From contig OX485808.1 of NCBI GenBank assembly GCA_950295325.1, positions 15,954,527 to 16,018,526 on the forward strand: a stretch of DNA of 64,000 bases, in the 5' to 3' direction. Positions 1 through 64,000 of the stretch are shown piece by piece (position 1 is the stretch's first letter; every line of letters begins with the position of its first letter). The notes under the pieces were generated by a model that searched no databases, had not been told where the DNA came from, and worked only from the letters and a program-made list of their open reading frames with translations. Source of the DNA: Polytrichum commune. Taxonomy: Eukaryota; Streptophyta; Polytrichopsida; Polytrichales; Polytrichaceae. The translations under genes and the position numbers were made by a program.

Positions 1-2560
1 GCTCCAAAAGTTCTACGAAAAGCGCTACAGCATCGTAAACATCTTGTACTAATCATGCGTTTCATATCATAGGAGACATGGGCTAGTTGGAAAGTGGGAG
101 AAGAATGATGATTACAGATAGAGAAAGAGAGGGAGAGACTCAGGAGTCAGGTGAGCAATATATGTGTATGACACAATATATGTATATGTGTAAGAGTCAC
201 CGGAGCCCAACTTGAACGGGTCGTCGATTGGGAGGCAAAGGTTGTGAAATGCGACAAAATACTCACTCGGAGTTTCATTGAAAATATATATACATATATA
301 CATATATACATACATATATATATATATACACACACACACACTTTTCTTTTTTCTTTTTTCTTTTTTATCTTTGTTTTCAATGCAGAGTGCGTGCATATGT
401 AATTGAGTGCCGACCAGATTCATCCACTGGGGAGTGAGTTTGTTTGATCGGATTCAAAGGCTCGCCTGTTGGAATGGCCCCAATCATGTGGCTGTCAATG
501 AAGTTGTACTCCATCTGTAAATGCGAGTGGTACTGTCACATATATTCAAACCTCACAAGGCTACGAGTAACCTTATAAAAGAAAACATTATGACAAACAT
601 TAAGAAAATGGCTTTGTACCCATATCCATGGTACATGTGATTTCTTTCATTACGGAAGCCTTTAATTCTTAAGTTGTTCATGTAACTTAAAATGGGGTCC
701 CCACTTAATATTCTTGTGGGTTCGCGACTTACCAGGTGGTAGTCTGCGTGGTGGGAAGGTGTGTAGTAGTGTAAGGTGTTGTCCATTATCATGTTGGTCA
801 AAATAACATCCATAAAAGCAGCCATACTCCCTAGCACGTAGGATTTTTTGAGGGTTTAGAATTACATGTTTAGCTACCCAATGTGGGTCACGTGCAAACA
901 TGACCACATGTGATCTTTTTAGTTTGGAGTCCGTATGTTTTAGCTAGCATGTCTAAATTGGGTGAGGGTTTCTTTTTCTCCCATTGGACAAGATCATGGC
1001 TATGCATGACATTGTTGGATAGATTTGGTAAACTTGGAGTGTACAAGTTGAAGACCTCAATCAAAGGGTGAATCTCCAAAAATGTCCTAATTTGGCCCTT
1101 CAACTTTGAGGGTGATGGACTTGATATTCGTTTCATCAAAAAAATGAAAATTTATGGGAGGAGCTCACTTGACAATCATATATTTTATTATGGCTAAATT
1201 TCCAACTTGCAATTTATTTTTTGGCCTGATCCAAGTGGGCATCAAATAAAAGTTTTCATATTTTTTTGGAGTTGCATCCTTGATGGAGATCCGATTCACA
1301 TGTCAATTTGACCTTGCAGATGTGGTTTGATTGACTCCAAATTTGCACCTCACAAATACAAGGTAGTGTAGTTCACATTTGTATGGTTGGAATTAAGGGG
1401 GTTAAAAATATATAAATAAACCAATATCATTTGGAGTTGCAAGATCATAACATGGGGAAATTGATAGAGCCCATATTCGCAATCAAGCCATGTGGCATTG
1501 ATATAATTGAGAGGGATGACGTAATTTTCAATTCTATGGTTCTCCTATATATTTATAAATACATGGGAGTTAACAAGGCTTAGCACCTTCATTTTGACAT
1601 AGAAAAAGTGCAAAATGCATTTTGATTGGCTCTATATGAATTTGACATTCATAGTGACCAAAGAGTATATGGAGGGAGAGGAGCATTATTACTTGACAAA
1701 GCAATTCGCAAGTATTGGCACAACACTTTTCTTTTCAATGCTACGCACCCCATAGCCATCCTACTTTGGTTGCGGCTTGAAAATGCTCAATAAATGATCT
1801 AAGGATCATGGAACTTAAGCACTTGCAAAGCAAGTTCATCAACAAATGAGTATTGGCTCTAGTTCGATGAGCGTTGTGTCAAACTTCATCGATGTACTAA
1901 GTGTTGGATTTGTCCTTTGAAGAGACTTTTGTGATGAAAACTATACACACACACACACACACATAATGTGGTGGTGTAAAATTATTTTTAGTTTGCCAAT
2001 TTAACCTAAGCAAACACACTATAATGGTGGAGGTAGACTGTGGACATGATTGCACTATGTGCAATATGTGCACCCGCATGTGAAAAGAACTTCATTCACC
2101 AAATGTATGGTATTCGCATTATAATTGTGAGTTCACTACAAGTTTGTATTGGCAATACTCATTGTATGCATGGATTCATGTATGTACAAATGTATGGATC
2201 GTGGATGTATGTATGCTTGGTGTTAATTCATTTATGTGATGTGGAGACCTAATGTTTGATTCAAATTGAACACTTGGGTATGACTAAATAATTCAATCCA
2301 TATAATTATGCACCTTCGGCAACCTTTAGTGTCAATGAGGTCTAAATTTACTTGTAAATAGGAGTATTGTAGACAAAATGTGAGTAAACCATGTGAAATA
2401 CTTTATATATCATAAAACCAAACACAAATCCAAAATACCCGTAAATCAAATCCAATCCAACCCAATGCACACTATGGAATAGTCAATGTCCCACAAAAAA
2501 TAATTCATGGGGATTTATGACAATCCTTGAGGTACAAAATTCCTAGTCTTTCGTGACCCC
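1..2560. other. AT-rich intergenic stretch, no gene seen
   Basis: No open frame here resembles a protein I know; the frames are short, low in complexity and lack convincing splice sites. The stretch holds a TA/CA microsatellite near 283-341 and a CA run near 1944-1963. I see no terminal inverted repeats or transposase remnants. It is best read as decayed intergenic DNA. Confidence 0.6.
283..341. repeat. Compound (TA)n/(CA)n microsatellite
   Basis: Alternating TA with interspersed CATATA units passes into a pure CA run of about seven units, followed by a T/C-rich tract. It is a simple sequence repeat with no coding role. Confidence 0.9.
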
Positions 2561-2572
2561 CCCCCCCCCCCC
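2557..2572. repeat. Poly-C run (16 C)
   Basis: An uninterrupted run of 16 C. It is one of at least ten similar G or C homopolymer runs scattered over the repeat-rich part of the window. Confidence 0.9.
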
Positions 2573-2760
2573 GCGGGATTCTTGACCATTGTTTGCCACC
2601 CCCCAAGTTGACTAGGCCAAATACCAATAGTCGGTATTCCAATCAATACCATTGGTATGGATCCTATTGCATCCATAATGCCATCCATCGGTGGATGGGT
2701 AATGTGGTGGCCTTGGTTATTCTCCATGCTCGCATCTCCCTTTGGCAATTTTTTTTGCCA

Positions 2761-3068
2761 ACTACACTAAATAGGATATTTAGTGTTTGATACACTAAAT
2801 ATCAATAACCCTATGAATGTAAGCAACATTAAATGTAAACTCAAACACTAAATAACAACTATGGTAATATGTGGAAGTTACATGTTTGAATTTAGTGTTA
2901 GTAAGGACATGAAAAAAAAGGACATAATAAGGGAAGTGGCAGCAGGGAAGGTAGCGGCACATTTATGTCTAACACTAATTATCAAGGAATTGAAAATTGG
3001 TGTTGAGCACGGTAGGGCGGTAACGACATTAAATATAATCAAACACTAAATATCTTATTTAGTGTAGT
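2761..3068. mobile_element. 308-bp MITE with 31-bp inverted ends
   Basis: The first 31 bases (starting ACTACACTAAATA) and the reverse complement of the last 31 bases (3038-3068) differ at one position only. Each arm is itself partly palindromic, because ATTTAGTGT is the complement of ACACTAAAT. The interior repeats the CACTAAAT motif and has no convincing coding frame. I cannot define a target duplication: the flanks read GCCA on the left and GGTA on the right. A CACTA-like or other non-autonomous DNA element is likely; the superfamily is open. Confidence 0.75.
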
Positions 3069-3239
3069 GGTACGACCAAAGTTTGTCAAAGCAATATGAG
3101 GGGATGGTTGGGCCGGGTGGGTAAAGGGGCACGCATGCTAATGATAGCACCGACCAATCAGGCGCCCATGCGGGGTATTGTTGGGGCCCGCCTTGCAAAG
3201 TGTTGCAGCAACATAACCTTCGAAGTCGGAGTCCGTTGT

Positions 3240-4760
3240 TCAACCACCTATTGGATAAGATGGTCTACCTTGCAATGGACTTGGGTGTGCCACAATGTTG
3301 GGCGTGCCTTTGCCATGTGGAACGGGAATGGGTGGTCTAGTCTTTATAGGTTGCCGACTTGGTGTTGGCAACATAGGAGGGGGGACATTATTGGGCAATG
3401 AATGAATATGAGAAGCAGATAATTGGACATTATTCACATCCATCAAGTTGCCATCATCTTGAACATCATCATCCATGTTGAGTTTGGCTATAACGTTTTC
3501 ATGCACACCATGTTCAAGTTCGACCAGGACATTGGGTATTATTGTTGTTGGCACAATGGGTATGGCCATTGTTGATACAATGAATATTGCCGATGTTGGT
3601 GTAGAGGGATGCACAGTCATGTTTGAGAGAAATTCCCGATCAATAATGTAAGACCACATGTGAAGCTCATCGCCGTCCGCAACATCATCATTGTCAAATG
3701 AAAACATATCATTGTCAAGGGATTGTCAAGGCCCAAGTTCCCTCCGTTGTGCTTGCCGTCACTATTGATGTCCAAAGGCACCAAAGAATCTATGCCAAGT
3801 CCCGCCGGTAGGGGATAGTTTATATCCTCGGCACCAAGTAGTTGGATTCTTCAAACAACATGTTCATTAGATACCATGTGGCCGAGTCATGGTCCACCCT
3901 CTCCCCCACCAACTGTGCATTGGTATAAATATAAACAAAATTTTCAGCCCTAGCCAAACTCAACTAGTTCCTAGCCTTGTTATGCAATAATGAATAACTA
4001 GAACTCCTTTCACACAACAAACATAACATTATTCAGATCCATAACAATGTTATGTGGGATTGACAATATTCCATGTAGTATTCCCGGATATTCCCCACAT
4101 TCAGACTTGGGCCATTATACAATTGGTCAAAGGGGCCAAAAGTGTGTCATCTTTGCCCACAATGTCCCACCAATCGTGGGGTGGAATGTTAGTTTTCATG
4201 GCTAGAGACATATTGGCAAATGCATTTTTATGCTCCTAAAAATCTTGAAATTTTCCACAACCCAACTGTAATGAATGTCAATGCATGTGATCAACCTTCT
4301 CATGACATCCAAGAATCATGATTTAATAATAACTCCTTCATGGATGCTAAGGTCATCTAGTAAATATGGATTGAACATTGTGCCTGCATGGTGGAGGTTT
4401 GTGGTCATCATAAGCTACCAACAATAGAAACCTTTTTCGGCCAACATGACAAGGTTGCGGGCTAAATTAGAAGGTTGATTTCTAATGCTAAGCACATATT
4501 TTTCCAAGTTCTTCATCATCAACCAAGCCTTGCCCACTTTGCGTCATCCAATCCTCTTAGTGTTTTCAAAACCTCCTCAAACATGTGGCAATAATTGTCG
4601 CAACTAGCCCAAGAATTGTTGTTTGTTGTTCACATTTGACTTGAGTTGACATGCCTCAATGACACTTATCCTCCGATAATCACTCCCTTGACTCAACATA
4701 TTCATGTAGGCGGTGCAATCTAGATGTATGATCATTTTTCCCAATGCATGTCTGACCTTA
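3240..4760 (-). pseudogene. Decayed hAT transposase (C-terminal half)
   Basis: Read on the minus strand with several frame changes, this stretch gives pieces typical of plant hAT transposases in the right order. A segment near 4,300-4,450 contains NLHHAGTMFNPYLLDD, similar to the HHAG..LNPY motif before the dimerisation domain. Near 4,150-4,230 there is PPHDWWDIVGKD. Near 3,930-4,030 a different frame gives CERSSSYSLLHNKARN followed by LSLARAENFVYIYTNAQL, the hAT dimerisation motif. An open frame at 3240-3707 encodes an acidic, Pro-rich tail. Stops and frameshifts interrupt the region, so no functional product is expected. Its boundaries are uncertain because I found no terminal inverted repeats or 8-bp duplication. 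Confidence 0.7.
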
Positions 4761-5355
4761 GAGGACAAATATTTAACTTATTGAAAATTAAAATTTTACA
4801 ATGTAGTAAAACCAAATCAAACCTAACGGAAACCTTTCAACTAATTGGGAAATTACACCAAGGAGGCTAAGAGTTTTATGGTTGGCAAACATGCACGGCA
4901 ACTCTGTAACCAAGGTTATGACTCAATTCTCTATGTATGGGAGGATAATAAATTTTGGACCATGGGCTTAGAACTTTTATGCAAAGTCAACATGGGGAGT
5001 TGCATTGACTTGACTAGCACAAGGTATCAAATGCAGATGAACGATGTGAGGTGGAATGAGCTCGTGGATTGCTAGAGATTTGAGATTAAGGACAGTATTA
5101 AGAGAGTTTAGTTTTTTTTTAGTTTTTTTTAGTTTTTTTAAAATAATTATAGTAAAGGGGGTTTCATAGATCTAGTAGGCATATATCATTGACATGAACT
5201 TGTTTGAATATATATATAAATATATATCTCACCTTTTGTTATGGTCCAACACTTTTCTTTCTTGAATATTAACAAATGTTGGCTCTTCTCTCATTTTGCA
5301 TTTGATGTTCCTTAAATCCATATGCCGATCCACATATAGAGTTTGTTTGTAAACA

Positions 5356-5545
5356 AGTAGTTGACTCCCTAATCAATTGCTACAAGAGTAGTTGACTCCT
5401 TAATCGACTACTAAGTGAGCAATTGACTCCCTAATGGACTGCTCATGGGTGTATTGGACTCCTTGATCGACTGCTAAGTGAGCACTCGACTTCCTAATTG
5501 ATCGCTAATGAGTGCAGTCGACTCCCTAATCTACTACTCCCATTA
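5356..5545 (+). repeat. Tandem array of six 31-32 bp GTCGACT-type units
   Basis: Units begin at 5356, 5387, 5418, 5450, 5481 and 5513. Each has the form AGYAGTYGACTCCYTAATCG followed by a CTGCTAAGTG-like tail. The repeat unit carries the palindromic core GTCGAC in diverged forms. Inverted and looser copies of the motif continue to about 5715. A second, smaller set of the same motif lies near 42.3 and 43.9 kb. Motif arrays of this sort are typical of subterminal repeats of hAT or CACTA elements, but no element end was found beside it. Confidence 0.8.
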
Positions 5546-6259
5546 GCAACCGACTGGGGAAAGTCGATTGCTACTGTGGAAGTTGACTAAGGAGACGACT
5601 ATGCAAAAAAAAAAACAACTGACTAGAGGATCGGCAACTTATGCGCAGTCGATTCTTATTGTGATAGTTGACTACAAAGTCGACTACTAATGGGAGCAGT
5701 CGACTCTATAGTCATGTTCATTTTCACATCCTTGGTTGAGTAATATTATATTGGGTTTGAGCAATTCTTAGAATGCAAACTATCATCCTATAATCTATCA
5801 TTTATAAGTGCTTGGAGGCTATCATATTGGATGAAAATTGTGAAATTATATCAAAAACTCAAATAACTTTTCATCATGCTCATGAGCAATATGTGGTGGC
5901 CTTCAATAAAAATTACTTCACATGCATGTTTATGACATCTTAAAGTCTTTGATTTCATTTTACTTGTAACTAGCCATCAAGGCTCACGTGGTGAGAGGGA
6001 ATTGTTGCACCTTTCAACTTAAACATATGTCTATTGCCACATATGTATGCACCGTTTTAACATGTTGGATGAAAATGTTTACACTTTGCGCATGTGAAAT
6101 GTTGAACTTGACTATGTATAAACTTACAAATTTTCACTTCTCATGAGGCATTTTCAATGTGTTTAGTTGGAGGAGACATGATTTAAGTGTTGATGATGCT
6201 TACTAGGTAGACCCTAGCATGCATCTTTCACTCCCTTGAACCTTCAGCTTGACTCTTAA

Positions 6260-6859
6260 CCCCTAAAGCACCATAAGGCCCCCAGGGGGCTTTTGATTGT
6301 AGAAAAGTGCAAATTGGATGAGATTGTTCCAAAGAAGCCCAAATTTGCGGGGAGAGGACCCTGGCTGTTTTTGCAAGATGGATCCAATGGTCTTTTCCGA
6401 TCAGAAAATGATGAAGGATTGGATTTTTGGCGAATTCTTTGAGTGAACAAAAATTTCAGTTTTTGGGCCCAATCTCATTGCTTGGAGACTTCAGAGTGCC
6501 ATATCTTTTTTTCCACACCTCAAAATTTGACGAAAAAAATTCCGCATGAGGGTCATAATGTTCTTTACATGTGGTAAAAATTTGAGATGTTTTGGAGCAC
6601 TTCTAAGCAATCTGATTCCAACATAAGTACGAAGTACCCCCTGCCTGAACAATTTCCATCAATCTTCTCAACGGTGGCAATTTCTCAGAAATTGTGCGAT
6701 CTTGTTGATCTTTTTTTCATAAACAAGCTATGTAAGTCTTCTTTAGTTTCAACGGTGCCGATCATGAAAATTACCCCACACTAATAAGAAATTGAGCTTG
6801 CTACAAGAGCTAATCAAGAAAACATGACCTAAGCTAAAACACCCCCGGTCCTTTAGGGG
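6260..6859. mobile_element. 600-bp element with TTAA at both ends (piggyBac-like candidate)
   Basis: The element is bounded by TTAA on both sides (6256-6259 and 6860-6863). Its ends are 13-bp inverted repeats, CCCCTAAAGCACC on the left and the complement of CCCCTAAAGGACC on the right, with one mismatch. A TTAA target duplication and ends starting CCC are the classic marks of the piggyBac superfamily. The interior has no convincing transposase frame, so it would be non-autonomous. An alternative is a Harbinger-type MITE with a degenerate TTA/TAA duplication, since that group is common in this window. Confidence 0.6.
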
Positions 6860-7089
6860 TTAACCATCTTCAGTTTTATTATTTTTTACCTATCAACACA
6901 AGTATATGAGTCTTAGACCCATCTTTGACAATTTCTCTACTTCACTAAGAAAATAGCCTACATCATTGAAAAATTTGTAAATCTACCACAAGGATAGATT
7001 TGTATATTTCTCTCACCAATGCAGGATAATTGCCGAAGGTATATATGTTGGTAGTGTATATTCATAATTTGTTGAATGGTCATTAATTT

Positions 7090-7951
7090 GCTAATGGGAA
7101 GGCCTTTACAGAGTCAGAGGCACCAATACACTTGTTCCGAAGGTGTTCAATAGGATTCATGTCGGGGAGTTGTGGACTCAATGGCAATATTATGATTGTG
7201 TGATCATTGAATCATTTGACTATTAACATATTGGTATGCTTTGCTTGTTATCATGTTGGAACACCCACTCCTCTGCTTCTTTTCTAAACTTCACAATTGA
7301 CATGCTCAAGTTATCTTATAAGATGTTCTAATAATGCTTGCTATTCATTTTCTCTTCAATTATGGATAGCTCCCCAACCCCCTCCCAACTCACACAACCC
7401 CAAATCATGATGCTTCATAGTCTTACTAACCACATGATTTCTTAGGCGTTCCCCAAGCCTCTTGCAACACAACTCTTGACCATTAGACCCCACATTGTTG
7501 AATGTACTTTCATATGAGAATACGACTTTCCTCCACTACTCCTATGCTCTTTTTCCCATTCATGCCTTAAGTATTTGTGTCGATCCAAAAGGAGAGGCTT
7601 CTTCTTCTTAATTGCATACCATAGTCATTGGCATTTTAATGCTCTTCTTATTGTGATAAAGGAAGTTGTGTAATTTGACACCTCTCGAACAACCCTATGA
7701 AATTTTATTGTAGTTCTATGCTCATTTGTTTGCACCAATCCAGCCAAGTAACAATCATCCCTCTCACTAAGACTACGCAGATGCCTTGACCTTCCCTTAT
7801 CCTCTAGCTCCCCCGTAGTTCCATAACATTTAATGATGTAACTAACTGTCAATGACATTGTTCCTAGTTTCTTGGCTATTGTACGACAACTTTGTTGTTC
7901 AATGTGGAGGGCAATAACTTGTACACGAATTTCTAAGGAAGTTTTAGGCAC
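7090..7951 (-). pseudogene. Decayed Tc1-like (Tc1/mariner) transposase
   Basis: The first 108 codons (7951 down to 7625) stay open and read as the paired helix-turn-helix N-terminus of a Tc1-type transposase: RVQVIALHIEQQSCRTIAKK, then TVSYIIKCYGTTGELEDKGR and LSERDDCYLAGLVQ. Below 7620 the frame shifts repeatedly, but the catalytic-domain order survives. It contains KKPLLLDRHK-like sequence, then a counterpart of the DESKFN motif with Asp changed to Tyr (YESTFN), a G-rich GLCELGGGWGAI segment, and finally PLSPQLPDMNPIEHLRNKC, matching the NPIE(N/H)LW region near the last catalytic Asp/Glu. The first codon is not ATG. The copy is inactive. Terminal repeats were not identified with confidence; a 12-bp inverted pair AATTTGTTGAAT lies at 7066-7077 and 8048-8059. 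Confidence 0.8.
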
Positions 7952-8064
7952 ATTGGAAGGGGGAATTAAACCAAAGGACCTTGTGAATGCAAAGCAAAAG
8001 TGTTAACCAGTGAGCTATTGCATACTATAACGTGGATTGATTATGTAATTCAACAAATTTGAAG

Positions 8065-8268
8065 AGTTTCAAAAGTAATGCAACACCCCAAATTCAAATT
8101 TTCATCATTTATAGTTGGCGTGTTAGTCTAATTACCATGGAAATTGACATGAGGCTAGCTACATACTTTATTTAGATTGTGTTGGCACCACACGATGTAA
8201 GCTTTTCTCATTTGTGAAAAAATGTCAGTTTTGTATGTTTGTAAAGGGTGTTGCATTGCTTTTGGAAG
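8065..8268. repeat. 204-bp inverted-repeat element
   Basis: Arms of about 23 bases, containing CAAAAGTAATGCAACACCC at 8070-8087 and its near-complement at 8246-8264, enclose about 160 bases. It lies just beyond the N-terminal end of the Tc1-like relic and could be part of that element's left end or an independent MITE. No clean TA duplication is visible. Confidence 0.5.
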
Positions 8269-8269
8269 T

Positions 8270-10530
8270 CATTGTCATCACATTGTTATTATATTTCCCA
8301 CAAGTCTGCATGGTAAAATCCAATTCTATATCTCTGCTCCATCATGTACTGTAGTACCATAGCTGGTTCGTTCAAAAATAATTCTAAAAATAAAAAACGT
8401 AAAAATTATGAAATTATGAAGACAGAAAAACAAAAATAAATTAAATTAATTTTTGCAATCTTTTGGTGTTTCTAAGCCATTTAAGGTCATTTTTACTGAT
8501 TTTTTTTTGCTAAAAATGAAAATTGAGAAATTCAGTTTTTTGAGAGGCGAACCTTATTTTTTCAAAATAAATAAATATTCGTTCGCCAGGGGACGAACCA
8601 GCTATTGTGTTACGGTACTTAGGATGAAGGCTCTTAGCCAAGGATTCGTCCCAGCCACACAAGGATGGCAAATGAGCCTCTAGCTTGGTTATTTTCTTAA
8701 ATGGACACTTAAATTTGAGTAGTGGGTAATTAGGTATGGATCTAATAACAAACACTAAATATGCATGTTTGTTCACTTCTACATGCTCAAAATCGGTGGA
8801 CTAATTTGGATTCGATTGGCAACATAATTAAGGAGGGGCGGGGGGGTAAATTGTCATATAAGAAGAAATATAATCTTCACTTTGATAATGAATAAGACAT
8901 TCATATGAGCATTGAAAATTGTGAGGAAAATATATACAACCACACTATGTTAATCACCTTGTGCTAATGATTGCGTGATTATTAACTTATACCGGCTATT
9001 CTAAAAGGGTATGCTTTAGTCCCTCTTGCCTTAATAGGCTGTAGATGAAAAGAATGGAATCTCTTTACAACACAATCTTCTTAAAAGCAAGTTTGATTCT
9101 AGAACAAACAAATGTTGTGGTGGATAGTATAGTGGATTTTAAGTTGGGATGAAAGATCCAACCTAATCTATAGGAGGTAGGTTTTTATCATACCCCTAAC
9201 ATAACCACCACCGTCCATGAATCCTATCACGAGGTTCTAGAGACAAAGCCAAGAGACATAACGAAATGTACAAGGTTCCAAAGAAAATGACCAGTTGAGG
9301 TGGTCATCATGTTTAATGAAGTAATCTAGTTCAACATATTTCAACTGCAACAAACTCTGCTCAGTCAACCTAATCATCAATACAAATAGTGGATGATTTT
9401 CTCCATATTGTGAGCAATTGTAATATATTCACAACTTGGTCACAATCACCAATTGGTCACATCCTAGAGAAATGTATGTTTGCAAGAAAATGACGTGATT
9501 GCAAGACATGTTGCTTATCAAAGTTCATCTTTTCATGCCCAACTATAATTTGCATGTGAAATTTGAGTGGTCTCGAGCAATATGAGAGTGCCATGTGGCA
9601 AAATTTCAACAATCAACACCGTCTATTTTTCAAATGAAATGACAAAGCCGGAAGCACTCGTGACCCTACGGTATGATGTGAGCATTCAATGCTAGTCTAT
9701 GATTGGGGTACAATTTTGCGGGAAAATTTTGGCGGACATACTATTGCACAAAATGAAAGGCGAGTCGTCTCCGTAGTTTCAAAAGACCAAGTTGGTCAAT
9801 GAAGCTCAATGTTGGATCATTTCAGGTGGATGACGTGGTGGTGGTGGGGATTTTTCATTACCTGCACCAAATAGCCTTGAGAGTACTTGAATTTAAGCTT
9901 ATAATTGCACAACCTCGACTTTTCATGTACATATAGGCAGCCCGTGGGAGCTGCTACGATCCTTTCCCTTCGTCCAAGAATCCAAATAATTGATCGATAT
10001 TTTGCATGCCACATTGGATTGTTTATGGGTCGCAATCAATCCGATCACGACACATGGCATTTGGAAAAGGTACATTTGTCTTTGGGTACAAATGTAAGTT
10101 ATCTAGATCGGTCCCACAAGACTAGACTTGCTTGAACCCGTTTTCCTCCACGTAGTCACTTCAGATGAGTATGACATCCACTTTAAATTTCACTTCCTTA
10201 CAACTTACTACCACAATCGCCAAAACAAACCAATTTAGATTGGGGTCAAGTAAACTAGATCATGGTGGCTTGGTAGTAGGTGTGTATGAGCTTCATTTAT
10301 CATGAGGAAAAATAGATACATCTTTGATTTGGTTTGGGTAATTATTTTGTATAATGTACATGTTCAATATCCAAGCAGAAGTGGGTTGATGGGAATTAGT
10401 GATCGTTAGGGATGACCGAAGATAATTCAAATTTGTAGGCCCATTAGGGGGTTAGCTACAACTGAAGGAATGAAAAGATGGACAAGGAAATGTGATGACA
10501 AACCTAGTAACTTTTGAGCAAGTGAGAGTT
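8270..10530. other. Intergenic stretch, nothing recognised
   Basis: AT-rich sequence with only short open frames, none resembling a known protein. There is a short G run near 8,840. I see no inverted-repeat ends or tRNA-type promoter boxes. Confidence 0.55.
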
Positions 10531-10800
10531 GGACATTGATCAAATGTTTTGTAGTGTTCTAAGGACTACAAGAGGAGAGTGGATGATGGATTGCGGTAAG
10601 CAACAAGACATCCACCTATTCAAATTGTTGTTTATGGGACATGATCAATCTGCTCATGTAACAAAGACCACAAATTATAGATGAAATGCTTTCTTTGTGA
10701 ATAGAAAAAAAGCATAAGGTAGTTGTTGGAAGTGTTCTCCATGACTTCAATGAGCAACCACTCATGTTTTTGAAGATTTAAAATACGGTGGGTTGTCACA

Positions 10801-11090
10801 TGCTAGTTGTGCGATGCAAAGGCTTGCTTTCGGTTGAATTGCCTCTTTACACATACAAGTCTGGCGCAGAGCAAGACAAAGTGGATGTAGCGATATAGTT
10901 GAGTGGTTGTGGGACAAGCGAAAACCTTGGTTTTTGAAAGATATTGAGACATGACCAGTTGGCTCATGGACAACTTCCGCAAGTTATAAATGAAACCCTC
11001 TCCACATGGATAGAAATTTAGCACTTGCAGTTAGTTTTTGAAAAATCAATGCTCTCCACTTGGATGAGTGATGGTTATGTCTTTCATGTA
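10801..11090 (+). repeat. Approx. 300-bp dispersed/tandem unit, copy 1
   Basis: This stretch shares an ordered set of segments with 11213-11517 and 11935-12180: a GCAAAGGCTTGCTTTC-type head, TTGAATTGCCTC, a CGGACGGAACTGGTGCAGC-like middle, then GTTGAGTAGTNGTGGGACA, and an end resembling a CTCCACNTGGATGA box. A more distant copy may lie at 10540-10790. The units are diverged and not coding. No terminal repeats were seen. Confidence 0.6.
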
Positions 11091-11212
11091 TTAAATCACT
11101 CACCCCAACATGATCAAGGCTAGGTAAGGAAGAACATGCTCCCATTCATGTCAATGCAAATCAAAGACACCGATGCTATTTTTACTCTGTTTTGTTTATG
11201 TATCAATACCCA

Positions 11213-11517
11213 GTGAGTCATCAGCTGTCACTCAAGAGCTGTGATGCAGTGGCTCGCTTTCAAATGAATTGCCTCCCATATAATAATCTGGGGCAAGGCA
11301 GTGCACGGACGGAACTGGTGCAGCGGTGAAGTTGAGTAGTAGTCGTGGGACAGGCGAAATTTAAGGCCTAGTTTTGGGAAAATAAAATAGAGCGAGACAT
11401 GATTCGTTAGTTCATCGACAAATTCCACGAGTGATGGACGAATTGCTCTCTCTCTCTACGTAGATAGAAAAAGCTCCCAAGTCAGTCGTTGGAAAATGCA
11501 CTCCACTGGAATGAACG
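11213..11517 (+). repeat. Approx. 300-bp dispersed/tandem unit, copy 2
   Basis: Second copy of the unit described at 10801-11090. It starts with GAGTCATCAGCTG, which is shared with the third copy, and is followed directly by the dispersed repeat at 11560-11915. Confidence 0.6.
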
Positions 11518-11559
11518 ACTACACTAAATATTTATATTCCGTGTCATTACTTCTATAAT

Positions 11560-11915
11560 TTTTCTTGCTCAATACCACTAGTCGTAAATCGCCCGTGTAG
11601 TGTCACCAGCGCTAAATGTAAACCTAACATTATCCATCATACTCTATAAGCAAATATGGGCATTCTAGATTCACAACGTTGCAATTATTATCACTCACCA
11701 AGTGATTCTTGTCCGCAGTTCGATCATCCATGACAATACTTCACAACAGAAACATCAAAATGCAGAATACACCAAACTTTGGTCACTACAGACATGATGA
11801 CAATACTTGTAAACTTACTCAATAAGGAGTGTCATTAGAAAAGTTACCACAATGGCATATAAAGTACCAAATATGAAACTAAATACAACAGTTAGTGCAG
11901 TTAATATGTTTTCTT
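11560..11915 (+). repeat. Dispersed repeat X, copy 1
   Basis: It shares ordered blocks with 34515-34910: TTGCTCAATAC, then a GTGTCACCARCRCTAA block, ACATTATYYRTCAT, GATCATCCATGACAAT and AGAAAAGTTACCACARTG. The final block is also present, inverted, at 13022-13090. The bases just before it (about 11520-11560) correspond to the site that is interrupted by a MITE at 33982-34488. Confidence 0.65.
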
Positions 11916-11934
11916 TTTGCAAGTTTCAGAATCC

Positions 11935-12180
11935 GATGAGTCATCAGCAGCTGGCATCAAGTGCGACTCACGCAAAGGCTTGCTTTCCGTTGAATTGCCT
12001 CACATAAGTTATAACAATCCGGGGGAGGGGGGGGGGGGGGGAGGCAGGGCCAAAGCACGGACGGAACTACTGGTGCTGCTGGTGCAGCAGCAGCAGCAGA
12101 GTTAAGCAGTAGTTTGTGGGACAGACAAACAGCAGGCCCAGCATCGGGAGAAATGCAACCCTAGGCCCCCCTCCCTCTCC
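11935..12180 (+). repeat. Approx. 300-bp unit, copy 3, with G run and CAG run
   Basis: Third copy of the 10.8-kb unit, expanded by a near-pure G run around 12020-12041 and a short (CAG)n stretch around 12085-12100. The head GAGTCATCAGC and the GCAAAGGCTTGCTTTCCGTT segment tie it to the other copies. Confidence 0.6.
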
Positions 12181-12542
12181 TCTCCTCTCCAGTCCAGTGT
12201 CCAGGGAGATTTTTGAGCATAGTCGGTCGAGATCCTAGTGTTTCCAAATCCAACTGGTTACATGTTGACACCTTTCAGGGTTTCTTCATTACTTGGAGGT
12301 ACACTCTAAACTTTGAAGTATTACACCTGTGGCGACCAAAGTGCATGTGATGTTACGGAGTTTTGTAGTGTGAATATGGATGCGTGATACTATATATAGG
12401 ATTAGTGTAGCATGTGATATTATGGAATAGCACAAAAGGAGGTGTGAGGACAACTTGAATCCGTTCTCCTATCACCTACGCTCGTGTGGTCCACTCCACT
12501 TGGCCTTCCCGGGCGATGTGACGGATGCATGCACCAACATTC

Positions 12543-12579
12543 AAGAAGAAGAAGAAGAAGAAGAAGAAGAAGAAGAAGA
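12543..12579 (+). repeat. (GAA)n microsatellite
   Basis: Twelve GAA triplets in a row. Confidence 0.9.
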
Positions 12580-12834
12580 CACTCCACATGTTGACACATG
12601 GTGCAATGTGAGGGTGTGGGTTGACTTCTTGAGTGGTTTGCAGTAATGACAAATTTCGTGATATAAGGGAGAGAAATGTGACAATAAGGAGTGAGATTTG
12701 AACTACAAACATCTGTTCCCTAGGGTTTCAGGATATTAGAGAGTGTGTGACATTATAGGGGTTGATATTACAGAGTTTAGGGTGTATATTCTATAAATTC
12801 CTCTAACGTCATGGGTTACTTCCCTGAAGTCTTG

Positions 12835-13090
12835 ACCTTCGACCGGTTATTTCTCAAACTCGACCACTCCAGCTCCAACCGGTCACATGTTGACATCTTT
12901 CAGGGTTCCTTCATTAGTTTGAGTTCCTTCATATCCTCTAGATTCCTCGAAAATGATCCTTAATTCTCCTGCAGTCTTGAACCCTCAACCGGTGAATTCT
13001 CACGCTCAACCAGGTTCCTCTGTCAGTACACTAAATATGATAGTTAGCGTCATATGGTGTTTTATGTCACTAGGATAACTTTTCAGGGAT
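12835..13090 (-). repeat. Dispersed repeat Y with end of repeat X, inverted copy
   Basis: On the minus strand it reads the end of repeat X (AAAAGTTATCCTAGTGACAT, then CTAACTATCATATTTAGTGT) followed by the Y block: AACCTGGTTGAGCGTGAGAA, GAGGAATCTAG and GATGTCAACATGTGACCGGT. The same X-then-Y order occurs on the plus strand at 34828-35180. A shorter minus-strand fragment of Y lies at about 12215-12330. Confidence 0.65.
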
Positions 13091-13222
13091 GACGCTTCTC
13101 ATGAACAAGTGAACAAAAACTGTCATGGACGGTGGATGAGTCCATCTATTGGCCAAAAACCCTACCTTCTCTTGTCAGCAACTTGTGATGAAATATTGTC
13201 GTGGATGATTGAAATTCGGATG

Positions 13223-13229
13223 GAAAAAA

Positions 13230-13294
<65 letters not shown>
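13223..13294 (+). repeat. Poly-A then (CA)n microsatellite
   Basis: About 24 A followed by about 23 CA units. The run produces false open frames on both strands. Confidence 0.95.
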
Positions 13295-13295
<1 letters not shown>

Positions 13296-13368
13296 GGTAA
13301 GTGACAGGAAATGTATAATCCCCCAAATCATTTACAAGGAATCTATGATCAGGAAGAACCGGCAGTTA

Positions 13369-13580
13369 GTTACAGATGAACCGGTTGAGCTTGAGGAGAA
13401 ACAAGCAGTTGAAGTTCAAGACTCCAAGAGAATTACCGATCTCTTTAGAGGAATGTATGAAATATACCTCAAACTAATATAGAAAAAAAGCGGAGGATGT
13501 CAACATGTAACCGGTGGGACTTGCAAACACGAGGGTCTCAACCGATGATTATGCCCAAACAATCTCCCCGATCACTGCAA
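13369..13580 (+). repeat. Dispersed repeat Y, plus copy
   Basis: It shows the Y sequence order: GTTACAGATGAACCGGTTGA, then GAGGAATGTATGAAATATAC, CTCAAACTAATA, GATGTCAACATGTAACCGGT and GATTATGCCCA. Together with the inverted copy at 12835-13090 it forms a large imperfect inverted pair around the poly-A/CA tract. Confidence 0.65.
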
Positions 13581-13861
13581 GGAATGACAAGTAATGTTGG
13601 GGTAACATGTACTAGTGTTGGTGACACGACACCGGGGTTCACAGTTAGGAATTGAGGTCGCTAGGAGGCTCGAGAAGTAGAAGAATGGGTGACACACAAA
13701 ATCATATTTATTGTGACGGTCAGTTGTCCCCATTCATTGTCCTCGCCTCGCCTCTCCTCTCCGTCCACCTGCTGATGATTCCGATGGCGGTCAGGTGGGG
13801 GTCAGGGGCTGCTGAGGAGAGTCCCATGTGCTAACCTGGGTGAGTGGGCCCTTGGCTCTGA

Positions 13862-13886
13862 CCCCCCCCCCCCCCCCCCCCCCCCC
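13862..13886. repeat. Poly-C run (25 C)
   Basis: Twenty-five consecutive C, one of the longest C runs in the window. Confidence 0.9.
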
Positions 13887-13990
13887 TCCCTTTGCCTGCC
13901 TTACTTTACTGGGGAGTTGGTCTCGATACTGTGTCCCAGCCCCTGCTGCCGCCCTATGTTAGTGACGCCCCCGTCCCAGTGCCTCCAGTG

Positions 13991-14292
13991 TCCGGACCAA
14001 TTTCAGGACGTCACTGGCACAGTCACAGACAGAGAGAGAGAGAGGGAGGGAGGGAGAGAGAGACCCCAGCCGAGCCGTTCTCGACAGACTGATGTCTTAA
14101 TGTTGATGTGCCTAATTCAGTGCGTGATTTTAAATGGATACTCATATATGAGTGGTGTATGGTTGGGCGTGAATTTAAGAATGGACATCATAAACATACA
14201 TGTATAAGTTTTGTCAAATCTTGTTTTGTCTAGACACAACATGGGCACAATGGTCAACATTATTTGTCCGGACCAAAATTCAGGACGTCGAT

Positions 14293-14342
<50 letters not shown>

Positions 14343-14790
14343 AGTCGTTCTCAATAGACTGATGTTTAATGTTGATGTGCCTAATTCAATGTATGATTGT
14401 AATGGACGCTCATATATGAGTGGTGTATGGCTGGATGTGAATTTAAGAATGGACACCAGAAACATACATGTATAAATCTTGTCAAATCTTGTCTAGACAC
14501 AACATGGGCACAATAGTCAACATTATTTGTCCGGACCAAAATTCAGGATGTCGATGGGGGAGAGAGAGAGGGAGAGAGAGAGCAGACATTCTCAATAGAC
14601 TGATGTTTAATGTTGATGTGCCTAATTCAATGTATGATTGTAATGGATGCTCATATATGAGTGGTGTATGGTTGACACGTGAATTTAAGAATGGACACCA
14701 AGAAGACACACATGTATAAATTTGGTCAAATGTTGTCTAAACACAACATGGGCACAATAGTCAACATTGTTTTTATGGCGATTATTTAAA
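13991..14790 (+). repeat. Three-unit tandem repeat (about 263-276 bp), each with a GA run
   Basis: Units start at the shared TCCGGACCAA at 13991, 14267 and 14530. Each continues with a (GA)n run of different length (longest at about 14294-14341), then CAATAGACTGATGT, CATATATGAGTGGTGTATGG, GAATTTAAGAATGGACA and ACAACATGGGCACAATRGTC. Open frames across it are artefacts of the repeat. Unit length varies mainly through the GA run. Confidence 0.9.
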
Positions 14791-14821
14791 TCTATTCTTA
14801 CTTTGGGGGTGGAGGGCTATG

Positions 14822-15010
14822 TCTGGGAAGAACCGGTTGAAGTTGGAGACTTCAGGGAGAGTTACCGATCATTTTAGAGGAATCTATAGAAGAATATACC
14901 TCAAATGAATGAAAGCAAAACCGGAAGATGTCAACATGTAACTAGCTGGATTTAGAATCACTCGGATCTTGACCGACTATGCTCAAAAGCTAACTTCCCA
15001 AGCACTGGTG
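14822..15010 (+). repeat. Dispersed repeat Y, plus copy
   Basis: Same block order as at 13369-13580: GAACCGGTTGAAGTTGGAGA, GAGGAATCTATAGAAGAATA, GATGTCAACATGTAACTAGC, then GACTATGCTCA. It follows directly after the 14-kb tandem repeat. Confidence 0.6.
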
Positions 15011-16393
15011 GAGGGGAGATCGATACGAATATTTGATGACCAAGAGACACTTCACCTTGACAATGAATATTATATTTATACGAGTTCCGAAGACTATGAA
15101 GAGTTTGATCACATGCACAATTTGGATTTTCTAATCATCTCACATTGATTGCGTGCTTCATATCCTAAGAATAGTGAGTGCAGAGGAAAAAAAATTGTGT
15201 TAAAGACCTGCTTATTTTAAATGGAGTTTGCACCATCCCAAATCAATGAGGCGTAATTGCATCAGACTAGCATCCGATGCCACAAAAATGATATGTATGG
15301 GGGTTTTTTACTTTTTGTGGTTCCTAAAACGGGGGTCTGGTGGAGCTTACTCAGGGTCTACCTAGTGCCAAATTGCACTCACATATTCGATGCCCATCAT
15401 TTTATTGCCCGGATAGATAGGGGTTGGAGGGTCTAGCTCAATCCTAAAATTCTATCCTTTGATTTCGACAAATTTTGACTGTGAATGATGGGGTGGCTAA
15501 ATCTAAAGGTTGGCATTTGCTAAGTGGTGCCCCAACCCTAATTCCCTTCTCCCAATCCGTTATGTTGCATAACTCTCCAATAGTCATCTCACATGGTTGA
15601 TCATGATATTGTATGAATTGTGAAGACGGTCAGTGGTAGCACTAGCACAACATGAGATCCAAACTTTTGTCACTTTCATGATAACCACAAGCCTCAACCA
15701 CCAAATCATAGACTTGGGCACTCCTGCCACACTAGTTGTATGGTTATCATCTTTCTTCAACCTAGCATCATAAGTAGTAGTAAGCCACATTTTGCAAAAT
15801 TCTCCTTGATTTGTTTTTGCCAGATGTAGGTAATAATTATATACTAGAAAAAAAAATGTCATTACTTGAGTGATAACGTTGACAATGACACCATCTCTAC
15901 CTTGAAAACTATACTTTTGAAGATGATTTGAAACCTTACATAGCTTCAAAACCCCTTTTAGATTCTAGAATGATCCAATTTAGATGTACTGGGACATCAT
16001 TCTTCAATTTCAATTTTAGTGCATTTTTGAAATCTTTGATCATTCAAGACATTACATTCCACGTGACAATAGTTTTGGCACATGGTTATTCAAAGCGAGC
16101 ATGAAATTCTAGGTGCATAATCATGAAAATTGTTTAGTGTTTTGATATTTTGGTAAAACTTGGTGCATTTTTTAATAACTTGAAACCTTGAACCTTGTGG
16201 TACAGTCACCCTCTTTCACTTAACAAATACTTATGTTCACGCTAATTCTATATCGACAGTAAATGCAGTTCTGTGAAGGTATGTGAAGGAAAAATTCACA
16301 AGTTGTGCAGATTAAGATGTATTTGTCTACTCACATATGAAAGCTCTAAAGCAGTCAAGATTTGGACATGTCTGTTGGAGGGGAACATATTTC
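15011..16393. other. Intergenic stretch, no gene recognised
   Basis: One open frame of 121 codons on the minus strand (15584-15949) has no resemblance I can name and no supporting context, so I do not call it a gene. No repeats with defined ends were seen. Confidence 0.5.
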
Positions 16394-16396
16394 TTA

Positions 16397-17498
16397 GGGC
16401 CACTTCACACACGAGACTGAGGGCCCGTGACCATTAGCACTTCAAGCACTCTCATTGGTGGAGAAGGCGGAGCCGGTCCAAGTTCGCTTCACACTACGCT
16501 TGAGGGACCAACGGAGTATGTGAATGCAAGATGGATGTAAAGTCTACATGGCTTCCTACATGGCATCAAATTCATCGTGTTTCATGGTCACTTGGACTAT
16601 TTTCAAAAACCACCTCTTGGAGGTAGATCTAACACAAAACTGGCGGGAGACCATGGCACTCCGAACGTTCACAACTGTTGATTTATTCTATTGTATCATG
16701 TGTGAGGACCCGTATGAATAGAAATTCATTGAAATAGGATATGGTTGAGGGTCCGGTCACATATGACTTCACACTACACTTAGGGCCACCTCACACACAA
16801 GACTAAAGGCCCTTGACCATTGCAATCTACGAGCTCTCATTGGTCGGAAGGGCGGAGACTGTCCAAGTCCACTTCACACACGAAGGTGAAGGCCTAAAGG
16901 CCCAAAGAAGACTTCATGGATGAAAAGTCTACATGGAGTCCTACATGGCGGACTTTGGATAAGGTTTCATGGTCTCCCATATTTTTTGTCATACTCAACT
17001 CCAAGTGGTGGGCCTGACGCAAATTCCGGGAGACAATGACTTTTTTTTGCTAATTTTTTCCAACACAATAGATTTCAAGACAGATTGCAGGGCAAATTCC
17101 AGAACAGATTCCAGGACAAACAAACACCACCAAGTAATCCTCTTAAATTGATAGAGTTTGAGACATTTTATATTGAACCAAACCCTCCCCTCTTTTTCCA
17201 CCAACAAACTATGCAATGGTCCCGCAACATGGTCCATTCTCACTTCACACTATGCTTGAGGGCCCGCGACTACATAAAACGGCTTTCCCAACACCCATAG
17301 TACGGCCTTTGGACAAGAGAGTCAAGGGTCCTCACCATTTCAAGGTCACGGCTCTTGGCTCATGTGTGAAGTTGGCCCTTAGGGTCCGTGTGACCACACG
17401 ACATGAGTTTGGAGGTGTGTTGGGACGGCCTTTGGACACTTTCTTTTGGGCCCTCTCAATTAATGGTCACGGCTCTTGGCTCGTGTGCGAAGTGGCCC
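16397..17498 (+). mobile_element. Harbinger-type MITE (family H1), outer copy, split by a second insertion
   Basis: Its left end GGGCCACTTCACACACGAG follows TTA (16394-16396). The right end is the complement, closing at 17498 and followed by TAA. The copy is cut at about 16780 by another H1-related element (16783-17378) and resumes at 17382 with GGGTCCGTGTGACCACAC. Without the insert the element would be about 500 bp, matching the unbroken copies at 23624, 33120 and 39415. TTA/TAA target sites and GGGC ends are those of the PIF/Harbinger superfamily. It carries no coding capacity. Confidence 0.85.
16783..17378 (+). mobile_element. Harbinger-type MITE (variant of family H1), nested copy
   Basis: This 596-bp element has a left end GGGCCACCTCACACACAAG and a right end complementary to GGGCCAACTTCACACATGAG. 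TTA stands immediately before it (16780-16782) and after it (17379-17381), a perfect 3-bp target duplication. It sits inside the outer copy at an internal motif that itself resembles an H1 end. The first half is like the copy at 59682; the middle part (about 17040-17230) is unlike other copies. Confidence 0.85.
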
Positions 17499-17679
17499 TA
17501 AGTTATGGCCAGGAGCACCCAGCATCTGTACTCAGGGTCCTTGTGCCCTAATAATTCTCATCCTTCCCAATCATGGTACCTCAAGCAGGCCGAACATAAG
17601 TTAGGTTGACTTTGGTCATTGCCATTGTATAGGATCTGGAAGGAGGAAATTAATGGGCCACTCCAAGGGCCTTCTAATA

Positions 17680-18482
17680 TAGTCTCTTATATATCGACCC
17701 TCACTACTGTTCTCCCTCTTTCGTATGACACGGTTGGGAAACACACAAAAAAATCGTATTCTCGAGGTGTCGTCTTCTCATTACTATGACAAATGGCGTA
17801 AAGTTGTCGTATTATTGAGGGAATACGAAAACATAAGTAACACGAGCTTTTAAATATATATATATATATATACACACACAACGAGTTTAAGCGATATAGA
17901 TGGTGTGAAATAATAACTTTTAACTTCAAACATATACAAATATTCTCAAGAACTCTTGAAATAGGAGTCCAAAGATCTCTAGTGTTGCCTCCCCCAAGTT
18001 AGCAACTGTCATCTTATCTAAATTCCTTACAAACTGCTGAGAACTAATAGTTTCATTGACACCACAATATAAAGAGTTCTCTAATAAGAAACTAGACAAC
18101 GATGATGCATGACGATTAGCATCAAGCAAAGTGGTGTTACTATATCACCCGTGTACAAGACAACATACTAGGCAGGAGGCCGCTCTAACCCTAATTATGT
18201 CCATTCTACACTAGTAACCCTAATTATCATGAAGTTCCCAATGATAAGTGAAGTTCCCAAGTGAAAATGGATGTATTTGAGATGTACATAACATACATGA
18301 AAGGAATTTTAGCATCAACTACCTCGTTAATATGACAAAACAGAGGTTCTAAGTGTCACATTATCGAGTGTCGTAGTCATATAAAAGAGGGAGTTTTGAA
18401 CTAAGAAGTTTGGTCTCGCAAAAATGGGTCGTGATATCGAGGGTGTCGTATAATTGAGTGTCGTATTAACGAGGTTAGACTG
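17680..18482. mobile_element. Pogo-like element (803 bp)
   Basis: The right end, read on the minus strand, is CAGTCTAACCTCGTTAATAC followed by GACACTC repeats. The left end reads TAGTCTCTTATATATCGACC. Both are flanked by TA. Ends of the CAGT..AACCTC..TTAATA type are found in pogo/Tigger elements, including the plant Emigrant/Lemi1 group. Subterminal GTCGTA/GTGTCGTA motifs occur at both ends (17750-17830 and 18330-18465). A 67-codon minus frame at 17926-18129 is not clearly transposase. It includes a (TA)n run near 17852-17872. Confidence 0.6.
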
Positions 18483-18810
18483 TATAAAGAAAAACATGGG
18501 TGTAGATGACACAGTACAAAATGATCAACATAACAACGCGTCAGTTCATACAACTAAACTTATCAGAATGGTCATAGTTTGTCCCTTGCAATTACAAGTC
18601 GGTCTAAATGACACAAACTCATTTTCATCATTTTTCACTGTGACATTTTGGACCTACGTTTTATTTCAATGTCTTGAAGTATGTGGGCCTTCACGGTATT
18701 CTACAAAGAGTAATTCACTATGAACTTACTCACCCATCAAACAAAAGTTTCCAAAGTATGTCCATGATTTCATCTTGGGCATTTTCTTTCATCTAAATAT
18801 GGTTAGGAGA

Positions 18811-18837
18811 GGGGGGGTGGGGGGGGGGGGGGGGGGG
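18811..18837. repeat. Poly-G run (27 bases, one T)
   Basis: A near-pure run of 26 G with one T. A 16-base C-rich run lies 200 bases downstream at about 19036-19052. Confidence 0.85.
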
Positions 18838-18839
18838 AA

Positions 18840-21800
18840 ATTGGGTCTCGGTGCATCATGAAATCTGACTTTCCTCCCTTGGCCAACTTGAGATTTGTCA
18901 TTTTAACTTTAAAGGGAGAGAACTTGGTTCATTTAACCCACATTGAGTGTTTGTGTACTCTTACAAACTTTAATAAATACCCTTACTTCCACAACAAGTG
19001 AAGTAACCGACTCGGGTTTCAACCCTCTAACCACACCCCCCCCCCCCCCGCCCAGTTTTTTTTCACTGTAAACGTACCCCCTTAAGTTTTTAGAAGTTCA
19101 TTGATTACAAAGAAATACCAAGAAATATGGATTTCATGGGATGAAGCTTATTTAGCATTCAATGTCAATAGCATTACCACATGAGCTTTGCTTTCAAAGC
19201 TTGCAAACTTCATTGGATGTATTTGGACCATTTGCAAAAACATCTTGTGCCAAGTGGTTTAGTGTGACACACACCAATGACAACAATGATGGGTTCTAAA
19301 TGTTGAAACGTACACAAGCTTCTTACATAGATCAACTTCACCATACATCCTATTTTGAGCATCACAATGTCTCATGTGTTATGAATTGGCATGCGTGCGC
19401 GCGTACACACACACACACAACTTCTTTGTAAGCAAAAATACATGTTGACTTTACAAATATTGTGGTCTAAAGTAGCCGACCCATTCCCAACCACCACCCC
19501 ATTCTCACAACTTAGGCCAACTTATTTCTGTACCGCACAAAATCAATCTTTGATTGGTGTTGACATGTCATGGTCGAAATCCAACTTCTCTAAATGTCAG
19601 TGACTAAGTTGACAACTAGCTATAGATTGCAAGCATATTTAGGTGTCACAATTATCAATTACGGGAATCAAGTGTTCTTCGTTTTGTAGCCAATTGGTGA
19701 TCGGAAACAGGGTGGCCTATACCACGAGCACAGGTCAAAGAGAACATCCACTTAGAAAATCCATAGTAATTTGGTTATTATGATTTTTTATTTTTTATTT
19801 ACAAAGAATATGATTGCTTCTGATTTCTATTTCTCCACATGGGAGATTTTTTCCTCTGATCATACCTAAACCCCAAATTTGCTAAATCGCTTAACCGATT
19901 AGGAATGGGTTGGCTACTTTACACTAATTTTCAAAATGTGAATGCTTAGAATTTGTGTGGTCCACAATATTCTGAATAGAATATATATGTAGCACAGTTT
20001 CATCAATAAATGGTTACCTTAAGTTGTCCTTTTCAAGTGACAAAGAGATGCGTATTCAAGGTGCCACATAGGATGTTATGTTGCTCTCAGCCAATGACAA
20101 CACGCCACATGGCCTTTGAAATTTAGATAGAAGCGGTTAGATGTAGTTATGTAACAAACTGACAAGCACGTAGGGTTGATATACTGGGTGATTCATTACC
20201 GCTGCCACTTCCAAATTCTGTAGTCAGTTATCTATTCAGTGGATCATCATGAACTTGCAGTGCAAAATGATCTATGAGCTCACATAAAATCAAGAATTCT
20301 AGAACCTGCATTTATTCGCAGAGGCATGAATCATTGGAGGTAGAGTTTCTTTTTAATAGGAAAACAAAAAAAAGTAAATAAAATCAACTGAAAGTAGTAA
20401 CATAGATGGCATTTTATTTCATCTATACTAGTGATGGAATGCAGTTTTCATGTGGGATTCAAGAGGTCTCAACCAATGTAGTATTGACATGTTGGTAAAA
20501 TTTGAGGGGAATTTCATTATTGTTTGTTGGAATACAGAGCCCTCTATGATATCCTAGATTTGTAAGTATTTGTTATTAATTTTGGGCAGATCTTGGAACT
20601 GGCACCAAAATTAATGGTTATTAGGGTGGTTCTTTCTAAGTATGGTAACCATATTTATGAGAATGTCAAGAAATGGCATTTGATCTATGATCAAGACTTT
20701 AAGAGACTTAAAACCAAGTCAAATAACTTTCTCAAAGCTTTCCGGTTCTTGGAGAGTAAAATAAATACATTGGGATCGTATGTTTTCTTTGTGTTTGAAG
20801 ATTTTCAAACCCAAGGTCTGCCCTAACAAAATCAAGTAATTGTCCAACATTAGTTGATACTTGCACATTTAAGAGTGGTGGATCACTAAAGCATAATATT
20901 ATTTAACCTCTCCTGGTTGAGTACAGTCGGCCCAAGTATCAGCTAGGTTCTTCTTGAATAATGCATGTGGGATTCTATAACTCTACACTATCAACTTGAA
21001 AATTTGCATCCTAAAGAAGGGGAGGCAACCAACAACCATGTTTGCAAAGGACCCTGCCGTCCAAAACTCACATGCTATGCCCCGTTTGGAGCCTACCGAG
21101 AAGGTGGAGGCCCATTGCCAGTAGAGCTAGGACCCATGGGTAGGTGTTTACGCAAGTGTTGTTTGCAATGTCTGCGTGTGGTCCATACCATGCCCATGGT
21201 TTATGCGTGCTTCCCATGCCAGTGTCCCCAAGAAGTTGGGTTTTGAGTGCCCCACAATAAGTACCCTATACTATGTAGGGTGGAGTTGAGCCCAACATAC
21301 TAGTCACACCTCGGCTCCTCACATCTCATGAATGTGGGAACTAATCATTATATTAAGTGACAGATATAGAGGTTGACACAACATCTTTGTTGTGTTGAGT
21401 TTGACACAGTGCACGAATGCATTCCACTTGGCAATTTAGGGTTCTGCAAATTGACTCCCCACAACCTTGTCACCAAACAACGCATTCGCTTAAACTTGTG
21501 CAGGAATCAAGAGTTGCCCACTTCCCCATGCTTGCACCCAATAGGAGTTACGCCTTGCTATAACTCCCTATCGACATCATCGTTTTCTACCAACTAAGTC
21601 ATATCACAATCTTCAGCGTGCATACTTACTACTTATGTCAATTGAGGGTAACATGATACTCTTAGTAAAAAATTAAAAAGCAGGTTCATAACAATGCGTA
21701 ACTCCAAATAATAACCCACACTAATTACACACACACACACACAAGAGAAAAGTGCACCTACCCTATGTTTTCGACGTCTGGGAGTAACGACATATATTCC

Positions 21801-22150
21801 TCCGATTATTTTGCTATTGCATGGTCCGTGTTACAGGACTGTGTTAATTTTATCTGATCATGCAGATGGGGTACTACCGATCTCCCACTTACAAAGTTGC
21901 ATGTAAGTTAAGCTGAGCACCTTCTGCCGTCGTCCTCTTCAGAGACTACTGGCCTTACATGAGTTTCACACAATCTTGGTTGGTGAAAAGGTCCTTTGTC
22001 ACAGTGCTGCTTATTCCTTACATTTACAGACAACATGATCAGATACATGCTACACATTGCCAACTAATGTCAGTAATTCAAATTTCAAACAAACTAACTA
22101 AATACCAAGTGGCCGAATATAACTTAAGTAAGCCTTCCCTTCCCTACCTC
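18840..22150. other. Intergenic stretch, no gene recognised
   Basis: Short open frames only. I see a (CA)n run near 19405-19419 and another near 21727-21743, plus two C-rich runs. Sequence near 21600-21720 recalls parts of the 33.9-kb and 34.9-kb repeats (TATCACAATCTTCAGCGTGC; ATAACCCACACTAATTA), so the stretch probably contains diverged copies of the same dispersed repeats. Confidence 0.5.
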
Positions 22151-22164
22151 GGCTAGAGGAGGAC

Positions 22165-23506
22165 CAGGGCATAAAATTGACACCCTGGGGGGTGTATTTT
22201 GCTTCCTAGAGTGTCCTAGGACACCCAAATCTCAAACAGGGTGTCCCCGAGGACACCCAAAAATCCTACAAGGGTGTCCTTTTTACACCCAAAAAAAATT
22301 CAGGGTGTCCCTTGTACTTGTAGGGCCTATCAACATATATGTTTGACAAAGTTTTTGCAAGTTTTTCTTTTTTGACACGCAAAAACTTGCACAAAAAAAA
22401 ATGCACGTCAATTGACACGCACATTCTAGAAATTGACACGTACTGTGACTTGTGAAGAAAAAAATCACACGTCAATTGACACACTAGAAATTGAAATGAC
22501 ATGTATTACTTGAGTACTATAAAGTGCAGCTCAAGTATCCGGAAAACATAACCCATAACAGTAGGAGAACTTCCTACACTCACTCACATACTTAAGTTCA
22601 ACTTTGCTCTTGCAATTTCCTTTGTAACCGGGAGCTAGGACGGTGAATGGAGAGCGAGACTAACTAGGAACATGGCGAGGCAAATGTTTCTATCACAGTG
22701 GTGCCTCCACATCCTCCACTCAATATGAGTATTTTCTTGCTTCCAACCAATGTGAGTTTTTCTTGATGTTCAACCAAAACTGTTTTGAGCAATTCCCTTT
22801 GAATCACATGCTTTTAGCCCTGTCTGTTTTTCAACAGACTTGACACTTCTTCATCGAAATGCTCATTTATGGCTTCAGAGTTTCATTGACCACTTCTGCA
22901 CTAATGGAGGGAATCTTTTTGATGAGCGTGGTTTAAAATCAGAGCTTCGAGGTTTTTTGGATACACTTCATATTTCATGTGGTGGTCTTAGAATGCACCA
23001 AGCTTGGATGGTTTATTCTTCCAATTTGGACTATGTTGGAAGATATCCTCATATGACAAAGTTGTGGCAAGCTGTTCTTGTAATTCCTGCTAGTACAACT
23101 TCTTGTGAGAGAGGATTTTCTACTCAAAATCATATTAAATCTACTTTACGGTGTAGTTTGGTATTAGAGACTTTGGAAGCACAAATGAGAGTTGCAATGG
23201 CAAAAATCCCCATTGAGGCCATTGACTTTGAACAAGTATGGGTAAAGTGGTGTGCTATGAAAGGCCGCCGCTTGTAGGTTTGATTTGCATTGCAAGTTAT
23301 GATATGTAGTGATTTTTTTTATTTTTAATTAAAATTTTGAAATGATATTATATATTTTTCAAAATTGTAGCTATTTTGACCAAAAAAAAATTTAAGAGAA
23401 ATTTATGAGGACACTCAAAAATTGGAGCAGGGTGTCCTTGGGACACCCAAAATTTGGGACAGGGTGTCCCCTGGAAATTTGGCTAGGGTGTCAAATTTAT
23501 GGCCTG
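22165..23506 (+). mobile_element. hAT element with perfect 8-bp target duplication
   Basis: The element is flanked on both sides by AGGAGGAC (22157-22164 and 23507-23514), the 8-bp duplication diagnostic of hAT insertion. Its ends are inverted: CAGGGCATAAAATTGACACC on the left and the complement of CAGGCCATAAATTTGACACC on the right. Many copies of GGGTGTCC and its complement GGACACCC lie just inside both ends (22180-22310 and 23405-23500), as subterminal transposase-binding repeats do. A CTATAAAG box near 22518 could be its promoter. At 1342 bp with only the C-terminal part of a transposase, it is an internally deleted, non-autonomous copy. Confidence 0.92.
22838..23277 (+). pseudogene. hAT transposase, C-terminal exon only
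   Basis: An open frame of about 145 codons follows a good splice acceptor (TTTTTCAACAG) and ends at a stop at 23275-23277. It contains the hAT dimerisation signature: a tryptophan-rich lead (HMTKLWQAVLVIP), then ASTTSCERGFSTQNHIKS and an alpha-helical LVLETLEAQMRVAM. The pattern is closer to the hAT group resembling animal ZNF862/KIAA1586-like proteins than to Ac or Tag1. The N-terminal BED finger and most of the catalytic core are absent from the element, so it encodes a fragment only. The frame itself is uninterrupted, so the insertion may be young. Confidence 0.88.
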
Positions 23507-23623
23507 AGGAGGACCATATATATATATACGAGCATACCTCATTCATCCAACGTAACAAGCATGCAGTCTGACTGTTAATTAGACACCGGGATTCGCTTCA
23601 AGCCCTCAAAACGCTCAATATTA

Positions 23624-24124
23624 GGGCCACTTCGCACATGAGCCAAAGAGCCGTGACCATGAAGTTGTGAGAGCCCAAAGAAAATGAGAAAAGGCCGTCC
23701 CAAAGACACCTCCAAAATCGTGTAGTGTGGTCACGGACCCCTTAAGTGTAGTGCGAAATCGTATGTGACCGGGCCCTCAACCAAATGCTATTTCGATGGA
23801 TGTCTATTCATGCGGGTCCTCACAACTGATAAACAAGAGTGATCCAGCAGTTGTGAGCGTTCGGAGTGCCATGGTCTCCTTGTTTTGTGTTAGGCCTACC
23901 TCCAAGAGGTGGTTTTTGAGAATAGTCCAAGTGACCTTGAAACATGATCCATTCGATGCCATGTAGGGATCCATGTAGACTTTACATCCGTCTTGCATTC
24001 TTATACTCTATTGGTCCCTCACGCGTAGTGTGAAGCGAACTTGGACTGGCTCCGCCTTTTCCACCAATGAGAGTGCTTGAAGTGTAATGGTCACGAGCTC
24101 TCAGTCTCATGTGTGAAGTGGCCC
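23624..24124 (-). mobile_element. Harbinger-type MITE (family H1), 501 bp
   Basis: It is bounded by TTA on both sides (23621-23623 and 24125-24127). It reads in reverse orientation to the copy at 33120: left end GGGCCACTTCGCACATGAG, right end the complement of GGGCCACTTCACACATGAG. The interior retains ACCTCCAAGAGGTGG and GGTCACGGACCC segments typical of the family. It has no coding capacity. Confidence 0.9.
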
Positions 24125-24158
24125 TTAGACTAGTTGAAGCCATTTGAGATGAACATAA

Positions 24159-24305
24159 CATTGCTCAGCACCCACTGTTTGTTCAGTGGGCCCTCGGAAT
24201 ATAATAGTTAGATGCTTGAAAAGTTGAGTCTCATGTTCAGCTTTGTGAGCATCCAACTATTATATTCCGAGGGCCCACTAAAAAAACAATAGGTGTTGAG
24301 TAATG
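24159..24305. mobile_element. 147-bp fold-back MITE with TAA duplication
   Basis: Two arms of about 58 bases, starting CATTGCTCAGCACC and containing GGGCCCTCGGAATATAATAG, fold back on each other around a loop of about 30 bases (AAAAGTTGAGTCTCATG region). TAA stands on both sides (24156-24158 and 24306-24308). The hairpin is nearly perfect, so the insertion is probably recent. It is 31 bases from the H1 copy. Confidence 0.85.
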
Positions 24306-24442
24306 TAATGAATTGCCACCTTTATTGTGTATGTGACATTTCCTTCTCGTCCTCTAGCTCTTTGTCTCTTTCTTTAGTTTTAAAGATATATGCAATGGTC
24401 GAGGTTGCTACTTATTGCAATGTATTAGGTAGACAATCCGGT

Positions 24443-24637
24443 CCGAGATGACCTTAAACTACCGGATGATGGTGGAGAGATACCCAAATCTCAAGGAAGA
24501 GGTTGGCGGTTCAAATCCCGGCTATGAAATCTCCTCTTTACTTGACGGAAAACTTGCCAAGTGGTGAACTGCCTCCTGTGCTTTGGCGCTGACCTGTCGG
24601 CCTTGTGTCTCAAAAATAAATTTTAAAATAAAAATAA
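24443..24637 (+). mobile_element. tRNA-derived SINE, copy 1
   Basis: It starts CCGAGATGACCTTAAACTAC, has a polymerase III B-box (GGTTCAAATCC) near 24510, and ends in an A-rich tail (AAATAAATTTTAAAATAAAA). The same 185-bp sequence occurs on the opposite strand at 39960-40146, with the B-box preserved as GGTTCGAATCC. The T-arm no longer pairs as in a real tRNA, so this is a retroposon and not a tRNA gene. Confidence 0.8.
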
Positions 24638-24639
24638 AA

Positions 24640-27600
24640 ATGTGACAATCATGTAACAATCTATGCACTAACATAAGTCTACAACCGATTCATCCCAACT
24701 TAATCTTAGTAGACTAATTTGGGCATTACAATGCTAATAACAAAGGGGTCAAATTGTCACTGAATGTTACAATGTTTAGTCCTTGCATTTACTTAGATTT
24801 ACTCATACATACTGCAATAAATAAGAAGAAGACACATTGACAAAAGTCCACATGTGTCTATGTGTCAACAAGTAAAGTTGACTTTATCTTAATGACTTAG
24901 AACCACCTTGAGGGGGGGGGGGGAGGTGTCACTTCCTCTTGGATTAAGTATACACGTGTGATAATATAGTGTATTTTTTTTTGGGGGGGGGGCTATACAC
25001 TTACTAGAATGGATTACAAGGCATGCTAATTTTTTAAATAATGATAAATTGTTGTGATTATTGGCACCCAATGGGTAAATATAAATTGTTACATGATTGA
25101 TTTAATGGTAGTACTCTTTATTACTTATTTGTTAACAAAATATCTCTAATTTCTCAAAGTCCCTTAAAGTGTATGATTAACCATAAGCCTCGCAAGAAGC
25201 ACATTTACGAAACAAGGATAACAAACAAACTATAGGGTTCAAGGTTTATGGTTTGAAATCACAATCAAGTCTGATGCAAAGCAACATAGTAGTATATTAA
25301 TAACAACAATGAGTTGCATGTACATGCCATAAACAAAAGAAAACAAGAATAATTTTTTTGTGTTCTTAAACATAATTTAAGGGATTTCAAAATCATGGTA
25401 TAGTTGATAGTATTGCAGACCTTGATTTCATTTTCAAGGCTAGCCATGTGTGTCTAAAAGTCATTATGACAAGGTTCCCACACGCCCTAAAACAAATAGT
25501 GTATATACTATGTATCCACATAAATTTACAAAAAAAATTGCCAAAGCATTTGAAGAAGTCCCATCCCAGGGGGTGGGCTCTTCATTGGATACTTAAATGA
25601 CAACAGTGGGTCACTATGAAATGAAACCCCATGTATACAAGAAGTTTATAGAGAAAATCAAATGTTTAAGTACTAACTTCATGCTAGAAAGTGGACTCAT
25701 GTATTTATACTAAGCTTTTTAGTTTAATGTGATACATGCCTCCACTACATATACAATATTAAAATCATGAACTAAATATGGCTTTATTACTTATAAAATC
25801 CACTTTCACTTTCCAATGAGAAAGTTATTGAACGTTTTATCATCCATAGCATGTAACTCAATGATTGCATCAAACAAACAAAGATGAGATCACAAAATCT
25901 TAGCCATAGTCCAAAGACAAAAACTCAAGGGAGCCCGTGAGCACTCCAAGAGTCTTCATTTTGTAGAACCTAGAAACCAAAAGCAAACCCTATGACAACA
26001 AGGGATGAAAATGTGAATTGGAAGAAACTAACACATCTATTGTCAAATTTTCCTCTAAAGCTTAGGGCCCCCTTTTGTGCATTGACATTTACTTCAAAAT
26101 TCATACTAGTCTTTTCTAAATGTATACACTAGAGAAATCTAATACCTCTCCCTTATGTATGCTATGTAGGTAATGCCCCTTCATATACTCACATTAACTC
26201 GTATTTCGTATGAAGAGTCCACACCCTAGCAGTCTCGTTGATCTTGCAGGTCCTCCACTTATGTTGCAACATGAAAAAGAAGCGACTAAGTTGTTGAGCA
26301 CCCACAGATGCAAGGTCAATAGCTACACTAACGCAAACTGCACATAAACAAGCATAACATCAACTTTCAAACTCCATATTAAAACTAAAAAACTCATGAG
26401 CATGATACAATAGCCATTTGATATACGTATTGTAGACACTTTGTTAAATGGGCATTTAACAAGTATGAGATTGCCTGACATATCAAGAGTGACCAAAGTG
26501 TTGAGATACTCAGTTTGACCTTGTTTGTCAAAGTGCAAAGAATTTAGACAAATGCTTAAAAACAATCTATATAATTAGTTATATCTACACCTAATGGTCC
26601 TCTTATCAATCTTGCGAATTATATTGCACTATAGCCAAAGCCTTGTTTTTTTTTGCTTCCAGGCTTTGTCCATTTGTCCATTCACAACACCAAATGTCCA
26701 TACATTAAAAACCAATAGCACCCCAAGACCATTGATTTTAGAGGAATCTATGGAATATACCTCAAACTATTAAAGAAAAACTGAAAGGTCACAACATGTA
26801 ATTAGATGGACTTGGAAACACTTAGATTTTGACTGGTTATGCCCAAAAATGTCCCCTAAAATTGCTTCAATGGGATTTCTTAGTACCCCACAAATGCTTG
26901 TAATCACGGACAAACTTGTAACAATCAGAGCCAACAACATTTTGAGAAGAAAAAAATAACACATCCTAACAATGTATTTATATTATCAACCATGTCTAAC
27001 CCTAAAGAGGAAACCACAAAAAGGAACACGCTTTGTAAGAATACATGTAGCTACATATGGATGTCCTTACATATTTATGCCCACATCCTCCTCCAACACT
27101 AATTGACCATCATCACAACATGATTTACAAACCCTACAAAATGCCTCCAAGTATTTCTACCAACGTCAGCACTCAAATTCATGTCAGAGACTAACAAACA
27201 TTGGCAAAGAAACAAAAGATGCGATCCAATATGTGGTAAAAAAGAGGTTTCTTTACTTGGGTGGGTTCCTTGTGGCTAACATGCTCCTCTACATGCTTCC
27301 ACACATACAACTCTATTAAGAATCAAATCTCCGACACATCACCTTCCAACTCAGACCTTTGTCTTTGTATACAACATACCATACATGGAAATTGATTGCA
27401 ATCTAGAAATGAAACACCAATATAAGGAAAACAAAAAATTTATGTTCTCACCGCAGCCTTGGCTTACCAAAGCTTCGGAGTCCAAGGCTACAATATTGTT
27501 ATGAAGGAAATTGATGATGCTTGGGACTTTCTTATGGCTCCCAACAACAACTTGCTTGCAATGCACAAATACAAAACCGAATTTGGTCAACATTGTGCAA

Positions 27601-29800
27601 TTTGTTTTAGCTTGAAACTTGCCATGAATTGGTTTGTTGAGATTACAACAATGTATTAACTAGGTGGACCAAAGCATGGTAAAGTGAGCAAAAGTTGTAC
27701 CATGTCGATTTAGAGGGGCAAGTCGCCACATTTCCTAGTTATATAACTCAAAACAATACCAATGAATCATATTAAGGTTGCTAATAAGGTGGATCATGAT
27801 GTTTTCAAAAGCATTTTTGCAAACTACATGATTAACATACATAGAAGTAGAGACTAAAGTTTGTCGGTTTTCGGAAAGTGAGAGTGAAGTAGACCTTAAG
27901 ATAATGTATTTTACTTCAAAATTTGTGGTGCACTAATATACAATATGATCTTGCCAAATGCTTCAATCGTACACACAAATCATAACAACTTCTAATGAAG
28001 TAAGTTTTAGCTCAAATCCACCACTTGATTTAGGATATACTCCATATGTATCTCCATAACACTAATTAGGCACAAATTTTGTACTATATTTGGTTCAAAC
28101 CCATTGGATGGCTCCATGGTCTTAGAATGACATTTTGTATAGTACTAAGCCCATTTCCCATACTATGTATGAAAAATGTAACACAATTGAGGGGCATACC
28201 ACTTTTCTTGTTCACTTTACCATGCTTTTGGCCCAAGTATATTATCCGATTTCACTAGTGTTGCACATGGACATTCAAGGAATTGGGGAAGTTTTGTTGT
28301 TTACTTGAAGCAGGTCAGAATCAACAAGCATCATAATATTCACTATGTTTGAATCTAATCACCAAAATCAATGGGCTCTCTTCAAAATTCACATTCCAAG
28401 CTCCAACTGATTTATATGAGACCGACTACAATAACACATGCATACTTACTTTGGACCTCGCCTTAGTAACCATCGTGAAATCTCAATATTTGTTCCCTTT
28501 GAACATGGCATGATCTTAGAATTCACTAACAAATGTCATGTCTATAATGGTTTTTTCTGGCCATTTTTTTTTCTAAACATAAGGCTTTTACTCCCCACAC
28601 ATCTTCAACTCTCATTTCATCACACTATGGTTCACTAAGATGTATCTAGATCCAATATCATATGGAAAAAGAGATTTGAAGAAAGGCACCCAAATGATTG
28701 TACTCTTGACACTATCCAATTGTAGAACTTAAGGCAATATTGGAGATTTACATATAAAGCTATGTAGGTGATAAACTTGAGTGATGGGTGAACTTTACCA
28801 AACACAAAATAGAACATAATAGGAGAGGAGAGGAGAGGAGAGACAAGTGATGAGTCTAATATGATGCCCTAACCTTAACTCACTCCTTGCAGAGCTCTTA
28901 CTTTCTCACATCCCAACCCTCTTGAAATCCTAGGAGACATCTCACAAGTGATTTCATCCATCCTTGATTCCTTACCAAAAAAATATCTACATTATTCATC
29001 CATTCTCCATGATTGATACCCATGGTATGTAAATTTTCATATCTAACCCTTTATGTCCATGATATTTTATATGTACCACTTGGGTAATTTTATGATATTA
29101 TGTCAAATTTTATGTTACATTTAATCATGTTTTGCACACCTTGAGCACCCTAATAACATATGTAATTATTTTACAAACTTTACACATGATTGATATATAA
29201 GATCCTTTATTTTATTGCATGTAATTTCTACATTTTTTGCTAGTGCCCCCCCCCCCCCAACTTAGAACCCTAAGTCAACGCAACGAGTCGCTCTATTCAA
29301 CATGTTCCACTAATGATCCTATTTAGTGTAGACTAATTCTAGATCTCTTATGTTGATTTTGGGGCCAAATCGACTTTAAAATGAAATTGTATGAGATATA
29401 AGGACTTCATGTATATGACTGCCATGAATCCTTGGCTATTCAATACGAGATCACCTCACCGAAATAACTTTGCAAGTACAGGGCCATTGACATAGTTCAA
29501 CCATAATAACAATACATAACTACTCTCTACTTTCTTCAAGGACCACTATTGCTTGTGCGTACTCTCACTGGACTAATTTGGGATCTTTCATGCATATTCC
29601 GAAGTTCAATTGACTGGGAAAAAAAGAAGGAAATTTCTAAGCGACTCAAGGGTTCCCAACATAATCACCTTCATCTTCAACTTTAAGGTCCACACGGTTG
29701 TCATAAATCCTTGATCATCTAGTATTCACCGAAACAACCTTGTGAGTATGGGATCACAAATCCATTTAAACTTTAATGACCATACACAAATAGTCTCTCT
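24640..29800. other. Long AT-rich stretch without recognised genes
   Basis: Only short frames, none resembling known proteins. It includes G runs at about 24909-24922 and 24982-24991, a fragment of dispersed repeat Y at about 26738-26860 (GAGGAATCTATGGAATATAC, CAACATGTAATTAGATGGAC), a short (GGAGA)n at about 28821-28841, and a C run near 29247-29259. I found no terminal inverted repeats. Confidence 0.5.
26738..26860 (+). repeat. Dispersed repeat Y, fragment
   Basis: It carries the Y segments GAGGAATCTATGGAATATAC, CTCAAACTATTAAAGAAAAA, CAACATGTAATTAGATGGAC and GGTTATGCCCA in the same order as the other copies. Confidence 0.6.
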
Positions 29801-29806
29801 AACTTA

Positions 29807-29860
29807 GGGCCACTCCACACATGAGATTGAGAGCCCATGACCATTGCACTTTAAGCACTC
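29807..29860 (+). mobile_element. Truncated end of family H1 MITE
   Basis: TTA followed by GGGCCACTCCACACATGAG and then GAGAGCCCATGACCATTGCA, matching the first 54 bases of family H1. The rest of the element is missing, so this is a relic or deletion product. Confidence 0.75.
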
Positions 29861-32800
29861 AAATTGTGTACTATGCAGTTTTCAACAAGAAACCATAAAT
29901 CTTAAAAAAAAAATGCATCCTTTTTCTTTGGAAAGAAACCATCATCTACTTGCTTAGTAATTCTATGCTCCTTAAAGTGTGCTTCCTCTCACCAATGGCC
30001 CCTCCCTGTCTTTGTCTTCCCCTAACTACCTTTCCCGTGGCATGATCGATTTTTAACTACCTTTCCTCTACCAATTCTAGGCAATGAATGCAGCCTTGGC
30101 CGTCAATTACTCTAAGGATGCCAAGGTTGAGGGTTGTGTTGTGGATAGCACACCTGCTAGAGTTGTCAACCTCACATGTGCTTTATCGCCCTCTCCCCTT
30201 TGCAAAGAGAAATGAACGCTTGAAGGCTGTCAAGATACCTCGCCATCCAGGGATGATGACTCCGCTCCTCAAGGGCTGATCAAGCATCTACGCATGGAAG
30301 CTCCCCTGTGCAACCCCCCCCCCCCCCCTCCCGGTTACCCACATCGCATGCCATCCTCTATCAACTCCTTTCATGGTTGGCCGATATGAGTCCAACTGTT
30401 GTCTTACCTTTCGCCAAAGTGTGAGACAATCCTCTTTGTTTTGAGCTTGCAGTCCTAGTTGTTGCCTGGTTCAAATTTGTAATCCTTGTCCCATTGCCCA
30501 AACCAATGACCAAGGTATGTACTCATTTTCAAAAATAAAAAACAAAAAATCTCTACAATGGTATAAGGTCTTGGACTTGTGTTTGAAAGTTCAACACTCA
30601 CTAAATTGCATTGTGCTTTCATTTAGCAAAATTTGTTGGCCTCGAATCGAAGTTACGGACTTGCATCCCAAACTAGCAATTATTGGTGAGATGTTATGAA
30701 TTGCCCATGACTAATGACTCATTTTAGACTCACATCCTAAACTTCATTTTATGTGGTATTGTTTGAATCTTATAGGCCTCTACTATTCTCAATGATCACC
30801 AAACGTCTTCTACTCCAACTAGGGTTGGCCCTTTAGAGTTTGACCATTGACTTGCGTTACCTTGAACTTTTATATTAACCTCAACATATGTGACACCAAG
30901 CTACACACATACTCGTAGTGTGGTCTCCCAACATAAATAATTGAATGCATTGGGATCAATATGCCCAATCAACAAAACTTCCATTTGTAAAGATGGATTT
31001 TTTAGGACCATGGAGGCACAATGAGCAAAAGAACAAGAAGTGTTTGCAAAAGTTGTTGCCCCTAAGAAGGGAAATATTACGCTTCCTAGTCCTTAGACGG
31101 AAAGTTCATATTCCGATGTGTATTTGTCAATTCAATCATTCTTGAAGATTGCGATCCAATTTTTTATATTTAACGTATGATATATTTATCATCCATTTTG
31201 GCTCTCCATCTGTTGTTTCGTTTGCATCGCATACATTTGGATGCATCCTTATTGTCTTTTGTATTTATGCTATTTTTGTGATTTGGATTCAGATGCACTG
31301 ACAAATGTGTAGTTTCCAATGATTGTTGTTATTACTAATCATTTTATGGATGTAAATTATCGATTTCCATCTAATGTGTTCGTCAATCCTGTTTTTCTTA
31401 CAATTTAGTTCGGACGTGAAGTCCTTGATCAGTCTCCATATCATGAAAAAATCTCCAATTACCAAATATAATATTAAGTATGCTCAATAACACCATCACC
31501 CAAAACCCTCAAAGACAATACTACCATCTCCGGTATCCCAATGTGCTACGCTAAATATCACAAATGTAAATAACAATATGCTGACAAGTAGCGGACATGA
31601 CACTTTGAAACCTCTAGGCATCTAGGTTAGGCCTTTTATAGCCGATGTAGGTGACACTAAATACCATAAACGGTGTACTTGATGTGCATAGTGCATAGTG
31701 CATGACAATGTGAAGCAATGAAGAACCACATGGGCGTACTTTGCAACTAAATTGGTACTCGATCTAGAGTACGCAACTTTCCTTCTTACGTAAATTAAGT
31801 CCTCCACAAAAGATAGTCACTCAAATTACAAGCTTTTGCATAGGCGTAAAGAAACGAGGCGTGGCTTGGGATCCATGAGGGTCGTGTTAAAGAATCTGGT
31901 AAATGTGTGTGTGTGGGTTTATATATATATATATATATATATGGATGGATTTATACACAAATTTGGGCTTTAAAAATAAAGTTTCCATGTACTTTCAACA
32001 ATAGGCCTACAAATGAAAGCTCCAATTGAGGTGACTTGGTAGGCATACCCAAGCCGACACTTTGCACCATTACTATATATTTTGTCACGGTATGCGGCAT
32101 CGGTGGCCACACCTTATCCGTTGGGATTCATCCATTTAGATTTGGATGGATGAATCTTAGTTGTGAAGAGGAAGGCTCCTAAGTGAGGAGCCTCCTCCTT
32201 GGCTTGGCATTCTTGTCAAGTCAAGTCTTGTGAGTGAGTGTGTGGAGAGAGCTTGTGTGAGGTGAAGATTGCATGTGTTTGCAATAAATCTTGAGTTTTT
32301 CTCCCTTTTCTTACACTCTTGGATTCTCCCGTGGTGGAGTGAGAGATAGCTTGACTCATTGTGTGCATTTCAAGAGAGATTAGAGCTCTTATGAGTGTTT
32401 GACTCTCTTCCTTCTCACTTGGCAAGAATCATACACTGAAGGTCTATAACTAGAATACATAGATTGTGTTGGGTTTTAAGATCATTGTTGGTTCGATGCA
32501 CACAACTAGGAATTGAGTAACTATGGATGAACACAGTAGTTCAAATTTTTCATGTGTAATTAAAGTATTCTTTGTCCCTTGGATACATGCACATAGCACA
32601 ACACATGACTTGGAGGAAGAAAGACGTAGGATCAAATCCCTATTCATTCTTATTATGTTGAGAAAGAAACAACGTGGTCGAAACACTTTGATTCTAGATG
32701 TATATTGTACACAAATAATACAATCTACATGTCACAAATATGAGTCTACAAGTTAGATGCACCCCACATCTAAGGATACTTTACACCATTTCTAATAACA

Positions 32801-33116
32801 AAATTCAAAACGCCGCTGATGCAACTATATGACTACAAGTTAATTCCATAGTGTCCAAAACTCAAACAGAAGTTAGACTCTACTTAAAATCTGCAATGAT
32901 GTGTGCAATTGGATTGCCTTCAATTTGTGAATATGTAGCCTCTTTACCCATCCAAATCACAAAATTCATACCCCTGTTCATTCATCCATATCCCAACCAT
33001 GATAAAAAAAAAAAACTAATTCATGTATTTTAATTTTAAAAAATTGTGGTAATAAATACTCAAAATAGTGTTGAATGTCGATAAATTAACGTGGGGCAAC
33101 CTCATTACGCCGTTTA
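29861..33116. other. Intergenic stretch, no gene recognised
   Basis: It contains a C run near 30307-30320 and a (TA)n run at 31921-31942. At 32126-32157 there is a palindrome with arms GATTCATCCAT / ATGGATGAATC. The following 300 bases (GGCTCCTAAGTGAGGAGCC hairpin, AATAAA at about 32283, T/C-rich stretches) have the look of an LTR, but no partner LTR, primer site or reading frame supports that. Confidence 0.4.
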
Positions 33117-33119
33117 TTA

Positions 33120-33623
33120 GGGCCACTTCACACACGAGATTGAGAGCCCATGACCCTTACACTTCAAGCACTCTCATTGGGTGGAAAAGGTAGAGCTGGT
33201 CCAAGTTCGCTTCACACTACGATTGAGGGACCAACAAAGCATGTGAATGCCAGATGGATGTAAAGTCTACATGGATTCCTACATGGCATCGAATGGACCA
33301 TGTTTCATGGTCACTTGGATTATTTTCAAAAACCACCTCTTGGAGGTAGGCTCAACACAAAAACCGGGAGGACCATGGCACTCTGAAACGCTCACAACCG
33401 TTGGTTGATTCTATTTTATCATGTGCGAGGATGCGTGTGAACAGAAACTCATTGAAATAGCATTCGGTTGAGGGCCCGGTCACGTATGACTTCACACTAC
33501 ACCTGAGGGCCCGTGACCACACTACGTGAGTTTGGAGGTGTGCTGGGCCGGCCTTTGGACACTTTTCTCTTGGGCTCTCACAGTTTCATGGTCACGGCTC
33601 TTGGCTCGTGTGTGAAGTGGGTC
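33120..33623 (+). mobile_element. Harbinger-type MITE (family H1), 504 bp
   Basis: Both sides carry TTA (33117-33119 and 33624-33626). The left end is GGGCCACTTCACACACGAG; the right end reads CTCGTGTGTGAAGTGGGTC, with two changes from a perfect complement. Inside, the end-like motif TTCACACTAC..TTGAGGG(C)CC appears twice more in direct orientation (about 33210 and 33491). It has no coding capacity and is a good reference copy for the family. Confidence 0.9.
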
Positions 33624-33981
33624 TTAGTGTAGTTATGTACAGAGCTTCAATCGTGGCCGTGTTGCAGGAGCCCCATATTGCAGTACCGTCTATGTGATAA
33701 TTGCATGGCAGTTAGCGGTCCCATGACTCTTCTTCTTCTTCTTCTTCTGTAAATTATTTATGTGACAGCCACCCTTCACCCTTCCTCCAAATATTTATTT
33801 GTCACTGGTATCTTTGCTGCTGCCGCTGACACCAAGGAATGGGGAACACCGACCGCTACATCGTTTCCCTCTAATTAGTGTGGGTTTCCGTTCGAAGTTT
33901 TAACTTTTTTTATTGACATTATAATTGTTTACCAACTATGTTATATATCACGATCTTCGGTCTGCGTACTAACTACACTAA

Positions 33982-34488
33982 TGCCCCCTTCCCACCTGAC
34001 TTTAGCTAAGGAGACTAAACGTTGGTTCTAACAACCCGGCCTTCACACCATCGACATTATTATCTGGTGCCGAGCCTAGTTGGCAAATGATGTGGCATGG
34101 TTTACAAGTGGAGGTTTTAAGCCTCAAGCTCTGACCCTCCCATTGGTACCTAGACATGAGGCAAGAATATAGGACTTTTAAAAGTGTTGCCTCCCGCCCT
34201 TGTGATTGGTTGCTTTTTAATCTTAGCTATGAGGGCATGAGGAGCTCCATTAACAACAACCGATGGTAAGATAGGTGAGTAGTAAGGCATTTGGGGATGT
34301 CATTGCTTGGTAGATAAAACAATGAACATGTGTGAAAGCTAATTAACTAAAACCTACTTGAAAGTCTCCGGAGCAAGTTCTTGTAGGTGCATTGGGAGAG
34401 CCGCATGCCTCCACTATAACCGAGGGAGCTTTACCCGGTTTTTAGGAAATTCTTTGGGTCTTAGCTAAAGTCAGGTGGGAAGGGGGCA
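33982..34488. mobile_element. 507-bp MITE with perfect 29-bp inverted ends and TAA duplication
   Basis: The 29-bp end (TGCCCCCTTCCCACCTGACT onward, 33982-34010) is matched exactly by the complement at 34460-34488. TAA stands on both sides (33979-33981 and 34489-34491). Perfect ends suggest a recent insertion. It interrupts a dispersed repeat: joining the flanks gives ACTACAC-TAA-ATGTGATATTTA, which matches the uninterrupted copy near 11520. The TAA target suggests PIF/Harbinger. No coding frame was recognised. Confidence 0.9.
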
Positions 34489-34514
34489 TAAATGTGATAT
34501 TTAGTGTCCGATTG

Positions 34515-35180
34515 TCTTGCTCAATACGAATCGTAAACCATGGTGTAAGTGTCACCAACACTAATTGTTAAACCCAACATTATTTGTCATTCCTTGTAAT
34601 TTTTTTTTTGGAGGGGGGGGTATGAATTTATAGTGTTATGGTTATCGTCACTTACCAAGCGGTTTTTCATCCAAAGTTTAGTCATCCATGACAATATTTC
34701 AGTACATAAATGTTAGGGTGCACAATCTAGGAAGCCTCTTTAAGGAAGAAGATGGAAGTTGCAGAAACTGATCCGCAGGTAGGGTTTGGGGCAATGGATG
34801 AACTTGAAGTTATCATTCACCATCCATGACCAGAAAAGTTACCACAGTGACATAAAAATACCATATGACACTAACTATCATATTTAGTGTACTTATGTTG
34901 TTTCGGTAAACAATGATACTCAGGCTAAAGTGTTATAACTCCAAACGGTAACCCATGCTAATTAGACCCAAAAAAAAAAAACAGTGTAGTTACAGATGAA
35001 CCGGGTGAGTTTGAGAAAGAACCAGTTAAAGTTTCACGACTTCAGGAAAATTACCCAACATTTTTGAGGAATCTATAGAATATATCTCAACTTAGAAAAG
35101 GAAAACCGAAATATCACAACATGTAACCAGTCGGACTTGGAAACACACACTTGGGATTATTTTGACTAATTATGCCCAGA
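34515..35180 (+). repeat. Dispersed repeat X followed by repeat Y
   Basis: The X blocks at 34515-34910 match 11560-11915. After about 75 further bases and an A run, the Y blocks follow at 34985-35180 (GTTACAGATGAACCGGGTGA, GAGGAATCTATAGAATATAT, CACAACATGTAACCAGTCGG, AATTATGCCCA). The same order on the opposite strand at 12835-13090 indicates that X and Y are parts of one longer repeat. Confidence 0.65.
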
Positions 35181-35220
35181 CCTCCCCGGACATGGGTTGC
35201 CACCACCCAACACACTCTAG

Positions 35221-35756
35221 GGGCCACTTTACACCTAGAGCCGGGCCAATTCGTTATGTAAGAGACTTGAAATCCTCACTTGTGATTGGCCCAAAGGTTG
35301 AAATCGGCCCCAACCCCTTTACACCTAGAGGCCGGGCTGATTTGGTGGTATGAAATTTTTCAATCAAAAAATGAATGGTATGACACGGCCCGAGCTCATT
35401 GAATTGGGTGCACCCAAAATGGAAGGCCAATTCTTGGCCTCGGGGCCAATATAAAATTTCAATTAAATATTAATATATTAATAAAAATACGATTTTCTTA
35501 GCGAACCGTATCCATTTGATTATGTGGAAGTATGAACAGCTCTATGCTAGATTATGCTAGATCCGTTGGATTATGCTAGATTTATTGAATCGGCCTAGCT
35601 TCTTGGCCCTAAGGCCTTTACATGTGGGAAAATTGGCCCCCATTATAATGTTATTATAATGTGTAGTGGAGGCCGGCCTCCAATCCAAAAGGGGCTGAAA
35701 TTTCATGCAATCGGCCTCAAGGGGAATTGGCCCGGCCTCTAGGTGTAAAGCGGCCC
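35221..35756. mobile_element. MITE family H2 (536 bp) with a third, internal end copy
   Basis: The left end GGGCCACTTTACACCTAGAG continues CCGGGCCAATTC and is matched by the complement of the right end (GGGCCGCTTTACACCTAGAG and GCCGGGCCAATTC). TAG precedes it and TAA follows it. A third, direct copy of the end (CCCCTTTACACCTAGAGGCC) lies inside at about 35311, suggesting either a truncated copy followed by a full one or a nested event. The first 14 bases resemble those of family H1. It has no coding capacity. Confidence 0.75.
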
Positions 35757-35865
35757 TAAGTTCAGTACGTAGCTAGCAAAGTATTATGACACTGATGTGG
35801 GCTTATTCACGAGCACTGGCTGCCACCACTGACCACTGAATTAGCCGCCCGCCTCCTGCTCCCAA

Positions 35866-36369
35866 GGGCCACTTCACACACGAGACTGAGAGCCCGTGAC
35901 CATTACACTTCAAGCACTCTCATTGGTGGAAACAGCGGAGCCGGTCCAAGTTCGCCGCTTCACACTACGCTTGAGGGACCAGTGGAGTATGTGAATGCAA
36001 GATTGGATGTAAAGTCTACGTGGATTCCTACATCGCATCGAATGGATCATGGTTCATGGTCACTTGGACTCTTTTGCAAAACCACCTCTTGGAGGTAGGC
36101 CTACCATCAAATCAAGAGACCATGGCATTCCAAACGCTCAAAGTCGTTGGTTTATTCTATTTTTAATCATGCGTGAGGACCTACATGAATAGAATTTCAT
36201 TGAAATAGCCTTTGGTTGAGGGTCTAGTCACATATGACTTCACACTACACTTGAGGGCCCGTGACCACAATACGTGATTTTGGAAATGTCGTGGGACAGT
36301 TTTTAGACAATTTCTTTTGGGCTCTCATGATTTCATGGTCATGACTCTTGGCTCGTGTGTGAAGTGGCC
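35866..36369 (+). mobile_element. Harbinger-type MITE (family H1), about 504 bp
   Basis: The left end GGGCCACTTCACACACGAG and the right end CTCGTGTGTGAAGTGGCC bracket a standard H1 interior. Flanks read CAA on the left and TTG on the right, so the target duplication is diverged here and the last C is lost. It lies 109 bases after the H2 element. Confidence 0.85.
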
Positions 36370-36551
36370 TTGGGTCATAACATTTTGATGAGTTTGTGTT
36401 GGGATTATTAAGTTCTACAAGGAAGATATGTAAACGCAACACTTTGGCTATCTCAAGTTACGTCGACGTGTCGCATCTTCATTGGACACGAACGAGCATG
36501 ACGTAACGTATGTGGGTGTCATTAAGGTTTTCTCCTTTGTTCAATGTAGGC

Positions 36552-36795
36552 ATATTCGTTAATTGGAGACTTTTTCATGATTTGGAGACTAATCAAAGAC
36601 TTCAAGTCTCATATTGTGTTTAGTGCATGTTTTGATTATGATATAGATACTTATTATATTTAGAAATATATATACTCCTCATGCATGAATATGTAGAAAG
36701 TTCATTACCAATGTTCTCCATGTTCACAATATTGCATCCCAAACTATGAGTAAAGTTTATTTTGAGACTTTCCAAAGTCTCTAATTAACGAATAT
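36552..36795. mobile_element. 244-bp inverted-repeat element, possibly pogo-like
   Basis: Arms of 22 bases read ATATTCGTTAATTGGAGACT at the left and the complement of ATATTCGTTAATTAGAGACT at the right. The ATTCGTTAATT core recalls pogo/Tigger ends, as at 17680-18482. There is no coding frame. The target duplication is unclear. Confidence 0.6.
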
Positions 36796-36799
36796 AGTG

Positions 36800-39410
36800 A
36801 TATGGATGAACTAAGCCCACATTAGGTGCCCTAATGTTCAGAGACGTTTCTCCTAGTATTAGACCTATGGTATAGGAGTTTGTCGGCCCCCAAAGCATGC
36901 ATATTGAAGTTGGCTAAAATTTCTGAAACTTCCAAATGAATGACAATGACACACCATGTTGGTTTTTGGTATATGTAGCTTAGTACCATTCCCCCCTTAA
37001 TTAATATCAGCACACCCACTGTTCACTTGCTCAAATTATTGAGAGCTTGAGGATTGGTCTATAAGAGCGCTTCGGATGTCATAAACTTGTCGAATTCAAG
37101 CATCAAACTCTAGGAGCTTCAACACATTTGAGCTCTCCGCTCAAAGACCTTCTTTGCAAACATGGCGAATGCAGGACCCTTCCTTCGAGGTTTGTGTTTA
37201 ACACCTCAAGACCGAAGCAAGATCGCCCCCAAAACCTACTAAAACAATTCACTCCAACGCGGATCTCAGTTTAGAGAGAACACCGACACCTCTCATAATA
37301 GATCCGACAACGCGACTGAAAACGCCGTAGAATGAGAATCGTCCACACAGATGTTCAGTTGCCTAGGTGTCCATAATCAGAGGATTATAGCGTGTATGCT
37401 GGAATTGTCAAACAATGATGGATGCCCGGACCACAAAACCCGGCTTGGCCTTCAGGGGGTTCAACCAAGTCAACGACGTGTTGAATGTGGAACCCTAATG
37501 ATGTCCCCTCTTTGTATGTACACTCCAAAACCGACCCCGGCGGCCACGTGCAAGCGATGCACGAAAATGCCGCAACAAGATAAGAATTCCGTGAACTCGA
37601 GTGAGCTAGTACTTACAAAGAATGAGGATAGGAAGCCCATGCGAGCCCCTTTTGACCACGTATTTGTGTCTTTGACCCCTTATTTATAGTGGGCACTCCG
37701 TGTGTGTATATAGGACCCGGGGGGGGGGGGGGGTGTTGTTGTTTGTTTGTTGTCCTAGTGGCATATATGAAGCCGCGGGTTGAATTGAAGGGAAGGGAAG
37801 GGAAGGGAAGGGAAGGGAAGGGAAGGGGGAAAAGGAAGGTCCTATTCGCATTCCGTAAATGGTAGGCATTGATGAGGAGGCCTGCACCCCCTCTGACCCG
37901 TTTCATGTGCACCCCCATACCACTACCACTTTCATGCTTCCCAATCGAATCCCAATCAATAGCTCAACGTATGACACCCATTCCTATACCATTATCATAT
38001 TGTTTCCCCCTCGCCTCTTTTTCGCCCAACATATATACGGGTACCGCATGCAATGAATGCCACACAACAATTGGGCTCCCGTTTTCATATGCCATTTTGT
38101 TTTGTTCCCTTCTACTTACGACCGTGTCAAAAATAATTGCGGCCACTTTGACCTTGTAAGGCCAACAACAAAATTGATGACGGAGGTGACATACGCATCG
38201 TCATTGAATCGTGTCATAACGCGCACTTGGGTTTCACAGTGATGGCGCAAAATGCACATGGAACGATGTGTTACGTGGTGTAATACACCACCCCTTTTGT
38301 TGGATGCCCACATCTAAGGACCCCCTTCCCCCCTCCCTCAAAAAAAGAAAAAGAAAAAGAAAAAGAAACGGAGAGAGAGGGAATTATTGCAAACACGAGG
38401 GTGCCCTCTCATCCATCCAACGTAAAAACTTGACCCCCTATATGTTTGTGGTCGCTTCATTTGAAATGACTTTGGAGGGTTGTTTTTTTAATCGATTTTG
38501 GTATCAAATTAACTAGAAATATTAACCTCCCGTATGCATGCTATTTTAGAGCGTTTTTGTTGGATAAATGAGAGACACACTCGCATGCGATAACTCTTGC
38601 ACTCCTCCAAAGACTCTTGCCCTTGAGAATCACTTACATGTGAAGGGTGTAACACTACTAGGTCTATGCTTTGAGCTCCCTTTCTACATGGAGCAAGTTT
38701 TGGCAAGACTACCATGAAATTTGGCACTCTATTCCTAGTTTACTCCCGGGCTACATCTTCTAGGGTGACCCACTATCGTGTGACATATTTTTATTATGTA
38801 TTCACTCTAATCATATACTCACAAGGTTCACCCCGGGTTTAGCCACCCCTCAACTCAAAGTGATGTAGTGAGCAATACTCCGACCGAAAATTGCTCAAAC
38901 CGTAAGAGAGTCCCATAACAAATTGGACATTATGCTCATCTAACTCCCACCCCACAATGCACATAACATTATCCAACCGGTCTTTCTGTTGGAGTGGGGT
39001 TAGGAAACACGGGGATTCTATTCATTAACCATTCCATGTTCATCATGTCAGAACGACACTGCAGTGGTAGTTTTAAACTGAAAAAACTTGGATGAAACAA
39101 TGCACTCATATTATTAGAATGGAACGGCTGATAACAACTAAATAACATTATGGAAGTGCCTACTGCCGAGTAATGGGCACTCTGGTCGGCGCATTATGGT
39201 ACCCTAAAAATTGGGCACAGCCTGCAGTCACGAACTGAGACGCGAGAGAGGGACTTTGATGGCGAGTCTAAGTTACTTCACTTCATATTACAACTACTAG
39301 CTACCACTACTACTGCCCGTGACGTGATGTCTTTGCCCTTCTCACCAATGAAAGGCCAGCCCAGAAAATCGTTTTCTTCAGGCCTGCAACGACTCCGTAA
39401 CCATGCTAGA
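36800..39410. other. Intergenic stretch with simple repeats, no gene recognised
   Basis: Open frames up to about 112 codons (37351-37689) have no recognisable similarity. Contents include a G run at 37719-37733, a (GGGAA)n run at 37788-37828 and an AAAAGA-rich stretch near 38340-38366. Nothing supports a gene. Confidence 0.5.
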
Positions 39411-39414
39411 GTTG

Positions 39415-39919
39415 GGGCCACTTCACACACGAGCCAAGAGCCGTGACCATGAAAGTGTGAGAGCCCAAAACAAAGTGTCCAAAGGCCGTCCCAACACACC
39501 TCCAAAATCATGTAGTGTAGTGTGGTCACGGATCTTCAAGTGTAGTGTGAAGTCATATGTGACCATGCCCTCAACCAAATGCTATTTCAATGAATTTCTA
39601 TTCATGCAGATCCTCACACATGACCAAAATAGATTAAATCAACGGTTGTGAGCGTTCGGAGTGCCATGGTCTCCCGGTTTTGTGTTAGGCCTACCTCCAA
39701 GAGGTGGTTTTTGAAAATAATCCAAGTGACCATGAAACACGATCCATTTAACGCCATGTAGGAATCCATGTAGACTTTACATCCATCTTGCATTCACATG
39801 CTCCGTTGGTCCCTCAAGCATAGTGTGAAGCAAACTTGGACCGGCTCCGCCTTTCCCACCAACGAGAGTGCTTGAAGTGAAATGGTCACACGCTCTCAAT
39901 CTCGTGTGTGAAATGGCCC
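39415..39919 (-). mobile_element. Harbinger-type MITE (family H1), 505 bp
   Basis: It is in reverse orientation to the copy at 33120. The left end is GGGCCACTTCACACACGAG, preceded by TTG; the right end is the complement of GGGCCATTTCACACACGAG, followed by TTA. The interior matches the copy at 23624 closely, so these two opposite-sense copies may be near relatives. Confidence 0.88.
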
Positions 39920-39959
39920 TTAACTTAAGCCACAGCCAGGCTGGTTTTCCATCCAGTTA

Positions 39960-40146
39960 TATTTATTCTATTTTTTCAAGACAAAAGACCAACAGGCCAA
40001 CACCAAAACACAAGAAGCAGTTGACCACCTGGCAAGTTTTCCGTCAAGCAGAGAGTAGATTTCACAGCCGGGATTCGAACCGCCAACCTCTTCCTTGAGA
40101 TCTGGGTATCTCTCCACCATCATCCGGTAGTTTAGGGTCACCTCGG
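39960..40146 (-). mobile_element. tRNA-derived SINE, copy 2 (minus strand)
   Basis: On the minus strand it starts CCGAGGTGACCCTAAACTAC, has a B-box GGTTCGAATCC near 40070, and runs to an A-rich tail at about 39960-39975. It matches copy 1 at 24443 through the TTGACGGAAAACTTGCCAGG segment and the GTTGGTCTTTTGTCTTGA end. It begins 40 bases after an H1 MITE. Confidence 0.8.
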
Positions 40147-40149
40147 CCC

Positions 40150-42290
40150 ACCCATCCAGTTATTCGATTTGAGCTCAGCAAATCAAGGGCGAGCATGTGG
40201 CGAAGGGTGGGTTTTTCCCTTTTGTTCCTCTCCCTCTTGTTCGGCTCCACATGGTTATCTGCCAGCAAATGCATTCGAGCGATACAAATCTTCTGGTGTA
40301 GAAGCATGTAAGGTTGGAAGATCTCTGAACGAGTCGGATCAGTTGGGAGGTGTTGGGAAAACCACCCTATGCTCTGACACCACCTTTTTCTTCACTTCCT
40401 AATCCTTGACTCCTAAGATACTGCTCCTAATTCCTCTTCACACATTGAGCGTATATATCCTTCAACATATATACCGTACACACACACACACACACACATC
40501 CCTCTGAGAAAGAGTGTTACGATACGCTTTGAAGATATTTGATTTATCCTCAAAGTCACCTTGTGTATTGAGGTACTCTTTGACCTTCTAAGTGGGGTTG
40601 AGGGGTGAGTGTGAGTGCATCCGGAAAGTAAAGACGTTTAAGGGTTTTTTAATATTGATTTGTATAGATTAAATTATTGTTTTTTTTCAGACTTCAAACA
40701 ATAAGAGGTGACATCTACTTGTCTTAATAGAGGATTCCACTTTGAGATGCCACCTTGAGAATTCACGTGGAGGAGGGTGATTGATGTCTATTTCAGGAGT
40801 GCCAACTCAAGATTGGATCCACATTCAAGAATTCTCTATCCTTGACCCAAAACTCAATCCTTCTTGAGTTATTTTACACGTTCATAAAGGATAATGAAAT
40901 CAAGATTCGATGTGTATCCCCCCCCCCCCCCCCCAAAAAAAAAAACTTATGGTCTCAACCCCATTTTATTTTTACAAATAATTTTATTGATCTGTATGTT
41001 TTTGGTCATATTTTACACTTTCCTTTCATTTTTTTTTTCTGAGGGGGTTGGTTTTTGGGTCCTCTATATTAAATTAAATTAAATTAATATTAAAAAAACA
41101 AAAACAAAACCTTGATCTATTAGCATCAAGTACCCTATCCCATGCCAAAAAGAGTCAACAAAAGTAGGAAAAACCAACAAGGTATGCACCTTGTCACAAA
41201 TCACAGTAGAAGAAAGTAACCCCTACTGACTAAAATGTGGAGGGGCATATGGATTTAGGGAACATGAAATGAAAAAGGAAGACAAACCAACAATTATTTG
41301 TAGTTAAGAAAGAAAAATGTTGTATCACAACAAAGGGTTTATTAATATACCAAAATTCTACAAACAAGTTCGTGTCAGTGATACATGTTCACTAAGTCTA
41401 TGGAACCCCTCTTAGAAAGCTAGAAAAAACTAAACACTCTTGATATCGGATCTCCAATATTCCATAGGCTCATCCCACCTCACATGGTTCATGTACATAT
41501 GACGTCTCGCGGAAGCCAAGTCGATGCGGCTCCTCATGATTTCTTTGTGCAAAAGGTCTAGGGTCATCAATTTAAAATACCCCCTCCCCCCCCCCCCCCC
41601 ACATAGAGTATTGGGTCATAACCATGTTGCAAAGTTGTTGTGCAAGTTTGCCGACTATAAAAAATTTCAATCTCCTTGGTGTAATATTTAGGTGGATCAT
41701 GATGTCTCCTACTGTGGACCTTAAACAACTCGAGTGTCACCCAAAACTTCTCCTACTTCAATTTTTCCTTAGCATCTTTGGTTTTCGCATGCCAAAATGA
41801 ATCAACATTCTCACTCATGTGTGACACACACCTCCAATCGCACACTCCAATCTTCACGCTTCTAACTCCCGATGGAGCATAATATGGTTTATGAAAAGAT
41901 CATTATGTTACACATTTTCATTGTGCAATTCCAACATGAGCTACACCAACAACTTGGTCCCATCATTGCCATTTGGTTGGACCCATGAACATGACGTTGT
42001 CATTTGGTCGATGAGCTCTATCTTGGATATACATTTCTTGTAGAGGTCCCATGTTCCACCATAGTGTGTAGCCCGTGTTGGTCTTATTGCTAATCAACCA
42101 AACTCGATGAAACCAAGATGGAAGTTCAACTGCATGCCTCAACACTGGCTTGGATCCGAGCTTTGTGCAAATTGCCAAGCTTTGGAATTTTTTGGCCTAC
42201 GTAGTATCTGGTAATATATGTTCGTCACCCTCAATCTTCACCTTGATAATCTCTGGTACCAACTGTTATTTAGGAATCGACATATGACAA
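40150..42290. other. Intergenic stretch, no gene recognised
   Basis: It contains a (CA)n run at about 40480-40498, a C-then-A run at about 40919-40945, and a C run near 41586-41600. No protein-like frame or element ends were seen. Confidence 0.5.
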
Positions 42291-42291
42291 C

Positions 42292-43960
42292 ACACTGCTA
42301 CTTAGTACAATTGACTTAGTGCAATTGACTAATTGTTAGCAGTCGATTTAATAACCAACAATCCGGGCCTTCAACCCTTGGACCCCGTTGGCGTGTTCAA
42401 GGCAAACCAACTCCAATTCCCGTTCATGGTCCAACTTGCACTTCACAACTCAACCCTCAACACTTCCATCACGTCACTGTCAGCAACTACAAGTGGTGGT
42501 GTTGGAACCTCCGATTTCATCTCCACATCAATTGTGCGAAGACAGTGGACAAACCAAGCGGGGTCCATGTGTTGGTGTCATGTGGATTATTTGTCGCCCG
42601 GCAAGTGGTTCAACGAGAACCCCTAACACCATGTTCACATCGTCGAGGTCTACGTGGTTGGAGGGTGGAGTTCCTAAAGGTTGATGACCTAGGACCGGAA
42701 GGAAATCAAAATAAGTTTGGACCGCTAGAGGATTTGTTGTAGGTTGCCACGCCAATGGGATTGGTCGGCCACTGTTCTGACCTAGCATGGAAGTGGCATG
42801 ACCCTACTTTGATGTGTTGCCCTCAAATCTAAGGTGGTACGTGGGATGGTTGAATAGTCAACTGGTATGCCCAAAATGACCTCGACACACACCATTTGGC
42901 ACAACCACATGAGCATATGCCCACAATTGAATTCCCTTGGTCCCCCTATATATACCCCCAAACCTCCTGGCACCGGTCGTTAAAATCTCATGGCTCACCT
43001 CCTTCCATAACCCATACTTTTGTTTGCACATTTGATCAGTGTTCCCGCTCAAAATGAACATCCTCATCAGATGTGTCCACTTCACATACCTTTGGACAAT
43101 GCTATATATCCACATACCCTTCTCATCTTACCATATAGAATTAGCGATCACGTTGGGATCCTGCGCCACCTCCAAATTGATGGGTTGTAGACTACCCCTC
43201 AGTGCATTCGATCTTCTTCTAGGTGTACCTCATGGTGTTGACCCCAGAGTCCCCCCAAACTTGATTATGCACCACGCAGAGGTTCCGGCTGTGTGTTCTC
43301 TTCAGTTGCCATCATTTTCATTAAACCAAAAACAAATTGCTTAACTTAATATAATACAAATTAATGTAATATGGTAGAGCTTCCAAAATAAGTGTTAGCA
43401 ACGAATTATGTATTTATAATAAACCCTAAAATTATGTCATTCAAACAATGTTCTATTCTGTAAAGTACTTCCAAAATAAGTGTTGGCATTGTATAAGTTC
43501 CGGTATTGTTTGAAATTACTATCCCATATCTTTGGTAAATAAAAGTGGCCACAATGGATTATGGTGTCACGTGTGGAATGGAGAATGTATGTACTATGAC
43601 ATATGTAAATAAATGTGGTGGGATAAAATATAATTCCCGAAGACAAACTGACAATGTGGGCCCTCCAACTCATCTCAACCTCCGAGTAGCAACAATTGTT
43701 CAATGACCAAGGACCCATCGGAGTGAGTGCGAAGTAAGGGTGGAATGGAAGTTGGATCCATATATACCCACAGGGAGGGCGTCGATTGGACGTGACCCCT
43801 CCCCACCAAATCCATGGATGCCATGTGTCTTTGGGTGGACATGCAGTCCACATATGAACTACTCACCTTGTCGACTATGCTAGTTGTAGTCGACTTGGAT
43901 AAACGACTACTTGCTAGTAGTTGACTGAGCCAGTCAATTGCTTGTCAGTAGTCGACATTG
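42292..43960. repeat. Stretch bracketed by GTCGACT-type motif clusters
   Basis: A cluster of CAATTGACTTAGTG / GCAGTCGATTT motifs lies at 42292-42352 and another (GTAGTCGACTTGG, AACGACTACTTG, GTAGTTGACTGAG, GTAGTCGACATTG) at 43868-43960. The motif is the same as in the 5.36-kb array. Between them, minus-strand frames at 42858-43115 and 43437-43853 are Trp-rich and unrecognised; the first has KWTHLMRMF..MCKQKYGLWKEV, which weakly recalls a trihelix/SANT-like DNA-binding domain. It may be a decayed 1.7-kb transposon with subterminal motifs. No clear ends were found. Confidence 0.4.
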
Positions 43961-43974
43961 TTCCCCAAGGTAAA

Positions 43975-46900
43975 CTTATTAGCGCCCCCCCCCCCCCCCC
44001 GACATGGTGTTTTAGGGTCCAACGTCACGTCACCACCACATGACATGACACAACGTGACGGACGTTGACGTGAAATCCCTACTTGATGCCCGCATTCCAT
44101 CCCCAAGCATCTCTATGTTGTGGTACCTAAATTACTTGAAAGTTATTTTTTCCTACTCACTATGAACAACTATACACACACGTGTCAAATTAAGTTACCT
44201 AGAAGTGGAGCTCCCTCCCTTGTATTTTACATGGTTAAATGAATTGTTGACCAATTGAATATCATTATCATTTCTCCGCTTTTAGTGCCCTCCATATAGC
44301 AAAGAAACCCCCATTCATAATACACCATACACCTATGACAAACTTATGCTTTTAGTCAAATGAAACGAGGCCGATTTGATGAATACCAATTTAATTATTT
44401 TGCAAAGCCATTTTCTTGGACTAAACCGTTGTTGTGTAAGTGTACGGTTAATCTAATGGAACTTGAAGTGGACAGTGAGCCTCCATATTTGATCATGGGA
44501 TAAGCTTACATGCAAATTAACAAAATTTTGCATGCAACATTTTTTTTGAGTCCAAGATCCAAGGGTTTGGCCAAGAGAGTTGTGTGGTTTGAATAAGGGT
44601 GTTGGACTCATTTTAAAGGAGTTGTGTGGACCATAGATTAGATGTTTGGTGTCTTGCATCCTTAAATGTGAACTTAAAATATTAGAGGAGCCATCAAATG
44701 AATTATAATTTATAGGTCTAGATAAAAGGCCGGACCAACTTTGCAACAATTAGTACCAAGTGCACTTTAAAGATGAAATGGGGGGGATCAAATGTGGCAA
44801 GAACTTGATTTCAAGATTAGTAGCACATTTACCTAAGTATGTAAAATGAGTTTTTCCAAAAACATGATTACTTGAAACCAAATTAGAATGGGGGAGTCAA
44901 ATACAAGTGTTCAACATAATTAGAAGGTGGACAAATATCTGGATATAATGGACATAATCTTGTTATGAATGATCTTGGTGATAGTTGCAAACCTACGAAC
45001 CTAATCTTCAACGCCACTGCAATGAGAACACTTGAGTCAATACGGTTCCCATGCATTGTTGTCTTGAAGAAATGTGGTGCCATTGAAGCTATATCCTCCA
45101 ATGTTTGCATTCATGCTTTATTGTATACAATAAATATAAACCTTTTTTTGCCCAAACTTGTTCCCTTTCCAATTTTCTCCATGTATAGAACATGAGTCCT
45201 TTGAATTGGTGCATGACCATAACTTTCTCAATAGTTCAAAGATAGCAACTTATAGAAATTCATATCATGAGAAGTTGTTTTCAATTGAAGTAGGAAGAAT
45301 ATATCATTCCAAGAGCCTCTCCATGAAAACAAAATTCTCCAGAAAGACAAGTACCAAGAATTATTTACAAAATCACATGATGTCGTTTCAAAAACAAAAT
45401 TTGGTGGAAAGCACAAATTAAGAATTAAATTCTAATGGATTTTCTTTAATGATAATTTATTCCTCCATAAGATGTGGAACATAACATTTTTTAGTCGTTG
45501 AAATTGTTCCATGGACTTGGGGGTCAAAAGAGTGATGTCTACAAATCAAACCTCCAAGATAGTTAAGTTCCTCTAATCTCATACTACATCTAAATAATAT
45601 AAGTTGGTAAAACTAAGATTAGTAAGTGAACACATTGGTGTTGCTAAAGAATGTTATGAAGTTCTAGGGAGACTATGAGAATAAAATGAAATCAATTGCA
45701 ACAAGGAAACTTTCAACTTGAACAAGACCTGCGACCAATTAAGGATTGCATAGGTCAGCATTTGCATGCATGGCATGGCACCTTGGTGGATCATTCCGAG
45801 GTCCTGACAATGAAAACACGATGTTAGGCCCACCGTGCTCCATGCTCCGCGCATAAGTTACTTTAATTTTATACCAAGTTATTGCTAGGGTATTTTTCTA
45901 CCCCTTCATGGAGCTCCCCTCTTAAAACTTGATTCATTACCACTAAAGTAGATGGGTCTTAAATGGTTACATTTTCCGACTTCTCCACTTCTCCTAGGAT
46001 TTGAGACGCACAATCAGTACAAGATGGTTAGCCAATCCAAATCGAGGCTAAAGCCACTTTCCTCATAATTTTCGGAGGCCTCTACAAGTGTCACATAGAC
46101 TATGCAATGGTAGCTTTGAAAACTGAGTGTTAACACGTGGAGTATGGAATAACTTAGTGCTCTTGGGCTTTTAAAGCCGAGTTCTTTTGCCAATGTCAGG
46201 GTTGTAATCTAATGAATTGAAATCTGACAACAACACAGGCAAGTGGACATGGTGGAGTAAAATTCCCAAATCATTCTATCAATACAAAAATACATGGTAT
46301 GAAAGAAATCATTGTCACTCCAGCTCCAACTCTAGACACAGAATTAAAAATGGAGACTTCCACTCTTGCTGCCCTCATGAATAGCTCGAAAGATGCAGCA
46401 AATGAAGTGGAGGTGAAACAGTGTCTGGACCTTTTCACTGTTGTAATCATCAAAAAGAGCGTAAAGTTCTGCTTGGAATGAGGAAGCCAAGTTTCTTTGA
46501 TTTCCAGTAGCTTCTTGCAATGGCTTTTGAGGCAAAGTTGATCCCAGAGGAAACATAAGTGGTCATTGAGCCATGTGGGGAGCACTTCCAGCAACAACTT
46601 GTGCTTTTCTATCCACACACAACTCTTTTTGTTTATAACCTCTGGTTTCTGTCCATAAGCAGACTGGTTATGCCCCATAAATGGCCTGACTAGGTGGATG
46701 TCTCAGTACTATCTGAGCTTGTCACTGATATCAGAGGTTGTCATCCACTCTCCTCTCACTGGTTATGTAGTCCAGTAGTCCGTAGATGAGGTTGCTGAAC
46801 CCGAACTTCAAGAGAAATGCTCAATGGATAGTGGAAAATCTTAAATTTACAATGACAACCAGACTCTAACCTTGGGGGTTACAATATAGGTGATTATGTT

Positions 46901-47690
46901 GGAGAAACCTTATGAGACTGAAGAAATGGCACTTGAAGATGGGGGTCACCACTGCACTATAACTCTTACACTCTAGGATTAAATTAGGAGATTAGATATA
47001 GAGAGGCTTTGCAATGCTGGAAAATTCCCACGAAAAAATCCTCTAAGAGTGAAAATCTGCTGTGTGTACACTAGAATGCCCCAATCAACACAACAGACAA
47101 TTCCATTTTTGCTTATCTCTCTGCAGAATACTATGTTATGTTGCCAAGGGCACCCAATCAACATGGCAGACAATTCCAATTTTACTTAATCTCTCTGTAA
47201 AATACTATGTTATGTTGCCAAGCGGACATAACATTCAGAGGAAAACAATGTAAGTAGACCTCTACAAACTTCCATTTTGTAATTTCATGAAAATTGGACA
47301 TGATGCAAAATAATAAGGTCTCCTATGTACTTGACAATCTGTTCATCTGCTTGCAGTCATGGTTTCATGACAGTCTGAGCAAAATGTGAGGGCAAGTCCA
47401 GCTACCTGCGGCTGTCTGCCACCTTAAGATTATAGTAATCCAAGTGGCTAATGAATATTCCAATTTATAGATTTAAATGTCTAAATTGGGATGCCTATGG
47501 AGGTTCTTTGTATGCAAGACTTCAACATCACACCTCATGGTTGTGATAGAGATGCCCAGTAGAATGATATGGGCAAATACCCATGACAGTTGGTGTGCCT
47601 GTAAACCAGACAGTCTAAAGCAATGGAGAGCATAAGGTTCCTAGTAGAAATTGTTGCAAATCATAGGAATCGAGTGATAAAGTACATCAA
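43975..47690. other. Intergenic stretch before the gene island
   Basis: A C run (about 43984-44000) is followed by a short region rich in ACGTCA/TGACGT (44032-44080). Beyond that are only short frames. The longest, 135 codons on the minus strand at 46271-46678, is not recognised. Part of 47.0-47.69 kb is likely the 3' untranslated end of the gene at 47691. Confidence 0.5.
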
Positions 47691-50600
47691 CTAGACGGTG
47701 GCAACAAGCCTGGACACATCCTCGAGCCCACCCTCCTTGTATAATGATGCAAGCTGCTCTCGCACCTCATCCCAGCTTCCATCAACTGCTGCAACGTCCA
47801 GCAGAAAGGCTGCCTGATCTACTGCAACCTGATGTACCAGAAGGAATTTGGTAAGCCTTCTTACAATGAGCATTCTAACTCTCGACTACTACTATGAAAC
47901 TATTTCTAGATAACATCAAATCATCCATTCATCACAAAGTTCTAGGTCCAGATATCAACACTGTTTTCACATCGATTCAATCACATCAAATTTCAGCATT
48001 GAACCAATACTTACCAAACATAAGGAGTTGCAATGTCACTCTTTTGTTTCTGTATTTGATAGTTGTAAGATTGAAAGAGATGTGATATTAGTTGAATAAA
48101 TGTTGAATGAATCAATAGCTAAATGTTGAAGTAGCATTGTAATGATAATAAACCCTCAGAGCAAGCCCACTGATTGCCATATTTGTATCCATAAACAAAT
48201 ATTACAGATGAAAAGTGGATATTATGGTGGAAAATATGCTGAGATGGCTCCCACCCATCACCGTATCTGCATTCAAATGCGGAAAGTGGATGCGGCATTC
48301 CCTTTTTTCAATAAATTGAGCCCATTTCTTGCCATGAAAAGAGCAATCAACGACCTCGTATCCTATCAGATTTCTAGCTGAAGGTGATTGATTCACATTA
48401 GTTTAGAGTACTTGAATAGATGAGCTCTTCAACATGTCTTTTTGCAAGACAAAGTGAAATCGTAAAGGTTTTCACCAACTGCAGATATGGATACCGCAAC
48501 CACATCCACAAAGCAAAGAAAAAAGTAGATGGATGCGGGAGGAGTTGTGGATACGGATGCTGCAACCAGTGGGCTTACTCTGAAGGATATGTAACGACAC
48601 TGACTCAACATTAAAAGCTGGCCATTTGCATTTTGAGATGATGTTGTCAACTGCAGTTCCAATACAAATCTTGGTGTACACATCCACTGTATCCAATTGA
48701 ATAAACTGACCTGTTCTGGGGTCTTCCCCTTCAGAAGGTCTTCCTGACGACCCTCCTCCGTCACTCTGAAGCGTTTGTACTCTACTTGCTCGTCACCCCA
48801 GCCAGCTATGGATGCCACCTCCGAGAAACTGGATCCCAGTGTCCACCATGGTGTTGCCAAAGCCACACGAGCTGCATCTTTAGCCTCCAACTGGCGCCCT
48901 ACCTGCACTCACGCAACCTCCCCCTACTCAGGTAGCAGTTGCCTTGAAACTCATTATGTTGAATCTAAAATTGCAGTGGCAGGATAATGATTGAAGGAAC
49001 AATTTATTCCCCATAGCAATGTCGATGTATCAACTGTACTAAGCTTTTCTTCTAGAGTGAGGTTTCAGTGCCTACAGAGGAAGAACATGGTGATGGAACT
49101 CAACAATCAGATTCGACATAAATTCTGGAGCACTACTACCATAGTACTGTGATCGAACAACCTTTAGAAGTAAAAGGTGAGTTTGGACTGAGGCGTATGC
49201 AGTCAATGAGAATCTTTCGACACATATGCTCAATTGTTAACTTTACAATTGCAGTGGCAGCCTAGTGATTGAATGAGGCTTCAGTGCCTACAGAGCAAGA
49301 ATATGGTGATGGAACCCAACAATCAAATCCGACATAAATTCTGGAGTCCCACCTTAGGACTGCGTTAGAACAACCCTTGGAAGTAAATGTTCTCGTTGTC
49401 AATGTGAATACTATCAACAAATATTCTACAGAAAACGTTCTCGTTGTCAAAGTCGTTATTTTCATACTGGAGTTAAGCGTTTGTGCAAACCCTGCAGAAC
49501 CGAATTGCATTAGAACAAGAAAAAGGGAGCCACTACCTCGTGCGTGAAGTTCCAATTCCGATTTCAAACGTATGAGTTCCGAATAGGCTTTTAAGGTTAT
49601 GTGACATGGAAGTTAAAGTACCTTTGGTGATTAAGATTAGTTACAGAAAATGACATACAATGATGGTTTCTGTCACAATTTTCACGAAAGATTTGACAAG
49701 CAATTGACCTTTAGAGCAGGTAGAACTGAAATCTCTGGAAATCTTTCTACCTTCGAATTTGCGTGCCGCACTGTGCTTCGGACGCAAATTCCAATGTCAA
49801 AAGAGTATCGTGCAACAAATTGCAGGAGGCAAGGTATCTCCTCATAGGAATTAGACCAAAGGCTCTGCCCCCTCAATGATTAACACGGCCAAACATAGAA
49901 CAAAAAAAGCAGATTTGGATGGACTCTGAAGACATTAATTCTTGTGTTCACTAGAGTCAAATCATGAGGTCGGTAGCTCTCATGTTACCTCATCCAATGT
50001 CCATGTACAAATTGGATTGTTAAAGGTGCACATGAAGTATACGCTTGCATTCACATGTATCATGTGAGGTTCATGGGTTTGATGCTTTGGTTGGGGGTTT
50101 TCTTTTTGGCGGAACAGGATGAGTGGCTTAATAAGATTGACCTCAACAGTTGATCGGCAGTGACTATTGACCTTGACCATGAGCACGGCATTCCAATGTC
50201 TAAAGAGTATCGTCCAACTGATTGGAGGAGACAAGGTGTTTTCTCATAGGAATTAAATCGAAGAATCCACCTGCCGATAATTAACACAGCCAAATTCTTT
50301 CTACCACAAAAAGAAAACCACGGGTATGAGCGGCTTGAGATTGGCATCATAAACGCTTGATCAGGAGCGAGTGAATACTGACCTTGACCATGAGCTCGGC
50401 ATTGAAGACGAAAGGGCGACCAAATCCCGGGAAGTGGCTTTTGTTTGAGTAATACTCCCCTGTAACCAAAGCCGAGATGCTATCTCCCTTCTCCAGGTGC
50501 CGCAACGCCAGCCTCTCAAACACATCAGGAAACATCCCCACTTGCTTCATCAAGTACACATCCACACTGCTCAATTTCGAGGCTCCAAAGTCGCCCTTCA

Positions 50601-51171
50601 CATACAACGACCTACCTAGGGTTCCTGCACTCTCCGCAACCTGCCCTCCGGAGGAACTTTTTGTATCCGTATCCTCCTCCACCAAAGCCCTGTGAATGTA
50701 CTCCTCCGGTGTCCTGGCCAGCAATGTGACGCCATAGCTCCTCACACGCACCACAGGCACTCCCATTTTACTCGACGGTGTCGGCCATCGCAACAATGCC
50801 GTCACCTCCCCATCCTGATTTTCAGACAACGGAATTGCCAGGGGTAAAATGCCATTCCTCTTCTTATACGGCGACACCAATCTCTCTCCCTTCGCTTGCA
50901 ACACATCCAGAAGTGCTTTCAGCGACTCAATTGGCTCTACCGCCGCTACTTCGTTCAAAAATGTTGCGTGCTCGTCGGCCTCGGTGGTTATCGATGATGA
51001 TAAATTCCTCGCTCTGCAGATGTCTCTCACGTCTGCTCTCCTTGTTATCGCATAATTAAAATTGAAGTTCCTTTGCGGATTGAAGGCGACCAATGTGTCC
51101 TTGTAGAGGGACGACGCAGGGCTTCCGGTGGCGAAGAATGTGGTGCGTTGCACCAGACTCATCGCCTTCAT
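47691..51171 (-). CDS. Uncharacterised plant protein, 372 residues, three exons
   Basis: Three exons join in phase 0: 50383-51171, 48711-48902 and 47691-47828. Donors are GTCAGT in both introns; acceptors are GTGCAG and CATCAG. The stop is TAG at 47691-47693. I chose ATG at 51171 as the first in-frame ATG; the frame stays open a few codons upstream without ATG. The N-terminus (MKAMSLVQRTTFFATGSP) is Ser/Thr/Arg-rich and fits a mitochondrial or plastid transit peptide. The rest is soluble, with conserved-looking blocks: SYGVTLLARTPEEYIHRALV, FGRPFVFNAELMVKVGRQLE, ALATPWWTLGSS, EEGRQEDLLKGKTPEQVAVD and DQAAFLLDVAAVDGSWDEVR. I recall similar sequences only as unnamed plant proteins and assign no function. 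The first intron is 1480 bases and carries internal duplications; the second is 882 bases. It is divergent to the BTB pseudogene. Confidence 0.85.
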
Positions 51172-51199
51172 TTTGGAGAACAACACCGCTCGGCTTCCC

Positions 51200-51660
51200 C
51201 TTCTTCGCCTTCTTCATCCTTTCTATCCTGCGCGCTTGGACTTGTTTGAGGTCTCTATCCAGGTTCTGAAAGAGGTGCGTATGGGAAAGGGATCTCGATG
51301 CTCTGCCTCCGCAGCTTTTCTGTCCCTCCCTCCTATCCTGTGAGCTTGGACTTATTTAAGGTCCTGAACGAGGTGCGTGTTGGGAAGGGATCTCGATGCT
51401 TTGCCTCCGAAGTTCGACGTTCGCAGACCTCCCTCCCTTCTATCATGTGATTTTGGACTTGCTTGAGGTCTCTATCGAGATGCGTACCGAAATGGGACCT
51501 CAATGCTCTGCCTTTGGAGCTTTCTCTTGCTCCGTAAGCTCGCAGGCCTCCCTTCTTCCCTTCTATAATGCGAGCTTGGACTTGTTTGAGGTCTCTGTCG
51601 ACGTCCTGAACGAGGTGCGTACTGGAGAGGGACAGGTAATGCTCTGGCTCCTAAGGAACT
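51200..51660. repeat. Four-unit tandem repeat (about 107-123 bp) upstream of the 372-residue gene
   Basis: Units share GCTTGGACTTGTTTGAGGTC, then GAACGAGGTGCGTA and GGGATCTCGATGCTCTGCCT. The GCTTGGAC landmark occurs at 51234, 51344, about 51451 and 51574. The array starts within 60 bases of the chosen ATG, so it forms the 5' untranslated region and proximal promoter of the minus-strand gene. Whether it acts in regulation cannot be told from sequence. Confidence 0.85.
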
Positions 51661-52606
51661 TTTCTCTTGCTCCGAAGTTCGAAGAACTCCAAATCAACCT
51701 CCAAATTGCATTCTAATCCTCACTGGCTACCATATTATGTCCTTGATAAATTTGAAAGTTGGCTGCTTGGCCTCTTCCTTTCCAGTACTTGCCTGCCGGA
51801 GTCAATTTTTACTCTTGCATGCAGTAGTGAAATCATTCTTCTACAGTTTCTGAACAATTAAAAATTTGACCAAAACTAATCTCAGACTTCTCGTCCGAGT
51901 CTCATTGATCGGAGGGGGCGTAAAATTCATACCATGTCATGATATGATTTAGAATTTTTCATTTGCGGTGTAAATTACACAGCCTGGATTTGCAAAGCAC
52001 TGGAAACCAATGCAGATTGTATCTCCATGTAATCAACTGATGTTTATGCAATTCAATGGTCATGGGCAGCCCCAAGTGAAATACGGCATCAGGAATCCAT
52101 TCGTTAGGGAATTCAACAGGGAAATGTGTGTGCAGTTGAAACTTCCTAATCTTATAATAGCTCAATGGTTTCTGGGATCGGAGGATGCATAACTCCATAC
52201 CGATGGATTAGAAAGTCACAATCGCCTGAAAGGATGTAGGTACCTATATTCACGCGACCGTCAAAAATGTCTGCCCCCAGGGGACACCTGCGCAGTCTTT
52301 CATGCACCTGCCCCATACCTGCTACTCTCATATTCGTGTGATTTGTTCAACAAGGAAGGAAAAAGGGATGGGAATGGGAGTGGAAAGATCGTTCTCGATG
52401 AAAATCAACCACATCATTCGAAGTATCGTTTCTAACCTTTTGATGATTGTGGGCGCCGGGTGATCGCCGTCACTAGGTGAGTTACCATTGTTGGTACGCA
52501 ATGGGGAAGAAACTCAAGGGGCGCCCAAGCCTCAACTCCGTCTTTATAAGGTCCTCAAATCGAACCATCTTCAAAGAGCTGGTAGGATAGGCACATACAG
52601 TGTCAG

Positions 52607-53466
52607 ATGCATGTTGTGGAAGTTAGCAGGTGTAGTTTAGACAGTATGGATCCTTCTATCGTTATCGATCCCAACTTCCTGCAGTGTTTGAATTCTACTA
52701 ATGGTAGAAAAGCTTCTACAGCATTCTTGAAGATGCTTGTAGAAGGGCTGCACACCGACGTCACTCTCGGAACTACTGAAGGGTCAATTTTCCGTCCGCA
52801 GCGCTCTGTACTTGCAAGTTACTCCCCAGTTTTCAAGGAAACATTTGAGAACAGATCGGACTCTCCCCGGTCCGTCGTAGAGGAGTTTGGTCAGACATGT
52901 GCTGCGAAGTTTGGACAAACATGTCCCACGAAGTGTTACAAGTCTTCTTGTACACCCTTTACTTGGGAAGTGATTGCTGCAATGTCAAGAACTCTGTTGT
53001 GGACAAGCACTGCATTCAGCTTATCCGAGCATGCCACAAGTACGAAGTCGACCACGCAGTTCCCACCCTGACTGCATCTGTGGAGAGGATATTGACGGTT
53101 GGGAATTGCTGGCAATACTATGCTGAATTAGAGCCCTTCTACCAAAGGTCTCAAAACCCGTCCCTATGGGGCAAGCCATATTTGAGTTGTGCGGAGTACC
53201 TTGTCACGAACTTCACTGAAGTTGCATGATCGCCTACCTTAAAACATGAAAATCCAAACTCTGTGCTCGAAGTGATAAAAGAGGATGTTGAGAGACGAGG
53301 AAAGGCCATCTGCATATGGTGCTTGGGCGCAGATGTAGATGAATATGAAGATGAAGAGTGCCAGATGATGTTGAGCATTCAGAGCATGCTACCAGCACTT
53401 CCGAAATACCATGGATGGAAAAAACCCAACTTTTTTCCGGCGAATGCACTGGATCTTTGGTTTTAA
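52607..53466 (+). pseudogene. BTB/POZ-domain protein gene, broken
   Basis: The frame from 52607 (or the inner ATG at 52646) encodes the start of a BTB domain: FLKMLVEGLHTDVTLGTTEG, then FRPQRSVLASYSPVFKETFE, matching the D-V-..-HR.VLA..SPVF..MF core. Near 52885 the reading moves to another frame, which carries the rest of the fold: NMSHEVLQVFLYTLYLG and an alpha-helical LIRACHKYEVDHAVPTLTAS. A TGA at 53227-53229 then stops that frame, after which the same frame continues with NSVLEVIKEDVERRGK and an acidic stretch to 53466. A 24-base tandem near-duplication (GTTTGGTCAGACATGTGCTG and GTTTGGACAAACATGTCCCA) sits right at the frame change. BTB proteins commonly act as substrate adaptors of CUL3 ubiquitin ligases. 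A functional spliced or corrected form is possible only if one base is a sequencing error and the stop is bypassed. Confidence 0.75.
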
Positions 53467-53542
53467 TGCAAAAAAACCGATGTCTACAAGTAAAACCGGA
53501 TTTTGCTTGCTGGACCTCAGATGATTGGGTTTTTTTTTAAAC

Positions 53543-53896
53543 ATGAAAAACCCAACTGTCAAAAACCGCGTGGTGCCAGCCTTGCGAAATACCAACAGCC
53601 TGGCCGCACACAAGGAGGGCTTGAAGAAGAAGCTGATTTACAACGCCCTGACCCCACTCAAGGATGGGATGTATTCCTTGAACCACAAGGCCCTTCCTGG
53701 AAGAAGGCAGGAGCAGGTGAATCGGATTGGTCGTATGGAAGTTATGACCGACTTGTTTGCAGTGTGGGGTGGATACTTTTGCATCTTTTTGATGATTTCA
53801 TTTTCATGGTTTCATTCCTTCTCCATACTTTCCTCCATATGTATCTCCTTGGGATCCATTCAACAGACTGGTCAGCGCATGGAAGCCAATGTTTAG
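53543..53896 (+). CDS. Unrecognised 117-residue frame with a membrane-like segment
   Basis: An open frame downstream of the BTB pseudogene, in a different frame from it. It begins MKNPTVKNRVVPALRNTNS, has a basic middle (HKEGLKKKLIYNALTPL) and a hydrophobic stretch (VWGGYFCIFLMISFSWFHSF) that could span a membrane. A polyadenylation-type AATAAA follows near 54021. It may be an exon of the BTB gene or a chance frame. I assign no function. Confidence 0.3.
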   Translation: MKNPTVKNRVVPALRNTNSLAAHKEGLKKKLIYNALTPLKDGMYSLNHKALPGRRQEQVNRIGRMEVMTDLFAVWGGYFCIFLMISFSWFHSFSILSSICISLGSIQQTGQRMEANV

Positions 53897-54813
53897 GTCT
53901 ATTTATTGATCGATGTAAGAGGAAGAATATCTAGGTTTTCATGTGGTCTTTTATGAGAAGATATCATTTATGTGTTGTAGTCGATGTGTTGTAAAATTCT
54001 CGGCGAATGTCATGTACTCAAATAAAACCTTGTTGCAGTAGCTTAGTCGTATATCTCAAAATGCAAGTGACCAGTGTTGATGTTGAGTCATGTTGATATG
54101 TTGATGCATGCCCTTCAGGGGTTGACATCTTTTCAGTGCTAATTCAACATTCGATTCCCTTAACAGTAATTGCGTTGCATTGATCCCATGTTGTAGTTTG
54201 ATATCATTCAACGCAAATTCACTGTATCTCTAGGAGACCATATTGGCCTGATATGAACTCATACCACCTGAGCCTACATGCAGATACATAAATCTTTCAG
54301 GATGTGAAGTTCAGCAAGTTGGCAATCAATGGATTAAATCTACATATGTACATTTTGACCAAGATTTCGATGTCCTTTGAGACACAAGGGCTGCATTATC
54401 CCTTCACCTTGAATACCATTAGAAAACCTATGGAATCAAAGAGTGAAAGTCCACATGTTCAGAAGCCTCAGGAAGAGGCACTGCTGGCATGCTAACTATC
54501 ACAAACCTAGGCACAAGCATGAGCTTTACCTTTGCAGACCATTGTCTGTCATTCATGTGGCCATCACCATCGACTTGGTCGTATTCTGACTGTAGGTGCA
54601 GGACCCGATAGAAGAATTTGCTCCTTGATGTCGTTGGTTGTAATAGAAATTACAAGCAGAGTGCACTGCAATTTCAGAATCATTAAATGGGGTACCCATG
54701 ATTCTGGCTAGGACTTGCGCTATAGAACTGCTTCACGTTGCTTGAATAGGGCATCCATCCTTCAACCTATGAACAACTCACACAAAGTGTTTGCCCACCA
54801 ACTTCAGATGTTC

Positions 54814-57800
54814 TCAATGCCTGGAACTCCGTTTGGGTTTCACTTCTGCTTCATTCACTCTTCGCACACATATTTTGACAGATTCAATCCAGCTCCTGCA
54901 AAGTTTGTATGACAAGCAACAATTATGCTACAGCCTTTGACAAAATCTCATACTGGCAGAAGTTAATAAAAGACTTCAAAACTCAACAACAAAAGACTGA
55001 CTAAACCATGTGGATTAACCCCTAAAAGCCGAGGTGGTCGTTTTTGTCTGGACAGTGACCTTTGCCCAACCATACCAGCGTGCACATTTACATTTTAATC
55101 TGTTATTTCTAAACATGTGGTCAGCTGAAAATTTGTACAAACAATCCAAACTCTGCATAAATGCCATCCATACATGCTCAGATCTACCATAAGAGGTGTC
55201 CATTTTCTTTAATAAGCTGCTGAACTGTTTTAGGCAATTTTGGGAAGATTTCCCTCCGCATTTAAGACTAAGTACACCAATACAGTGAGGTGGCCTCTTG
55301 TGTACAAGAACGCCTTCAAAGGACAGCACAATAGGGGAAGAGTTTTGAGGGAATAAATGTTCAACTTGAAGAAACAAAATAAAAAGGCACAAAATGTGAG
55401 GAATGCTTACGGTTCCTCTTCTGGGTCGAATGTGTAACTGGATGCCACAGCCAACATTTGACCATCTCTGCTGAAAGCCAATGAGGAAATAGGATAGGGG
55501 GATTTTGAGTACTGCACAACACCAGGGGAAGTGTTAGCAGTACAATCTATTGGTACTGCAGGTATACAAAGCCAATAATTGCATCGTCTAGTTACCTACC
55601 TCATCACATATTTCCCAGTAGTCAAGCACTGAGTTCACCCATGAACAGAAGAATTGCATGATTCCATGACATAAACTGTCTCATAAAACAATACAACACC
55701 CTAAAGAGGCATGAATGCATCAGAACCAATCTGATTAGAGAGATTTAGTCACATGATTATTCTGCACTACTCATTTTTGTTGAGAGAAAGCTTGAGCTAT
55801 ACAACATAGCTCTGACATATTTTCAGGCATATATTACTCACCTGATTCATGCATTCTCATCTCTGAAACTAAGAATACAAAACTACCTTTCTCAAATGAC
55901 AGTAATAAGTTCATCCAGTTAGCAAATTGATGAACTGATTAAAAGCTGTATATTTGAATACCAGTATTAAATATGGATTATTGCTCCATTCAACTGTCCC
56001 TGGTCTTCAACAAGAAGATGAATGTACCTGGAACAAACGTTTCTTGCTGTTGCCATCCCATATGTTGACATGACGATCAGCACCACCAGTGGCAAGTGTC
56101 CCATAGCTGCAAAAGTTCTCTACAACTCAGGAATAGTAATAGAAGCAACAAGAGAGAGCCAAGTTTTTATTGCTTCTCTACCATTGCAAGAAGGACACTA
56201 CCTTTAACAGAGCATTTTTATGTCCTCAGGACCTGTGATGATAGCTCAGAAATCGATCTATCAGCCAGCTAGAGAATTGTAGTACTTAAAACCAAACATT
56301 GACTATGAAGAATGCAATAAGGAACTTTATCAAAAGTTACTGTAGACATAGAAATTTGAAGACCAATCTAAAGAGCTCCAAAACGAATGAGGAATTTACA
56401 GTACAGACTGATAATGAGTTTGCAATTTGACAGTCGTGTGATATGTCACAAGCATATATCCTCCTCAAGTTGCATCTTTAGACATACTGGCCACACAACA
56501 CAAAGCTAGGGAAGACAGAAAATGCTCACACTGGGTGGAATGCAAGAGCATTGACAGGATAGAATATTTGTTCCCATTTTTCATGCATTTCTGGATTTCG
56601 GTGGCACTTGAATGCATACCTTCACCCCACCAAAAGACATGTTTCAAAAAGACGCAATAACACAAACAAGTTCTACATGATCCAAAGGAGAATAAATTCT
56701 GTGAAGAACTCCCTCATATGGATTTGAAGTTCATGACAAGCATTTAAGAGTTTGTATACAAGTCAGCAAACCAGCTTCATAGTAGTTACTATAGACTGGT
56801 CACAAATGCAGGAGAAGATGATTGAGACAAGGAAGAGCCATCATTACTTTCTTGTCTTAGCTTCTGATGCATCAAAATAATCCATCATAACACGGCCATC
56901 CATAGAACTGACTGCATAACCTGTCACATTTTAATCCACCTTAGTAGTGAATCCCACACATTCAGCTCCTTGAATTGTTACATAGACTAGTAGAGTCGGC
57001 AATCCAGGACAATATATATCCTGTACAATAATATGTGTTCATGTAGTTGTTGTTTCCCAAAATAACACACATTTAGAAACCCAACCTTGGCTTCCATGAA
57101 ACAAGCCAGGGTAGTGCAGTCATGGAACAACTGGTAGACTTGCCGAAGAATACCTGTGCCACTGGGGTAGCAACGAACACAACATGTTTGACATCTGAGG
57201 GTTTCGCTCATGTGAATTGGATGAGACATTTGTCGAATATCATACACAATAATTTGCCGGTCACCTGTGGCCACAACTAAATGCTGATCAACAAGAGACA
57301 TACTAACAATCACATCTGGCTGAGAGTATGCTCCCAAATGTGTAGCGTTTCTTGCATCCCAACGCCGCACTGTCTTATCTCGGCTGCCAGTGAATACTTG
57401 CCCTACCGCACATAAGGAAATGCATTGTGTAAGTAACACTTCGGAGGTAAAACAAAATCCTACAGTGAAATCCACAGGATGCTCCAAGTAGCACGCTTGC
57501 ATTGAGAGAACTCATAATTTTGATGAATCAACATGATGTGCCATGGCCAAGGCATTTCATGAAAAAAATTGATAATTATTGACTATTATCATGGAAGGCT
57601 AAAATCTGATTCATCAGAAAAGATCCAAGCATCAGACCAGTGTCCTTGGTGCTATTGAGCGACTATATCACTAAAATAGCAGCAAAATCAAGACCAAATC
57701 TACAGAAAAATGGTCTGCTAAGCAACAATTTATGCCACTCATAGTATGTACTAATGCTTTTGATCAATGCATCTTTTCCAATCCTTCCATTTCACAAAGG

Positions 57801-59083
57801 TCTCCAGTATGACAAGCATTGAACCACAACGAAATGTCTTCAGAGAGTACAGGAGAGGCACGAGGATATCACAAATCTAAAGGTCTGGGGGAACATTAAA
57901 AAAAATCTGAATGATCAATCCTCGAAGACTAGATTATATCAGCACATGATTGAGATATATGCTCGGTCGACAGGTACAGACTATGACTAAGCCGCTGCTC
58001 ACCAGTTGGATGTGAGTACTCCACACAGCAGACATGTGCCTCATGTGACCCCAGGAAAAGCTCTGAACCTGTGTTGAAATCAAACCTGCTCATAAAATTG
58101 AGACAAAAGGCATTAGTGATTCCCATAATGAACCGTAGATATGGATCACATTGAAGAGACTTATATTTTCCCTAGCTTATTAGATATACACCATTTTCGG
58201 AGGTCACGTTGAGGTGACAGGTGGGAGGGATAACAATCAACATCAATATTCCTTTTCTTCGACGATTAGTATGCTTTGTTGCGAAAGAATGTGGATGAGG
58301 ACAAGGAAGAGCTTAATGACACTGCGATACTGATACGAATTACGAGCCTCGCTGGTGGTATGAAAGTTCAAAAATATGTTCTCCTTGTCTATTGTGAGGA
58401 TTAGCAACTTCTAAGTTCAATATGAAAGTATGCATTAGAGAAACCGTGATGTTGCCAGCAGACTGCTGGGGCACACTGAGCGCAACCGGCTCGGATCGAA
58501 ATAATGGTGATCGCTCACATTTACATTTGCCTGCCTATGACTTCAACTTTTTCAATGCGGGAACAGCGAAAGAGATACCTCGAAACTCTATTGTCTGCAC
58601 TGGCAGTGGCACTATAACCAGAAGAGTCGTCGTGGAAGCAACAATCGAGTACCGGTCCTTGATTTAAGAACTCTCCTCTCAGAATGTTGGCAGCTGCATC
58701 ATAAAGCCTTAACTTCTGCATCCAATTCACCCGCCAAGCCCTTTCTCCACTTAATCACACTTTCTCTCTTAAACAAATACGACTGCAGAACACATGATGC
58801 CGAGAACGACGAGGAATGACAATAAGAGTGTGAAGGAATGAGAGATTAGGAAATCTAATTTGGAAATGAGAAGGAAAGGACTCATTCCGAAGTAGGTAAG
58901 AGATTGCGTTTTCAAGACGCAGGGCGCTATAGAAGGAAGTAGAGAAATACTGACAAGGTCTAAAGAAGAAACGAGGAGATGATCGCTGTGGCTTGAAAAG
59001 CGGACATTGGTGACTGCATCAGATGGGGGCGACAACAGCTCCCATACACCCCCCGCCCCTGCCTCTGCTGCTGCTGCCACCAT
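54814..59083 (-). CDS. BUB3: BUB3-type WD40 mitotic checkpoint protein, 340 residues, nine exons
   Basis: Nine exons join in one frame: 58955-59083, 58579-58715, 58003-58085, 57402-57154, 56920-56848, 56619-56530, 56106-56028, 55511-55411 and 54895-54814. All eight introns (228-600 bases) are GT-AG, and their phases match. The product is a seven-bladed WD40 propeller of the expected family length. Recognisable blocks are [173 protein letters not shown], and a C-terminal [14 protein letters not shown]3 binds GLEBS motifs of BUB1/BUBR1-type proteins at kinetochores in the spindle checkpoint. The [10 protein letters not shown] stretch in blade two resembles plant BUB3.3 more than BUB3.1 as I remember them; this sub-assignment is uncertain. 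The upstream codons in frame lack ATG, so 59083 is the start. Confidence 0.95.
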
Positions 59084-59681
59084 TTCCCTGCTCCTGTTCA
59101 AGATTTCTCCTCTTGTTCTTGTTCCAACTTTAACCCCTCAGAAAATTCTACGGCCGCACAATCGTAGCCAACAACTCGCCGCAGAGAAAATAAACCTAAT
59201 TGTGATGAATTTTTGCATGTCTGGAAGTATTTCAGGAGTCTTCTTCCTCCTTTCTCTCTTCTTAATCTTATTCGAAATCGTATCCCTCTCACAGGTGTCC
59301 ACGCATTCAACAAGGACAGCCTAAACTTGTCACAACGAAAATGAGCCTAAATGTAATACATTTCTGTAACCCTGGAGAAGCAAAATAAGGAGAAACAGTG
59401 GAGGTGGAACGAGCAGAATCGGCTTCGGAGATGAATCGGTTGCACATTGCAATGGCATGACTCTGCATCGGAACCACGGGATTGTGCATCCTACAATGAA
59501 GAATGTAAATTACCTCGATTCGGCAGGGCAAAGAGCGACGAGCCAAGGGCGAAAGTTGGTGCGTCGCCGAAGCTAAAAAGAGTCTTGGCGGGAAACCTCA
59601 ATTCTTAGACTGCGTTCCGCCATATTCAAATTCTTACTATAGATAGATGTCGTGTGGCACTCACCGTGTGCTCCTCACTAA

Positions 59682-59972
59682 GGGCCACTTCACACACAAG
59701 GCTGAAGGCCCATAACCACGGCAAAGGAAGAGCTCTCATTGGTCGAAAAGGCGGGGAGCGTCCAAGTTGACTTCACACTAGGAAGTGGAGGCCTAAAGGA
59801 CCAAAGAAAAGTTCGTGGATGAAAAGTCTACATGGAGTCCTACATGGCAGGCAGTGGATAAGGGTGTATGGTCTGCCGGAATTTGCGTCAGGCCCACCTC
59901 CAAGAGGTAGGCCTGACACAAATTCCGGCAGACTGTGGCAGTGAAACAGTTGTAAATGGTTGTCATTATTAT
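59682..59972 (+). mobile_element. Truncated Harbinger-type MITE (H1 variant) upstream of BUB3
   Basis: TAA precedes the end GGGCCACTTCACACACAAG. The sequence follows the nested copy at 16783 (GAGCTCTCATTGGTCGAAAA, CATGGAGTCCTACATGGC) but breaks off after about 290 bases without a right end. At 59871-59933 it folds into a hairpin with 30-base arms and a 3-base loop. It lies about 600 bases upstream of the BUB3 start codon. Confidence 0.8.
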
Positions 59973-60137
59973 TTTAATATTTTCAGGTTATAGTTGCTAA
60001 AATGAGGCATATGGCCGTTTCTCCCACATGCCCAGAAGTCGAAGTGGTTAGAGTCCATTGTATGTGCGATTGAAGTAAACAATTTTTTTGAGCGAAATTT
60101 TTTTGACAATTTTTTTGACAATTTTTTTTTTCTTCAA

Positions 60138-60560
60138 TGGCAGGATTTTCACAAGATGTGAGTGGATCCGAAACCCAACAATAGAGCCAAAATTCTCCTT
60201 GGATGTCGTGGAGTTAACCACAATTCGGATTGTACGGACCCTCATTATAAAGTAGAAATTTCAACAACTTTCAATTATTTGTTGATGAAGATGTAGAGTT
60301 GATTGGTACACAAATGCCGCAAAATATAGAGAGCAATAGAGATGTGAGCATTGGAGGAGAAGCAGAAGATACTTCTAGGAAAAATGATGATATTGGCAAG
60401 AAGAAGAGAGGTATGGCAGTAGCTACGAAATCAAAAGGAGTACCACAAAAGTTGATGAAGTAGATTTGGGAGATTCAGAAGGTGAAGAAGAGGCTCCAAT
60501 TAAATGGCGAGATTATGAGATTGAAATTCTCATAGCCATTCGCAGTGAGATAGAAGAATA
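60138..60560 (+). pseudogene. PIF/Harbinger Myb/SANT-like protein, decayed
   Basis: From ATG at 60138 (MAGFSQDVSGSETQQ) the frame breaks several times. A well-preserved segment at about 60465-60560 reads EGEEEAPIKWRDYEIEILIA followed by IRSEIEE, a stop and FAKSARKQG. This matches the trihelix/Myb-like DNA-binding region of the second protein of plant PIF/Harbinger elements. That protein normally helps the transposase reach the element ends. It faces the transposase relic at 61440-61902. Confidence 0.7.
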
Positions 60561-61439
60561 ATTCGCCAAATCTGCACGAAAACAAGGTTTGTATTTGTAT
60601 TTGTATGCTAGATTGATTGTTGTTAATTTCAAAAGCATAAATTGAATGAAAATATAAAAGTTCAGATACATATTGGGCCAATTGGGCATTTTTAAAGGCC
60701 TTCGCCTTTGCCGCCTACCTCGGGCCCCCTTTCCCCCCATTGAGGATTTAGCTGAATCGGGGGCACCGGGCTTCGATTTCGAGACCTCCTTGCTATGGGT
60801 GAGGAGCCTTAGTAGGTGGTATAGACGTACTTGTCCCTTTCTTCTAGTTGGTAGAGTTTCTAGCATATTATATTTATTCCCATTACATTGTATTCTACTA
60901 TATCCTATTATACTGACTTCTATTGTTATTGTAATCTGGAACATGAATGAATGTTTGGATTAAACTGCATGCTCGTATAGTATATATATTTTACGTAATT
61001 TTGGAAGAACATGGTTAGCATATAAAAACAAATACAAGGTCTTGTTTATAAAATACAAACATGATAAACGTTCAAATGAAATTTTAGGACATGATAAACG
61101 AGAATGTCTGTACTATGAGCAGATAGACATGTGAAATAGATAGTGTGCAAGTATGGTCAATCATATGTCAGCAAGTGCTCAAGAGGATGATGACCACTAC
61201 AGTATGCAGACCACATAACATAATTCACCTGCAAGTGCTATAAAAGATAAAAAGATAAAATAAAAGAGATTCTAGAACAGATAGTTAGTAATTCTTCAAA
61301 TTTGATTGCATCTTTTCAGGCAACAACAAATTTACTGAAAAATATAGATGCTCATATGGCAGCCTTAGTACAAAAATTATAGTTAGAGGCTCATATCAGC
61401 ATCTGTATCCATATTCTGAAATTATATATTTTAATTTTC

Positions 61440-61902
61440 CTAAAGTTTGATTTGCCATAAAGATTTAGCTATTGCTATATACATATTTGTAGTTTCTACC
61501 AATAAATCTTCGTCTTTTTTAATTTTTTTTATCAAGAAAATTTTAGTATCTCTATCAACTATTTCTGCTCTTCTTGTATCATTTTCTGTGATATATATAT
61601 TTATGACACCTCCTATAGCTGCTAATTCAACCATCATTTCTTGTCTTTCTCTCAATGATTTATTCTCTATACGTCTACTTAATTATCTTTTAGCTTCTTT
61701 TATCCATTCTATATCAAATTTGTTTTTTCCAATAGTACACATATTGTGTAGTACAATGCATGTAGCCATTACATCAGTCATATGTCGTAATGGTATATCG
61801 GATTTTCTCATAATGATTCTCCATCTTCTTTTCAAGATTCTGAAGGTTTGTATAAGTCTTGTACATACCTTCAAAATTTCGGATCTCTTTCTAAAATTAT
61901 AG
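61440..61902 (-). pseudogene. PIF/Harbinger DDE transposase, C-terminal relic
   Basis: The minus frame gives IQTFRILKRRWRIIMRKSD, then IPLRHMTDVMATCIVLHNMC and FDIEWIKEAKR. This is the conserved FGRLKGRWR..L...LP.IV.AC.VLHN block of Harbinger-type DDE nucleases, with the first Gly/Leu residues changed. One in-frame stop (61680-61682) separates it from a further 80 or so codons ending at 61440. The N-terminal domain with the first catalytic residues is absent. As a possible relative of the source for the H1, H2 and TAA-flanked MITEs it is relevant, but ends linking them were not found. Confidence 0.82.
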
Positions 61903-61909
61903 TCAAATT

Positions 61910-62905
61910 TTAAATAACCACCAAATTAGCATAAATACTTCAAATCAAGTGTGCTTTAGCATTTTGGAAAGTTATCAAAGTGCTTAACAAAATATAAGAG
62001 AAATTAAAGGTTAGTAAGGTACTATCCAATGTTCATAGCTCCTCACAGGTCATACTTCCAAATTCAATATCAGCTGCACCTTCATTCACTTCACACGGCG
62101 CTTTAACTTCATGTAAGTTTTGCCAACGCCAAGTTATAGCTTTCTAGAAAGCTAACAAACATCATATAGGTTCTCTCTAAAACTCATCTTCAAAAGCTAT
62201 ACAAAATGTTTTCTATGCTCTGTTGAAGTTGGTACACACTTTCACTATTGAATCTGATTGGCAGCTCAACACCCTCTCACCTTGAAAGCCATAACTCTCT
62301 CTTCAACACTTTAAACCAAGAATTATAAAGCTCCGTAAAGAGTTGATACAGTAACATTTCACTTATTCAAATCTCATAAACAAAAACATTATAAACAAGT
62401 TTCTACAAGCTTTTGAAGTTTCGGTCTTCTAATTTTCTTTTCAGCAAACACTGTTCCACTCTAACATTCATAAAAATCATATACAGAGTCAAAATAGAAC
62501 GTGCTATATCATTTCGAAACCACACCGACAAGATGTATAAACTTCTAAAATCTCATAGAAAAATTCGTAGTACAAACTGAGCTCTCGCTTTCCACACACT
62601 ACACACCTTAAAACTAAAAAAAACCCCTTTGATAAGAGAAGGTGTCCGACCCCTTAGCTTCCTCCCAAAATCAACACTAGCCCATACCTATATCACATAG
62701 GCTTCAACTAGTCATTGGCTAACCCCCAGTAGCTTACTTATTTTTATCTATCCCTTATCTTAGCGATAAGACATCAAAAGTTTACCAAAATGGTATATTA
62801 TTTTTACCTTTCATAACCAAACTTTAAACACACAAGATGAAGTTTGAAACTAAACGTATAACATCAAATATATGTCTAAAAGATATTGAAAAGAATTCCA
62901 AGAAG
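61910..62905. other. AT-rich stretch, nothing recognised
   Basis: No protein-like frame, repeat with defined ends or tRNA box was seen between the Harbinger relic and the coding fragment at 62910. Confidence 0.5.
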
Positions 62906-62909
62906 AATT

Positions 62910-63257
62910 TTACACCAACTGTAAGAACTTGAGGATGCGTCGAAGAATAAGTGCAACGTAGTCTGTACGATCAGCCTTAGTCAATGGATTAACTGGACCT
63001 TCTAGCCAATGTTGATGGTCGCGACTTCCTTTGATAGGCCTAAGACAATAAGAATATTGATCATCATTTAAGCCTCCAAAAATTCCTCCAAACGTTAGAT
63101 CTCGAGTGTCAGGTTCAACACACCCAACCTGCAACAAAATCACCACTGCACGAGCATCTTGTTGAAGGTTTCCGTGTCACCGCTACTCCACACGAGGTTG
63201 TTTTGACGGCCGATAAGGTCCAACTTTTTTTGTGGACGCTCATGCAGTGGTGCAGGA
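62910..63257 (-). pseudogene. Unrecognised two-part coding fragment
   Basis: On the minus strand a splice-acceptor-like TTAG at 63258-63261 is followed by an open stretch reading PAPLHERPQKKLDLIGRQNN and LVWSSGDTETFNKMLVQW, ending at TGA (63140-63142). Starting after GTTGCAG at 63129-63135, a second frame reads GCVEPDTRDLTFGGIFGGLN, CLRPIKGSRDHQHWLEGPVN and RTDYVALILRRILKFLQLV to a TAA at 62910-62912. The two parts read as one protein if about 17 bases between them are ignored; that is too short for an intron. The sequence looks like a real protein C-terminus, but I cannot name it. It could be the end of a gene with upstream exons at higher coordinates, or a broken copy. Confidence 0.45.
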
Positions 63258-63576
63258 CTAAGTGGTAAAAAAATACGACTCGGCAGTTGAGATAGAAAAA
63301 AATCCAGTTCAAACTCTAGTTGAAGTTTTTAATCTTAAGACTCAGGAAAAACTCTCCAATTCGACATGTTCAAAAAATCAAAACAACTACATCAAACTAG
63401 TGAAGCTCTAAAATGGTCCTTCTTCTTATAACATAGATATTTTCTAGCAAGAAGGCCTCATTTTGAAGTTTTCCCAAAAGATGTGATTATTTTTTCAAAT
63501 CAAAATTCATTCAAATAAATATAAAATAAATAATGTATAAACAATGGATGAGAATATAGATCCCTTCAGCATGCTC

Positions 63577-63740
63577 TGATAAACGCCAAGCCGAAGAAGC
63601 CCAACTAGTAAAGTGTTTCAAGAATCATAGCACTGATCCGGGTTCGAAACCCTTTGGACATGTATGAACGAGCGAATGGTCACGTGACTTGGCACTACTG
63701 GTGAAAATTAGGCAGATAACTACCAGTTGGCGCCACCTAC
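63577..63740 (+). mobile_element. tRNA-derived SINE-like element
   Basis: A polymerase III A-box-like segment (AGCCCAACTAGTAAAGTG) is followed about 35 bases later by a B-box (GGGTTCGAAACCC) at 63640-63652. The tRNA-like head runs into unrelated sequence (TTGGCACTACTGGTGAAAAT) and a T-rich 3' part. Only one copy is present in the window, and it differs from the SINE at 24443. Confidence 0.6.
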
Positions 63741-64000
63741 CCCCTAAGCATGTGAGAAGACGCAGAGATTCCAAATTTCGTGGTTTTTCTTTTCTCCCTT
63801 CATTCCTCTGATCTCCCCTTTCCTTTTTGTTTATAATTTTATTTTTCTTAGTTTTATTTTTATTTGTTTTAAATCCTATTCTGAAACCATTTCACACAAT
63901 ATTTACATATTAAATCATTTCTTGCACGACAATGTTCTACACACATGCGGGTAGAACTTTGAATAAAATTCCAATTTGTTTTGTAACCTTCTAATCCTTC
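63741..64000. other. AT-rich end of window
   Basis: Pyrimidine-rich then AT-rich sequence without a recognised gene. Confidence 0.5.

Follow-up and report, generated by a model that had tools for sequence, protein, structure and literature searches.

The window, i.e. the whole 64,000-nucleotide stretch of moss DNA analysed (contig C6), includes a 608-bp element at positions 6256-6863 that we consider, with a probability of about 97%, to be a non-coding MITE of the piggyBac superfamily in the moss nuclear genome. The element is bounded by TTAA at either end, its 13-bp inverted ends mismatch at a single position, and the ends including TTAA form 17 nt at 94% complementarity. Its parts are as follows.

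6256-6259, no strand: 5' copy of the TTAA target-site duplication (window sequence, copies, empty sites)
6260-6272, + strand: 5' terminal inverted repeat (TIR) CCCCTAAAGCACC, family consensus CCCCTAAAGGACC (copy comparison)
6279-6289, no strand: subterminal palindrome CCCCCAGGGGG adjoining the 5' TIR (read from the sequence)
6256-6444, + strand: left part, 94% identical to bases 1-189 of both 5,744-bp piggyBac elements
6444-6454, + strand: internal-deletion junction, with AGT at both breakpoints and one extra G
6446-6863, + strand: right part, 95-96% identical to the last 418 bp of both 5,744-bp elements
6847-6859, + strand: 3' TIR GGTCCTTTAGGGG (copy comparison)
6860-6863, no strand: 3' copy of the TTAA target-site duplication (window sequence, copies)

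Among the 294 TTAA sites of the 64-kb window, this was the sole pair with 13-bp ends at one mismatch or fewer, and also at two or fewer, when a spacing of up to 1.5 kb was allowed. Windows generated with an order-3 Markov model included such a pair at up to one mismatch in 0 of 200 cases and at up to two mismatches in 8 of 200, and chance pairing of the ends was rejected on the former count. The identical TTAA copies and 13-bp inverted ends starting with CCCC that the sequence-only reading had reported were therefore confirmed, with the one mismatch. This mismatch stems from the window copy, which has C in place of the G found in the 35-copy consensus, and the family consensus TIR is perfect over 14 bp (CCCCTAAAGGACCG). 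As in piggyBac, CCCCTAAAGGACCG is short and starts with CCC; in beetle piggyBac elements, CCCT is given as the most prevalent TIR start (PMC12732532). Besides the window copy, the palindrome CCCCCAGGGGG is present in the autonomous element and in the consensus of the family. No second MITE copy was found within the 64-kb window beyond short chance-level matches, and an Rfam scan of the window gave nothing at gathering scores.

Other repeat and transposon-related sequences were seen in the window. A decayed Tc1-like transposase lies at 7100-8002 on the minus strand, where a 125-aa frame gives weak matches to HTH_SB and further HTH families, none of which reaches the cut-off, and the broken frames beside it read as Tc1-like in translation (by eye, without a database match). 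A hAT C-terminal dimerisation region (PF05699, 7.7e-08) was located at 22789-23274 on the plus strand. A repeat family of up to ~510 bp occurs on both strands at 16.4, 23.6, 33.1, 35.9 and 39.4 kb, with 83-90% identity.

The assignment to piggyBac is carried by two full-length elements of 5,744 bp (C2:2246614-2252357 and C7:39297137-39302880, completed with upstream stretches), which share 98.8% identity, carry exact TTAACCCCTAAAGGACC ends and lie between different flanks. The C2 element includes an open frame of 783 aa at element positions 2638-4986, with the first Met at residue 14 and a 2.6-kb stretch preceding the frame. In the C7 element, the transposase frame is broken into pieces of 626 and 117 aa. 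Over 3.5 kb, a third locus (L074) shows 94% identity, with five stops in its matched stretch.

Comparison of the window MITE with both full-length elements matched bases 1-189 at 94% and the last 418 bp at 95-96%, and in the right part 393 of 405 positions agreed between the MITE consensus and the first full-length element. The left side of the junction terminates in GAGT, and the sequence to its right derives from a CAGT stretch, so that AGT is common to both. In the MITE, AGT is followed by an additional G, and the commoner 599-bp class is nine bases shorter at the junction than the 608-bp form. The terminal identity with the 5,744-bp elements thus defines the MITE as an internal-deletion derivative. 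The family shows what is expected of a MITE, being short (598-610 bp in 35/35 copies), non-coding and multi-copy, with ends in common with a full-length element.

The 783-aa frame matched DDE_Tnp_1_7 (PF13843) at 1.4e-69, as the sole Pfam family at E≤0.01, with the DDE domain beginning at residue 308. In a phmmer comparison with solved structures, the transposase matched 6x67_C (E 3.7e-30), which is listed as ‘Transposase’ and which we take to be piggyBac, and piggyBat 9c0f_C (2.2e-28). Residues D449, D530 and D647 aligned with residues 268, 346 and 447 of 6x67_C, as judged by a hand count on the alignment, and were invariant in the seven moss transposases aligned (7 of the 30 loci fetched). 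All three predicted catalytic Asp residues of the DDD triad are present in the moss transposase. Likewise, C751, C754, C762, C765, C775 and H780 were invariant in 7/7. No Pfam domain match covered these C-terminal Cys/His residues, and their pattern is consistent with the Cys-rich, putatively zinc-binding domain of piggyBac. No relatives of the transposase were found in viral contigs, either with the single protein or with the seven-member alignment.

A genome search for DDE_Tnp_1_7 proteins, which the sequence-only reading had proposed as a check, gave at least 118 matches above the cut-off when 116 of 169 candidates were scored; two of these matches lie inside the 5.7-kb elements that have the MITE ends and terminal sequence. 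None of 14 control genomes had a PF13843 match. The matched PF13843 stretch was free of stops in 20 of the 30 loci fetched. Chlorophyll a/b-binding matches numbered 58 in the genome, fourteen of which, equal-scoring and within less than 100 kb (C5:1751760-1846160), make up a tandem LHCII array; psaA/psaB-type genes were seen on contig C8. In comparisons with PDB entries, the PsaB protein reached its top score of 1671.8 bits with 7ksq, 6l35/7xqp and 8htu, followed by 1634 with 9lut and ~1601 or lower with others. For the LHCII protein, 8htu and 7xqp ranked highest, apart from a first row (9vfj) without any individually significant stretch. The entries 7ksq, 6l35, 7xqp and 8htu come from the moss Physcomitrium. 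The plant host supposed in the sequence-only reading was thus borne out and is most likely a moss; the seven large contigs would also suit a chromosome number of seven in Polytrichaceae.

Kolobok and Sola3 also duplicate TTAA, and a MITE of one of these superfamilies could resemble piggyBac in this respect. However, the partner with identical ends and 94-96% terminal identity encodes a piggyBac DDE_Tnp_1_7 protein. With PF13843 as the only Pfam family in the partner frame at E≤0.01, an origin from Kolobok or Sola3 was rejected as very unlikely, as far as sequence can tell.

The longest open frames from the 30 loci were grouped by BLASTP, with a between-group identity of ~29-47% over the aligned parts. 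L058 and L075 belong to the L065 group as relatives at 49-58% identity. L048-L052, the proteins of which are 98.2-99.6% identical to that of L048, form a 564-aa group, with L055, L073 and L077 being ~77-79% identical in DNA over the longest pieces. Further groups are one of ~930 aa (L053 and others) and one of L062, L070, L071 and L072. The L048-L052 loci end in GGGCATTTAGGGGTTAA, and hence their TIR also starts with CCCCTAAA; the other end of these elements was not found in the sequence stretches searched.

The piggyBac MITE is one step of a size ladder. Six further members with the same ends were read, ranging in size from 366 to 1,782 bp. The 366- and 415-bp members have other deletions, those of 928, 929 and 1,259 bp contain an inner unit of ~330 bp in tandem, and the 1,782-bp member keeps 1.5 kb of the right part, including some of the transposase gene. 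Pairs of TTAACCCCTAAAGGACC ends spaced 925-930 bp apart numbered eight among 100 of 171 places listed (two read, the rest recognised by spacing), and the dimer form has therefore probably spread itself.

The assembly searched for copies comprises 407.8 Mb in 64 contigs, seven of which are 42-78 Mb long. The search listed 45 matches, with 40 of 95 candidates scored. Before counting, L002-L008 (which repeat L009-L015), L038-L041 (which start at base 15), both L043 pieces and four extra 3' fragments in L017 were dropped. The remaining 35 full-length copies are spread over all seven large contigs and have lengths of 599 bp (19 copies), 608 bp (7) or other values from 598 to 610 bp (9). Their divergence from the consensus is 0.5-2.5%, and the pairwise divergence is 1.0-4.5% (mean 2.8%). 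The exact 17-mer TTAACCCCTAAAGGACC occurred 79 + 92 times in the genome, and the reversed control 0 + 0 times.

The expectation that other copies would also be flanked by TTAA was borne out, with TTAA on both sides in 32 of the 35 and mostly unrelated flanks; when all 250-bp flanks were intercompared (E≤1e-3), three similar flank pairs were found, one of them within a single locus. In L012, L019 and L025, TTAA is missing at one end, which we read as later mutation.

Two local arrangements were seen. In L017 (C2:63706623-63709432), the last 136 bp of the MITE and the flank recur four further times at intervals of 400 bp, so that a MITE end has given rise to a tandem array. L038-L041 (C6:37.21-37.32 Mb) are four copies from base 15 with near-identical flanks, 35-41 kb apart, and are probably a segmental tandem duplication.

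One copy, L022, is inserted in a high-copy repeat, and both its flanks joined with one TTAA were used as an empty-site query, for which 40 of 619 candidates were scored. Two of the 40 scored rows were the occupied L022 locus itself; in the other 38, the repeat members are uninterrupted across the junction, with one match each at 77-84% identity. All six unoccupied paralogues read have a single 4-bp site (TTAA in one, CTAA in four and CAAA in one), and both sides are in line except for single-base gaps nearby in two. A seventh unoccupied site, in L003, reads CTAA. As exact TTAA occurs in just one of these six, the repeat member that received the insertion must have had a different sequence at this point. 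The single 4-bp site in unoccupied members indicates that TTAA was duplicated on insertion, as in piggyBac. The prediction that empty sites carry a single TTAA thus held for the single site in 6/6 read, though for the exact letters in one.

From the letters of the target-site duplication alone, a 4-bp duplication of TTAA looks the same as a 2-bp duplication of TA when the target is TTAA, and TTAA also contains TTA and TAA. A Harbinger/Tourist (TTA/TAA) or Tc1/mariner/Stowaway (TA) MITE could therefore be misread at a TTAA target, and for the TA type there is also the decayed Tc1-like frame ~0.8 kb away (window 7628-8002, minus strand). Against this stand the full TTAA on both sides in 32/35 copies with mostly unrelated flanks, the short CCCC ends and above all the piggyBac transposase encoded by the partner, which largely refutes both forms of this explanation. 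Membership of PIF/Harbinger (Tourist) was rejected on the same grounds, and the whole explanation is left with an exceedingly small probability. The TTA or TAA duplications with Harbinger-like ends, or the lack of copies, that the sequence-only reading had named as speaking against piggyBac were not seen.

A non-mobile dispersed repeat or segmental duplication, which would account for the few copies held by local duplications (four at C6:37.21-37.32 Mb and the 400-bp array at C2:63.707-63.709 Mb), is scarcely credible for the family, given 35 full-length copies on all seven large contigs with mostly unrelated flanks, which are bounded by TTAA except on one side in three of them, and given the existence of unoccupied sites; homologous flanks around most of the 35 copies were not seen, and plain duplication was rejected.

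For the piggyBac MITE, the following origin is proposed. A 5.7-kb piggyBac element lost its interior in a single deletion, which may have arisen when an interrupted event was repaired through microhomology, and the resulting MITE keeps ~189 bp of the left part and 418 bp of the right. The parent encodes the DDD transposase with the Cys-rich C-terminal end, and the MITE would then have been multiplied in trans by that transposase. Each event would consist of a cut at the TIRs and insertion at TTAA, with TTAA being duplicated. It may have been this particular transposase, of the L065 group, that moved the MITE. Movement was presumably by cut-and-paste with seamless excision, and the MITE and transposase may be active at present.

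In the literature, piggyBac is described as widespread in animals, fungi and protists and as occasional in plant genomes, e.g. red algae (2025; PMC12732532). Plants are named among its hosts in passages that give no detail (PMC3902484; PMC10813416), PiggyBac is listed among plant DNA transposon superfamilies (PMC10794571), and piggyBac appears in a table of superfamilies found in all groups studied (PMC4438587). No report of a native moss piggyBac was found among the papers listed for piggyBac with mosses, bryophytes and Selaginella, as judged by titles and the starts of abstracts. The family described here is a new piggyBac family of a known kind, from hosts in which the superfamily has been sparsely recorded.

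The at least 118 domain matches, several open-frame groups and matched full-length/MITE pair mean that a land plant can be a favourable host for piggyBac. The transposase groups, at least four in number and many with open frames, and one complete full-length/MITE pair suggest that piggyBac could be a thriving and possibly still active part of the moss genome and the first documented native system of its kind in a land plant, a proposal to which we give about even odds. Its presence in a moss could reflect either descent or horizontal transfer. In addition, markers are removed seamlessly from plants by means of piggyBac (PMC10794571; PMC12732532), and in some mosses native transposases with related ends might cross-react with it.

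Classical piggyBac features are a TTAA target duplication, short TIRs starting with CCC, a DDD transposase and a C-terminal Cys/His end. As far as can be predicted for its protein, the moss element resembles piggyBac (6x67/6x68) and piggyBat (9c0f) in each of these. It is unlike both in having 2.6 kb before the frame and a DDE domain only from residue 308, and at 5.7 kb it differs from the PB transposon, for which ~2472 bp is given (PMC10813416). Like the animal piggyBac MITEs described as mPok of Daphnia Pokey and coral MITEs, the moss MITE is a short non-coding piggyBac derivative, but it differs from them in its land-plant host and in a size ladder that includes tandem multimers of the ~330-bp inner unit. 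A land-plant piggyBac label is shared with the PiggyBac row (1230, 122417, 0.00) in a repeat table for the fern Ceratopteris (PMC6890710). The Ceratopteris record differs from the moss one in being a table row that does not show ends, target sites or transposase (PMC6890710).
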